Assembly (NCBI GenBank): GCA_963377175.1
Contig: CAUJNA010003241.1
Span: 187,501 to 251,500, forward strand
Direction of reading: 5' to 3'
Length of the DNA stretch: 64,000 nt
Origin: Effrenium voratum
Taxonomy: Eukaryota > Sar > Dinophyceae > Suessiales > Symbiodiniaceae
The translations under genes and the position numbers were made by a program. A model generated the notes under the pieces. That model did not search any database, was not told the origin of the DNA, and saw nothing but the letters and a program-made list of their open reading frames with translations. This document shows positions 1 to 64,000 of this stretch, piece by piece (positions within the stretch are counted from its first letter, which is position 1; each line of letters begins with the position of its first letter).

Positions 1-431
1 TGCCCCCCCCCCCCCCCAACAAAACACCCATCAGAAAAACAACAACAACACCAACACAAAGAAAACACAACAAGAAAGCCAACACCACAAGCTTGTTCGG
101 CCACAAAAAACGCATGGTGGAACATATGGTTTTAGGTTGCTGCCTTCTGTGAGTGGCCAAGGGAATCCCCTCAGTGACAATCTAGTTGATGGACATGTCA
201 ACCGGATCAACCAACCTCGGACACTTGAGCAGGCCTCAAAAGCAAAACGCACAATGGGCTGCTCGTCAACTTTTCGAGGGTACCATTTTGTTTGGCAAAG
301 GGAAGCCGCCCGCAACATGATGAGGGTACTTCTTCCTTTTTGGCTCAAATGGGTCATGTCTTTTTTTAGAACGGGTATGCTGTTCTGTGTTTTGTGGTTG
401 ATCAAAGGACCGTTTGGAACCCCGTTTTGCC

Positions 432-512
432 TACCAACTAACATGGAAGTGCAAAAAGGCCCTTTCCAAGAGGAAACTCGTCTTTCTACAGGGGTCTGTG
501 CACCAAACCATG
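432..512 (+). repeat. Partial copy of the hairpin element at 46981-47085
   Basis: About 75 bases match the element at 46981-47085 nearly base for base, from the left arm (ccaactaacatggaagtgca) through the interior ending in tctgtgcac. The right arm is degenerate here, so this is a decayed copy of a short foldback or MITE-like element. Confidence 0.7.
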
Positions 513-654
513 TTCGCTGGGATGAATATATTTGTTCATAGCCAAGAAACGTTTTGCTGTGCTATGACACACATGTTGCTCTGTGTACCCAGCTGCAGGC
601 GCCCAGCGAGCACCAGCTAGAAGCCGGCCTGCTGGGCCCTGGGAGTCACGGGGT

Positions 655-712
655 TGGGGGGGGTGAAGCGGTGGGGTGGGGGGGTGGGGGGGTGGGGGGG
701 TGGGGGGGTGGG
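655..712 (+). repeat. G-rich low-complexity tract
   Basis: Runs of G broken by single T (gggggtgg units) give a guanine-rich + strand that could form quadruplexes. It has no coding meaning. Confidence 0.85.
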
Positions 713-2469
713 GCCCTGCAAAAAAAAAGATGAGCCACCCAGGTGGGGTGTTTCTTTTTGTCCTGTCCGGTGCTATGTTTGTTTGCCCTGGGTTCAGGTA
801 ACCTTAGTTGGTTTGGATTGGGATTTGAACCCTTGCTCTGGCACCAATCCGAACCACTAATAATTAGGGGCAAGCTGATGGTTTACAGGCAGTTCAAGTC
901 TGTGTTTGTTTTCTCGCCGTGGTGTTGAAGGGAAACCGAAGGTAGAGCCACATGTTTTGGGGGTCACCAACAACCAGCTTGCGAAGTCGCGCCGATCTTT
1001 CAGGAATGAATCAATGCCAGAGACCCGGAGAGGAATCTCCAGAAAAGTGATTTGACTTTGCCGCCCGCTGTACTTGGGTTGGTAGGGGTGAACCTTTTAC
1101 AGGCTTTCCTTTCTAGGTAGCTGGGTTTGAACTAGATGGATTCCACTGGTTTAGATGCGTTTGGTGGCATCCGTTTCCCGGGAAGCCCCTCTATGTTTCT
1201 TTCCCAAGAGGTACAAGGGTGACTCTGGGGTTCCCACGCTCTCAAAACCGCCTTAACCGAGGGACCCGGTTTCTTGATCGAGCGCTTCTTTCGCCGGGAG
1301 CGGCTGGATCGATCTCCCCTACTTTCTTTGTAACTTTTCGAGGCTGGAGCGACTCGCAGAGCCGGAAAGCCAGGGAGATCGCCATTTCAGGCCGGAAACG
1401 GCTATCACGAAACGAGATGCGGCCAAGGGCTGTGACAGTTGCTTCGGGCCAAAGAGATGTTCCAGTTGCTCAAGGTAAAGTTGGTCGGCTTTTTGGTTTG
1501 AAAGAACAACTGGTACTGACTGGTGAATATTGTTCTGAGGTTGCACCTGGAAGACGGTGTTTCAAACGCGTCGGTGCTCTGTTTCGGGAATATGATGGCA
1601 CCTATTTGGCCCATGTTGTGTGAGCACGCACTTACCCACCACGGCTACAAAAAAACACCACAAATCGTTGTGTGACTTGCCCACCAAGGCTACAAACAGC
1701 TACAAAAAAACACAGATCATCCTGCGGGTATCTGCCAAAGTGAACACTAGGGAAGCCACCAGAAAGCTTCAAAGCGGGGACCAAGGGACCAAGATTCAGC
1801 ACTCCCAGTGCATCGTGGTCCCTTGGTCCTTTGAAGCGCCGAAATTGGCTTTTCTGATATCTGCAAACAAGCTTCAAAGCACCCCTGCTTACAATCTTTG
1901 GACGCCCCAAAAAGGAAAAGCGTCGACCTCTTCAGGGCTGAAACACTGATTTGCTCATGTTGTTTGAGTGCAGAGTAGTAGACTATTACGGGAAATGATG
2001 CTAAAAGGTGGCCATTTGAGGGGCAGAGAAGGAGAGCAAGAAAAGGACTCCAACCACTTCAAGTTCAAGAGAAGTCTCAGATGGCTTAGTACATACCACA
2101 AGGGTCCTTGCCCTCCCTGAAAAAGGGTGTCCTGACTTATGGGCGTGTCCTTCTTTGAGGGTAGCCCCCTTTTTGGGTGGGATGGTAGAGGGAAGCTAAG
2201 ACAGAAAGGCCGAAATCCCGGTCCAAGTCCTAACAAGAACGAGCATAGGTGTCCTTTGTAGGTTAGTTTGGATAAAGATAGATGGGTTCCACCAATTTAA
2301 ATAGGTTTTCTTCCATTTACCAGAAAAACACACCCAGCAATGTTTTCAGATCGACCCCCTTGAGCCCCCGCCCGTGTTTTGTTCCGCCAGATACCTGCTG
2401 GAGCAGCCTTCAGAGCCAGGCACACAGAGAAAGTCGGAGCCAACTTTCGTGAAGTAGAAGAAGCCCCGC

Positions 2470-2680
2470 GTGGCTTTTTTTGTCGCCTTTTTGGCAGCTT
2501 TTTTCCTCTTTCCTTTGATCCTCTTCTTCCCCTTCTTCCTCTTTTTCCTCTTTTTCCTCTTTTCCTCTTTTCGTCCTTTCGTCCTTTTCGTCTTTCCTTT
2601 TTCCTCTTTTCCCTTTTGCTGGTTCCTCGCTCCTCTTTCCTTTTTCCTATTTTCCTTTTTCCTCGTTCCTCGCGTGATTC
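2470..2680 (+). repeat. Pyrimidine-rich tract
   Basis: About 200 bases of nearly pure C/T built from TTCCTCTTT-like units. The Phe/Leu/Pro-rich open frames across it are compositional artefacts. Confidence 0.85.
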
Positions 2681-5600
2681 AAAGTCTTACGTATGTGTAG
2701 TCATATGTACAGACCCCATATCATTTTTGCGCATGTTAAGAGTTGAAAGCAACATGTCAGGGTGTCCCGGGAATCCTTCACATTTTTTGCTGCATGTCTG
2801 CGCCTTTCGCCGGCCATGCTCACATTGCTGATGCCTCGGGCTTGCACATGGCTGGTGTGGTTGGACTCCAAGGTGCGAATGGCCTGCGCCGTTGGACACT
2901 GGCAGAGTTTCATATTGCAAGTTGTTTTTTGAGGGAATCCCCTTCTAGCTTGGCTTTAAGGAGAAACCAAAAGGACCACCACATGCTTTTTCCCTCGTTT
3001 CGCTTGGCTTTAAGGAGACACCAACCAGGAAAACCACCGGTTTTTCTCGTTTCGCTTGGCTTTAAGCGGAAGCCAAACGGAGAACCCTCTCATCTTGTTG
3101 TCCTCGGCAAAAGGACGCGCCACTCGCCCAGCCTTTGGGTCCTCCGCGCAAAAACGCCCAGGTATGGCCTGCCTGGGGCCCTGGCGCCCATGGTGTTGAA
3201 GGCCTTCTACCAGCAGCTCTGGCGGAGGCGGCGACGGCGAGAATTCCCGGGCGGCTTTTGGGTGTGGCTCCAAACTGAAAAGATGAAGCAGCTGGGGTTA
3301 CGCAGGTTTGGTCTTTGGTGCCATTTTCCCGGGCTCCGTTTTTGGTACTCTTTTGTGAGCTACAGCCTTTGAAGCGAACAAAGGACCGGAGAAGCCAGAA
3401 GTTGCACGGTAGACCTTTTGAGTACCAGGCGTTGACTGTGACGCAAAAGATGACCAAGAAGTCCCCGAATTCACGCCGTGGACGTTTCCAGCGGGAAAGG
3501 ATCCCCTGGTTCGCTTCCGATTTCCGAACCTGAGTGGTTGCTGTTCTGCTCCTTTCGGTCCCCAGCCGCTGGCCAAATGGTTTCCACTATCCCGCCCGGT
3601 AGAGTGGCTGTAGGTTACGCTACACCTCTGGAAATGGCTGGGTGAACGCCTTCAAATCTGGTTCAATTCCTGGGCAGCGGCTTCCAATGTTCAGACAGCA
3701 GTCCGGTGTTCCCCTCAGGCGGGCATTGGAACTCTGCCTTGGGTTAGAGACGGAGGTGTCTCAAATCAGGAAGCCCCGTTTTGCGCCGTGTTGGGAAACT
3801 GGGTTTCTGGAAGGGAAATTTCTTTAGTCGCTGGGAGGCTTCGTCCTCTTTTGCGCTCGTCTTTTTTCGGCGGACCCCCCAAATGGTTGCTTCTCCTTTT
3901 GCTTTCCCATAGCCTCACAGAAAGGGGCGGAAAAAAAGCAATGACGAGCCACCCGTTGGGGTATAGAACTAGCGTCCTACCACGTGGGGATGTTCATCTT
4001 AGTGCCTAAAACGGCGGTTCCAGCGCTGTTCCAACGGCCTCCCAGACTTGGGGCACAGGCAGAAATTTGTCGGAAAAAAGGTTGGTTGCCCGGGATCCCA
4101 CTCAGGACTTCGGGACCCATGGTTGAGTCATCCGTTTTACCGACCGGCATAACAGGACATAATAAAGCCACCAGGATATGGACCGCAGATTTGAGTCCAT
4201 GTTTCTCTTTTCCAGGGCAAGCCATTTTGGATATGGTTACCCCATTCTTGAACCACAGGCAAATTGTGCAAGATCCGCCTTGGCGTTTTTTTTTTCCTCG
4301 CTCCAACCAGTCCCCGTTTCGGGGGGAAAGCTTCGCCAGGTCCCCGAAGCTTCGGCTGCGGGTGCTTCGCGGCGAGAGCGATCCCCAGGCGGGGAATCCG
4401 GTGGGGTTGGTCTGTGACTCGGCGTGCTCCGTATCCATCGGTTTTGGGCTTGTCTCAAAGGGAAGCTCCTTAAAAGACATATCTTAAACAGGGCTCCTTA
4501 GAAGATTAAAAGATCGAGCCATTTTGCCACCATTTGAGTTACGTGTGGCTTTTTCAACACCCAAATAGAGTTGGAAACCGCCATTTACAAGTTGCAATGT
4601 TCAGGTGTATAATGTAAGGATCCCTGTTAAAGGGAAGCTCAGAGGAAATCACCAATTAGGTTTTCTTAAAATCAGACACACCCAAATGGAGCTGAGTTCC
4701 TTTTCTTTTGGAAGCGACCATGTTTTTGTGTTGCTTAACGGGGAGCCACTCGTTTTGAGGGTTGAGGGTTCAAATGAGGGATCACCCATTTCCACAAGGA
4801 AACATCCAGCAAAGTATAGCGAATTTAGTATCACGCAAGACACGTAATGCAGGCCCATTCAGATGTCGTTATTGAGGCTATACCCTTTGTAAAGTGTGGT
4901 TTCAAGGTAAACCAGCCACTCACTTTGGAGGCTTCATTTCGCATTGGTCAGGGAGTGATGGCTAAGGTGTTTCGCGTCCTGTTCCCAAGCTCAGCTTGGG
5001 CTGTGTGGACATAAGGACTCCCATGGAACAGCTTCGGCAAGTGACTGGTAGAGTGATTGGAGAGGCCGTCGGTTGCAAGGGTTGGAGCACATGGCTCCCT
5101 GAAGAACATGGCGGGGGGGGGGGGAGAAAACCGCATTACAATGGGGGGAGCAAACCAAAATGACGCTGGGGATCGGCTGGCCCTTCGCCCGCCAGGCGTT
5201 CCTGGACGTGTCCTGCCGTGGGTGCGAGCGGCCCTTTTGGCGTGGGAGAAAGAAGAAATGCTCCAAGGGAATCCCAGAAATGGGAATCTTTCTTTGGGGG
5301 TACCTCTCTTTCCCACGTTGCCATGGCACCTGTGGGGAGGCAGTGGAAGTTCATTTTCCTCTTGCAGGGACCGGGTCCCTGTGAGGTGCCATGTTAGGGG
5401 AGAGGGTGCCTCTTTTTGTCGTTTTTTCAGGGAAGCCAAAAGGAAACCACCATTTTGGTGGGTCTTCTTGAGACAAACTTGTGACAAAATGGGGGGGGTT
5501 CCCTTTTGTTCCCTTTTGCTCATGCAATCGAATCGGCCCCCTTCCATAGAGGGAACCACCAAAATGGTGTTGCACGTGAGCGCGAAGCCTTCATACAAGC

Positions 5601-6353
5601 AACGTGTTGCAGGTGAACGCGTGAATCTTCCATTCGGTTTGTCAGAAATAGGGCAACAAGGGTGGGCGAGGGGGCGACTTCGGTGGGCAAAAAAGGTTAC
5701 CATGTTGGATGGTCCTGCTGAAGATGGTTGGCAACATCCACAAGTTGAAGCACGATGTTCTGCCCAACTTGCACATGGCATTTTCATTCAAAGCAACAAC
5801 TCGGATCCACCACTCAACCAAAAACTCCGCTGTTTGAGCCATAGTCATGATGTCCTTTCTTGGTCATTTGGGTTCACAGATTCGGGTTGCACAAGGTCGG
5901 GATCTCACCCGCATCGTATCTGAGTTTGGTTTTTTCGAGAGTTTTTCATTCCCCAACAACCCCATTCTAAAAATGATTGGCCCAAAAGACAGGTCCAATA
6001 CCCCCCGATCCTGTCATCTGTTTTTGTTTGCCAGGTGTGTTGGGACGCCGGCACTGAAACCCAGCAAAGGCGGGGGGTTTGAGTTGGCTCCGTTTGGTGG
6101 TGTTTTCCCCGGGGATACTACTCAAATGACCCTTTTGGGAATCGGTTGTTCGCAAATCGGGGGAACCGAGAGGAAACTCCCTTTGCATTGGCCCAAAAGG
6201 CGATTTTGGCCTTGGCTTGTTTTTGTTTCCCCCCCTTTTTTTTCCGGCAAACCAAAAGGAACACCGTGTTATGCCATTTTGGGCGGCGGGGGGTCCGATT
6301 CCTAAATAAGCCCAGGTTGTATAGCAGATGTCCTTTGGGAAAAAATTAGCTCT

Positions 6354-6556
6354 GGTGATATCTCCAACAGCATGCGGTGCTCTTTTTAGTGCTCGCACCA
6401 CCCCGCAGCCCTCGCGGAACCTCGTGGAACCCTGGTGGAACCCTCGTGGAACCCTGGTGCAACCCTGGTGGAACCCTCGTGGAACCTTACCTCAGGGCCG
6501 CCGCGGACCACCCCGGAGCCTATCTGGGCTGAGACCCCACAGCTTTCAGCTGTTGG
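6354..6556 (+). repeat. Dispersed 200-bp repeat with GGAACCCTGGT minisatellite, copy A
   Basis: Matches 16031-16220 over its whole length with scattered substitutions. Both copies start ggtgayatcyccaacagcat, contain several 11-12 bp units related to ggaaccctggt, and end in ctttcagctgt. The unit number differs between copies, as expected of an internal minisatellite. The function is unknown; a transposable-element fragment is likely. Confidence 0.85.
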
Positions 6557-7248
6557 GGAAAAACACCTTTTTTTCTGGGATAGATGGATGGCTAAAACCA
6601 GACGGTTCTAGACGGTTGCATGAGTGGTCATAGCACGGCCAGTGTAGATCTTTGCAACCACCTTGGTAGAACCAGAAGTCAATAGGTTGGCGCTTTTCAT
6701 TTGCTCGAGCATTCATTTTCCCCTTGCTGGGTTTCCCAAAACGGGTCTCTTTTACTACCGAGGGGCACAGGACAACTTCTCCCTAGGCGGCCTTGGATGA
6801 GAGCTAAAGACGGTTTGCATCGCCAAACTCGGGTTGGTTCTAATCATTGCGAGTGACATCTACTCTTCCAATGGACAGCTCGAGGTTGCTCCTTTGCAAC
6901 CCCCTGCCCCCAACCACTGCTTCTGGGACAGTACAAACGAGATTTTGGACATGATTGAAAAAGCAGTTGCAAGTTGTTGGGACCCGGGCGCTCCTTTGGC
7001 TTTTCCTTTGGTTTCCCCGGTCAAACCAAAAACAACACCTGTCGATGTCTTGCTGCCCCGCAGTTTGTGAGAATTTGGGAAGGATCCCTCTCGAAGAACC
7101 AACCGGTTTCAAGTTTCGGAATCCCCAAACGGTGCATTCCCAGCGCCTGAGTGTGTTTTCAGGGCTAACCCCTATAAGCCATCCCCTATTTCCTTTTTTT
7201 CCGGATAAATCCCCACATGGTCCATTCCCAACACTGGACTGGCCGCAG

Positions 7249-7350
7249 GCCCCGCGCTGGTCTCCCAGCTCTCGGCGCCGGCTCCGCGGCGCGCGGAGCT
7301 GGCGCGGCTCTTCGCGCGGGCGCCGCTCGGCCCGGCGGGTCTCGGCAAGG
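7249..7350 (+). CDS. Candidate internal exon, product unknown
   Basis: After an acceptor-like ggccgcag, one frame of very GC-rich sequence reads PALVSQLSAPAPRRAELARL and continues with FARAPLGPAGLGKG. Composition and lack of stops resemble the confirmed exons further on, but the frame has no known domain and the 3' limit is unclear (GA or GC donors near 7350-7367). It could be an upstream exon of the gene ending at 20786. Confidence 0.35.
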
Positions 7351-7439
7351 GAACGAGCGAGCGAGGCGATGCAGAACTTGGGAGGTGGAGGGGTGGTTGA
7401 AACCGAAAAACCCTGAAAAAAGTCTAGGGCTTCGATTTT

Positions 7440-7556
7440 GCATTCTCATCAACCATGTTTTTTCTTTTCGAAATCCGATTGCAGCTTCCCTGAGTTAGTT
7501 TTTGATGGTTTGCTGAAAAGAAGGATCCCTGGAAAGAACGGGGAAGCTTCCCTGGA
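7440..7556 (-). repeat. Dispersed element family R1, reverse copy
   Basis: The reverse complement matches the R1 copies at 23911-24020, 48277-48376 and 63066-63175, sharing cccc[ag]ttctttccagggatcc, ttcttttcag and gaaaag blocks. R1 copies end in imperfect inverted repeats related to TTCCCCATTCTTTCCA. Confidence 0.7.
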
Positions 7557-8079
7557 AAATGGTTATTTTCACTGTTGGCAAGTGTTTTCAGTATGGAGGG
7601 CAATCCTTTTTTGTTTGCATCATTTCTTTTGAATACAAACCATTGGGATTTGGGTGTTTATCACAAACGTAACAACAACACACAAACACAATTTTCAAGT
7701 TTGGTTCCCACCAAAGCGGTTTCCGTCGCGCACTTGGGAGGATGCCCGAGTGAGTTCTCAAAATTGGATGGGCTTCCTAAGGCGACCACTGCGCCCTTTT
7801 GTTGTGGGAACGGTTGGGAGCCCAGGTGAACGGTTCGGACCTCACGTGGCGCGTTTTTGAGGGCGCTATGCCATGGGCGATGGGACGCAACTCTCAGGTT
7901 TGCGATCGGAGCCCAATTCAACGGTTGGCCGGGATATTGTCAGGGTTCCCCAAAAGTGATCCGCATCTCTTGAATGGGAGTTTTTTTTTTTTTAAATCAA
8001 CCCGGTCAACTGAGTCAACTGGGATACCTCGCGTTTCCAAATCAACACCAGTTTATATTTTTAGGGTCGACTAAATATG

Positions 8080-8206
8080 TGGCTGGGTCCCCCAATAGTT
8101 CCCTTTACCCTTTTTTTGGGGATGGGTTCCCTTACTAAAATCGACCAAACCGAAAAACAGTTGGCCCCAACTCATTCTAAGCTCTCAAATCTGGAGGACC
8201 TAGGAC
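8080..8206 (+). repeat. Dispersed element family R6, copy 1
   Basis: Ends in ctctcaaatctggaggacc followed by tagg, almost identical to the end of the copy at 53598-53683 and similar to 20815-20905. In the 53.6 kb copy this end lies about a dozen bases before an ankyrin exon. Upstream parts share actaaaatcgaccaaac-like sequence. Confidence 0.65.
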
Positions 8207-10600
8207 AGACCTCCGGCAGTCGGAGCCGCTCGGGCCGCGGTCTTAGGTCTCGGTCCACCTCCCGGAAGGTGGGAGAGAAGCAGCTGCTCCAGCGCTCGGC
8301 CGCCCAGTCGGAGACGAGGTTGGGGCTGGGGCTGGGGCTAGGGGGTTGGCTGTCTTTCGACAGAGGTGGTGGGGTGGGGTTGGTGGCTTCAAAAGATTTC
8401 GACAGAAGGGGGGTTTCAGGTTTCAGAACATGGAACCCAGAAAACACCCATATTTTTGGAGAAGACATTCTCCTCTTGGCGCTTTCCATTCGCAGGGATC
8501 CTTTCTTCAGTTTCTGAAAAGAACGCAAGGAGAAGGAATCTGTTCGCAGAGAGAGGGGCCTACAGGTCGAAGCGCATGCTTCACATTTGGCCTTGGGGCT
8601 GGGCGGGTCTCTCCCGAGCCTTTTGGGTCTCGGGTCAGCTTTCCTGTACGGAGTGAAGTATCTTGCTAAGATATGCGTTGTATCGCTTTACCTGGTTTCC
8701 TGTGTCACCCAATCTTGTGGGCATCTCGTCATTTGCGGTCAATCGGAAGGGGCACCCGGCAGGTTTGTATACTTTTGGAGGGGGCCTTTCTTTGGCCGAA
8801 GGGTCGGAGGGAAATCCTGCAACACGCCAGGCAATTCCTTCTCTCCATGGTACAACAAAAGCTCAAGAGGCTGAAGGCAGGTCCTTTCTCCAGGGAATCG
8901 TAGAATCCCACCGCCTTGAAATGACAAATGTTTGATCCTGGAACTTTGTGATTTTTTTCGCCAGATGCTTCAGTTCCCTGCCCCTAAAATGGGCCGTTTA
9001 TGGGCCGAATTCGCGAAGTGCTTGACAGAAGTGCTCAAAGGTCAACTTGCAGCTGGTTATCATTGAATCACAGCTGGCAAGCTTTTCCGGGGAAAAAACA
9101 AAACACATGCTCGCGGAAGTTGGCGAGCGCCAGATGTTCTCAAGTGAAAAGACAAGAATGAAGCGCGTGAAACGCGTACCCTCTATCCAACAATCATGGA
9201 AATGGACAGGGGGCTTCCCCAAAAGGAAAGTATATTGTTTTCCAACACCCTTCGATCGTCAGCTTCCAGGATTGGAGGGTACATACCTTTCGTGTGACTC
9301 GAGGAATCGAGGAGTTGGGTTTTCTAGCGCTGGAGAAGACGGGGAGTCGGATGGCAGCGGGGGCCTTGGAGGCAAAGGTCTCAAAACCTGGGTGGGGCAA
9401 AATATGGCTATTAAACACCACCTTTACAAGGGAAGTATCATCAGAACCAGTGGTTTAAACATGTTTAAACCAATGGGTTGCCCCACCCTACTCAAAATGG
9501 GTGGCTCGTCTTTTTGGTTTTTTGGAGGATACCTTTTTTTTGGTGGTGGCTCCCAGCCGTTTCCATTTGACCCACAAAAAGTCGGTCACTTTTAGCGGGG
9601 GATTTGAGGGCAGCCCAGTTTTGGGTGGTTCTCAAAGGGAAGAGGAAGACCGAAGCCATGTGGGGCATTCCAACGCCAATAAAAGACCAGCCACATGGCA
9701 ACCACCCGTTGCGCGGGCGGTTGGGACACCAGAAGAAGCGACCATTGGGCAAGTTCCTGGCAGGCCTCGCCCGATTCTCGCGCTTTTTGTTGTTGTAGTG
9801 TTTATCAAAAACCGGTTCCAAATCCGTCAAAAGCGAGCCACCCATAATTTCCCTCCTTTGCTTGGGCAACGGGCAGGGTTTCCCCTCTTCGGGAAATCGG
9901 CTTTGTGGGTTCCGTATCTTTGGAGAGAATGGGGCCCCATATGTCCATATGGAGCGCACGTGTAGGTCCTTTCCGCTTCCCAGGGCAACCCATTTGGGGA
10001 ACCTATTTTGAGCAACACCCATACTTTCCCTATGATTCCAACCACTTCCTTGGCCCTTTCTCTGTTAGGTTGGAAGTGCAGGGACCGAAAGAGGCCTGCC
10101 CAGAAGGAGCAACGCAAAGAGGGGAAGACTAAACCAGACACATCCGCTTGTGGCTTAAACTATCATATGGGCTATTCAGCTTGCGTGCAAGCCTCCTTCC
10201 CTGAAGAAAGATCGCCCCTTTCAACAGCTGTTGTTACGCAGGTTTCAATTCTTGTTTCCACGTACCAAGGTGCCATTTTGGGTATCATTCTTTGAGCCAA
10301 GTCAGCGAACACAGCTTCAAGCAGCCGGGCCATTCAACCTTTCGACAACAAGCAACCAAACTATTCCCAGCGAGCCATGGTCAACCATGATTCGACTATC
10401 TCGGGGAAAGGGGGATGGTTCTGGATCTGGCCTATTTGTTTGGTCCACGTCAACATGTCCAACAAAGTTTCGGCCGTGACCGCATTGCTGGCTCCGCAGC
10501 CGTGGAAGCCAAGCACAAAGGCAGAGTATGCGTCACGAGATTGCGGATCCCAATTGAGCTGCCCCCTGCAGCACTTGCAACACTGTTCCGTGTTACCCTT

Positions 10601-10637
10601 CTTGTTTGTTTGTTTGTTTGTTTGTTTTTTTGTTCGT

Positions 10638-10684
<47 letters not shown>
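10601..10684 (+). repeat. (TTTG)n/(CTTG)n microsatellite
   Basis: Tetranucleotide array, TTTG at first and CTTG from about 10638. The poly-Ser/Lys/Gln and Leu/Ala/Cys frames across it are artefacts. Confidence 0.95.
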
Positions 10685-10956
10685 ATCCTTGCAATGGCAC
10701 CTGGCCTCGCCGGAAACCAAAGAATCAACTTTTTCGCTTCCGGATGCTTCTGCGTGTCACCTGGCTTACGGCCGTAAGGTTCCGCCGTTCCGCCCTGGGA
10801 CAGGGTTCCCTTCCTTTCCTTGTGAGTTCAACCACCTGGAGCTGTTTGAGTCGTAAGTTTTTTTTCTTCCTCGGGGTTTGACAGGGGAAACACATCGGGA
10901 ACCCTCGATGTCCCATTAATTTGGCCCTAAACCTATTGGTGTACTCTACCAGGGCC

Positions 10957-11085
10957 ATCTGGCCATGGATCAAAATCCCGCCAGCGAACATCCCAATCCA
11001 ACCACTAAAATAGGCTCTAAAATGGGCGGTGTACCTACCAACCAAAAATGGGATCCCAAAACGGTTTTGACAACCACAGCCATCT
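10957..11085 (-). mobile_element. Short inverted-repeat element (GGTCAAAA family), copy E1
   Basis: One end carries ggccatggatcaaaat and the other ttttgacaaccacagccat, which are imperfect inverted repeats of each other. The interior, read on the reverse strand, matches 16381-16490, 44269-44400 and 50374-50460 (shared blocks gggatcccatttt, cacc[ag]cccatttt, ggattgggatg). MITE-like or introner-like; no coding capacity. Confidence 0.7.
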
Positions 11086-11229
11086 ATGAACTGCAACAGG
11101 ACACCTATGTGGAGATCCCCCTCGTCCCTGGGACCCCCGGTTTTAACAACTTTTGCCCCGGGCCTCTGCCTGGAGTTTTCTCGCCATGGGCGGCACTCTG
11201 GGGGCCTCGGTGGCGGAGGAGGTCGTGGA

Positions 11230-11363
11230 TGTGGCCATCATAGGCCAGGGGGTGGAGTTGGGGGAGGGGCAGGGGAGGGGGGGGGGGGGTAGGGGGCGGG
11301 GGTGGGCAGGGGGCGGGGGGGGGGTAGGGGGCGGGGGGGCCGGGGGGCCGGGGGGGGGGGGGT
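11230..11363 (+). repeat. G-rich tract
   Basis: Long G runs separated by C, A or T; low complexity with quadruplex potential. The Gly- or Pro-rich frames here are artefacts. Confidence 0.9.
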
Positions 11364-12884
11364 CAACAAAGACATCCAAAGGTGTGCACACAAGCCTGCA
11401 CTGTTGTTCAGTGTGCGTTTTGTCAGCGACTGGAGAAAGTAAATGGATTCTACAGTTTTCAGTTTCTTTCGAATTCAGGGCCATCGACACAAGCATTGGG
11501 TCGGGCTTGTTGGGTTGTTGGACGGGCCCTGGTGGCTTTTGTGCTAATCTGTTGCGCTTTGTCAAAAGCCAATTCGGGTAGAGGAAAGTGAAGGTGGGGC
11601 AAGATGCCCTTTGTTGGCACGGTTTCGCTTAGACTACTTTAGGACTCAGTGATTTTGGTTCCCGACTCGAAACGGGGAATTCCACTTAGTCTGTTTGACC
11701 AACGGGGAGAGCTCAAAATCATGCTGACCCGGGAAATGGAGGGTTTGGTGCCCAACCAGACATTGAGGGGCACGGCCCTTGTCTGTTCCCCTAGGCAACC
11801 CCCAGTTTTGCTGGGTTTCCGGGTACCGGCGAGTTGGTGACCCAGGTGTGCGGTGGGTAAGACCCCATCCATGGCTTTTGGGATGTGGGGAGGAATGGCC
11901 AAGGAGAAACATCACGTGTCCCTGAAATACGTGTGATGCAAGCTTATGCGGTACGAGCAAGTCCCGTGACCGTAGCTCATATCCCTTGCTTCATGAGCTA
12001 CTGTTGCGAATCCCCTCGCCAAATCACTCATCGTCCCGACATTCTCCACTGGAAACAAATATCATGTGGGTGTGTCTTTTCTAAAATGGGGGACCCCCAA
12101 AAAGGTGGGTTTCCCTTTAGTTGCCTTTGAATTCACCTTAGAAAGGTGCTGTCAACAAAAAGACATGCGCATATACTTAGGGTGCTCCATGGTCTTTGGC
12201 CATTGACACCACGGGTTTTGACCGGCCATCCATCAATGGCCAGCTCTTTGGAAGCGGAAAAGGCGCAACCTAACCTTGAAGCAACACCGCCGTTTTCACT
12301 TGAAACAACGCTGCCCTTTTTCTATGCATATACACGCCATACCAACAAGGGAATATGATGGTGTGGCTTGGTTCACGCGCTTTACAGTGGTCTTTTTCAA
12401 CACCAGAATTCCCAGTGAAGTAATCAAACATAAGGAGCCCGAACATGTCGCACTGTGTGTCTTATTTACGGTGGATTCAGCTTTTTTATTCACAGGCACT
12501 TGCCCATGAAGTTGCGCGGACTTCCGGAAGTCACGGCCACAAACCAAGTGAAGCCGCGGGGATTTTCTGCAAATCCTAGCGCACGAAGGGCCTTGTCATA
12601 GAACACAGAAAGGCGCAATGCCAATTTATTTTGGTCTTATCTTTCCGCAGCTTTCCAGAGTTTAGGACTGACTGCGTTTGTGACGCCAGCCAGGCGCAGT
12701 TCTGGCGGTACACTTTCAGTAGGTGTTCAAATTGGGGAACCCTCAAATGGCTTCGGTTTTTCTTTTGTTTTCCCCTTAAAACCAACCAAAAGGGGATACC
12801 GAGGCTAAAACAACCCAAATAGTTCACGTAAAGATTGTTCCCCCCCTCCCCCTGGCATCTACATGCTCATGTTTTTTGGTACGA

Positions 12885-12980
12885 TATACATTTATGCATG
12901 AACACATGTATACAGACATACATATTCATATATGTATACATATATATATATATATATATGTATTATATTGGACCATGGAA

Positions 12981-13024
<44 letters not shown>

Positions 13025-13055
13025 AGATAGTATATATATAAATATATGTATAAGT
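12885..13055. repeat. TA/TATG-rich microsatellite
   Basis: Alternating TA dinucleotides with ATAC and GTAT units, in several runs. Confidence 0.9.
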
Positions 13056-13118
13056 TAGTGATCATGTATCCAGCAGTTTTCAGCTTTGTGGAGGCTTGAG
13101 GTGATTTCACCTCGTGAG

Positions 13119-13183
13119 GCAATGGCCCGAGCGGGCTGGCCTTGGCCGCCGCCTTGAGCGGGCTGGTGCCCGAGGCAGCTTGG
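13119..13183 (+). CDS. Candidate internal exon, product unknown
   Basis: After an AG at 13117-13118 the frame reads NGPSGLALAAALSGLVPEAA and ends near a GA donor-like gagagg. The composition is exon-like and resembles half an ankyrin repeat, but no neighbouring exon was found that restores a repeat. It could belong to the same upstream gene as 16272-20786. Confidence 0.35.
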
Positions 13184-14340
13184 AGAGGGTGCCGTTGGTT
13201 CGGTTCGTTTTTTTTTTTTGATAAAAAGCGAGCCACTGGTTGGGGAGGCCTTTTTTCTTCGGGGGGGGGGGGTGGAGCCACAGCCTTCTTGTTTTTTTTT
13301 GTTTGGGGGGGGGGGGTGGAGGGGGTTGAGGGGGGAGGACACCAACCGCATCTGATGTTCCCCCTCTTTCCTGCTTGTTGGGCCTGGTTTTTTTAGAGGG
13401 AGAGCTCAGGGTTTCTCAACAAACAGCCTTCTGTTTGCCTCATGTAGCTAGGAGATTTTGGCTAGACAGAAGGTTCCGAAAGGCTATGTTTGCTGCTGCT
13501 GAGAGGATCGGCAAAATCAAGCCAGCTTTTGTTTGTGGCTTCTAGCCTCTAACGTGCTTAGTTGTTTTTGGACTTCATGTAGACACATATATAGAATTGC
13601 TTATTCCTATGTTAGAAATATGTTTAGAACTGTTGATATGTGTTTAGATTTTTCTATGTTCCCAAACATTTCGAGCATTGCTTCTTAGAGGCAAAGGGTT
13701 GGAATGCCCTTGGCGACTGACACTCCACAGGGCCACTTTGGCAGGGAGATGTTATCACCAAATTGAACCCTGAAAGTAATTTTGTGACATTCACCTGATG
13801 CCAATGAAGGGAAGCACAGGAGTGTTCCAGTGCAATCAAAGGGGCAGGGTAGATCTTGCGAGGGCCGACGAAGTACCTTCAGATTTGGAGATTTTAGTTT
13901 GGAGGGTTGGAGCCCCTTGCATGGGTTGCACATCGATGTCCAAGGCTCCGTATTCTAAAAGTTCTCGAGCTGAGACCTGTGCCAAGCCGCCATGGGCCAC
14001 CACGCGGAAGCCGATTTTGGGAACTGGGACCTCAGGCGATCGGTTTTGACTTCGCTTCGGACGGACCAACAGGGAACCCACGCAAGGGGCGGAGGAACAT
14101 CCCGGTGAGCTTCCATGTTGGATGGTGAGGATGATTCGATGGAGGAAGTTTGGCTCCATGATGCCCAACCTCTAAAGGCTGCGGAGTGCCAAGATAGTCA
14201 GTTGTTGGCGGCCTAGGTGATAGCCACTTATAAATCGTACATGGAGCTCTTGCCCTGTCATTCGCGGCAGCGGAGTCGTAACCCCCCACGGCGGCAAGCC
14301 GTCGCTTTCTGACTGCCAAACATCCAAATCATGGGGGAAC

Positions 14341-14600
14341 ATGATTCATCAACGCCCTTTCACCCCCCCCTCCCTCCACCCCCCCCTCCCTCCACCCCCC
14401 CTCCCTCCACCCAACCCCTACCCCTCCCTCCACCCAACCCCTACCCTTCCCTCCAACCCCACCCAACCCCACCCAACCCCACCCAACCCCACCCAACCCC
14501 ACCCAACCCCACCCAACCCCACCCAACCCCACCCAACCCCACCCAACCCCACCCAACCCCCACTTCACCCCCCGCCCAACCCACCCGACCCGTCTGACGT
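14341..14600 (+). repeat. C-rich array with 10-bp ACCCAACCCC repeat
   Basis: A CCCTCC-rich section runs first, then about a dozen tandem copies of a 10-mer acccaacccc between roughly 14452 and 14566. It ends in a pyrimidine tract and tctgacgtcag, immediately before a candidate exon at 14604, so it may act as an oversized polypyrimidine tract. Confidence 0.85.
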
Positions 14601-14603
14601 CAG

Positions 14604-14715
14604 GTGCTCCGGAACCCACCGCTGTCCCGGGACCCCGCTGTGCGGAGCCCCAGAAAATCGGCGCCGAAAAGTCCGCAGACTCAGAGCTGAACTTTGGGGC
14701 GGCTGAGAAATGCGC
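14604..14715 (+). CDS. Candidate internal exon, product unknown
   Basis: Follows the AG of tctgacgtcag after the C-rich array. One frame reads APEPTAVPGPRCAEPQKIGA and then EKSADSELNFGAAEKCA, up to a possible GT donor (gtggcg). The mixed, charged composition suggests real coding sequence, but no domain is recognised and its junctions to other exons are not established. Confidence 0.35.
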
Positions 14716-16030
14716 GTGGCGTGGGGTTTTGTTGCTTCTGCTTTTAATGGGAGGGTTCTGAATATTATTTTTTGGGGCCCAGAGCGCGCATTTACAGGGG
14801 TAGTTGTGAGGTTGTCGCTTCTTTCTATTTGGGATCCACGAGGCAGGCTGAGGTGTTCAGATCGTCCTGACGTGGCCGTGTTTTCAATGCGTGTTTGGTC
14901 TGTTTGGGAGTGAAGTCAAGAGGGAACGGGCTGCTTACATCCCGAAGGCTGCTATGAGAAGACTCAACGAACTCCAATCTGTGGTGCCAGTGTTTTGCGC
15001 ATGTGTTGCTACGTTTGACGCATGCGCACAGTGTTTCCAGAACAGCCTGAAGGAGAAGCAGAGTTGCACTCCTTGGTTACACCAAAAGGGTCAGAAAGAT
15101 CCAGAACCACGTGGATGTGCCGCAGCCAGCTGCCTGGCCGATAACGCTGGGTTTCGTAAGTTCAGATTGCGCAAGTGTGACGTGAAGACGGTGGTGCAGG
15201 CTGCGGTTGAGCGGAATAAACAAGTAGCGGCAAAAACTCTTGCAATATCAATCAGGGAAATTGGGTTTCGAGTACGCGATGACACATTCTCAGAGCCATA
15301 CATCCAATCTAGTCACGATCCACGTTCAAGGGCGGTCACTCTCAGGCAGGGACATGGGAGCAACATCTGGCTGCAGAAGCTTAGAACTCTAGGGCGGCCT
15401 ATTGCCGCCAGATCCGGGCGAAGCGCAGTCTGACTGCTTTCTTTTCTATCGGCCCGATCGGGTCAGCCACAAGCCGGGTACAACAATAGAACCCAGCCGG
15501 GTGTGTGCGGCCCTCCACCCATTTCGGAAGCTGGACATGGGACGATGAGCAAAGGCCACGCGTTTTTGCGTGGGCGAATCTGAGACGACTTTTTGGGCAA
15601 GCTTGGCGATGAAAATCTTTATTCCCGCCCTTGTCTGGCCTTTTAAAAAGCATCCAAACGGGCCTGCAGCAGCCAGGAGACAAAACCTGATCGGGCAGGG
15701 TTTTGTGGGTATAGTATTATTATTGGTGCGAATCTGGAACAATAACAAGGGGGGGAGGGGTTACCAAACGTGCACTGGCACTACCCGGAACTCACCAGAG
15801 GGCTGGAGGAAAATCATCTTACCTGGTAGCTTCCGTGGCAACGAGTAGCTGGAACCATTCGCAAGATCTTGTGTCCAAGTGTCGCAGAACTCAAAGAGTG
15901 AAGAACTTGCAAAGGGACACGTATATCTTAACCTTTTTGGTAGAACTTACAAGTTTGCGCACATTGCCAGAATCTGGTTGGTGCGTTGTGTGTGTGTGTG
16001 TGTGTACTACCAAACAAAGACAGAAGCTCA

Positions 16031-16220
16031 GGTGACATCCCCAACAGCATGCGGTGCTCTTTTCAGTGCTTGCACCACCCCGCAGCCCTCGCAGAACCTC
16101 GCGGAACCCTGGTGCAACCTTGGTGGAACCCTGGTGGAACCCTCATGGAACCTTACCTCAGGGCCGTCCCGGACCACCCGGAGCCTATCTGGGCTGAGAC
16201 CCCAAAGCTTTCAGCTGTGG
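16031..16220 (+). repeat. Dispersed 200-bp repeat with GGAACCCTGGT minisatellite, copy B
   Basis: Second copy of the repeat at 6354-6556, with fewer minisatellite units. It ends about 50 bases before the exon starting at 16272, so it is intronic if that exon is real. Confidence 0.85.
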
Positions 16221-16271
16221 AACAATTCAGAGAAGGCAGTGAGCAAGGTGGGAGGCAACGGGGGCACCTAG

Positions 16272-16377
16272 GTCAACGCGGCCGCCCGGCGGCTGGCAGG
16301 CAGGGCGCTGGACGAGGCCGCGTTGTTCGGGGAGGACATCCAGCGGCGGTGCGTGAACCCCAGCGCGCCCCGGAGAG
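16272..16377 (+). CDS. Probable internal exon of unrecognised gene
   Basis: Starts after ccta-g at 16271 and reads VNAAARRLAGRALDEAALFG then EDIQRRCVNPSAPR, a convincing alpha-helical protein composition. It ends at a GT donor (gtggcc, 16378), or a few codons earlier at a GC donor that would leave phase 0 and suit the exon at 16905. The product is not recognised. It appears to be part of the + strand gene that terminates at 20786. Confidence 0.5.
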
Positions 16378-16380
16378 GTG

Positions 16381-16490
16381 GCCGTGGTTGTCAAAGCCGT
16401 TTTGGGATCCCATTTTGGTGGGGGCGGGTGAATGCACCACCCATTTTGGTCGGGATTTTAGTGGTTGGATTGGGATGTTCACTGGAGGCC
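16381..16490 (+). mobile_element. Short inverted-repeat element (GGTCAAAA family), copy E2
   Basis: Begins ccgtggttgtcaaagccg, the reverse complement of the right end of E1, and matches E1 through ggattgggatgttc. The opposite terminal repeat is not clear. It lies directly downstream of the exon ending at 16377, with only three bases between. Confidence 0.65.
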
Positions 16491-16837
16491 TCGGTTTCGA
16501 GGGAGAAGGCGCAAATTGGGAGCTGGGAGCTGAGGGCAGGGGGTGAGTTTGGAAGACAGGTGGGTTGAAGATAGACACGAGTTGGGAGGGGAGGGAGGGG
16601 TTAAAATGCGTGGGAGGTTCCAACAAGTGCAGTGGGGCTGGCAAAAACATACATGGGTTTAAACAACATCCTTTTGGTTTCTCACTTCAAGGGGAGGCGC
16701 ACTTTGCCCAAGCCTAGCCACCTTCAGAAGGCAACCTAAAATCGTGTGGACTTTTTAAATCAATACGTGGTGAACAGCGGGGTTTTTGCAGCTGCAAAAG
16801 GGGGTCGCTCGCCCTAGCCCTGGTCCGCTCGGCTTGC

Positions 16838-16886
16838 CGAGCCCCGAGCCCCGAGCCCCGAGCCCCGAGCCCCGAGCCCCGAGCCG
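16838..16886 (+). repeat. Tandem 7-mer GAGCCCC
   Basis: About seven tandem copies of gagcccc, just upstream of the exon at 16905. Confidence 0.9.
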
Positions 16887-16904
16887 AGCGCCGAGACGAG
16901 TGAG

Positions 16905-17003
16905 GCGGCGCTGGTGGACGCTCTGCGCTTCCCCGGCGGCGACGGGGTCGGGGACTCGCTGCTGCGCTACGGTCAGCTGAAGCCATTGCTGCGCCACGCC
17001 GTG
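16905..17003 (+). CDS. Probable internal exon of unrecognised gene
   Basis: After acgagtgag the frame reads AALVDALRFPGGDGVGDSLL and then RYGQLKPLLRHAV. It ends before a GT donor (gtgggc at 17004) in phase 0, which is the phase at which the next exon (19769) starts. The length is 33 codons. The product is unknown. The junction to 16272-16377 is less certain and needs an alternative GC donor there. Confidence 0.5.
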
Positions 17004-17539
17004 GTGGGCGCCTGGGATCTGTCGTGCCAGCCCTCTTGCTGGCTTCCAGCTGGGCCCGAAAGCAACTGAAGGTTCAGATCTTTTTGGGGCCAAAAGCCAA
17101 ATTGGGAATCCAGCCACATCCAACGGAATGTTCAGATCTTGCTTTGGGGGGCCAGATGCCGAACTGGCCTCCAAAACGCCCCAGGTCCCAACTTTTGGGA
17201 TTTTCGGGCAGTCCAGGTCCCAACTACTTGTGGGATTTTCCCTGGAAGGCGCCCCTTTTCGAGGCATCCAGTGACCGATGACCCCGCCACCCGATGCGCG
17301 AGGCCGGGGCCCGCCCGGCGGCAGCTGGCAGTCGATGTCCCCGTCCACGGTGACGCTGTCCCCTGGCAGCTGGATGGACTTGCCAGGCCAAGCCAAGCGA
17401 GACCGGCTGGGGGCGTTTGTTCGAATGTATGCTACTTGCATAGCTGGCTAGTTAGTTCGTCCGTTTGTTAGTAACTATATATATATATACATACAAATAT
17501 TGTTTCTATGTATTTATGTATGTATGTTTTCCCCAGTTT

Positions 17540-18335
<796 letters not shown>

Positions 18336-19768
18336 CGAACATTTGTTTCTTTGCTTTGCTTTGCTTTCTTTGCTTTGCTTTGTATTTCCATTCGCAGATA
18401 TACTCGCATATGGGGTGTTGTTGAAACAGGTTTGTGCTTACGCATCTGGGCATGTCTCAATAGAGGCACACGCAACTGAGGTCACTGGCCATTTTGAGAC
18501 TGGGACAGTTCCGTGCGGTATTCCAGGTTGGTTTCAGCCACATTCTGAGGGGTTCCCCCCTCCCCCAATGATTTCCCCTTAAAGTGCGCATGCTTGGTAG
18601 CAAAGTGACCTCACCTATGCAGGGATCCTTGTTATTAGGAATCACCTTTTGCTTGGTTTGACTGTTGCCATTGAGGCACCCCACATTTAGAAACAGATCC
18701 ATCTGACAGCCCTGGACAAAGACTCCGGAACATGACTGTGGCAGAATGCCACATGCTTCAGAATTGCCCTGTCGGAACCTCCAGAAAATTGTGAGGCTTT
18801 GGCTACTTGGCCCCCTCTTGGTATGCAGTCCTTGTACAAAAATGCAATCATCTGTTTAAACATTGACCGACTTGCGCAGTGCTGACGCATGCCTGCTGGT
18901 TCTCCGGCCATGCAGAAACCGAGAGACATACCAGTGAAGCCCGTAAAGCATGGCATCAAGCACGCTTTGTAACCGAGCATGCTCCCCCCACCCCCCCCAA
19001 CCCGTTTCTGCGTGCTTTTTGAGTGGAGGCCATTCCCTGGACGAGCATCTGCGCACCAACGCCTCCGACGAGGCGAGATCAACCAGTCACGTCCCAAGTT
19101 TGGCTCCCCTTAAGGCAAGGGCGAGGAAAGGACAACCAGTCGCGTGCCTAGCTATTTCGGTTGGGGTTTTGACATAACACCTGGTGTTTGGGGTGGCTAT
19201 CCCTTGAAGTCAAAGATGCTGTTGATAGGAATGCTCCCGGACCCAGTCTTTCTGGGGGGAATTTTGACCAAGGTAAAATGTGAAATGTAAAGTTCTTTTC
19301 TGGGGATGACCCCACGAACTTTGACCAGCTCGGGCTACCCACCACCAGGGTTTGGCTTTTTGGTTGAGGCCTGGTTTGGCAAGGCTCTGGGAAGTTGGGT
19401 TCTTTTCCAGTGAGGATTATTCCTTGCTGGCGGGCCATGAACGTTAATTAAGCCTGTGGACATCAGAATGGGGCAGGGGTCATTGGAGATCAGTTTACTG
19501 GTAGTTTCCCTTGAAACTACCCCTACTTTTGGAGCTTCCGAGAAAGAAATGGCTCGGACACGTCCACTTCGTGTTTTTTTGTTAAAGGGGTTTCTGGTTG
19601 GGGTGTCCATTTCATCCGCAAGTTACACACTTTTAGCCTTTAGCCGAGAACGGACCGCCCAGTCCAGCGGCTTGAGAAAAAACTGGGACTTCCCCAAACT
19701 GGATTTGGGTTCGCCTGTTGGTTTCCAAACGCCAAAAGTGGGGCGCTCCTTGTCGAAAAAACGTCGAG

Positions 19769-19885
19769 GCCAAGAAGCTCCTGCGGTACTACGGCAGCGC
19801 GCAGGCGCTGAGCAATGCCCGGGTGCCGCGGTGGCTGGTGGCCGTGCCTCGGAAGGGGGGGGTTCGACTCAAGCTGAAGGGCCAT
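19769..19885 (+). CDS. Internal exon of unrecognised gene
   Basis: Acceptor AG at 19767-19768, donor gtgagt at 19886, exactly 39 codons in phase 0. The peptide begins AKKLLRYYGSAQALSNARVP and ends RKGGVRLKLKGH, basic and hydrophobic. It joins in phase to the exon at 20652. GC-rich third positions contrast with the flanking intron sequence. No family is recognised. Confidence 0.6.
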
Positions 19886-20404
19886 GTGAGTCCTGTCATT
19901 TGTTGGGGGGACTCCCCCAAAATGGTGTAAATCAACGATAGTCTACTAGGAATCCGGTTTTTTAACGCGCATTCGGGGGGCAAAGTCTCTTTTTTAGGTT
20001 GGACCCCCAGAATGGAGTTTGTTTTCTTCTCTGGTTTTCCTTTAAAACCTTCAAACCGCTGAGGGGGGGTAGCCTCAAAAAAAGACAGACCTATTTAGTG
20101 GTATTCTCCCAAAGTAATGAAGGACATGGGAAACGAAAAAGCGCTCGACAAACAAATGCCCAAAGCGAATTGACGTGTTCGGGAAGAAGCCTGCCGCCCA
20201 CCGGGGTGGGGTATGGTGGGGTGTGGGTTCTCCCATGTGCGACGGCTACGGCAATTCGCCGATCCGCTTTGTTTGAGAAACGTACTTGCATGCTGCAGAC
20301 TAGAACTATGCAGGGAGCATAACTGGCTGTGTTGTGAGGAACGCCACAAGCGTGGGGAGGAAGTAGGAAGTATGTGTTATGCATGCAATGCATATACATT
20401 AATA

Positions 20405-20516
20405 CACACACACACACATCTATCCATATACACGTGTATGTATATATATATATATATATGTAGATATAGTATGTATATATATATATATATATATGCCATA
20501 TATATATATATATACA
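20405..20516. repeat. (TA)n microsatellite
   Basis: Three runs of TA dinucleotides separated by short GTA/GCC interruptions, preceded by a CA tract. Confidence 0.9.
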
Positions 20517-20651
20517 GAGGGTCACACACCAAACATTGTATATTCTAGTGTGTATTAACACATCGAACCCCACCCAGCGTGCAGGTCACATTCTCTTTTT
20601 TGGATTTGGCGCCAGCCGCGCGCGGTCGGTTTTTCTCCGGTTTTTCCGTAG

Positions 20652-20786
20652 GAATACTACGGCTCCTACGCGCGGAACCTCTCGGCGACGGCCTTCCACT
20701 CGGGCACGGTGGAGGCCATGGAGGAGGAGGGCGACTGCTGGCGCCTGCAGCGCCTTCGGCAAGAGGGCTACGAGCAGTGGGCATAG
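20652..20786 (+). CDS. Terminal exon of unrecognised gene
   Basis: After a pyrimidine-rich tract and gtag, the frame opens EYYGSYARNLSATAFHSGTV and continues acidic (EAMEEEGD) to CWRLQRLRQEGYEQWA and a TAG at 20784-20786. It starts in phase 0, matching the end of 19769-19885. Taken together the two exons give an 83-residue C-terminal segment with no recognised domain. A gtgtcc directly after TAG could be a donor, but that would put a stop in the exon, so a true 3' end is preferred. Confidence 0.6.
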   Translation, partial: EYYGSYARNLSATAFHSGTVEAMEEEGDCWRLQRLRQEGYEQWA

Positions 20787-20934
20787 GTGTCCTAGGTCTC
20801 CCAGTGCCCTGTTGCCGATTTTTTTTGGGGGAGGGTTCCCCTACTAGAATAGACTACAGAAAAAAAGGGTACCCTTATTCTAACCTCTCTACTGGAGGAC
20901 TTAGCCTTTTTAGGCGAGCCCGGAAAAGAATCAA

Positions 20935-20992
20935 TGGGTTCCACTGGTTTAGATGGGTTTGGTTCTATTTACCAGGGAAACCCATCGATTTT
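20935..20992 (+). repeat. Dispersed element family R7 (best copy)
   Basis: Contains ccactggtttagatgggttt and ctatttaccagggaaaccca. Related copies lie at about 1135-1185, 2255-2335, 24157-24210 and 57095-57190, some preceded by gttagtttgga-like sequence. The recurrent ttaccagg could be a splice-acceptor-like motif. Family boundaries are not resolved. Confidence 0.6.
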
Positions 20993-21060
20993 TGCGAAAG
21001 GCCACCTATGGCAGTGGGAATTTCGCAACCAACACTGCCCAGTGGGAGGCCTGCCCCTGC

Positions 21061-21108
21061 TGTGTGTGTGTGTGTGTGTGTGTCCGTGTGTCTGTGTGTG
21101 TGTGTGTG

Positions 21109-21146
<38 letters not shown>
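21061..21146 (+). repeat. (TG)n microsatellite
   Basis: TG dinucleotides with occasional TC interruptions. Confidence 0.95.
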
Positions 21147-21984
21147 GAGGGTGCCTTTTTCTGGAGAGGAGCATCAAAAGTCCACTGGGGTTCGAACAAA
21201 AACAAGACAGCAACTGGTGGACCCCTTATGGTTGTAAACCAAAATGACCCCCCTTTGCCATTTTAGGGGATCCCTTTGAAAAAGAAACCTCCGAGTCTCC
21301 ATTTTGAGACCCCACTATTTTTTCCCCCGGTTTGTGGGTTTCCCTTTGCCACGGGGTGCCTCCAGAACAAGATGCGCCTCATTGGCGAAAGGCCAGGTGA
21401 AAACCCCCAGAGTTTGTTTATGGAGGGTCCGAGTGTCATCTCGGGTGATGATTGAAAGCGGATGCAGGCCCTGTCTTCGTTTCAGGGGCCATGTGAATGG
21501 GATGGGTATTTCTGCACGAGCTCTGGAACAGGGGTTAAACTTAAAACTGCTTCTCCTCCCATGAAGATGCCTGTCTTTGGAATTTCTGAGATTGAATAGA
21601 ACTGCGCTCAGATATGGTGTTCGGGTGGCTTCGGGCGTTTTCGCTCAAAAACCACCGGTGGCTTCGAGAAGGGTGGCTGCGGAGCACCTGGGGGGCCCAA
21701 ATTCGCCAGACCTGGAGCCCAAATCCGCTTAGTGCCGATGTTTTTCGTGAATGGTAGCGTTCAACTTGCAATTGCTCGGCTCCCTCAAATCGATCTGAGT
21801 GGTTGTTTGGCAAGGGCAGGGCATTCCTGTTCATTTAGCCACAACGTCGCAGCATGTCATTCGTAATGGAAGCTTTTGCCCCCAAAAGACAACCAAATGT
21901 AAAGACGCATCCACTACTGTGGTCCCGCTCGCAACGGAACATCCAGCTCAACGCAGGTTTAGGATAGCATGCTCTTGCATAGGC

Positions 21985-22936
21985 ACATGAATACATACAT
22001 ACATACCTACCTAACATACATACATACATGCATACATGCATGCATGCATGCACGCACGCACGCTACATACGTACATACGTACATACGTACATACGTACAT
22101 ACGTACGTATGTACATACGTACATACGTTACGCTACGTTACGTTGCGTTATGTTACGATACGTTCCATTACGTACGGACGAACATACAGAAAGGCAGACA
22201 TGCATTGCATAACATACATTACATTACATCGCATTGCATCGCATTGCATCGCATTACATTGCATTGTATTACATTAAATTGAAGCCTACATACATGCATG
22301 CATGCATACATGCTTGCATTGCATTGCATTGCATTGCATTGCATTGCATTGCATTGCATTGCATTGCATTGCATTGCATTGCATTGCATTGCATTGCATT
22401 GCATTGCATTGCATTGCATTGCATTGCATTGCATTGCATTGCATTGCATTGCATTGCATTGCCCGCAATGCATGCATGAATGCACAATACATGCATACAT
22501 GGGTGCATACATACAGATGCACCTACACACATGATTATATACATACGTACATACACACATACATACATACATACATCCAGCCAGCCAGACAGACAGACAG
22601 ACAGAGACAGACAGAGACAGACAGACAGAGACAGGCAGAGACAGAGACAGAGGCAGAGACAGAGACAGAGACAGAGACAGAGACAGAGACAGAGACAGAG
22701 ACAGAGACAGAGACAGAGACAGAGACAGAGACAGAGACAAGGACAGAGGCAGAGACAGAGACAGAGACAGAGACAGAGACAGAGACAGAGACAGAGACAG
22801 GCAGAGACAGGCAGAGACAGACAGAGACAGACAGAGACCCGCACGCGCACTCGCACCCGCACCCGCACCCGCACCCGCACCCGCATCCGCACCCACACCC
22901 GCACCCGCACCCACACCCACACCCACACCCACACCC

Positions 22937-22979
<43 letters not shown>

Positions 22980-23090
22980 TACATACATACATACATACGA
23001 CATGACATGACATGACATGACATGACATGACATGAGACAACATGGTATAACGTGGCATAACATTTCATTACATTACATTACATTGCATAC
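21985..23090 (+). repeat. 1.1-kb compound microsatellite
   Basis: Blocks in order: CATA; GCATGCAT and GTACATAC; GTTAC pentamers; a (GCATT)n array of about 30 units at 22312-22462; GACA; (GAGACA)n at roughly 22610-22840; (CACCCG/CACCCA)n to 22938; GACA; CATA; CATGA; CATTA. Reading frames up to 279 residues on both strands derive from the periodicity. Confidence 0.95.
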
Positions 23091-23910
23091 CTACGTACAT
23101 ATTCACCTACCGACGTCATCCATACTTCTGCCTAGTAAACCGCACTGTTCACAACAAAGCAACAGTTCCATGGACCCCGAAAGACAATGACTCGCCCAGG
23201 ATCTCCGGAGAGGAGCCGGTTCATAAGACCAGGGATTGGGACCTCACAAAGGTGCTAGTCGATCGAACCAGAAAGAAGGCCCCCTTCCTTGTTTGAAAGG
23301 TTGGCGAAACGTTGCCTGATTTTGATTCACCCAGAATGGACGCACCCATGGTATATGCCCAGGTCTTTTCTTTGCTACATGGTGTTTTTCTGCGAAGCCC
23401 GTTTTCGTCACGGCCAGACCCCTCGAGCTTTCTCTCGATCTGTCTGCTCCCAACAGACATCCGCGCCAAGTAAGCAGCGTTTGAAGCCCAAGGGAAAACC
23501 AAATTGAAGACCAAAAGACTCATTTCCGCACTCTTCCCACTTGAAAGGGTTTCCTAATCCCACCCCACCCACCGGCAGCAGAGGAACTTTCAAGGGTTTA
23601 AGCAAACTCAGCTTCCTTCCAATTGGTGGTGTAAGGGTTGGGGAACTTTTCGTAACCCGCAGGGGATCCTAGAATGGACCTGTTGCCCGGGAACCCTCTC
23701 CCTTATTCCTTTCAATGGTATCGCAAGGATATCAAGAAGAAGGATTCTTTTGAAGCCTTCATTGGTCGTCAACTGACCGGCGCTTTAAACGGCTGGTCCC
23801 CAATTGCAGGAGAGCCGCCGACTGATTTGGGGCTGAAAGAGATGGGTTTGAGAGGTACCTGTTCCCATACATCGCCACCATGCCCTCGGAGGAAACTTGA
23901 TCATTCTAGG

Positions 23911-24020
23911 GGTACCTTCCCCATTCTTGCCAGGGATCCTTCTTTCTAGAAAACCTCCGGAAACCTAGGGAAAACGGATCCGGTTTTGGGAAAGAACGAT
24001 GGTTGAAAAGAATGGAAAAG
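23911..24020 (+). repeat. Dispersed element family R1, forward copy
   Basis: Shares ggtaccttccccattct, ccagggatccttctttct, and gaacgatggttgaaaagaa with 48277-48376 and 63066-63175. The ends are inverted relative to each other (ttccccattct / gaatggaaaagg). Confidence 0.75.
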
Positions 24021-24703
24021 GAATCACTAGAGCCATGGGAGTTCCCATAAGGGACATCCATCGGTTCCTTGTGGGAACCTGATGTGAACATAGCCGTCTG
24101 GTCCTTCAAACCTCAAACCTTGGGCCCATGGGCCCCTAGGTGTCCTCTTCTTGGACTCCACCGGTTTCACTTTGGTTCTATTCATTTACCAGCGCCATTG
24201 GTTTTGTCCATAGGCTTCTTTCCACCTGGCCCGTGTTTCAGGAGGGCTGCTACGCGCTAAAGGCAGGGATCGAAGGCGTTGGTTTTGGATCCCCTCCCCC
24301 CTTTTGGATGCAGATGCAGGGATCCGTCTTCAGGGTTCGACGTTCCTCTACGACAGGTGCCTTCTCTGGCCTTGTTGGGGTGTGGGGGGTCCCACAGCCT
24401 TGCGAAGCGGGACACCACAGCAGGGCGTCAAGGGCCGACCAAGAGTTGGAAGTCTATGCAGTGGCGTGCGCCTTCAGTGGGAAGGATCCCTTCTCAAATG
24501 GGCCCCCTGGGTTCATGGGTCTTGCCGAGGGTTCGTTTCACAGGTGCCTGTTCACTTTTTCCGGGTGGTGAATGATACCAATTCACTCCGATTTCGCGGA
24601 TCCCTTGCAGGTGCCTTATTCGAACGGTTTTGGGGGTCCAGCCCATTCAACCCCAGCTTAGTATGGCAGATTGATCCATGTCGCCGGCGCGGAAGCTCAA
24701 AGC

Positions 24704-24811
24704 ATGTTCATCCGCGTGGTGTCACTTAGCGGAGAGCCAGTCTTGGAGTTGGATGGTGACCGATTCCCGGATGGCCAAGCTACCAGCGTCATCAAGCGGC
24801 TCATCCACCAG
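24704..24811 (+). CDS. Ubiquitin-like/ankyrin-repeat protein, exon 1 (start)
   Basis: First exon of the long gene that runs to the end of the window. From ATG 24704 the frame opens MFIRVVSLSGEPVLELDGDR and ends VIKRLIHQ, matching the first two strands and the helix of a ubiquitin-like fold. An earlier in-frame ATG at 24671 is possible, but the fold starts at 24704. The exon is 36 codons, phase 0, with a GA donor (cag, then gagagg). Dinoflagellate proteins with an N-terminal ubiquitin-like segment followed by ankyrin repeats are common. Their roles are mostly untested, and the protein is likely a scaffold or adaptor. Confidence 0.7.
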
Positions 24812-24841
24812 GAGAGGGGCCGAGGGTTGGAAGGACCAGCA

Positions 24842-24904
24842 GTAGTAGTATAGTAGTGGTGGTGGTGGTGGTGGTAGTGGTAGTGGTAGTGGTAGTAGTA
24901 GTAC

Positions 24905-24949
<45 letters not shown>

Positions 24950-25275
24950 CAGCAGCAGCAGCAGCAGGAGTCGTCGTAGTTGTTGTTGTCGTCGTAGTGG
25001 TGGTGCTGATAGTGGTGCTAGTGCTAGTGCTAGTGCTAGTGCTAGTGCTGGCGGTAGTGCTAGTGCTTAGGGATAGTGGTAGTGCCAGTAGTAGGGGTAC
25101 TGGTAGTAGTTGTTGGAGTGGTTGTGGGAAGTGGTAGTGGTAGTGCTATTGGTCGTGGTAGTGCTAGTGGTAGTGGTAGTGGTGGTGGTTGTGGTTATGG
25201 TAGTGGCAGTGGTGGTAGTAGTAGCAGCAGCAGTAGTAACCACTACCACTACCACTAGTACAGCACCAGCACCAG
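24842..25275 (+). repeat. Compound trinucleotide array (GTA/GTG/GCA)
   Basis: TAG/TGG, AGC and GTGCTA units in succession within intron 1 of the ankyrin gene. It produces spurious poly-Val, Ser, Gly and Thr frames. Confidence 0.95.
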
Positions 25276-25796
25276 TTCCAGCACCAGTTCCAGCACCAGC
25301 ACCACCGCCAGCCTGAGGCATGACAATGATCTCCGGGAGCGAATATCATTTGTTTGCTGGTTCATTGCTGGAAATAGTTGAAACATCAAGCTGATGGTCG
25401 ACGGGTTGCGCAATTCACCATGAGCAGTGGCATCATCTAACCAGACAAGCCAGACTTCAGGTCTTGTGTCACGCCACCATTCAGGAGCTGGATTCAGGCG
25501 AAAAAAGGTGTGGCTGGCCTTGGCTGAAATTTGTGCCGTCCTTTTTCAAGTCCGCAAAAAAGAGGTGCCAACTCAGAACAACCGAGCCACACAGGGCTGA
25601 GTCTTTCTTTTTGTTGGTACATCCAGCTGGCTGCAACAAATTAACCGCAAGCTTGTGCACTTGGAGTGCCAGGAGAGGCAGATCTCGATCTTCAGGCGGA
25701 GAGTGGCGGAAACGGAAAGGAAACCGGAAGCGAATCGCTTTCCCCCGTTTAGAGTCCCAGCTAGCGCCGTCCCATAAACGTGATTCTTTTGTTTGG

Positions 25797-25806
25797 TGTG
25801 TGTGTG

Positions 25807-25870
<64 letters not shown>
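25797..25870 (+). repeat. (GT)n microsatellite at left edge of the retroelement
   Basis: About 37 GT units run directly into the left direct repeat of the retroelement. This suggests insertion within a GT tract, although the last five units are also part of the repeat at the other end. Confidence 0.9.
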
Positions 25871-25871
<1 letters not shown>

Positions 25872-26112
25872 CCCCCCTGTTCCTAAGGGGTTTTGCGGTC
25901 GTGCTTTTCTCTCTTTATTGGAGTCGGACGCCACCTTGACGAATGCCCCGGAATGCAGTAATCCTGTTGGCAGATGGCGTTCCTGATGAGGATTGCCGGC
26001 AGGATGAACAATTACCGGGCTTACGTCAAGCCGAAACTCCTCTTTTCACCTTTCACCTTTCAGTTGCTTGGGGGTGCACCTTGGCAGTTTCGCCGTCTCA
26101 TATCAAGTGTGT
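25860..26112 (+). repeat. Left 253-bp direct repeat of the retroelement
   Basis: Aligns without gaps to 32231-32483 at an offset of 6371. The only differences are C/A at 25904 versus 32275 and T/C at 25980 versus 32351. It begins within a GT run and ends atatcaagtgtgt. It does not show the TG...CA ends of a classical LTR, which fits a pseudo-LTR. It contains the hammerhead at 25920-26040. Confidence 0.95.
25920..26040 (+). ncRNA. Type III hammerhead ribozyme, left copy
   Basis: All conserved positions are present. Stem III pairs GGAGU (25920-25924) with ACUCC (26036-26040). The cleavage base C17 is at 25925 in a GUC context. Stem I pairs GGACGCC (25926-25932) with GGCGUUC (25976-25982), seven pairs including one G-U. 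The core CUGAUGA is at 25983-25989. Stem II is closed by GG (25990-25991)/CC (26031-26032), then after an A-G mismatch UUG/CAA, with an inner CCGG/CCGG helix. GAAA follows at 26033-26036. The open helix is stem III, hence type III. The order and spacing of so many fixed motifs are unlikely by chance. The expected role is self-cleavage of element RNA. Confidence 0.85.
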
Positions 26113-26414
26113 TTAGGCACTGCGTCCGGGCTTCGGTCAGTGTCTTGATCCCTCTTGGGGGCATCTGTTCCGACTCATGCTCAGACATTTTCTACAGACT
26201 GTTACCGGACCTTGTCGCTCGTGACGCTTGACTGTTCCAGCTGATCTTATCAATACAGGCTTGGACCTCTCCCAGACCTTCCGGCACCCCAGACTGTTTC
26301 CGTGAACCGTTTCTGTCAGACCAACTGTTTGACAACCCATCCGACTACCCGACACATCAGGTGGAAAATCACGACGCCGTCAGCTTGGTCTTGGCTCGCA
26401 ATTGTTGGCACTAG
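26113..26414 (+). other. Leader of the retroelement between left repeat and ORF1
   Basis: About 300 bases unique to the element, without recognisable motifs; a second, overlapping frame opens at 26402. It presumably serves as the 5' untranslated region of the element RNA. Confidence 0.5.
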
Positions 26415-27959
26415 ATGTCTCGCCCCCACGCAGGTCCGATGTCGAATTCGGCAGGCCCCATGGCCAAGGCATCCAGGAACACTGCCGGCCCTACGCCGCC
26501 CAGGTCTCCAGTGCACCAGTCAGCATCACCGAGCAGGAGTACGCTTGTGACACCAGCTTCGAGGACATCTTGCGAGGTGTCCAACGCCTCAAGGGCTGCC
26601 AAAGCAGCGGTCCCGGCTCTTGCTCCTGGAGACGCATCGGCATCGGTCCCTACCTTGGAGGTCTGGCCTGCATCTGTAGCTGGCCCACTGCCGCAAATTC
26701 TGGTGAAAGCACGCCCGGCCACACCGATGAGACCAATGACTCCGATGACGCCAACTACCCCGACAGTTTCAACTACAGCATGCCCACCTATGCCCACAGC
26801 ACCGACCCCTATCACACCGATCCCTACGGCAACCCCATCAGGTCAGATGCTTCCACCGCCCAACCCACCATCCAGATTACGCCACACGACGGAGGGAGAC
26901 CGGTCACGTTCCCACAACGCCTCCCCCTACTCCAAGTCAGTGCCCCCACAGCGGCGAGGCCGAGCTCGCTCCCGGACGCCACCTCCGATCTCCCGAAGGG
27001 ACTCAACATCGGACAACACCGTGACGGAAGCATCGAATGCTACCGCGCCGACGCCCACAGCAGCCAAGTCCTCATCCCGGGCACCTACGGCAACTAAAGC
27101 TTCATCCCGACGACCGAGAAGCAATCGATCTCCCCTTCCGCGTAGCAGAAGCAGTGCCCCGTCAGCTTCAGCCTCCAAGGCCGCAGGAGCTCGCCCGGAT
27201 GTGGGGTCGTCCTCGAGGAGCATGCAACTACGCCCCAATCCACAGGCACATCCACCGCTGGTCTTGCTTCCCAACCCGGAGTCTGATCCCTGGAGGAACG
27301 AACTTCAGGTGCTGGCAGCACCATATCTTCGCGATGGGATCCCAGTCAATCAGGAGCAGATGAGCTATGTGGCCGCGACCTTGAATGCAGCAGGCATACC
27401 GTCTCAGCATTCCACCCTGAACTATGCGAAGGTCAACCCGGATCATCATTTTTATAAGATCACCCCGCACTGGTTCATGCTGACGGTCCCTTATCTTGGG
27501 GCCACGGTCCGGCTCAAAGAACCGACGAAGACGCGACCCATGCTGCTCTGGACTCACGCTTCCAGTGTTGGAGGTACCCGCGGCATCCTGCGGAGCCGAC
27601 AGATCCATCCTTCCCGGCAGCACTCCTCGGAGTGCCCAGCCTTTTATGCCCAGGGCTGGAAGATCACTGGACACGCCGACTACGACGCTGAAGAAACCGC
27701 TCGCACGATGAGCCAGAACTGGAGCATGTCTTTTAACATGGCTCAATTGCTGTTGTTCGGACGCGCTGTTGGCACTTGTCAACCGATTCGATCGGGAGGA
27801 GAGCAAGCTTGCATTGAGGCCCTGGACTCCAGTGAACGTCCTGATGTTATCCACTATGTGTCGGGCAAGTGTTGGATGGTGATCCCGGAGGCAAGCCAGA
27901 TCGTTGGACTCGCATGGCCCACCGATGCAAAACCGCCCACTGGTGTCCTCCGCTCGTGA
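26415..27959 (+). CDS. Retroelement ORF1, unknown structural protein
   Basis: Encodes 514 residues. Roughly the first 280 are Pro/Ala/Ser/Thr-rich and basic, with RS-type stretches such as SSRRPRSNRSPLPRSRSSAP, likely disordered and possibly nucleic-acid binding. From about residue 285 a globular segment follows with YLRDGIPVNQEQMSYVAATL and NPDHHFYKITPHWFMLTVPY, ending GLAWPTDAKPPTGVLRS. No homology is recognised. By position it may play a Gag/ORF1-like role. A second frame (26402-27097) overlaps its disordered part; the 26415 frame is preferred because only it continues into the globular segment. Proposed only as the first ORF of the element. Confidence 0.6.
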   Translation: MSRPHAGPMSNSAGPMAKASRNTAGPTPPRSPVHQSASPSRSTLVTPASRTSCEVSNASRAAKAAVPALAPGDASASVPTLEVWPASVAGPLPQILVKARPATPMRPMTPMTPTTPTVSTTACPPMPTAPTPITPIPTATPSGQMLPPPNPPSRLRHTTEGDRSRSHNASPYSKSVPPQRRGRARSRTPPPISRRDSTSDNTVTEASNATAPTPTAAKSSSRAPTATKASSRRPRSNRSPLPRSRSSAPSASASKAAGARPDVGSSSRSMQLRPNPQAHPPLVLLPNPESDPWRNELQVLAAPYLRDGIPVNQEQMSYVAATLNAAGIPSQHSTLNYAKVNPDHHFYKITPHWFMLTVPYLGATVRLKEPTKTRPMLLWTHASSVGGTRGILRSRQIHPSRQHSSECPAFYAQGWKITGHADYDAEETARTMSQNWSMSFNMAQLLLFGRAVGTCQPIRSGGEQACIEALDSSERPDVIHYVSGKCWMVIPEASQIVGLAWPTDAKPPTGVLRS

Positions 27960-28146
27960 ACCTGCACCAGGAGCATTTGCAGCCAATGACAATTAATGAT
28001 GTTTCATTGCGAATAAGAGCATACTTCGCCACACTGCCGTCTTCGACTACCGACGATATTTTGCGACAAAAAGTGCACGCCAGAGCCTGATCCGAGTATG
28101 TGCTGACCTTGCTGCAGGGTTCCTTTTTTGAAGTTTTGTGTAGCTA

Positions 28147-29652
28147 ATGCTGTTTTCTGGTCGCTCACCACCCTGGGCCCGGACGGAATTCGGGCGTCGT
28201 TTTGGCATGGTTGTTGTTTTGGAAATGTGTGGCGTACCCCTAGCGTTTAACCCATTAGCAGTGCGGGCGGCAACCTCCTATCTCGTGATGGCTTCTCCGT
28301 GGAGCTATTCATGGCCGGCGACATCGGCACCTTCTTCCTCTTCGCATCCGGGACACTCGTATCTACCGTCATGGTCATTTCCGCAGTCCCAGCAGGAGGC
28401 ATATCTCAGCTCCAATCGGACGGAACCTTCGCAACATCAACTTCGCGAGGAAGCACCGTCCCGAGTCAATCCCCCTCGGCCCCCACAGATGGCTCATCAG
28501 TTTCCTCCTCAACCACCCGGTCAATTTTACAACTATCACGGTGGTGGAACAAGTCACACGCAGACAGGTCCTCGTCCTCCACCACCCGCACCGCCAGTTC
28601 AACCTCCAGTTCGGGCACCTCTAGGCCAGGGTGATGCAACGCAATACACTCAGCCTCGATATTCGCAGCTGCTTCCCAGCACCTTCCAATCTGACGACAT
28701 CTTCCTAGACAAGACGGAGGTCCGTGGTCTGCAGCTGTACCGTCACGTTCAGCCCACTCAGTGGTCCAGAAGAGTTGGGCTCGCAGGAACAGCCATCCTG
28801 GATCTTCCACTCACGCGACTTCTTCGAGGAGGAGCAGAAGATCACGCATTACGAGCACTATCAAATGGCCGCTACAGCACACCAGTTATGGCTCAGACGA
28901 TAGCCGAGGCAGTCTTATTGACATCCATTCTCAAAGCATTGAGAGGCAGGGAGGTCGACATTGACAGGACAGCTCGCTCTCTCCACGCGGACAATGCGCC
29001 GGATAAGCGCAATGAGGCCATGCAGTTTATGGAGCCACTTGCAATCAAAATCGTGGATCTCATGGAGTCCTTGCAGCCCGCCAAGCAGGAGAACCTCACT
29101 CGCCACAAAATTGCCGAATTAGAGCAACAGCTGGAGCGCTACAAGAGCAAGGGCATCACTCTTACACCAGATAAGAAGCTGCCGTCCTCGTCCCCTTCCA
29201 ATGCCGCGTCCTGGACCCCCACGCCCGGCCGCTCTGACCAGTCCCTCTACATCAATGCGGCCAACTCGGATCAGTCAGGACCTCCCCTACCAGTTCCATC
29301 TCCAGAGGCTGATCCAGCCCCTAAGCGACGACCAGCAAAGAGAAAGACCCCGGCGGCTCCTCCGGATGTCACTCTAGACTCGGACCTTCTACGTCAAGGG
29401 AACCCCAAAGGTCAACAGGTGCCACTCCCCACCAGTCTCACGGACAAGGTCTTCAAGGCATGGCTACACGAACGCACGCTGTCCAACCAAGCGACCTACC
29501 TTGACCTCATCAAGCAGGAGCTGGCATCGGACACAGTGGAGCAGTTGAAAACCATTGCAGTCAAGTGGGGGGCCACCATCTCCTTAGTGAGCAAAGGATC
29601 GAAGCGAGCACTCCTGCAGTTCATCACGGTGATGTACATGTATGGCAAGTGA
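28147..29652 (+). CDS. Retroelement ORF2, unknown protein
   Basis: Encodes 501 residues, 187 bases after ORF1. The first ~165 residues are Ser/Pro/Gln-rich. The middle (about 180-350) is compact, with LQLYRHVQPTQWSRRVGLAG and a predicted helix around HKIAELEQQLERYKSKGI that looks like a short coiled coil. A basic linker (KRRPAKRKT) precedes a C-terminal helical segment (FKAWLHERTLSNQATYLDLI) ending in FITVMYMYGK. No family is recognised. An accessory or structural role, for example oligomerisation or RNP assembly, is a guess from layout. Confidence 0.6.
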   Translation: MLFSGRSPPWARTEFGRRFGMVVVLEMCGVPLAFNPLAVRAATSYLVMASPWSYSWPATSAPSSSSHPGHSYLPSWSFPQSQQEAYLSSNRTEPSQHQLREEAPSRVNPPRPPQMAHQFPPQPPGQFYNYHGGGTSHTQTGPRPPPPAPPVQPPVRAPLGQGDATQYTQPRYSQLLPSTFQSDDIFLDKTEVRGLQLYRHVQPTQWSRRVGLAGTAILDLPLTRLLRGGAEDHALRALSNGRYSTPVMAQTIAEAVLLTSILKALRGREVDIDRTARSLHADNAPDKRNEAMQFMEPLAIKIVDLMESLQPAKQENLTRHKIAELEQQLERYKSKGITLTPDKKLPSSSPSNAASWTPTPGRSDQSLYINAANSDQSGPPLPVPSPEADPAPKRRPAKRKTPAAPPDVTLDSDLLRQGNPKGQQVPLPTSLTDKVFKAWLHERTLSNQATYLDLIKQELASDTVEQLKTIAVKWGATISLVSKGSKRALLQFITVMYMYGK

Positions 29653-29893
29653 GGGGAGTGACGGTAGCACAGACGAAGAAGGAAGTTAGCACCATCGACA
29701 CGACTGGTATGAAAAGCCCGCTGCTCCTCACGCCTGCACCTTGCCCGGAGACCATCAACGGCCTTTTATCCTTTTCGTTTTCCTGTCGGTTCTCGGGGTC
29801 GCGGGTTCCTTTTTCGGGTTTTTCGGGTTTTCCGTTTTTTCTGTTGACCCAATCAACCGTTCAGTGCTCGAGCGTTGGATGCATGGCTAAGCC

Positions 29894-32257
29894 ATGCCGG
29901 TCATTCAATCTCCAGAAACGGTTTTTCTTTTGCAACTATATAGCAAGTACGCACTGTCGGAGCTTTACAGTGCAGCCAGACACTATGGTATTCCTGAGCC
30001 GTCCTGGCCGGTGAGCTTGCAACATGGTACCGACTATTTCCTTCCTTACATCGTTGCGCTCATTGCGATCAGACTCGGGGACTCCCTCGATGTGCATGCA
30101 GCCCATCAGTATTATCAGGTTCTCTATCTGATCGTCGTCACAAGTCGCCAAATCCTTAACATGCCGATGGTCAACAAGCAACTGTCCATGTGGTCCGAGT
30201 CAATGTCCACGCTGCTGATGGTCCACCACTACGGTCGTCCCACGCATGCGCTCACGGAGCTCAGGCGCCGACTCCGGCGTCAGCGCATCCACCCGAACAT
30301 GTACACCTTCACCCACTTCTTGCAGCCCAACGCAGTGTACTGGAAGCAGCGAGTCGAACTCCGCCCGGACCTTCCACGCTCAGTCAATCCGCAGTCGGAC
30401 GTATACATTGGAAGCACCAGCATCACTTATCCCAGTCGAGAACACAATCGTAGGGCCAAGTTACTGGGTATTCAGCACGGACAGTTTATTAATGCAGAGC
30501 CGGCCCTCAGATGGTGGCATCATTTTGGCAACTATGACGAGTTCGCTACATGGGTGATATTCACAGACTCCGACCATACCGTGACCTGGACACAGGAACA
30601 CGCCTTGATTAGCATCTATCAGCCCTCCCTCAACTGGCCCTACATCTATCGGCGGTATAAGCGCATCTCCACAGGCTACACGGCTACCAGGTTTCTCGCC
30701 GAACAGCCCTGGTCCAGGTTCGGCAAACGCCTTTTCCTCCGCTTGCGCAGGAGGAGTTGTACAGTCTACGGTAGGAACTTCCATCGGGTGGCACTCAAAC
30801 ACACCCAAGCCTGGTCCATCATCGGTCGCCTCACCTCGGAGCACATTGAATCTTGGGAGGAGGAAAAACGACTTCGTAGTGGACGGCACTCAGACTTGGA
30901 TATATATGCTATATACAGGCTGTCAGGCAATGTGGAACAGCCCCATCGGCATCGAGTTCGGAATATTTTGCGAAGAGTTCTTGATTTCCGCCAACTCCAA
31001 CAACCCAAGATCAACTTGTTGTTGCGGTTACCGTGGCTTTCTCATCCCCAGTATCAGCGGTCCACCAGGGAAGTCCTTCGTCGGCTGGTTCTCGACCATC
31101 GCAACTGGGCTCTTCCATTCCACTTGCCCAGCACGAAGTTGGCGGAGACCCCTCATCCTCGAGTCCATACAGTCATGTGGAACTACTCGTTGTTTCAGGA
31201 CAATTACCTCCTCACATCAGCAGGACCATCATCGTGTCAGTGCGCAGCCTGGCTAAAACGGCAGCCCTGGCTATCTCATGTTCAAGGCCATGTGGCCGCG
31301 GGATTGGATGAGTTCCGGTTTCCCGGAACTCCACAGCATGTTCATTACACCTCAGCCTTGGCGTCATACTATGTGGACCTGTCCGTCTACGAAGTGCAGG
31401 TTCATGAACGTCTACGAAAATGGTGCCTGCACCACGGTCTGCCCCTGGACCAATTCCACGCACCCCTCATGCAGCACCTACGCAATGAATTTCGGAAACA
31501 CCGGCAGCACGCATCCACCCATCAACTTCTCACCAAGCACCAGCTGAACATCCTGCATCGGCACCTCAGCCAGGACTTTGTGTGCCACAACGAGGACCAT
31601 GACAACCACCACCTCATGTTCTTCTGCCCCCAACTCTACTTCGAAGGCCTCCACAACACCTGGCTTCAGTCCGGCACATTTGCCGCCACTTCGCTGAAGC
31701 CCGACCAGGCCGAGGCTCTTATTGTTGAAGCTATCCCGCGGCACCTGCAGAAGAGGTACAAATGGGCATACAGGAAGAAGACCACCGCGATCCCGGTCGG
31801 CAAGGTCTTTCTCAAACGTAAGAAGCAATGGAAATCAGGGCGAACTATTATAGCCTACCATAAGGTGGTGCACAGGCAGCTCTTCAAAGCGGTTGCGATC
31901 CTTCTCGGCGAGATCGCAGCGAGTACGTGGAAGTGTTCGTGGGGGGTACACCCCACGCCGAGGATATGGCAGAACGTCAAACAATACTTTGACAACACAG
32001 ACGATACAGTCACTCTTGCATTTCACAATGACGATTTGGTCGGCTTCTTCAACAGTGTCCCTCAGGATCAGGTGTGCGCAGCAGTTGAGCAGCTATTAGC
32101 AGAGCATCGGCGAGAGCATGCTGGTCTTGATCGTGAGCAGTTAGGCAGGAGTTCTGCCAACAGTCTAAACTACCCATCGGCAATCATGATGGAGGCGGCT
32201 TTTTGGCGGTTTTTCTTCCCCCTGCGGGGGGTGTGTGTGTGGCCCCCCTGTTCCTAA
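29894..32257 (+). CDS. Retroelement ORF3: GIY-YIG endonuclease and truncated Penelope-like RT
   Basis: Frame of 787 codons, 241 bases after ORF2. Residues ~136-250 carry GIY-YIG features: YIGST at 171-175, R182 and H184, then EHALISIYQPSLN (235-247) supplying the family's Glu and Asn. The first motif is degenerate (AVY or MYT). Residues 448-466 form C-x-C-x11-H-x3-H, a possible zinc site. From ~645 the RT fingers/palm begin: GRTIIAYHKVVHRQLFKAVA, then motif A as HNDDLVGFFNSVP (711-723), close to the DVVSLFTNVP-like motif A of Penelope-like elements. After ~765 homology ends, and the last codons (VCVWPPCS) are read from the 3' repeat, so motifs B-E including the YxDD box are missing. The order nuclease-then-RT marks a domain-permuted type. 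Confidence 0.75.
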   Translation: MPVIQSPETVFLLQLYSKYALSELYSAARHYGIPEPSWPVSLQHGTDYFLPYIVALIAIRLGDSLDVHAAHQYYQVLYLIVVTSRQILNMPMVNKQLSMWSESMSTLLMVHHYGRPTHALTELRRRLRRQRIHPNMYTFTHFLQPNAVYWKQRVELRPDLPRSVNPQSDVYIGSTSITYPSREHNRRAKLLGIQHGQFINAEPALRWWHHFGNYDEFATWVIFTDSDHTVTWTQEHALISIYQPSLNWPYIYRRYKRISTGYTATRFLAEQPWSRFGKRLFLRLRRRSCTVYGRNFHRVALKHTQAWSIIGRLTSEHIESWEEEKRLRSGRHSDLDIYAIYRLSGNVEQPHRHRVRNILRRVLDFRQLQQPKINLLLRLPWLSHPQYQRSTREVLRRLVLDHRNWALPFHLPSTKLAETPHPRVHTVMWNYSLFQDNYLLTSAGPSSCQCAAWLKRQPWLSHVQGHVAAGLDEFRFPGTPQHVHYTSALASYYVDLSVYEVQVHERLRKWCLHHGLPLDQFHAPLMQHLRNEFRKHRQHASTHQLLTKHQLNILHRHLSQDFVCHNEDHDNHHLMFFCPQLYFEGLHNTWLQSGTFAATSLKPDQAEALIVEAIPRHLQKRYKWAYRKKTTAIPVGKVFLKRKKQWKSGRTIIAYHKVVHRQLFKAVAILLGEIAASTWKCSWGVHPTPRIWQNVKQYFDNTDDTVTLAFHNDDLVGFFNSVPQDQVCAAVEQLLAEHRREHAGLDREQLGRSSANSLNYPSAIMMEAAFWRFFFPLRGVCVWPPCS

Positions 32258-32483
32258 GGGGTTTTGCGGTCGTGATTTTCTCTCTTTATTGGAGTCGGAC
32301 GCCACCTTGACGAATGCCCCGGAATGCAGTAATCCTGTTGGCAGATGGCGCTCCTGATGAGGATTGCCGGCAGGATGAACAATTACCGGGCTTACGTCAA
32401 GCCGAAACTCCTCTTTTCACCTTTCACCTTTCAGTTGCTTGGGGGTGCACCTTGGCAGTTTCGCCGTCTCATATCAAGTGTGT
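32231..32483 (+). repeat. Right 253-bp direct repeat of the retroelement
   Basis: Partner of 25860-26112. The sequence downstream (ctgtgaggtgtgcg) differs from that after the left copy, so 32483 marks the element end or the end of shared sequence. The flank is loosely GT-rich, like the left flank. Confidence 0.95.
32291..32411 (+). ncRNA. Type III hammerhead ribozyme, right copy
   Basis: Same elements as the left copy, shifted by 6371: stem III 32291-32295/32407-32411, C17 at 32296, CUGAUGA 32354-32360, GAAA 32404-32407. The T-to-C change at 32351 turns an A-U pair of stem I into A-C, which should weaken but not abolish the helix. Cleavage at both copies would release a 6371-nt RNA. Confidence 0.8.
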
Positions 32484-32903
32484 CTGTGAGGTGTGCGTAG
32501 TTACAACGGCTAAGACTGACACCGGCACTGGGATCAAAGAAGGTCTGAGGTAAGTGCATATATGGTTCTGACTGACAACACAGTACTATGGAAAGGGGGC
32601 CCCAACCAACGGTACAGTGAGGGGTCATCCATTTCCGCAACAACAATTCTAGGAACTTAGCTGCAGGACATTCGGGAGGAAGTTAGCAACACCTCCTTGG
32701 TTTTGGTGTGCAGTTCATGGTATTTGGCTATCCTGTGGACATGTTTGTTGCTGGTGTCTATGGGTAGCACCGTTATTTATTTAGTCTCAAAAAAGAAAAC
32801 ACAACGACTTCACGTGATTCTAACAAATGACGATTTCCCGGTTGCTTCCCTCTAAACCACTCAACAAAGAGTGCCGACTCAGCAAAGGGTGCTGGTTCAA
32901 AAG

Positions 32904-32978
32904 GCAAGACATGTCGTTGGTATCTACAGGCAGCAGCTGCTGGTTGGCGAGACGTTCATCTCAGATGCCGGGGGCCTG
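32904..32978 (+). CDS. Ubiquitin-like/ankyrin-repeat protein, exon 2
   Basis: After aaaag at 32899-32903 the frame, in phase 0 with exon 1, reads ARHVVGIYRQQLLVGETFIS and then DAGGL. The YRQQLLVGE part matches the ubiquitin-fold strand normally seen as FRQRLLxxG, completing the domain begun in exon 1. The 3' end is either a GA donor at 32979 (25 codons) or an earlier GA at 32964 (20 codons); both keep phase 0. Intron 1, 8.1 kb long, contains the whole retroelement. Confidence 0.6.
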
Positions 32979-35756
32979 GAATGATACCCCACAAGCCACT
33001 TCTTCTTGGCAGCTTGAAAGGGAGGCCCAAAGGAAAAACCCTTGCGCCATTTTGGAGGTCCAAATCCTACAACAACGACCGGCCGGAACCGACAACCGGC
33101 GCAGCAAAATTGCACGTCGCCGCGCGTACGGCGCAGCCTTTCAAACGCGCGCGGCGCTTGGGTTTTGTCACTTACAACAATGCGCCCGTGTCAGAACGTG
33201 TGCGATGCTCCAGTGTGATTTGCCAAAACGTGTGTTTCACTGAGGCGAAACAAGATAAATCAAGAAAACACAGCACAATTCCCATGACGAACATTTCCGT
33301 GTTTTAGAACAGGCATGTGCATCTTGCCTCAGCGACACACGCAAGCCATACTGCCTCGCTGCAAAAGAAACGCCGCGGCTACACTTCTGTGATCTCTAGC
33401 ATGCGCCGCACGGCTGTGACTGTGGAAGACAACAAGCCTTGCAGCCATGTACCGCCAGTGCCACGCTTTTGCGTAGGTGCAAACAAATCAGGGGCAACTG
33501 CGTTGGAGTCCTGCGTGTGGAGCGTGGGCGGGTGCGCCTACCATGTGCCAGGCATGTACGCAGGAGTATGACGGAGAGCGTGGGTCGGCGTGTACGAGAA
33601 CCCACTTTCTGTCGGCCGGTAGAACGTCCTTGCTTAAACATCCCGAAAAACCAAGAAAACTCCACGCCGGTTTCCGGAGCGTAGGCAAAAACGACACACC
33701 CACATACCAGCAGTTGTAGAAGGTGGTTTTGGATGTATCCTTGAAGGAACCCCGACGATGTAACCTGCACGATGGTGTCCCATAGATTCTACACCAACTT
33801 CCCGCCTAACATGGCCGACATCAGGCACCCGTGGTAAGATTCCGGACGGCCACGTGAGCGCCAGGGTCGACCATGCTAAAACATAACGAGACTCCGCAAC
33901 CGGATATCGGCTTTCGATCGCCCTTTAAAGCAAGCTAACACGCGGTACTGCGCCTAAAACAACAGCCAACCCCCCTCCCCCCACACATTTGGGTTCGCCT
34001 CCAAACATCATCCAACTTTGCTGGAAGTCGAAACATGAAGCATATGAACATGGTATTTTCTGTGTTCCCCCCGGTATTGGCCAAAGCATATCAATTTGCA
34101 ACGGATTTCAACGCTCAGGCTTCGAGCTGGGTGATGCTCGCAGAGCAGGCGAGTCTTTGCAGCTTGGGGGCTTGGGGGTGAACAAACATGCGATTGTTTG
34201 TTCTTTACACATTCATTCATTCATTTATTCGTTCGTTCGTTCACTCATTCATTCGTTCCATTCCATTTCATTTCATTTCATTGCATTTCACTTCATTTCA
34301 TTGCATTTCATTTCATTGCATTGCATTTCATTTCATTGCATTTCATTTCATTGCATTGCATTTCATTGCATTTCATTTCATTCCATTCTATTCCATTCCA
34401 TTTCATTTCATTTCATTGCATCTCATTTCATTGCATTTCATTTCATTGCATTGCATTGCATTTCATTTCATTGCATTTCATTTCATTTCATTCCTTTTCA
34501 TTCCATTTCATTTCATTTCATTCCATTTCATTCCATTCCATTTCATTTCATTGCATTTCATTTCATTGCATTGCATTTCATTTCATTTCATTGCATTTCA
34601 TTCCATTCCATTCCATTCCATTTCATTGTATTTTATTTCATTGCATTTCATTGCATTTCATTGCATTTCATTTCATTTCATTTCATTGCATTTCATTTCA
34701 TTGCATCTCATTTCATTGCATTTCATTTCATTGCATTTCATTGCATTTCATTTCATTGCATTGCATTGCATTTCATTTCATTTCATTGCATTTCATTTCA
34801 TTTCATTCCATTTCCTTTCATTTCATTCCATTCCATTCCCTTCCATTCCCTTCCATTCCATTCCATTCCTTTGCATTGCATTTCATTCCATTCCATTCCA
34901 TGCCATGTCTTGCCATGCCATGCCATGCCATGCCATGCCATGCCATTCCATTCCATTCCAATCCATTTTATTTTATTCTATTCCATTCCATTCCATTCAT
35001 TCACTCACTCAATCACTCACTTCATTTCATTGCATTTCATTTCATTTCATTTTCATTTTCATTTTCATGTTCATGCCATTCCATTCCATTCCATTTCATT
35101 TTATTTCATTTCATTCCACTCCATTCCATTCCATTCCATTCATTCACTCACTTCATTTCATTTCATTTATTTTCATTTGCATTTTCATTTTCATGTTCAT
35201 TTCATTTCATTTCATTCATTCCATTGATTCATTCATGTATTCATTCATCCATTCCATTCCATTCCATTCCATTCCATTCCATTCCATTCCATTCCATTCC
35301 ATTCCATTCCATTCCAATGCAATCCAATCCAATCCAATCCAATCCAATCCAGTTCATTTATTCATGTATTCATTCATTCATTCTTTAATTCATTCATTCA
35401 TTCATTCGTTCGTTCGTTCGTTCGTTCGTTCATCCATTTCATTCATTTCATTTTATTTCATTTCATTTCATTCATTTCATTCATTCATTCATTCATTCAT
35501 TCATTTGTTCATTCGTTCGTTCGTTCGTTCGTTCTTTCATTCATTTCATTCATTTCATTTTATTCATTTCATTCATTTCATTCGTTCGTTCGTTCGTTCA
35601 TTCATTCATGCATTCATTCATTCATTCATTCATTCATTCATTCATTCATTCATTCATTTATTTATTTATTTCATTGCATTCATTTCATTAATTTCTTTCA
35701 TTCATTCATTCATTCATTCATTAATTAATTAATTATTGATTCATTCATTCATTCAT

Positions 35757-35792
<36 letters not shown>

Positions 35793-36921
35793 TGTTTATT
35801 TCATTTCATTTCATTTCATTTCATTTTATTTTATTTCATTTTATTTCATTTCATTTCATTTCATTCATTTCATTCATTTCATTCATTTCATTCATTCGTT
35901 CATTCATTCGTTCGTTCGTTCGTTCGTTCATTCATTTCATTGATTTCATTCATTTCATTCATTTCATTCATTTCATTCATTTGTTCGTTCGTTCGTTCAT
36001 TCATTCATTCATTCATGCATTCATTCACTCATTCATTCATTCATTCATTCGTTCGTTCGTTCATTCATTCATTCATTCATTCATTCATTCATTCTTTCTT
36101 CATTTCATTTCATTTCATTTCATTTCATTTCATTTCATTTCATTTCATTTCATTTCATTTCATTTCATTTCATTTCATTTCATCCATTTCATTCATTTCA
36201 TTCATTTCATTCATTTCATTCATTTCATTCATTTCATTCATTCGTTCGTTCGTTCGTTCGTTCGTTCATTCATTCATTCATTTCATTTCATTTCATTCAT
36301 TTCATTCATTTCATTTCATTCATTTCATTCATTTCATTCATTCATTCATTCGTTCGTTCGTTCGTTCGTTCGTTCATCCATTTCATTCATTTCATTTTAT
36401 TTCATTTTATTTCATTTCATTTCATTCATTTCATTCATTCATTCGTTCCTTCGTTCCTTCGTTCGTTCGTTCGTTCTTTCATTCATTTCATTCATTTCAT
36501 TTTATTCATTTCATTCATTTCATTCGTTCGTCCGTTTGTTCGTTCATTTATTCATTCATTCATGCATTCATTCATTCATTCATTCATTCATTCATTCATT
36601 CATTCATTCATGCATTCATGCATTCATTCATTGATTCATTCATTTCTTCCTGGCTTTGTTGATTCATTCATTGATTCATTGATGTATTTATTCATTCATT
36701 CATTCATTCATTCATTCATTCATTCATTCATTCATTCATTCATTCATTCATTCATTCATTTATTTATTTATTTATTTATTTCATTGCATTCATTTCATTA
36801 ATTTCATTCATTCGTTCGTTCGTTCGTTCGTGCGTTCTTTCGTATTTTTTATTCAATTGTGTTTGTTGGTTGAGGGGGTACGGGTAGCTTTCGGGGCTGG
36901 GACATGGGGGGAGCTTCTCAG
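32979..36921 (+). other. Intron 2 of the ankyrin gene
   Basis: No further exon found. The first 1.2 kb is unremarkable mixed sequence; the remaining 2.6 kb is the CATT/CATTT array. Confidence 0.5.
34196..36840 (+). repeat. 2.6-kb (CATTT)n/(CATT)n array
   Basis: Starts as CATTC, becomes mainly pentameric CATTT/CATTG/CATTC, and from about 35,370 turns into CATT and CGTT tetramers with CATTTCATT 9-mers and a short CTTT block near 35,756. Open frames of up to 514 residues (Ser/Phe/His/Ile) are periodic artefacts. Confidence 0.97.
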
Positions 36922-37011
36922 GAGCTGCAGGTGGTCTTCACCGACTACGTGGAGGACTACAGCGCCGCCTTCTTGGCCGCGGCGGGGCTTGCGACCTTCG
37001 ACGGGCGCGTG
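36922..37011 (+). CDS. Ubiquitin-like/ankyrin-repeat protein, exon 3
   Basis: Acceptor cttctcag, donor gtgggg, exactly 30 codons in phase 0: ELQVVFTDYVEDYSAAFLAA then AGLATFDGRV. ELQVV is the last strand of the ubiquitin-like fold, and the rest is the linker helix that precedes ankyrin repeats in this protein type. It joins in phase to exon 4 to give FDGRV-ECLTACQDPDV. Confidence 0.65.
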
Positions 37012-39021
37012 GTGGGGGTCGCTGGTGGTGGGGGGTTTGGGGTATCCAGAGATGTTTTGGGGAGGGTGGGGTTGGGGATGGGGCTGGGGTGCTGGGTGGG
37101 ATGTTGGGGTTAGGGAAACCAACAAGGAAACCAACCATTTGCTTCCCCCCTGCTTTTTAAAGGGGGGGGTTACAACTATGTTGCGCTTGGGGAATGAGTT
37201 AGAATCACCCTGAGGCCAGTTCCAACATCACTTAGACCAATGACGTGTTTTTCAGGAAACAGAAACAATGTTGAGCCCTTTGGGTTTCGATCGAGTTCGA
37301 GAGAGGTCAAACTTAAAGTAGCCACTGAAGTTTTATGTGTGCAGCTGCGAATGCTGGACTGCTTTCGGAACTTTGAGGTAAAAGGTATGCTGCTGCCGCA
37401 AGGGGTGTGCGCCCCCACTTTGTCCCCAGGTCCTTTCTTGTTTTTTGAATAGCCTCACACATTTATGGGAAAGGCGCTTGTGTGAGAAGAATGATGGTTG
37501 ACGAAAACGCAAAATGAAATCACCAGAAGATGGCACCCCCGCAGCAGGGGCCCCAAGCCTGAAGGTCAATCCAATGGCTGGTTTTGGGCGAACTTTCGGA
37601 ACCACACATGTTCAGAGGTTCCCAGTTGGGGCTTACAGGTGTCACTTGATCCGCGAGTCCTGCAGGCCGCGGATGGCAACGCAGATGTGTTGGCGGAGCC
37701 CCGGCGTTGGTTACCCGAAACCGGGCAGGGTGGTTCGCCTCAGAGGTTGCGCTCCCACCAAACGGGGAGGTGTTTGTTTTTAGGTTGTATGCGCATCGGC
37801 AGAGCAATTCAAGGGTCTGAAGAACTACCCACATGTATACATTATTATATATATATATGGAACTAACTTCCAGAAAGCAGTAAAACAAACAGTACAAAAC
37901 ACCAGGTAAAACCACAGTTGTTATTAGGACAGGATAGACATGTAGATCATGGGGTGTGTGACCATATATATTGAAGATTTGATTTGGGTTTTAAGGTCCA
38001 CGCCTTTGATCTAGTTATTGTGCCTGCCCACTCGGAAGGTAGCCTTTGCAGTTGGACTTTGGCTGCCCTGGGAAGGGCCCTAGTTTCTCATGCGAGGAGG
38101 GACCCCGTTTGGTGGGCTTAAGGGGAAGCCGTACTGGTACTTTGCCCCCGCCTGGCGATACAGCAACAAGTCTATCAGGCAAAAGGCCTCGGAGTGGAAG
38201 GCACGGAGGAGTTTGAGGTGTTTCTCGAAATTGAGGACGCCCGCAGCTGGCTTTCTTTTTGATTTCGCACAGGCACCATCCAACAAGCGATACCTGTTGA
38301 GATAATCTCACGTGTAGCGCTTTCAAAAGATGGCAACATGATCAAGGCAAAAGCTGTCAATACTGGGTCCCGCGTTTTGATCTCGTCATTCTCATGTTCC
38401 AGTCCAATATTTGTCCCAACAGTTTTTGGGTATGGCATGTCTTGAGAGAGAAAGGGACACTAATATAATATTGCTGACCTGCTCGATCGATCCGGCTCTT
38501 TCAGACCATCGTGCGAAGGATAATCGACCCTAGGGATCCCGTCCAAAACAGGTGGGGATCCTTTTGGGCTCCCTGTACCGGTACGCTGAACAGAAAACAC
38601 ACACCCAAACAACTTCAGGGCTATTTTGAGCTATATTTGTGGTATGTCAGCATACCACTTGCTTTTCTTTTGGTTTCCTGGTTCGCATTTTGCTCTCTGC
38701 CATTTTTTCTTTTTTGGGCGTGGGCCTCCAAGCCAGCATGGTGCCGGCTTTTGAAAGGGATACTTAGCGCCAACAGAACGCGAGTGCAAAGGTGCAAAGG
38801 GGAGGTCTCAAAATTCGGTGGGACCCGGCACCCCCAACGTGCCACCAAAAAAGTATAGGCCGGTCTCCCTGAACTTTTGTGCTTTGATGCTAAACTTTGA
38901 CGGGAGAATCCTTGGGCAGTCTGGACATCAAGGACCCTTTCCGGCAACTCCCATCATTTCAGGGGACCAGCATCTCCCCCCCCCTTTTGGGTCTGCGCCT
39001 GGCGAGTCACGCTGCTCCGAG
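37012..39021 (+). other. Intron 3 of the ankyrin gene
   Basis: Two exon-like islands are visible but not needed by the model: 37650-37725 (LDPRVLQAADGNADVLAEPR) and 38179-38250 (GLGVEGTEEFEVFLEIEDAR). The second especially looks coding and may be an alternative exon or part of another gene. Joining exon 3 directly to exon 4 already gives a continuous fold. Confidence 0.35.
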
Positions 39022-39066
39022 GAGTGCCTGACAGCCTGCCAGGACCCGGACGTGACGGATGAACAG
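39022..39066 (+). CDS. Ubiquitin-like/ankyrin-repeat protein, exon 4
   Basis: Fifteen codons, ECLTACQDPDVTDEQ, phase 0 at both ends, GC donor (gcaagt). The DPDVTDEQ motif is the usual entry into the first ankyrin repeat of this family. The acceptor could be slightly upstream (39007). Confidence 0.6.
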
Positions 39067-39094
39067 GCAAGTTGGGCGTCCTGGAAGTTTATCA

Positions 39095-39263
39095 TTATTA
39101 TTATTTTTTTCTTATTTATTATTGTATTATAATATAATTTTATTATTTATTATTATGTATTTTTATTTATTATTATTTGTTATTATTATTATTTATTATT
39201 ATTATTATCTTATTATTTATTATTATTATTGTTTATTTATTATTATTTATTATTGTTTTATTC
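39095..39263 (+). repeat. AT-rich (TTATTA)n tract
   Basis: About 170 bases of TTATT/TTATTA repeats inside intron 4. Confidence 0.95.
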
Positions 39264-40340
39264 TTTTTTTGAAACACACATCTCAAGGGGGGGAGCTCTG
39301 AAATTCGTCGGGGAGTGCAATTTTGGTCTTTAAGAGCCCACCCCAAACGGGGGTAAAAAGACGCACCCATGCCTTGACGTAGTGGTTAGTAAGAATCAGT
39401 TAGCCCCCCTGGCACCCACATTGCGGATTTCCCCCATTCGAGAAATCTCTCAGAATCCGGGAACCGTATTGGTTGGTTGTGCTAAGAGATGCCAGGTTGC
39501 TTCTCTTGACTGCGGGTGGTCCTGTTGGTTTCCCTTTTTTAAAGCAAGCTGAAAAGGGTACCGAGCCGCAAACCACAGCCTTATGTGTTTTCGTTGTTTG
39601 CTTTCTCAGTTCTGCTCATTTCTGGTGGATGCAAAGAACATCCAGTTTGGTTCTGGGCATTTTGGGTGTGGGGCGGAGGGGGGGTTCAAACAACATCCCG
39701 CGTTTTTGTTCCTCCTCCTTCTCAGGTTAGGACGGGTAGGATGTTTTCCATCGCGCCCCCGCACCAGCTCAGATGAGCTGCTCAATTTTTTCAGCTGGGG
39801 AAACCCCTAAACTGCAGAGCTGGGACCCCAGTCAAGAGATCCCAATGGCCCTTTGCACATTTTGAATTCCCAGTCTGAAATGCTCTTTGGCGTGTCACCC
39901 CAGATTTTCAATTTTCCTTTCGGACACTTTTTGCGGCTTTTTAGTGGTGAGCAACTTTTCGACATGCCCGGAAAAACCCAGTGAGTTCCGAATGGTCGCC
40001 GGGACTTCCCAGTAAGGTTCCAAAAAGAGGGCTGTTGATCTTTGCAGGTCCCCTCAAATGAATTGCCGTTGTGCGAAGGGAAGCCAACGGGAAAACAAAG
40101 GGGAGCACTTTTGCAGGGAGGATCCTGAGAAATCTCTGGACCCCATGTCTCATACAAGTCTGTTTTGCTCTGAGGGTATCCCCCTTTGGCTTGGCTTTAA
40201 AGGGACACCCAAAGGACACCAACCATCTTCCGGGACCCGAATCCGAAAACAGAACCACGAGCTACCCCTTTTTTGGATCCTGGATATCCTAAAAAGAAGA
40301 ACGAGCCGGTGCCGGGCGGATCGGGTGCGAACGCGGTGAG

Positions 40341-40418
40341 GCGCAGACGGCCTGCTGGAAGGCCTGCGAGGCCGAGCACCTTGAGGTGCTGCTGCTGCTC
40401 CGCACCTCGACTCGAACG
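40341..40418 (+). CDS. Ankyrin-repeat protein, exon 5
   Basis: Phase 0, 26 codons: AQTACWKACEAEHLEVLLLL then RTSTRT. It continues exon 4 into a full first ankyrin repeat (DEQ-AQTACWKACEAEHLEVLLLL). The donor is taken as GC after acg at 40418; the exact end is uncertain by a few codons. Confidence 0.65.
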
Positions 40419-41981
40419 GCACCCCGTGGGCCCCGTTTGGAGCGACGAGGACTCCACGGCTTGGCTGAGGGAAACCCCTCCGGTTCAGCTTAGCTTTTCG
40501 GATCGTTTTTCAGGTGGCTTAGTGGTCGGGTTTCCGTTTTCGACTTGTTGCCGGGGGGGATGGTAAAACGGACAGCCCAGGCGCGGGGTTTCCATGTCGA
40601 TGTCTGGACACCAGAAGCTCACTCGATTTGGTCAGGCAACTCCTGATTGATGGTTCGGATTGGTGGTTTGGATTTAGGTTTGAACGGGTCCCTGGTTCTT
40701 GTTGAGGGTAAATGCTAAGCCCCTCCTGAAGCACCAAACCACCAATCCAAACCGCCAAACAAGGGGAAGCTGAGACTCGACTCGTTTCCGCGCGAATGGA
40801 TCGATCCATCGAGTTGCCCTGGAGCTCAGGGAATGACCGAGTCCGCGTGTTGGGAATGAACCGTTTGGGGATTCCCTGAAAGCAAACCATCGGGGATGGC
40901 TTACAGGGGCCCTGAAAACATGCAGACGCTGCCAAGTAGGGAATGACCTTCCGAGTCGAGTTTCCCGGGTCTTGGAAATGAACCCTGAGAACCAGCAAGA
41001 AAACAGGGTGGCTTAAAGGGAAAGGCAGAAGGAACAACCGAAATCCGTTTTGGGGGTGGCCCAATTTTGACGAGCCATACCCAAACGGCAAAAGTCCCTT
41101 GGTAAGTAAAAGGGATGAAACCAACATGGAGTTGATTGGACCTCTGCCACTCAATTTGGCCCAACTGTTCCACTGCAAGGGGCTCGAAATTCGATAAGGT
41201 TTCAACCGGAAGGTTTCCACCCGGGGGGGGGGGTGCAGGGTTCTTCCGTCAGCCAATTGGATGGGCTTTCTGCGTGACGTCCAAGGTGGCAAGGAGTCAA
41301 CAAAAAGGCTGTCCAAATGGCCGACGTCCCGAATTTCCGGGCGTCAATGGGGCGAAAAATGGTGGCCACCAAGGCCGTCCCCTTTGAAGTCATCGAGTAC
41401 TCATGGGGATGGAAAAATCCCACGTTGCTATCAAAGGATCATGTTCGAGAACCATGGCATGAGTTCATTGCTACCGAGTGGCAGGTCAAAGGGAAGCGAC
41501 CCCAGGTTTTGGACTGAGCCCCTGGAAACCGTCCAAAAGATCCACAATTTATGGGCCCTTTCGAACGGATTTTGCCCACTCAGTATTAACCAACAACATT
41601 TGAGGTTTTGGCAACAGCCGAGGGAATATAGGGGGGCATGACTTGAGCATGACTTGATTAAGTCTTAAAGTCCCAATCCCCATTCTGATTATTTAGGCCT
41701 ATCAGGTAACCCTTATTTGGTGGTTTTGGATTGGTGGTTGGCATCTAGGTGTGTCTTTTTCAGGGGGGAACCTCCTTTTTGGTGGTTTTCAAGAAAGCCA
41801 AAGCAAAACCACCATGAGATATATTATTTGGGGGGTCCCTAAGAAAAGAGCCACCCGTTTGAAGCTTGTGCGCCGGGCGCTGAGGCGATGCCTGCGCAGA
41901 CGTTGAGAAGCCCGACACGCGGCCCGTGGGCGTGGGTTTCCCTTTTAGGTTTCGGGCCCCGCCTCAGTTCAGCGGCGCCAA

Positions 41982-41982
41982 T

Positions 41983-42060
<78 letters not shown>
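41982..42060 (+). repeat. Poly-T run of 79 bases
   Basis: Pure thymidine homopolymer in intron 5. This could be an assembly-sensitive site, or the (reverse-strand) A tail of a processed insertion. No tail-bearing element was recognised next to it. Confidence 0.95.
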
Positions 42061-43120
42061 CGGTGGCTGCCCCACTAAAAATGGTCCAAGCCCCAAGAAA
42101 GGCTTCCGATTTTTTTTTCTTTTTCCCAGGGTCACTGAACCACGAAGCGGTTGGGGTTCCTCCTGGCTTCCCCGAAAAAAACACTTTCAAGGGATCCCCT
42201 CAAAAATGATGAGCCGCCCACACGGAGGCGGTGCAAAAGTTGGTGCTCAGGATCTGAATGTTGGCGCCACAGGAAGCCGCCGAAAGTGAAATGTTGGGAC
42301 CGCGGAAATGCGCCCTGGAGAGATTCAAAGGGACCTGTGCCACGGTCAAACGCCTCTGTTTTGGGTTGTTACGGATGGTCAACCTCTGAATGAGCAAGAT
42401 GCCCCAGGGAATTGTGCCACGGTCAAAAGCCCTTGGTTTGGTTTGGTTATGGAGTGTCATCAACCCCTTTTTTTTGGAGGTTCGCCAACCGTAAATGCAA
42501 CCGATCAAGGGAACCGTGACCAACAGGAGTGACCAAGGCGCGCATGGGCCTCTCTTTCAAATGAGGGCAGGCGACTTGACAGTTTCAAGGGCAGCTCCCT
42601 TGCCGTTTGCCAAGGCCCCACATCAAATACCCTGGGTTTACCCTAAACCCTAAAAAGGTTTGAGGGTTAGAACAAAGGGGAAGGGTTGAAAAAAAGGTTC
42701 GGAGGGTTGAAAAACAAGGTTCCCCGGTTCGGATGTGGGTAGAGTTTCCTTGAGAAGTACGAGCTGACGTCCAGCCTTTTGGGAATTCTCCCAGAGTTAA
42801 GATGCCCTGTCCCTCCCTGAGGTGCTTGCATTGCCTTGGGTTGTCAGCATTACCTTCTGGGCCAGTGTATTTCCTTGGTGGGTGTTTGAAGACCCCTTTT
42901 AAGGAACCCTTCTTTGGTCACGTTCATATTCAAATTGGATCAGGCTGACATAGGACTCAAATAGGGTGACCCTTTCAGGAGCGCTTTGAGGAATGGTTCT
43001 TGCAACAGATTGGAGGGGCCCCAAGGCTTCGGACCGCAGGTTTTGGTCCACGTTTCCACTTCTGGTTCCATTTGGGGGTTACCCGACTTTTTGGCCCACT
43101 GCCATTTGCTTCAGGTGACA

Positions 43121-43335
43121 TGGGTGTGGGTCAAAAATAGGGTAGCCCCAAAATGGCACCCTGGTAAATGGAAACAGAGACTAAAACCTGCGGTCCAATT
43201 CCTGGTGCTTTAATTTTGACCCATACCCATGTGGCGATGGCTTTAATATAATGCCAAAAGCCGAATTGAGGGATTCTCAAGTCCAAGACCTTTTTGGAGA
43301 GCGGAGACCTAAACCATTTTGCTGGTAAATGGAAC
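43121..43335 (-). repeat. Inverted repeat arm, left (R3 element)
   Basis: The reverse complement of 44925-45130 matches over roughly 205 bases with few differences. It contains terminal motifs catgggtgtgggtcaaaa and ttttgacccatacccatg, themselves inverted repeats. The two arms lie 1.6 kb apart around exon 6. Confidence 0.85.
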
Positions 43336-43383
43336 CGCCCGCATAAGGCCCCTCGCGTTTGTTTTTGTTTTTTTGCGCCAAAG

Positions 43384-43480
43384 GACGCCTTCGGGCGACG
43401 GCCCCTGCACGCGGCAGCGCGGCGCAACCGCGCGGAGGCGGCGCAGCGCTTGCTGGAGACCCGCGCGGCACCTCGGCCGA
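43384..43480 (+). CDS. Ankyrin-repeat protein, exon 6
   Basis: After a strong T-rich tract and gccaaag, the frame reads DAFGRRPLHAAARRNRAEAA and QRLLETRAAPR, a complete ankyrin repeat (GxxPLHAAAxxNxxEAAxxLLExxA). The 5' end is phase 0 and fits exon 5. The 3' end is uncertain: a GC donor after cgcgcg (43469) or further on. Confidence 0.7.
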
Positions 43481-44268
43481 GGGTTCGAGACCCGCGGCGC
43501 GGAGAGTTTTTGGAGGCCGAGCAGAAGGATTGGGTCGGGGTCCCTTCCATTCCAAAACAAGTCATCAAAAACCGGGGAAGCCCTCCAAAAGCCACTACAA
43601 GTGAGGGGAATTGCAGGGACTTGCCTGTATCTTGGTGGGTTATTCTTCTCCTGACAAAGACTTTGGGCCCTTTCTCCAAGGGAGGAGGGAAGACACCATC
43701 CTGTTACAGGGCCTTTTGGCAGGTTGCACTTTTTGTTGGTGGGGGTCAAGCGTCCTAGGCTATTTCTAACCCACAAAGGGGTTCAAGACCCCCACTCATT
43801 TGGCACCAGGCCTGTTTGATTCAGCCAAAACACATACAACCGCCACAACATTTGTACCCTTTAAAGGGGCCACTGGATGCCCAAGGAATGAAACCCCAAC
43901 TTGTTCTTTGGCTCGACCCCCTTGCAACTTTTTCGCAGACAATGCCGAACGATTCCCCGCGACTTGTTTTGCGGGGGGCGAGAACGAGCCCACAAAGAAG
44001 GCAAAGAAGACAGAAACCGGCCTGGGAACAAGTCCTTTGAGGGATACCTACATGGAGCAACGGGTCACTTGACTGCGGGGTCGTTGGAGTGATATTTTTC
44101 CGAGATTGCAAAACCGTGATGCGTGCGAAGAACCGCCTCCCCCCCCAAATGGCGGATTCGGCTAAGCAAAGGGAGCAGAGGGCAATGCTGGCAACCTTGC
44201 AATCTGGGGGAGGGGAGGTGGAATGTGGGACGCACCTGAAGTGTGGCAAAGGCCAAGATGGATCGGAT

Positions 44269-44400
44269 ATGGCTGTGGGTCAACACCAATAGCATCCCAT
44301 TTTGGGGTAGGTGAATTCACCACCCATTTTAGAACCAATTTTAGTCGGATTGAATCGGATGTTCGCTGGAAGTATGGATTTTGACCCATGGCCATATGTC
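44269..44400 (+). mobile_element. Short inverted-repeat element (GGTCAAAA family), copy E3
   Basis: Starts atggctgtgggtcaacacca and ends attttgacccatggccatat; the ends are inverted repeats over about 17 bases. The interior matches E1 and E2. The element is about 130 bp, in intron 6. Confidence 0.8.
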
Positions 44401-44924
44401 TTTGTGGGTTTTTGCTGCAACTTGGGGCGACACAAACGGCTCAAGCCGGAAGCCTTCCGACTTTGGGACTTGCGCAGCGTCTTCGTCCAATGGCTGCCCC
44501 CCAAAATGTGGAACATGTTGATGCCTCTTCGATGCCAATCCTGCTTGTCTTTTTTTTGTGGTAAAGGTATGCTCAGTGGTGAGCTCGCTCTAAAATAGGA
44601 AGAAGATATGGCTATGAATTTATAGTAGGAATACCCTCCCAAGTGGTTGGTGCACGTTAATCCCAACTACCAAAAGGGTCCTCAGTTAAACCTCGCACCC
44701 ATGTCCCCACTTCTGACCGCCCCTTCACTTGTGACGTCACAAAGGGGCAACGTATGGGGAAAAATAATCCTTTAGGGTACTTACTTCCTTTCGAAAATGA
44801 CTTCGGCTCCCCTCTAAGTGGTGGTTTTCATTGGTGGTTTGGAGGGAAGGGCTTGGTTTCCCATTTGCCCCCTATGAGAACCAGGGGTCAAATCTACAAA
44901 CCACCAATCCAAAGGTTGCCTGAC

Positions 44925-45130
44925 ATGTACCAGGAAAATGGTTCAGGTCTCCGCTCTCCAGGTCTTGGACTCGAGAATCCTATTCAGCTTTTGGCCTTAT
45001 ATTAAAGCTGTCGCCACATGGGTATGGGTCAAAATTGAAGCACCAGGAATTGGACCGCAGGTTTTAGTCTCTGTTTCCATTTACCAGGGTGCCATTTTGG
45101 GGTTACCCTAGTTTTGACCCACAGCCATAT
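44925..45130 (+). repeat. Inverted repeat arm, right (R3 element)
   Basis: Near-identical reverse copy of 43121-43335. Its outer terminal repeat, ttttgacccacagccatat, ends about 20 bases before the core of exon 7 and supplies pyrimidine-rich sequence and an AG at 45123-45124. Confidence 0.85.
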
Positions 45131-45247
45131 CTCGCTTGGTCGAGCAAGCAGCTGAGAGTGCTTTGGGGACGTCCTGAGGACGTGAATCCCATGTCCCATG
45201 ATGAGCTGACTCCTCTGCACCTCGCCGCCCAACTCGGCTGCGATGAG
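45125..45247 (+). CDS. Ankyrin-repeat protein, exon 7
   Basis: Ankyrin coding begins at LRVLWGRPEDVN (from 45152) and continues PMSHDELTPLHLAAQLGCDE to a GC donor at 45248 in phase 0. Possible acceptors are the AG at 45124, 45148 or 45151, all in frame. The exon joins exon 8 to give LHLAAQLGCDE-VLGCLLDAAADAN, a perfect repeat. Half a repeat that should precede LRVLW was not found between exons 6 and 7. Confidence 0.7.
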
Positions 45248-46197
45248 GCGGCCTCCACTCGAAAGTAAGGTTCTCCGATGGCATCCGAAATGGTCATTCG
45301 TTCACTTAGGGTGCTCCTCATCGCCCCATTCCTTTGAAACTTTGCACGTACCAGAGTTCATGGTTGACTGATGCTGACTTCTTTTGTCTTGAAAGGGAAA
45401 CCAAAGGAGACGACCCGGCCTTGAATGAAGCATGGCGAACGGGTCCCTTCCAAGAAAGAAAGGAGGGTTGGTTAAGGGCTGGTGTAGGATTGGTTGAGGG
45501 TTGGCTAGCTTGCAGCGAGTTAGGCTGGATTTGGAGGGATACCACTGAGGGCGGGAGGGGAGCGCACCTAGGACCAGGAAAATAAAACAACTGTCTTTTC
45601 AGGTTTTCCAGTGGCCCAAACTCCTCAACCAACGCCACCCACAACCACTCCATGGGGGGGTGGGGTTTACCAGGGCGAGGGGACCTAGAACCTGGCAACA
45701 AGTTGGGGGGGTTTCCTCTGTTCCCATCCTTCTCAGTAGAGTGAGCAGCGCCCTACACCATTAACTGTTGGTACCAAAATGGTTTTACAATGTTGTACAA
45801 GCTACACGCCTTGCTATGACCACCCCCATTAACCCAGGTAGAACCTGCAAGAATGGCCGAAGGGCATCGGTTTTGGGCGATGCTCAATTGGCCAGGGGCT
45901 CAAGTTGGCACAGGGGCCAGGCCTTGAGCAGTGGCCATGAGCACGTCCAGTCCATTTGACCAAAATGAGAAACAAGGCAGTTTTTTGACCCAAGCTGCCC
46001 TTGACGACCAACCATAGACATGACTATGTGACCTCGTAAGGGCATGGTCAGTTGGGTCATGGTACTCCAACCAGAGCCGACGAAGCGTATCGGCTGACGG
46101 CGACGGAAACCCCATTCACCGCACCCTACAGGTCTGTCATTTGCAAAGCTCACAAAAAAAAGGGCACTCTGGTCGCCTTTTTCGACCTTTGTCGCAG

Positions 46198-46243
46198 GTG
46201 CTGGGATGCTTACTGGATGCGGCGGCCGACGCGAATCTCGCAG
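46198..46243 (+). CDS. Ankyrin-repeat protein, exon 8
   Basis: Acceptor tttgtcgcag, GC donor (gcgtgg), 46 bases: VLGCLLDAAADANLA plus one base. That base (G) with AC from exon 9 makes the Asp of DGATGLF. Exon boundaries are supported by phase on both sides. Confidence 0.75.
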
Positions 46244-46868
46244 GCGTGGTTTGTGGATGCAAGGGCTCCAAGGTCCGGCCTGATGTCCGGGTCCTGTATC
46301 AGCACCTTTCTTTTCTTTGGAGTGTAGAGGGATCCAGTTGTGCTTTTGGCAAGGGATCCACATGCCGCAGAGTAAAAGCAGTGTCCTGTTGGCGGGGTGA
46401 TGTTTGAAAGGGGGAATATGGAAAAGGAGACCTGGAGTGTTGGCGTTTCATGGTTATGGGCTTGCAACAAAGTGACAGACTGCCCGCCATTCGATCAGAG
46501 TCGTTTTTCCTCTACTTACAAAATAGCACGGAGCCCAACAAGAAGGTCTCCCAAAAGGAGACTTCTCCAAAATCAAGTTTTCTGGCGGTTCATATGTAGG
46601 CCAGGTTTTTGGAGGAATTTGTGGCGATTTTCTGAACAAGGATCCAATGGATAATTGCAATTACAGTACCATCCGAATTATGAGCATGTTAATTCAATAT
46701 TGTTGACGTGTTGGGGTTCTTGGAGGATTTCCGCAAGAAGAACCCTAAGAATACTTGGGCATCACCTCTTTAGGGCACTCCCCCTATGGCCGTTTAAAAC
46801 CACCACAAAACGGGTACCGACTCCAAAAGAAGACATACCCTTACGACGGGGCCTTAGCCCAGGCAAAG

Positions 46869-46945
46869 ACGGCGCCACGGGCCTCTTCTGCGCAGCCAGC
46901 TGTGGGCACCTGCGATGCCTGGCGCAGCTGCTCTCCGCGCGAGCG
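46869..46945 (+). CDS. Ankyrin-repeat protein, exon 9
   Basis: Starts after caaag and reads (D)GATGLFCAASCGHLRCLAQ and LLSARA, the classic helix-turn-helix of an ankyrin repeat. The end is inferred at a GC donor after gcg at 46945, so that DVNAATENG in exon 10 continues it in phase 0. Confidence 0.7.
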
Positions 46946-46980
46946 GCGCCTTGGACGGAACTGACAGATTCTTCTTCCAT

Positions 46981-47085
46981 TACCCTCCCACCAACTAACA
47001 TGGAAGTGCAAAAAGGCACTTTCCAAGAGGAAAGTAGTCTTTCTACAGGGGTCTGTGCACTTCCATGTTAGCTGGTGGGAGGGTA
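46981..47085. mobile_element. Foldback/MITE-like element with 30-bp inverted ends
   Basis: The left arm (46981-47010) and the right arm (47056-47085) are inverted repeats matching at 29 of 30 positions. They enclose 45 bases of which most recur at 432-512. The outer motif is taccctcccacca. The element lies about 36 bases after exon 9 in intron 9. Confidence 0.85.
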
Positions 47086-48064
47086 GCTAAAGAAGTTGCT
47101 TTTGCCATTTTCGCCTCTTGATTTTAAAGGGAATCTACCACTACCGGAATATATATATATATATAATATAATATATATATATATATATGTGGCTTTCCCC
47201 CCCCCCCCCAGGGGCTTAAGGGGATTCGTTTCCAGCGAAGCGGGGCGAAAGAAGTGATGCCGCACCCCATGAAGGTCCCCCATCAAGGTCCCTGTTAGGT
47301 CCCTCTGTTAGGTCCCTCTGTTAGGTCCCCCTTACATTGTAGACCCCCTTACTTGTGGATCCAATTCTTATAGGGGTTTATCATGTTGACCCCTTAAAGT
47401 TGTTATTAAAAAGGGCCCCAATTTGAAGTGGGGAATCCTTCTTTTGAGGGGGACGCCCCTGATTGATAACTGGGGGTTTATTAATCAGGGGTCAGCATGA
47501 CTTTCTGGATCCAATTCTTGTAGGGGTTTACCACCTACATGGCGCAGTGTTGGGTATGCCCACGCCCTTAAACCCGGCTGGGGGGAGATTGCAACCCCTT
47601 GGAGTTGAGTCCTTTTGGGCGTGGCTGGAGTGGTCCAATCCAGCAAGACATGGCTCCCTTTTCCATCAAACAAACGGCCGCAGAGAGTTCCAACGTTCAT
47701 TTCCCGGTTCGGAAGTGATAGGAGGTGGTTGACCTATCTGTTTCGGAAGCAAGCAAAGCAAAGTGAAGGGCGTAAAGAAGCGTTTTCATTATGGTTTCTT
47801 ACATCAGGCTTCTTTGTTTCCAACTTGCAAAGTCATAGTGATGTGTGCGGCAGAACAGAGGCTTTCTCGTGCGTCGCTGGATTTCCAAACAGAGGCTGCA
47901 AACAAAGCTTACAAGGCGTTGGGGAAGAAGGAAGGATTTTGGAGCAAGGAAACGGGCGTGAAGCAAGGCTATCGAAATTTGGATTTTGGGGAGAGGAACT
48001 GAGAAAGGTGCGTGCATTCGGAAGCTTTCAAGCAGTGTTTCTCATGTTTGCGCGAAGTTCTGAG

Positions 48065-48117
48065 GATGTAAATGCCGCGACGGAGAACGGGGAGACGCCG
48101 CTCTTTGCAGCCGCGCA
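48065..48117 (+). CDS. Ankyrin-repeat protein, exon 10
   Basis: Reads DVNAATENGETPLFAAA plus CA, ending at a GT donor (gtagct). The TAG visible at 48119-48121 is therefore intronic. CA plus the first G of exon 11 restores Gln in FAAAQ-HGYLSVVSCLL. 53 bases, phase 0 to 2. Confidence 0.75.
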
Positions 48118-48276
48118 GTAGCTCTCTCCGAAAGGTGAGGAGCAACGGGAGGATTGAGGGCGGCACCCTCGAAGATGTTTCCAGACCAAACGCATCCCTT
48201 TGGCTCAAGGTCCCGACTGTGACCGCTTTTGAGGAAACACGCGGGGGGCGGGAAATGTGCAATGATTCTGGGGGCA

Positions 48277-48376
48277 CCTTCCCCATTCTTTCCAGGCATC
48301 CTTCTTTCTACAAAACCACCCAAAACGTTGGGGAAACAGCAATCGGTTTTGAAAAGAACGATGGTTGAAAAGAACG
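48277..48376 (+). repeat. Dispersed element family R1, forward copy in intron 10
   Basis: caccttccccattctttcca, gcatccttctttcta and gaaaagaacgatggttgaaa are shared with the copies at 23911-24020 and 63066-63175. It occupies much of the 344-base intron 10. Confidence 0.75.
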
Positions 48377-48461
48377 GCAAAGGAATCAGCCCCGCAGAAC
48401 GGAGGGATGCCTTTTTCGCATCGCAGTCCCTGGTCGAGGGCGTCTCATACTCAGATCCGAG

Positions 48462-48509
48462 GCATGGCTACCTGTCGGTGGTCAGCTGCCTTTTGCGCCT
48501 CGCCCGGAT
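48462..48509 (+). CDS. Ankyrin-repeat protein, exon 11
   Basis: Acceptor gatccgag, GT donor (gtgagc). It reads HGYLSVVSCLLRLAR after the completing G and ends with AT. With exon 12 this gives Met followed by SASADSDRAANDG. The loop is three residues longer than usual. The exon is short but fits phase on both sides. Confidence 0.65.
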
Positions 48510-49020
48510 GTGAGCTGCGGGCCTTGCGAGCGTGTGCTGGGAACCCTAGGCACCCCTAAAAAGCTTTTCTTTGGAGTTTGGTGCTTTTGGTTGGGTCCCT
48601 AGCAGGGTCCCAACTGCTTTTTCAAGCATGTTCAATTATACCGTTTGCACAGTAGCCACAAAGCAGTAGTCGGGATCCAGGTGCTGGTAGGGTTAAACTT
48701 AATTCCATACTTAATTTCTATTTGCCTGGATCTTTGGACTTGTACTTTTGGGTCCAAACAGGTTGGATGTTCCTTGCCCACGACAAGTTATCCATTTTTC
48801 TCGCAGCAACCCAGGTGTCCGGCAGTTCGCGGAATATATATTTTTTTAACATCGCACCCACAAAAAGTGGATGTTCCATACCCACAAAGTTGAGACCGTG
48901 GATTTTTCACACCCACAACAAGTTCAAGTTGCAGAGGGGTTTGGCAAGCAACCCAGGCGTCTGGCATTTTGCGGGAGATAGACATGTTCGTCGCTGCCAG
49001 CTTCCGTTTTTTTTGGTTAG

Positions 49021-49095
49021 GAGCGCCTCGGCAGACTCGGACCGCGCGGCCAACGACGGGCTCACGCCTCTGCTGATGGCGGCCCAGAGTTCCCA
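49021..49095 (+). CDS. Ankyrin-repeat protein, exon 12
   Basis: After ttttttggttag it reads SASADSDRAANDGLTPLLMA and AQSS plus CA, ending at a GC donor (gcgact). CA plus G of exon 13 gives AAQSSQ-WRIFRFLVQAGAN, the exact canonical length. Confidence 0.75.
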
Positions 49096-50139
49096 GCGAC
49101 TCGTTGAGGGTCCGATGGCTGGTCGGTAGGCAGGGAATGAGTTGAAGCCAGTGCCAAGAAGTCCCCTGAAAAAGAATCAGTTGGATGAACCTTTTTGGTG
49201 TCCCCTGAAAGGAAACCACCAGCAAGGGATGGTTTTTCTCGGGGTCAGCCTCCATTTCATCAGTCCCTATCGCGGCAAGACCATCGATGGATCGGAGTTA
49301 TGGCTTCGGGTTTCCGGAGGGCTGGGCACGGCTTCTCTGCTGGGTCAAAAGGTCGGGTTCTGTCGCCTTTTGCGATAGAAGGATCTTCCGAGTTTTTCCG
49401 GTCGGTACTGGAACGGTTTGGGGATTCCTGAGGAAAGGAAACCATGAATTAGGGTTTACAGGGGTGATTTCCTCATTCTGAGAACCGGGAAGTAAAATAG
49501 GGGACCCCTAAAATCTGTGTCAGAGTATTCCGAGGGCATTGTCACTTCGTTTTTTGGCCCGACCTTAAACCTGTGTCACGCTTGGGGACATGACACGTTG
49601 CTGTTGCACGTGACGGATACGAGAGGGTGCTTTTTGTGCGACATCCACCGCGAAGGTTCCTTTCTTGAGCTATTTCCCAAGTAGGATGGGTTTCTGCCGC
49701 CTCTTTGGGCGGGAAACACACGCTTCATGAGAAGGACTTTGGAGACCTAAGAAGGCAAGTTGAATCCACGACGGGCTCATCGACTCCTCATAAATGGACT
49801 GTTTGTCCAACCCAACATGAGGCTGCTCTCCATTTGCTGGTCAACGAATACAGTCGTCCACAACGATGAGGCGAACACAAAAGGGACGAAACAAGCTGCC
49901 CAGGGATTGCTTAGATTATGATTCATATGGGTGTGTTTTTCGGGGGAACCCCTTGTTTGTGGTTCTAAAACGAGCACCGTTTTGGGGGAGCCCATACTTC
50001 GCCAGTCCTTTGCCGTTCGGGGGTCCAGGATGACGCAAGTGGATCTTTGAACCAGCCGGTTTTTCGATTTGGATGTGCCCTGAAAGTGTCATGAAAAACG
50101 ATCGCCAGAAACATCGCAGGTTGCCGCAATTGCGCTCAG

Positions 50140-50191
50140 GTGGCGCATCTTCCGGTTCCTGGTCCAAGCTGGAGCTAACTTGAGCCTAGCC
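50140..50191 (+). CDS. Ankyrin-repeat protein, exon 13
   Basis: Acceptor gctcag, GT donor (gtgcct), 52 bases. WRIFRFLVQAGANLSLA is the second helix and hairpin of a repeat, joining in phase to ALDGATPLSIATLNG of exon 14. Confidence 0.75.
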
Positions 50192-50373
50192 GTGCCTGAG
50201 TTGAAAGACCTGGATGTGGGAGACAGGGTTCGATCCGAAAGACCCATCCCGAGCATTTTGGCAAGTATAATCGGGAGCCTCGGGACCCCGGCGCTTTTTG
50301 ATTTGCACCTCAGTAGCTTCGTCATGAGCAAGCATTGCAGCTCAACGCAGAGCATGTCTAGTGTTGCCTAATG

Positions 50374-50460
50374 ACATGGCTGTGGGTCAAAACCAATGGT
50401 ACCATTTTGGGGTAGGTGCACCACCCATTTTAGTGTATTTTAGTGGGGATTGGGATGCTT
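50374..50460 (+). mobile_element. Short inverted-repeat element (GGTCAAAA family), copy E4
   Basis: Starts acatggctgtgggtcaaaac and shares accattttggggtaggtgca and ggattgggatg with E3. The far terminal repeat is not recognisable, so the copy is likely truncated. Confidence 0.65.
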
Positions 50461-51014
50461 TGGCATGTTTCTGCCCTTCGTCCAGTCACAGCCTAAATTT
50501 GGCCCCGCGAGTCTGCTCGTGTTCTTGACACACTACAGGGGTAGAGAGTTGGTCACAAAGGACTCACAATCAGGTCAGACCCTGTTGCTACTTCTGAAGC
50601 AGTGGATGTTGCTCAGTGAGCGCAGTAGAACTGAAAGGAGCCTGCGGGGAAGACTCCCATTTTCGTGGGAGGCCAAGCAAACAAGAGCTGACCCGGCAGA
50701 TTCCTCTATTTGGCATCGTCCTTCGGATTAAAGTCAACCTTAGTTGCAACAACGACCTGTGTCAGTTGAGGCTGACAAGACACCGTAAAGCGTGCGCAAC
50801 GGAGGCGGAACTCTAAAGAGAGTTGCACTTGATCGGTGATCTTTTTTTGCAAGTTATGGGCTTGATTTTTCCTTTTTGGAGTCGGTGCTCGTATTTTGTT
50901 TTGGGGTGGTTTCAAAGGGAAGTTCCAGCAGGAAGATCCCCATTTCGGGAGGTCCCAGCCAACTCAAAACGACGACGAGCCACCCAGAAAAGCCGCAACC
51001 GCGGGCGTCCTGAG

Positions 51015-51068
51015 GCGCTGGACGGCGCCACGCCGCTGTCCATTGCCACGCTCAACGGCTGCTTAGAG
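51015..51068 (+). CDS. Ankyrin-repeat protein, exon 14
   Basis: Eighteen codons, phase 0: ALDGATPLSIATLNGCLE, GA donor (gagccc). It joins exon 15 as TLNGCLE-DVKLLLAWRAEVD, a full canonical repeat. Confidence 0.75.
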
Positions 51069-52387
51069 GAGCCCTTTGCGCGAAGCGCGCAGCGCGCGAA
51101 GCGCATCGATTAGCGCCAGTTGGGGGGTTGATGAATATTCCTCAAATGGCGCCTTTTCAACCCCCCATATTTTTTTTGGCCATTTCATGTGGCCATTTCA
51201 TTTGGCCATGTCATTATGCGGCCCCAACTTTGACCATACCTGGTCACCCCCCACGTAAAGCACCTTTTGATAAACCTCTTTTGTTTGTTGGTCTCAAACA
51301 TGATACCCTCCCTCCAATCAGGGAAGCGGACAAGAGGGGTTTTGGAAGACGAAAGCCTACCTGTTGCGGAAGCGATCCTCCTGTCCAGTTCGGTCATTGT
51401 TGAAAGAGGCTAGCTGGAATGACGACAGCATCATAGGCCTGTACAGAATAGGCAATTACTTGTTTCCACGACTCCGTTGACATAGCAGCAGTGAGACACA
51501 TGATTATTTGCGATTCAAGAAGTGTTTTCGAATTGACCAAGAGTATCAGAATCAAGACTGTTTAGGATGGTAAGGGTTTGCAGGTCCGATGCGGATTTTG
51601 CGACACCCGCTCAAAGCAGCGTGCTACGTGCAAGGTGTTGGTGCTATCTGGGTGCGGGAACTCACTTGCTCGATGGCTCACGGGAGCGGCCTCGGTGCAT
51701 TTTCTCAGCGGTTATTTGGAGGATACGTTTGGACTAAGGCAACCGTTCCATTGGGCAAGCGCCAGAACCAAAGGATCCGCAGTTGTTCGTCTTTTGACCC
51801 AAGAGTTTCAGCGCAAGTCTTTGAGACGGGGGATGATTCCTCCAATCATGGGGCACTGTAACTTGGTGGTCCCAGCCATCCAGTTTGTTAGTTGTTTTGT
51901 TTGTTTTCAGGGTTTGGTTGGGTTTTCCATTTATCCCGCTAGAAGTTAATCTCAAACCCCTTTCTTGCTTTTTGTGGATCCACCCCTGTAGGATACCATA
52001 AAAAAAACTAAAAGCCAAGCAAGAAGAATCAACAGGGGGAAGAACAGGTGACATCCACCAAAAGCACCACTCCAAACGCGTTTCCCAGACTCTCTCCATT
52101 ATTCGTGATGCAGAAATGAACTGCTGGTTGGACCTAGGGCTTCGTTTGGTGGACCCCCCCCCCAATAAATATATATTTTTTATTATATCAAACACAAAAC
52201 AGGTTCCTGCCAGACGCCCAGCCCCGCCGCGCGGCATCCAGCAAAAGCACCAATCCAAACCCGTTTTCTACCCCCCCCCCCCCCCCCAAAAAAAAAAAGG
52301 GGGCCGGTTCATGCCAGAGGAAGACACGCCCAGCCCGGTTCAATTCGCCGCGCGCCTCGAGTCTCGTTTCGAGCGGTCCATGGCCAG

Positions 52388-52437
52388 GACGTGAAGCTGC
52401 TCCTGGCCTGGCGCGCCGAGGTCGACTCCTGCGCCAG
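52388..52437 (+). CDS. Ankyrin-repeat protein, exon 15
   Basis: Acceptor catggccag, GC donor (gccgga), 50 bases: DVKLLLAWRAEVDSCA plus AG. It has no methionine and is too short to appear as an ORF; it was found because the repeat required it. Confidence 0.7.
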
Positions 52438-53267
52438 GCCGGAGCTTGGAACAGCCCATCATCCAAACCAAACACGAAGCACAACCTGCATTTGTTGTTT
52501 AAGAAACACAACATGAAAGATCCATGCGGTTTTGCTAACTTTTTTTTTAAGAAGAGTATAAACACTTTTTTCCAACACAAAACAACAAGTTCCATGCTAT
52601 TTTATTAAGCTTCTTTTCAGTATAACAAACTGGGGTTCTTTGTTTATCACCATCTAGTGAAAGGGATGGTTCAGGAGAGCTCCAAGCGATCTCGGTCGGG
52701 AGGATTTGGTTGCCCTGAGGCAAGCTGACAGATGGTCCCTGCCTCGTTATACATGTGGCCTAAAATAGGGCAGCCCCCCAACATGATTGTTTTGCCCTTG
52801 GGTTCCCTTGAACACATTGCAAACAAAGAGCATCCGCAACAGAAACGAAGCAACTTACCCTTGTGGCGCTTTGCCCACGTCGCTTGGTAGAGACGACCGC
52901 AGCCTGAACATGTTTGGGCCAATGTTGTGCTTATGTGTGACAAGGTTCCTGTTACGATGATGCTATGCGGATCACCGGCAACTGCAAATGCAGCTTGCTT
53001 TTGGTTGGTGTGGTGCCACACACTATATCCAACATGCGCACTTTCATTCTGCTTGTGTTGCCTTCCCCAGAGACATTTTACCATTTTTCTAGTGACAAAA
53101 CAAATGGCGCGGCTAATGAAATGTAAATTTCATGAGTAGGCTATCAACAATCATGATCCAAATACTACGACGAAATCTGCCAAATGATTCGTTGGCCTCC
53201 ACATTCCACAGCTAGCGTGCAACTTAGAACTTATCGTTCGTATATCGTTTGTTTTGTATTTCAACAC

Positions 53268-53350
53268 TGGTCTCAGGGTCTAAGGGTCTAAGGGTTTCAG
53301 GGTCTGAGGGTTTCAAGGAATGAGGGTCTGAGGGTCTGAGGGTCTGAGAG
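53268..53350 (-). repeat. (GGGTCTGA)-type minisatellite
   Basis: Eight- to ten-base units gggtctaag / ggtctgag repeated about nine times in intron 15. Confidence 0.85.
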
Positions 53351-53597
53351 GATCGGAACAGGCACCGCCCCCATGGCGAAGATTCCTTTGGGTCCGGGTA
53401 TGCGAAGATTTGAGGCTCGGAGGGTCCGAGAAGTGTTTCCACAATGCCCACAGCGCAATCCGGCTTTGAGTTCCCTTCAAGGTAGGCGAAAACCAGGTCG
53501 AGTTGAAAGACCCCCCCCCATCTTTTTGGGGTCCGCCTCTTTTGACGCACCCAGGCATCTCATCAGGGATTTTGGGGAAGCTTCGGATGAATCCGGA

Positions 53598-53683
53598 GAC
53601 CCCTCCAAAAAATCAGACTACCGAAAAAAAAGAGGTTGGTACCAACTTATTCTAACCTCTCAAATCTGGAGGACCTAGGGGGG
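53598..53683 (+). repeat. Dispersed element family R6, copy in intron 15
   Basis: Ends ttctaacctctcaaatctgg then aggacctaggg, matching 8080-8206. Exon 16 starts 14 bases later. Confidence 0.65.
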
Positions 53684-53696
53684 ACCAAGCGACCAG

Positions 53697-53778
53697 GGGC
53701 AGCCAGCCGCTCTTCACCGCGGCCAAGCACGGGCAGCCGGAGCTGGTGAGAGCGCTGCTGGGCGCGCGGGCCGCCGTG
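53697..53778 (+). CDS. Ankyrin-repeat protein, exon 16
   Basis: After gaccag it reads GSQPLFTAAKHGQPELVRAL and LGARAAV to a GC donor (gcgcct) in phase 0. It completes Arg with exon 15. The loop before PLF is one residue short of the consensus. Confidence 0.7.
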
Positions 53779-54759
53779 GCGCCTTGGCTGTTTTTTCGAA
53801 CCGAGGCCAGCTCCAGAGAAGTTGGCACTTCCCCCCCCCCCCAAAAAAAAAAGAACACGCTCCGCATTTGTGCTTGAGGACTAAGCCTCAAGGGTTTTAG
53901 GGGACCCCCTCCCCCCGGCAAAAAGAAGAGAAACGATGTCCTCCATTTGCTAAAGAACCTGGTTTGCTACCTCATGATGGTAGAACCATGATTTGTTCTT
54001 CTCACTTCCCGAGTTCCGTTTCGGACGTTGGCCACTTCTTGGGTTGGGGCTTGAGCAGCCGCAAGGGGCACCAGGAAAGGCTGCGCTCAAGAAGGCTTCG
54101 CTGTGCTGGAGACATAAGAAAAAGTTGGGTCGTTTCGATTTTTCCCCAAAAAGCAGACACAAAGGGACGGCAAGTGAAAGCTGGGGTTTCTCAAAACAGC
54201 GCTGCCCTCAAGTGAAACCAGGGCACCCCCAAAACAAGACAGCCAACACATGGGCTACTGATTCATTTTGGTCCGACCTTCAAGTCGCTTCGCTGTCTAG
54301 TGGCTTCCTTTATCCCTTTCTGCTTGGTGGGTTCCCGCTTAAACTGCTCAACCACAAAAGGGTTTCTTTCATGGCTAGCTCACCGGTCGGGGGTAGCTCA
54401 CCCCTGAATGTCCTTTACCCGGAGTTAGCTTACTTCTGGTTTGTGTTTTTTAGTATTGTAGTAGCTTGCCCAGATGGGTCCACAGCTTGGTCATCCAAAA
54501 TGCCCGTCAGAGTATTCGTGTGGCCGGCCTCTGTTTGTTGTTGTCTGATGTTCCCATGCACGCATGAGGGAAAATTTGGGTACCTGTCAAAACAGGGGAC
54601 CCCCCAAAACGAATTTTGTGGTGTCTTCTGTTTTGAATCCTAAAGGCTACCCTTCTGTCCACCAACATGGAACCCACCAGGATTCCTTTTTCAAGAGATT
54701 AGTGCTGCAGGACCCCTTTTGTCAGGTTCCATGGCAACGTGGAGGGGAGGGGCCGCCCT

Positions 54760-54783
54760 CGGAAAAAAAAAAAAAAAAAAAAA
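54760..54783 (+). repeat. Poly-A run
   Basis: About 24 adenines in intron 16, just before the tail of a GGTCAAAA-family element (tttttgacccacagccatgt, 54813-54832). Confidence 0.9.
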
Positions 54784-54841
54784 CGGTTAGGGGTTCCATT
54801 TAGCAGGTTCTATTTTTGACCCACAGCCATGTGGCTTCGAG

Positions 54842-54926
54842 GACAAGCCGGAGCGGGGCGCTACACCCCTCTTCGTGGCCGCGAAGTACGACCGCCTCGC
54901 CTCGGCGCAGCTTCTCATCGAAGCAG
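54842..54926 (+). CDS. Ankyrin-repeat protein, exon 17
   Basis: Acceptor ggcttcgag, GC donor (gcgatg). It reads DKPERGATPLFVAAKYDRLA and SAQLLIEA plus G. That G and GT of exon 18 make the Gly of LLIEAGADKDKADSHGATPL, an ideal match to the consensus. Confidence 0.8.
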
Positions 54927-55825
54927 GCGATGTCATGTCCGATGTCAGGGGGGTGGAGGGAAGTGGACGGGTATCCTCCTGTCCAGCATGGGGCAATGTC
55001 AAGGGGTGGAGGGTAAGTGGACAGGAAATATTTCCAGTCCAGCATGGAACCCGCCAGAGAATTGGTCCATTTGAAAGGAGAAACGTGTTTTTCGGGACCC
55101 CGAAACGTCAGGTTTCATGGTGGACGGGAGGGTAACCCCCAATTGAGTTCATTCCCATTGGCTGTTCTAGCTGGTGGTTCTACTTTCTTGGGCGGCACCA
55201 ACTCCAAAAATGCCAAAAAAGGACCTCTCAGGTTCCATGTTGATAGGAGTGCAACGACCTGGCACGATACAAACCATGCGCGAAGAAGCTGCGGGGACTT
55301 GCTGGTGAAAGTGTTCCTTTTTTACCCCCTTTGCTTCATTCTCTCTCTCGAATTTGGAGGAAGCACGAAGTGCGCGGGATTCCCCGTGGGACGCAACTCT
55401 CCCACTTTCCTTGAGGCTGAAGCTTTCGCGTGTTTGCGCGAGGTGTCTGATTTCTGTGATACCAAGGGAATCCCCGTGCTAAACTCGTCCTGGGGAAGAC
55501 CCACTTCGCAGAAGCCACCTTTTATAGGTCAACCAGATGTATCAGGTCCATTCCAAAGCATAGAGTCGTCCAAAGCCTTGCGGGCGGCCGATACGGTAGA
55601 AGTCCATCCCTGGTGTTGGGATTTCAAAGGAACGGGTGTGCTTTTTTTGTTTGAGGGTGCTCCTTTTGGGTGTGTAAAGGGAAATCAAAAGGAAAGTTTC
55701 ACCCATGTTGGGGCTTTGAGACATACCCATTTTGACGATTTTGGAGGTTGCACCCACACAAAGTTCAAAGATGTCCCGGCCACTCTTCCTGGGCCGGAGA
55801 TTTGGAGCCGGAGATTTGGCGTCAG

Positions 55826-55893
55826 GTGCTGACAAGGACAAAGCCGATTCCCACGGCGCCACCCCGCTCTTCATTGCGGCCAAGTATGGCCAG
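55826..55893 (+). CDS. Ankyrin-repeat protein, exon 18
   Basis: Acceptor gcgtcag, GC donor (gccagg). It reads ADKDKADSHGATPLFIAAKYGQ after the completing GT, ending in phase 0. The most consensus-like repeat in the gene. Confidence 0.8.
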
Positions 55894-56479
55894 GCCAGGA
55901 AGAGCAAGGCTTCGAGGACTTCGAATCTGAAGATAGGTCGCAGTAGACCAAAAGTAGACCAAGGGAGAAACCGGGTTTGACAGGGTTCCTTCCCGTTTCC
56001 CTTTTTTCTCTCCCCCTTTTGGAGGGCTCTCATGGCGATGGTTTCAATGGACACCAGCAAGTTGCAACCTAATCCAGTGACCTCTGGAAGCTTGGGACAG
56101 AGTTGTTTTGGCGAACTTCGAAGCCACTCGTGTGCCAGGTCCAAACTAATCCTTGGGCTCACGGTGGACGTCTCAGGGAATTTAGACGGCCACTGTAAAG
56201 GGGGCTGTCGGATTTTTAGGGGACCCCCGAAGTCCTGGGTTTTCCCTAAAATCCTTTTGGCCATCCTTAAAAACACCAAACCAAGGTACCTCGCACAAAA
56301 GAAAGAGCACGCTGAAAGGCTCCTAGAAGCACTTATATGCCCGATGAAAGTCAATGAGCGCGAACGGTCTGACCTGAATCTTGTCACTTCCTTTCGCTGA
56401 AGCGGGGTGCCCACAACACAAAAGCAAGGCTACTGCCAGGATCTGCAGACATTCCTTGCGATGCGTCCTCATGCGGCTT

Positions 56480-56895
56480 CATGTGTGTGTATGTGTGTGT
56501 GTGTGTGTGTGCGCGGGTGTGCGCGTGTGTGCGTGTGTGTGCGTGTGTGTGTGTGTGCGTGTGTGTGTGTGTGTGTGTGCGCGTGTGTTTGCGTGTGTGC
56601 GTGTGTGTGCGCGTGTGTACGTGTGTACGTGTGTACATGTATGTGTGTGTGTGTGTGTGCACGTTTGTTTGTTCGTTTGTTTGTCTGGCTGTTTGCTTGT
56701 TTGTCTGCTTGTCTGTTTGTCTGTTTGTCTGTGTGCCTGTTTCTCTGTTTGTTTCCCTGTTTGTTTGTTCGTTTGCTTGCTTGTTTGCTTGTTTGCTTGC
56801 TTGTTTGTTTGTTTGTTTGTTTGTTTGTCGGTTTGTCGGTTTGTCGGTTTGTCGGTTTGTTTGTGTCTGTGCTTGTGTGCGTGTGCGTGCTTGTG
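56480..56895 (+). repeat. (GT)n, (TTTG)n and GTCG compound microsatellite
   Basis: GTGTGC-rich in the first half, then TTTG/CTTG/GTCT, then GTCGGTTT units, within intron 18. Spurious frames run in all phases. Confidence 0.95.
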
Positions 56896-57229
56896 CCATG
56901 AGCCAAATCCCTTCTTTCAGATTTTGGTCATGTCGACTTCGGATTGGAGACCTCCAATAGTCAGATGAAAATAGTTCATTTCCTTACAAGGGACATGATT
57001 CTCTAGAATGTGTGCCGTGCCGTTCCAATATGCGGGAAATCAGTGACAATTGAAAACATGGCGGAATTTGCCATGTTTATCATATGTGTCCTTGTTAGCT
57101 TAGTTTGGTTGGAAATAGATGGTTTCACTAGTTTAGATGGGTTTTATGCCCCATTTATCAGGAACCCCAACTATTTTTCCAAAAGGTCACCCATGATGGT
57201 CGTGTAATCCGCGCATCCGTCGAGCCGAG

Positions 57230-57265
57230 GCGGACATGGTCCGCTTCCTCATAGAAGCCCGGGCG
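57230..57265 (+). CDS. Ankyrin-repeat protein, exon 19
   Basis: Only 12 codons, ADMVRFLIEARA, between gagccgag and a GA donor (gaccgg), phase 0 at both ends. It links AAKYGQ of exon 18 to DMDAVGQNG of exon 20. One of the smallest exons in the model. Confidence 0.7.
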
Positions 57266-58577
57266 GACCGGTCGTCGACCGGTCGAAGTGGCGGGTTTCT
57301 TCCGAGCCAATTTGCGTTGCAGAAATGGACGTAGTTTTACGAAGTGGGTGTGGTTCTTTCTTTTCTTGTTGGGTACCCCTATTTGAGTTTGGTAACACCG
57401 AAATCTATGTTTGGCACCCTCTTTTCAGGTCATGTCTTAGCCGGCCACAAAGGCACCTGCAATTTTTTTCCCAAGTGCTGCAGCGAGTCCTGAAAGCTAT
57501 GCAACATCTTCGACACTGTCACCGTCTGGAGAGAGACACGAGGGTCGGTCTCAACGGTGACAAATCTAGGTTGGTGCTTCGTCCCAAGGTTGATAGGCAC
57601 AGTGGCCTGCGTTGTCCAAAGGAAATTAATCAGGAGTTCAACCCCCAAGAAAGACCCACATATGTGCTCTCAAAAAATCGAAGCCCTCCAAACTGGATGG
57701 CCGACACCACTCAAATGATGTCCACCATTTCCGGGTTCAATGATGACATGCGTCAGTCTCTGTTTGTTCAAGGCGTATGTTGTACAGGTAGCGATCCTCA
57801 ACCTTGCAACCCCACTCCATCTACTTATGGATTCCCAAGACGGGGTGGTCCAAGTGGGGGGTACGCATCCCCCTTGTACCTATTTTTTTTTACACATTTT
57901 ACAATCTACAGAGCGGTTGGATAGGCCAGATGGTGAACCTGCTGCCAAAACACACCGCCCAAAAGAAAATCGCAGGGAGGGTGCATTTCATATTTCAAGC
58001 GTCCTGTCCTTTGAGCTCATTTTTGTTGAACAACATGAGTGTAGGTCAATCCCAGGGTAACCCGAAAATGACTTGCCCTAGTAACTGGAAAGGACTAACA
58101 CCTGCTGGTTTGATTTTGACATGCAAATGGATTCCAGCTGCAAGACTAGGAGTTTCGGCATCGAAGCCCGGGCTGGGTAAACTGACCAGAGCAAGCGCTC
58201 CCTGCGTTTTAAGCGCACATGTGTCTTAAAAACTGCAAGGAGTGCTAGACACAGGCAGATTCTTCATCCGTTCCTGTGTGCATGATGTCCGTTTTCTCAA
58301 AGAGCTTGCGGTTTGGGTGCCGTCAAATGAACGCATGTCCGTTTCATTTTTCGGATGACTTAAATGTACGCAAACCGTGTCCAAACATGAGGAACACTCA
58401 AAACCCGGGTAGACGAAGATTGGTAAGGGGAATTCCCAACCATGAATGGGTGCAACCTCCTTGTCAAGTCTTTACATGGTTCTGGGCAGCCCATTTTCGT
58501 ACCGATCGGTTTTGATTATGACTCACATGCGGAACCCGGGGGTTCTTCGTTGCGGCTGCCTGGAGTTGGCGTCGGAG

Positions 58578-58643
58578 GACATGGATGCGGTGGGGCAGAA
58601 CGGGCTGACCCCTCTGCTCATGGCGGTGCATATGGGGCGCCAG
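58578..58643 (+). CDS. Ankyrin-repeat protein, exon 20
   Basis: Twenty-two codons, DMDAVGQNGLTPLLMAVHMG then RQ, acceptor gcgtcggag, GC donor (gcgccg), phase 0 at both ends. Confidence 0.8.
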
Positions 58644-59095
58644 GCGCCGTGCAGGGTGGTTTGGTGTGCGGTTTTGGGGGTTCCCTCGGTTTTTTTTCTT
58701 TGGGGTGGAAGCAGAAGAGGAAGTCACCCATGTGTTTACGTGTTTTTGTGTTTTGGAGCGGGGTGGGGGGTGGGAGACAGACTCAGACTCAGGCATCAAC
58801 ATTGCAAGTTGGGTGGTGAGCAGTATCTGGTTCATGCTCTGTCTGAATATTGTGAGTTAAGAAAGAGGTGGAGCATGCTCAAAATCTTGGCTGAATGCTT
58901 CCTAAGCTCAGACGTGTCCTTGGGGCGAAGGCGAGGTCTGGGTGGGAACAAGGAATGACGCTTAAGAGACCAGGAATGTTCGAATTGGAGACTTGTCCCT
59001 GGGTTTGAGGGACCGACGTTTCCTCCTGCCAACCCACCCGCTCGTTGGTTGGAAGCCTCAGGCCCTTTGTGCGTCGAATCCATGGGATCCCCGGG

Positions 59096-59112
59096 GGGGG
59101 GGGGGGGGGGGG
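59096..59112 (+). repeat. Poly-G run
   Basis: Homopolymer of guanine in intron 20; a comparable C run lies at about 59270-59285 and a G run near 59897-59913. Confidence 0.9.
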
Positions 59113-59532
59113 CTGGCGTGGGGTTGCACCAAGAGGACACGCATCTCCAACACCTCCAATTCGCAGCCCAAAGGTGATGCTTAAAACTACCGGAAAAGGC
59201 AATCGCGAAGGCTGCTGGCTGGAGTCACTCTTGCTGTAGCAAGTGGGATATGGGTGTGTTCTTTTTTTGGCCCCCCCCCCCCCCCTGCGCCCCCAAAATG
59301 AGTGGTGTTCCTTGTTGGTTTCCCTTCAAAACCGATCAAAAAGGGGTACCCTCAAAAACAACACACCCACAATATGATTTTTTGCGCTCGCCGTCCAAAG
59401 GTTGGCCTATGACTTTTCTTCAGTCACACAAAACCCCGCCGGCATTGGCCTATTTCGCTCTTCTTCCAGATTCTTTTCTCCGCTCTCTCTGCTCTCTCTT
59501 CTTCCCATTGGCTCCGCTCTCGCACAGTCTTC

Positions 59533-59578
59533 GCTCCGCTCCCTCTCCCTCTCCCTCTCCCTCTCCCTCTCCCTCTCG

Positions 59579-59635
<57 letters not shown>
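59533..59635 (+). repeat. (CTCTCC)n then (CT)n microsatellite
   Basis: Pure pyrimidine tract in intron 20; the Ser/Leu and Arg/Glu frames are artefacts. Confidence 0.95.
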
Positions 59636-59636
<1 letters not shown>

Positions 59637-60510
59637 GGCTGTTCTAACTGCACTCTGTGTTGCACTCCTCGTGCTTGCGCAGTTTTAAAGTCGCTTTTTT
59701 TGCCCGGAGCAGAGAAGCACCTGCGCGTGGCTGTTCGAGTTCTTTTGGCCATTTGCTTTCTTCTCGTTGGGTTCCTCCCTGTCAACTGCGAAACCGCGCC
59801 TTGGCCTTGTGCGGAAGGTTTCGTTTCCTGGGTTTGTTGGCAAATTTGCCAAATTTTGGCTCCCGTTGTTGCCAAATGGGATCCCCTGAAGAGTGCGGGG
59901 GGGGGGGGGGGGGTGTCCACAACTGGTTCAATCATGCTTGAAGCAAGATGGGTGTCTGTTCTTGCGAGGATACCTCTATTTTGGCCGTGAAGGGAAGCCA
60001 AAAGGACACCTGCGCCATTTTGTTGGGGGTACCATGGCCCAGGCCTAACCAGTCTTGCGAACCCAACCCCGAGTTGGGGGCCCTCCATTGGAAGGGGTTG
60101 CAGGGTGCAAAGGACAAAAAGGGCCTTTCTTAGGGGATTAGGACCAGTTTTTCCTCCGTTCGCCGATGATTTCCCTCGGGCAGAAATTTCAATGGCGCCA
60201 CACTCGATACCTGGGAAAAAAGGGGAAGGTTTGGGACAATTCCTGCCCATTTGCCTTTTGGAGTCTGTACATCGATTTGGGCAGACCAGGTTATTACCGG
60301 GTTTTTATCGTGACTGTATATCCCGGGGCCGAGCCTGCCGAGTTCCTGTCCGGGAGAACACTCGGGATGGGACCTTGCACACATGGAAAAAGGTGGGTTT
60401 TCCTTTGGTTTCCCTGTAAGCGCCCCAAACATTCGCGTAAAACACACAGAAATCGACACGCACAGACCACTTCTGACTCCATGGGACGTCCGTTTCCCTC
60501 TCAGCTCCAG

Positions 60511-60590
60511 GACACAGTGGAGGTCCTTTGCGCCCTCAAGGCCGAGGTCAACAAACCCGGGCCCCACGGAGAAACGCCGCTGCTCCTCGG
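60511..60590 (+). CDS. Ankyrin-repeat protein, exon 21
   Basis: After tctcagctccag it reads DTVEVLCALKAEVNKPGPHG and ETPLL, in phase 0 after exon 20. The 3' end is uncertain (a GC or GT donor near 60588-60593), as is the junction to exon 22. Confidence 0.75.
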
Positions 60591-61002
60591 CGGTTTTTTG
60601 TTTCTTCTTCGCCTCTGGGCGTGAGAAGGGGGGGATGGTTCTCATGTTCAAAAGGGAGAGTCGAACAAACAACATCGCACAGTCATTCAAATCTGCAACC
60701 ACCGCAAAATGGGCGTGGCTGACATTATTTGGAGTTTTCGGGTAGTTGAGGCCAGCCACGGGTTCGCAGAGAGGTGTTCCTGTGGTCAGGCTTGTTTTTC
60801 GTTATCCCAAAACCCAGGCTTGCTTGAAAGGGAAGCCAAAGGGAAACCACTCCGGGAGGGGGGGGTCTGGCAGCAAAGGACCACCAAGATCCGACGAGTT
60901 CCAAAAGGGGCGACCACTGTCCAACCGTCGAACTCTGCACGGGTATGTCCACAGGGAGGGCCATGTGACCAGATAGCCTCAAACCGAATCCTTGGGTGAC
61001 CA

Positions 61003-61060
61003 GCGATGGTCTTCTGAAAAGAAGGATCCTTGGAAAGAATGGGGACGTTGCCCCTAGAAA
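61003..61060 (-). repeat. Dispersed element family R1, partial reverse copy
   Basis: gatggtcttctgaaaagaag and gatccttggaaagaatgggg are the reverse complement of one end of R1; the other end is lost. Confidence 0.65.
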
Positions 61061-62405
61061 AAGCACCTCCTTTCAAGAGCCCTTCACCAGAAGCAGAAAG
61101 CTCGGCGTGGGCTTCTTGCCATATCCTTGGTCAATGCTGAAGCCTAAACCTGTTCCAAGCGGCATTGCTCATCACTCATCCGAGGCACAGTCGTGGACGA
61201 TTTAGTGAGTCCCTGCCGAAACCTGCCGCAATGTCGTCTAAAAAGCGGCAACCATTTCCCACATGTGAAGCACACTGTGAAGGCTTAAAGGAGTTTCTGT
61301 ACGAGTCTCTTGACCATGCTCTCTTGACCATGCGTGCATCGAGCGGGTCTAAAGAAACAGCGGGCCAGATGGAGCGACCGATCCCGAGGTTAAAAGCAGC
61401 CCAGGACGGCATGGCGGGAGATCCGAAAGTAGTGTTCCGTTTACTTTCCCGTTAAAACCAGTCAAAGAAGCGGATTGTCTTCATGGGCTTGACTCCCGAG
61501 CTCTATCGGGAGGCTTCCTAGGGGTGAACCTATTGCAGGAAGAAGCGATCAACCTAACAAAGGATAAGATTTGTTTGTTTTACTTGGGTTGTTTCATGTG
61601 TACAGTAATTTGCCTGGATTCTAGATGTTCACTAAGTCACTTGCCCAAGACCTTTAACCTTTTGGTTTCCCCCTTGTCCATTAGTTGTTGGGAATGCACC
61701 GCTTGGGGATTCCCTTAAAGGAAACCACAACAAATAGTTTGTAGGTCCCATTCCCTGCTGAGAACGAGCGAGTTGAAGGGATTTCCTCCAATTGTTTGCA
61801 ACGTTTGGCAAGGCGAATGACCCTGCCCATTGGAGATCTGGCATTAGATTTGCTTGGGGACCCAGCTGCTTTCCCCCCCCCCCCCGACTTTCCAACCTCT
61901 GATGAACCAAAAGGCAACATTGAAGCTTGGGGCTAGAAAACCGGCTTCCTGCATGGCGACAGATTTGGTTTCTGTCAATCTAGGTGTTTGTTGCCTTTTG
62001 GTTTCTGTGAAAAGCGGCCGCCAAAGGTAACTCCCCACAAGCAGCAAGGTTCATTCGTGGTAAGATAAACATGATCGAGCCATTATAAACATGGACTGGT
62101 AAGATAAACATGTTTGAGCCAAGTCTTCTATCATGATTCAGCTAAGTAGACCAGTCCCCAGTTGCCCAGTGGTGCCCTTTTTTCCTTTTTTGTTTTGGAA
62201 GGGTGACCCTGCACAGTCAACCAACCAAAAGATTGGATGCCGGTTTTTTTCCCCATGGAAAATCCACTGGGCATCTGGGCCCCGGCCACGCATACAGCTG
62301 GAGCATTGCATTGGATCGCCGATGGGTCAGAAGAGGCCACTGGGCATCTGGGGGTCCGTTGAGCCAAGATCAACATGTACGGCGCGACTCGCCGGCGCGA
62401 CAGAC

Positions 62406-62486
62406 ATCAACCCCCGCCAGGAGGGCGACCTCGGGCTGTGCCAGCTGTTGGTGCAGGCAGCCGCGGACCTGAACTGCCCGGCCCAG
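62406..62486 (+). CDS. Ankyrin-repeat protein, exon 22
   Basis: Reads INPRQEGDLGLCQLLVQAAA and DLNCPAQ to a GA donor (gactgt), phase 0, joining exon 23 as DLNCPAQ-DGATPLVVAAQ. The start is ambiguous: after gcgacag (62403-62405) or after cgccag about 15 bases later; neither gives the exact canonical spacing with exon 21. Confidence 0.65.
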
Positions 62487-62929
62487 GACTGTGTCACGTC
62501 AGAGGTTCCCCGTGGGCGTTTGTGAAGGGAGGCCAACAAGACACCATGGTTTTCCCCAACAGTACAGAGCAGAAAGCTCTGGGGTCTCTGCGAAACCGCA
62601 ATTACAAATGAACAATAAGAAGTATCCAGAGTGTCAACAACGGCAGACTCAAGACGAACACGACACTATTTCAACCCTGACCATCTTTTTCCCAGCTGAA
62701 AGCTATGGGGCAGAGACTCTCCAGGATCCGGAGTGGTTCGGACCGGCTCCAGGTGCCTGGGTTCCAGAAGGGTTCAGAAGGGGTTGGTGTTGGGGAACCT
62801 GGGCCTATTTTAAAGGCCTGTTTAAAGGGACCGAGAAAGGGCAGGACACCAGGCATTTCTCAGATTCCCCTATTTGGATGCATACCCAAGTGAGTGGGAA
62901 CCCCTTTGTAAGGAGTCTGCCTCACGCAG

Positions 62930-63012
62930 GACGGCGCCACGCCTTTGGTGGTGGCAGCGCAGAGCGGGCAGCTGCCGGTGCTGCGATACCTGGCCGACGC
63001 GAACGCAGAGCT
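62930..63012 (+). CDS. Ankyrin-repeat protein, exon 23
   Basis: Acceptor tcacgcag, GC donor (gcgccc). It reads DGATPLVVAAQSGQLPVLRY and LADANAE plus CT. CT with G of exon 24 gives Leu in ANAEL-DKVGQHGATALF. Confidence 0.8.
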
Positions 63013-63065
63013 GCGCCCGGATAGCAAGGGGCGGGGGTGGGGGTAGTTGTTTCAGCACATGTCTA

Positions 63066-63175
63066 GGGGTACCTTCCCCATTCTTTCCAGGGATCCTTCT
63101 TTTCAGGAAACCATCAAAATCCCAGGGAAACAGCTGGCTTTTGAAAAGAACGATGGTGGAAAAGAATTGGGAATC
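63066..63175 (+). repeat. Dispersed element family R1, best copy
   Basis: accttccccattctttccag at one end and ggtggaaaagaattgggaat at the other form imperfect inverted repeats. Located in intron 23, about 50 bases after exon 23. Confidence 0.75.
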
Positions 63176-63794
63176 AACCCCAAGAACATGGGTGAGACCC
63201 ATCCCGGATATCCAAAAGGGACGCCAAGGGAAAGCTCGGGTATCGGGGAGCCCGTTCGAGATCCATGCGTTATGATCCAGACCTCCAAGATTTACGGGAC
63301 CACCCCAAAACAAGCTTGCTGCGTGGCTTCCCTTTGCCGGTAAGTAGACCAACCGCTTCGTGTTTCATGGGCCTCAAACCCTGCCCGACATCTCAGGAGG
63401 TAAATCAACGGGCCTAGACCGACCATGGGCCTCCCAAACGATGCAAACCTGGACATTTCATGGATCTGCGCCCTTTTCAGGTTGACTCAACATTGAAAGG
63501 CACGTTGTTTCCCTTTTTTGACACCAACATGCGGGAATCCCCGCCAACTGGTTGAGTTTTTACTGGTTGTCCTGAGGTGGCCCAGGTATCTTCCTGCCTC
63601 AAACGGCTTGGCCTTCGCACATCTCTGACACCAACCAAAATGGTGGGTTTCCTTCTAGTTGGCCAACCAGAAAACGGTCCGCGTTGCCGGGAAAAGCAAC
63701 GCATTTTTGGCGTGTCTCATATTTTTTTGGGGGGACCCCGGACCCCCAAAACTTTTGGGGGGTTGAGTGAGCGAGCCACCCGGACGGGCCTCAG

Positions 63795-63902
63795 GGACAA
63801 AGTGGGCCAGCACGGCGCCACGGCCTTGTTCATCGCTGCTCTGCGGAACCACGCGCCCATGGCGGAGTTGCTCATTGAGCGGAGGGCCCAACTGGACCGA
63901 GC
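63795..63902 (+). CDS. Ankyrin-repeat protein, exon 24 (last in window)
   Basis: After cgggcctcag it reads DKVGQHGATALFIAALRNHA and PMAELLIERRAQL, a complete repeat. Likely donors are GA after ctg (63894) or slightly later. No stop codon or 3' end of the gene is seen, so the protein continues beyond the window. Confidence 0.75.
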
Positions 63903-64000
63903 CGAACCCACCCAACGGAACTCGCGACAAACGCTCGAACATGTCCTTAGTTGGGTGTTTCTCTCAAACTAGTTGTTCTTCTCTTTTGAATTCTTAAGAA

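Follow-up and report, generated by a model that had tools for sequence, protein, structure and literature searches.

A probable domain-permuted Penelope-like retroelement with hammerhead motifs, housed in GT repeats of the dinoflagellate Effrenium voratum

The genome of the dinoflagellate Effrenium voratum contains many copies of a Penelope-like retroelement (PLE). The copy located in the window, i.e., the whole stretch of 64,000 nucleotides that was analysed, is very probably a recent and internally deleted PLE of the domain-permuted type, with the nuclease N-terminal, for which we propose a mechanism involving a ribozyme and a GT target. Its features are collected in Table 1.

Table 1. Features of the window copy.
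Feature	Position	Strand	Basis or remark
GT microsatellite housing the left end of the element	25796..25870	+	
Left pseudo-LTR (pLTR), 253 bp	25860..26112	+	Sequence comparison
Hammerhead motif, type III topology	25920..26040	+	Predicted cut after 25925
Stem III of the first hammerhead	25920-25924/26036-26040	+	
Stem I of the first hammerhead	25926-25933/25975-25982	+	
Core CUGAUGA	25983-25989	+	
Core GAAA	26033-26036	+	
CATATCAAGTGTGT, right-pLTR end point in inserted copies and putative reverse-transcription start	26099..26112	+	
ORF1, 514 aa	26415..27959	+	ORF listing
ORF2, 501 aa	28147..29652	+	ORF listing
ORF3, 787 aa	29894..32257	+	ORF listing
N-terminal GIY-YIG nuclease domain, residues 86-289	30149..30760	+	Alignment and predicted structure
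CxC motif (C448 and C450), in the segment separating nuclease from RT	31235..31243	+	Alignment
H565-x2-D568-H569 ... C578 cluster	31586..31627	+	
RT motif A, NDDLVGFFNSVP, residues 712-723	32027..32062	+	Alignment
Junction of the internal deletion (1,857 bp, by comparison with copy C3163)	32128..32128	+	
3' UTR remnant of the element	32129..32230	+	
Right pLTR, 253 bp	32231..32483	+	Sequence comparison
Second hammerhead copy, right pLTR	32291..32411	+	Predicted cut after 32296

Organization of the window copy and of complete copies

The 253-bp direct repeats and the three ORFs described in an earlier note on this DNA were both confirmed. The two pLTRs are 99% identical, with mismatches at positions 25904 and 25980, and a perfect GT run of 57 nt (a count that includes the unit's own GT) reaches the unit start. 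The collection of full-length copies that the note had proposed revealed complete copies of ~8.4 kb with a fourth, Myb-like ORF (ORF4), organized as pLTR-ORF1-ORF2-ORF3 (GIY-YIG, CxC domain, telomerase-like RT)-ORF4-pLTR, so that its claim of two extra ORFs holds for the window copy, whereas complete copies have three. By its internal deletion, the window copy lacks RT residues 746–990 (motifs B and C) and ORF4; residues 1–745 of its ORF3 correspond to the element protein, and residues 746–787 to 3' UTR and repeat read through past the deletion. In the tandem copy L022, which shows the one junction seen between head-to-tail units, the sequence of the 3' UTR remnant likewise precedes the start of the unit.

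The N-terminus of ORF1 is rich in Pro, Ser, and Thr, and no match to this ORF was found in the Pfam search. Eight homologues of its C-terminal half were detected, seven of them 84–98% identical and the other 55%. An ADP-ribosyltransferase-like C-terminus, suspected from a sequence pattern, gave a BLASTP E of 0.17 at best against protein P0043. ORF2 is homologous to the N-terminal part of a protein of Symbiodinium sp. CCMP2592 (P0042), which also comprises the nuclease and the first part of the RT. Open frames of 2356–2422 aa in three copies (L025–L027) were considered as ORF fusions and rejected, as these loci contain long N runs.

The hammerhead motif and a competing rod

The hammerheads claimed in the earlier note were borne out as motifs of type III topology in both pLTRs, with CUGANGA, GAAA, a UH cut site, and three stems, of which stem III is the open-ended one. 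Stem I covaries, stem III is invariant, and stem II has only two standard pairs; in the second hammerhead, 7 of the 8 pairs of stem I are formed, with one mismatch. A pattern search of the genome gave 230 matches, versus 12 for the reversed control, and RNAalifold recovered, unprompted, stem III and 7/8 of the stem I pairs. In addition, the complete core was kept in 13 of the 15 readable left pLTRs. The hammerhead is of the long-loop form, and it was found by reading the repeat.

It could be argued that this motif is vestigial or non-cutting, and that what functions is only the extended rod-shaped hairpin formed by the pLTR, to which the RT, for instance, might bind. The rod is the minimum-energy fold in all 12 segments (−36.8 to −51.5 kcal/mol, where the hammerhead has −17.7 to −36.6 kcal/mol), although these energies do not count tertiary contacts, which favour hammerheads. 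Loop I complements loop II within a copy (scores of 28–44) and less so between six subfamilies (13–23), and a chimeric-loop control for the rod gave a partial separation, with native values of −41.2 to −51.5 kcal/mol and chimeras averaging −37.6 and reaching down to −45.6 kcal/mol. Further, the core was altered to CGGA with stem I kept in one copy (L013), the ribozyme was lost from the pLTR of another (L009), and Rfam detected no hammerhead at the gathering threshold (window) nor at E ≤ 10 (25800–26300, three loci). Yet the rod has no requirement for the core or for stem I, and still both are retained, with covariation in stem I; along with the RNAalifold result and the number of left pLTRs with an entire core, this makes a vestigial motif unlikely.

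A reading that gives a role to both folds is put forward only tentatively. In this alveolate branch of domain-permuted PLEs, the pLTR RNA would adopt two mutually exclusive states, hammerhead and viroid-like rod, both kept by compensatory change, and unit-length circles made by the ribozyme would be copied once around plus 253 nt by the telomerase-like RT, from the internal GUGUGU primed on GT microsatellites. If true, a single mechanism would produce the pLTR-body-pLTR, tandem, and solo-repeat forms.

GT target and proposed insertion mechanism

The outer 5' ends of all the readable copies (14/14) lie in GT runs of 19–397 nt, exceeding the element's own GT; six further loci, with N runs and no end, stand outside this count. 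A right-flank search for an empty site gave a full-length match at the window's own locus only. The simple idea that the ribozyme cut forms the 5' end of the inserted RNA was discarded: in the readable copies, the outer 5' ends are located upstream of the cut.

In the mechanism that we propose, an RNA driven by the pLTR would extend over more than a single unit, either through read-through or because the RNA is circular (step 1). The hammerhead motif of each pLTR would then cut it into unit-length or circular RNA, with the competing rod of the same 121 nt leaving some RNA uncut (step 2), and the GIY-YIG domain, as its predicted fold suggests, would nick the AC strand of a GT microsatellite (step 3). 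Judging from the junctions, the freed AC end would pair with the internal GUGUGU that ends the 253-nt pLTR, where copying by the telomerase-like RT would start (step 4), and synthesis would stop at the GT stretch of the unit start, to be joined to the target by microhomology (step 5), which would leave pLTR-body-pLTR within GT repeats. Thanks to the GT target, a right end that is fixed, and two folds (ribozyme and rod) that compete, the way in which PLE RNA becomes template could be tested directly in vitro.

ORF3 and placement of the family

The claims made for ORF3 were largely confirmed: the nuclease lies upstream of the RT, motif A reads as described, and the C-x-C/H-x3-H cluster is present as C448-x-C450 and H565-x3-H569. 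Among the GIY-YIG residues, YIGST is located at 171–175, and R182, E235, and N247 do not vary across the 17 rows of alignment A6, which comprises two rows for the window and 15 of the 39 relatives detected; H184, also claimed, is not conserved there, unlike the adjacent N185 and R186. Y149, likewise invariant, is taken as the tyrosine of "GIY", and the presumed catalytic set is Y149, Y171, R182, E235, and N247. The nuclease region matched GIY-YIG in predicted structure (Foldseek E of 0.024 at best); Pfam and PDB sequence searches with the nuclease gave nothing significant. When a profile of the entire family was run against the PDB, the four hits obtained were weak and apparently unrelated (best E 0.0031). 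The CxC occupies its aligned place in 23 of the 25 rows of alignment A3, one other being gapped (P0018) and one different (P0038). Motif C reads YxDN. An insertion-in-fingers domain is a trait of the N-terminal-nuclease branch of PLEs; here, motifs A and B are separated by 78–90 residues, with strands and helices there in the predicted model.

Craig et al. reportedly described in 2021 a permuted PLE clade with N-terminal GIY-YIG, CxC linker, pLTRs, tandem units, and insertion into microsatellites. All these traits were found here, which supports the membership proposed in the note, as was an RT nearest to telomerase among RTs. The tree covers the relatives found in this work. Scans for related loci found nothing in viral contigs, and 25 pattern matches but no relatives in genome contigs of bacteria and archaea.

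A telomerase-derived RT lineage apart from PLEs, having gained its GIY-YIG domain and pLTRs independently, seems improbable. The best structural neighbours of the predicted fold (P0011, residues 361–912, pre-RT-motif part included) are indeed TERTs, the tree spans the relatives found here, and YxDN and extra ORFs are unlike known PLEs; but a separate origin would require every trait of the permuted clade twice. A further alternative, in which the repeats are true LTRs and the unusual RT belongs to an otherwise ordinary retrotransposon of the LTR or DIRS type, can practically be dismissed in spite of near-identical terminal repeats and several ORFs, the first Pro-rich as in some gag proteins, given the TERT-like RT and GIY-YIG structures, the head-to-tail units, the GT-rich repeat ends (target duplications not being judgeable within GT repeats), and the lack of Pfam matches to protease, RNase H, integrase, or tyrosine recombinase in ORFs 1–4.

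As a probable PLE of the permuted clade, the element shares the traits listed above with Naiad/Chlamys, and differs in its alveolate host, its three added ORFs, one of them Myb-like, its YxDN instead of YxDD, and its hammerhead motif with covarying stem I, in a branch that is not known to carry canonical ones. Apparently new here are a multi-ORF PLE, the YxDN motif C, and this hammerhead, which suggests that pLTR ribozymes are either ancestral to PLEs or were regained.

According to the report on the brown-alga find of 2025 (PMC12477816), PLEs had until then gone unreported in telonemids, stramenopiles, alveolates, and rhizarians, and Chlamys occurs in Ectocarpus. The element is apparently the first alveolate PLE, such elements seeming hardly documented there. 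A multi-family dinoflagellate clade would carry telomerase-related retroelements into alveolates, and bears on the relationship between TERT and PLEs.

With canonical Penelope/Poseidon PLEs (such as PAc, PMC11167929) the element shares a telomerase-like RT with GIY-YIG, pLTRs, a hammerhead in or beside the pLTR, and, probably, reverse transcription that begins inside the template. However, PAc has a C-terminal nuclease in a single ORF and favours AT-rich DNA for cleavage, whereas the element has an N-terminal nuclease, is multi-ORF, and is located in GT repeats. PLE hammerheads are described as usually minimal, without helix III (PMC6155905), in contrast to the five pairs of stem III here. Plant retrozymes (PMC6155905; see also PMC4918200) also carry a type III hammerhead in each direct end repeat, with circular RNA possible in principle in both cases, but are non-autonomous and non-coding (PMC6155905), whereas complete copies of the element encode nuclease and RT. 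Finally, the element resembles TERT in predicted fold, and differs from it in being mobile, with a nuclease domain and without a known telomerase RNA.

Structure of the window copy and of complete copies

The window element very probably functions like, and is, a domain-permuted Penelope-like element (PLE); the earlier note had read it so from sequence alone, and its essentials were correct. The two direct repeats that it described, taken here as pseudo-LTRs (pLTRs), are present, as are the three ORFs between them, all on the same strand (514, 501, and 787 aa). Alignment with C3163, a complete copy of the same genome, gave 98.7% identity and a break at window position 32128, with 1,857 bp absent from the window copy. 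This identity, together with the near-identical repeats, suggests that the window copy is a recent insertion.

Coordinates of the element's repeats and hammerhead motifs and of neighbouring features in the window
Feature	Position	Strand	Remarks
Trinucleotide-rich tract	24822-25321		long; immediately upstream of the element
Left pLTR	25860-26112	+	253 bp; differs from the right one at two positions
Hammerhead motif, left	25920-26040		predicted; type III topology
Right pLTR	32231-32483	+	253 bp
Hammerhead motif, right	32291-32411		predicted; second copy
Dispersed repeat	33070-33284		about 30 more genomic places, roughly 70-87% identity
Tandem array	34197-34500		10- to 15-bp spacing; low GC (0.315), strong GC skew (-0.55)

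In the searched genome (1.156 Gb, 3,699 contigs), 59 matches to the window ORF3, the ORF of the predicted nuclease and reverse transcriptase (RT), were found, 57 of 1,713 first-look candidates being scored, and 38 of these matches ended exactly at query residue 745. Twenty same-genome copies, whose collection the earlier note had proposed, were fetched, and ORF3 was readable in 17; RT motifs B (GTAIGSQLSP) and C (RYVDNR) were present in all 17 and are absent from the window ORF3. Motif C reads YxDN, not the usual YxDD, in 35 of the 35 relatives reaching it (P0005-P0043), and this is family-wide. A single other ORF3 match, at C3092:626187-628388, went well beyond residue 746 (50-781, 89% identical), and is perhaps a second copy sharing the deletion of the window.

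C3163 has a spacing of about 8.2 kb between its repeats and carries an additional, fourth ORF (P0002, 299 aa), with a Myb-like domain (PF13921) slightly under the Pfam threshold (22.3 bits vs. a cut-off of 22.9, E 1.5e-4). An ORF of 201-323 aa, in some cases truncated where the fetched sequence stops, occupied this position in 16 of 17 copies, P0002 being the one among the 16 covered by the Pfam scan.

A predicted hammerhead and an alternative rod in the pLTRs

Although no hammerhead was reported by Rfam, a full core with long loops could be read by eye in the repeat (GGAG-UC / GGACGCCA ... UGGCGUUC-CUGAUGA-GG ... CC-GAAA-CUCC). In scans devised once the motif was known, which measure its rarity and are not blind predictions, the descriptor, run over the two strands of the 64 kb window, found one match, with 15 stem pairs, 40 dinucleotide-shuffled windows gave two matches with at least 11 stem pairs and none with 15, and the pattern had 230 genome-wide matches vs. 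12 for a reversed control. Among the 100 places listed of these 230, 24 of 35 neighbouring same-strand pairs were spaced 7.8-8.6 kb, as expected for two pLTRs of one element. Other same-strand pairs were closely spaced (C197:218900-219722, 705 bp; C724:315349-317178, 1,704 bp; C767:44836-48503, 3,550 bp), possibly representing short non-autonomous, retrozyme-like derivatives.

The entire core was retained in 13 of 15 readable left pLTRs and in all three right ones; in copy L013, CGGA replaces CUGA, and in L009, the hammerhead region of the left pLTR is gone. Pairing was found in 98.3% of cells across 12 distinct segments, vs. a shuffle mean of 85.1% and 34-47% for slid versions. Two-sided changes were found at eight pairs, a number reached by none of 500 shuffles, and covariation affected seven of the eight stem I pairs, stem III being invariant and hence silent; the number of further pair types was unexceptional (matched or passed in 183 of 500 shuffles). 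RNAalifold, unprompted, returned stem III and seven of the eight stem I pairs, and placed a small hairpin across the core. At least seven of the eight stem I pairs were conserved in 32 of 35 displayed sequences (exceptions on contigs C2, C203, and C603). When stem I strands were swapped between types, mean pairing dropped to 4.9 of 8, yet 35% of swaps reached 7, because several types are nearly alike.

Loop I is complementary to loop II over much of its length, scoring 28-44 within a copy vs. 13-23 between six subfamilies, with each self score above each cross score; the contrast was weaker for 22 types on 80-nt strings, which include loop II only partly (self mean 14.7, cross mean 10.1). For each of the 12 segments, a program that ignores pseudoknots and tertiary contacts computed a higher stability for the resulting rod hairpin than for the hammerhead, and rod energies of chimeric loops overlapped the native range. 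As strands are common to both, the two modelled folds are probably mutually exclusive, while a partial loop-loop contact could be compatible with them. Viroids alternate between rod and hammerhead, and the two pLTR folds resemble this alternation; the choice of fold may decide which RNAs get cut. Every outer 5' end that could be read is located upstream of the predicted cut, by 66 nt in the window copy; the integrated template would thus have been either uncut at this point or copied around a circle.

Element ends and GT runs

The left-end set comprised 21 copies (the window and the 20 fetched), 15 of them readable, whereas six with long N runs gave no end. All 14 outer left ends sit in a coding-strand GT run of 19-397 nt, including the unit's own stretch; the fifteenth, in L022, follows the 3' UTR of the element itself in a head-to-tail junction. 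A fixed 11-nt GT stretch was present at unit starts within arrays or before right pLTRs in the three cases seen (window, L014, and L022). The outer run was just 21-25 nt in L009, L014, L017, L021, and L023, and 19 nt in L013, where a GC-GT repeat precedes it; thus, part of the flanking GT could have been made by the element itself.

The three right ends read (window, L029, and L030) all terminate at CATATCAAGTGTGT; beyond it lie GT repeats, a TGCG repeat, or, for the window copy, a short stretch rich in GT. As CATATCAAGTGTGT also lies inside the left pLTR, the copied RNA would have extended past it or stopped there. The apparent start of reverse transcription is a GUGUGU that could base-pair with the AC strand once this is nicked; for the PLE PAc, internal initiation has been reported in vitro (PMC11167929). 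As a whole, we consider with good confidence, slightly reduced by the shortness of some GT runs and by the weak control with swapped strands, that an internally deleted permuted PLE with a predicted ribozyme and GT-targeted insertion is the best explanation. Over the whole window (1-64000, + strand), nine GT runs of at least 16 nt and no such CA runs were found, a strand bias of the microsatellite.

Related families and known PLEs

The window element is a member of a clade and not a lone family. With protein P0027 as query, 49 matches were found in the same genome, the best 18 of them being 35-38% identical, with open frames of 881-941 aa (one stop codon in three of them), at places absent from the window-ORF3 match list; the remaining 31, 32-34% identical, correspond to the window's family as far as places overlap. 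Divergent RT families with an N-terminal nuclease and open frames of about 915-927 aa are located at C3194:283201-285870, C494:209055-211724, and C3045:785143-787812, among others. Homology was found between ORF2 and the N-terminal part of P0042, a protein from Symbiodinium (35% over 199 aa, E 2e-33). As P0042 also contains the nuclease and the RT start, Symbiodinium shares the ORF2-ORF3 order. Eight relatives of ORF1 were found, of which seven have 84-98% identity and the eighth 55%.

PLEs with an N-terminal GIY-YIG, a CxC linker, pLTRs, a microsatellite bias, and an insertion-in-fingers domain were reportedly described by Craig et al. in 2021, are said to be without canonical hammerheads, and reportedly comprise Naiad, from invertebrates, and Chlamys, from green algae, spike mosses, and slime moulds. 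According to PMC12477816, PLEs were unreported in the TSAR supergroup before those of the brown alga Ectocarpus, and in the search listings of open access literature no report of dinoflagellate or alveolate PLEs or of dinoflagellate hammerheads was seen. The motif of the window element has a five-pair stem III, unlike PLE hammerheads as described in PMC6155905, which are usually minimal and without helix III.

Finally, peridinin-chlorophyll protein (PF02429) had 97 genomic matches, many in tandem arrays, and was found in 0 of 14 control genomes, which marks the host as a peridinin dinoflagellate, with large gene arrays on contigs C3530, C336, C355, C673, C188, and C1204, among others.
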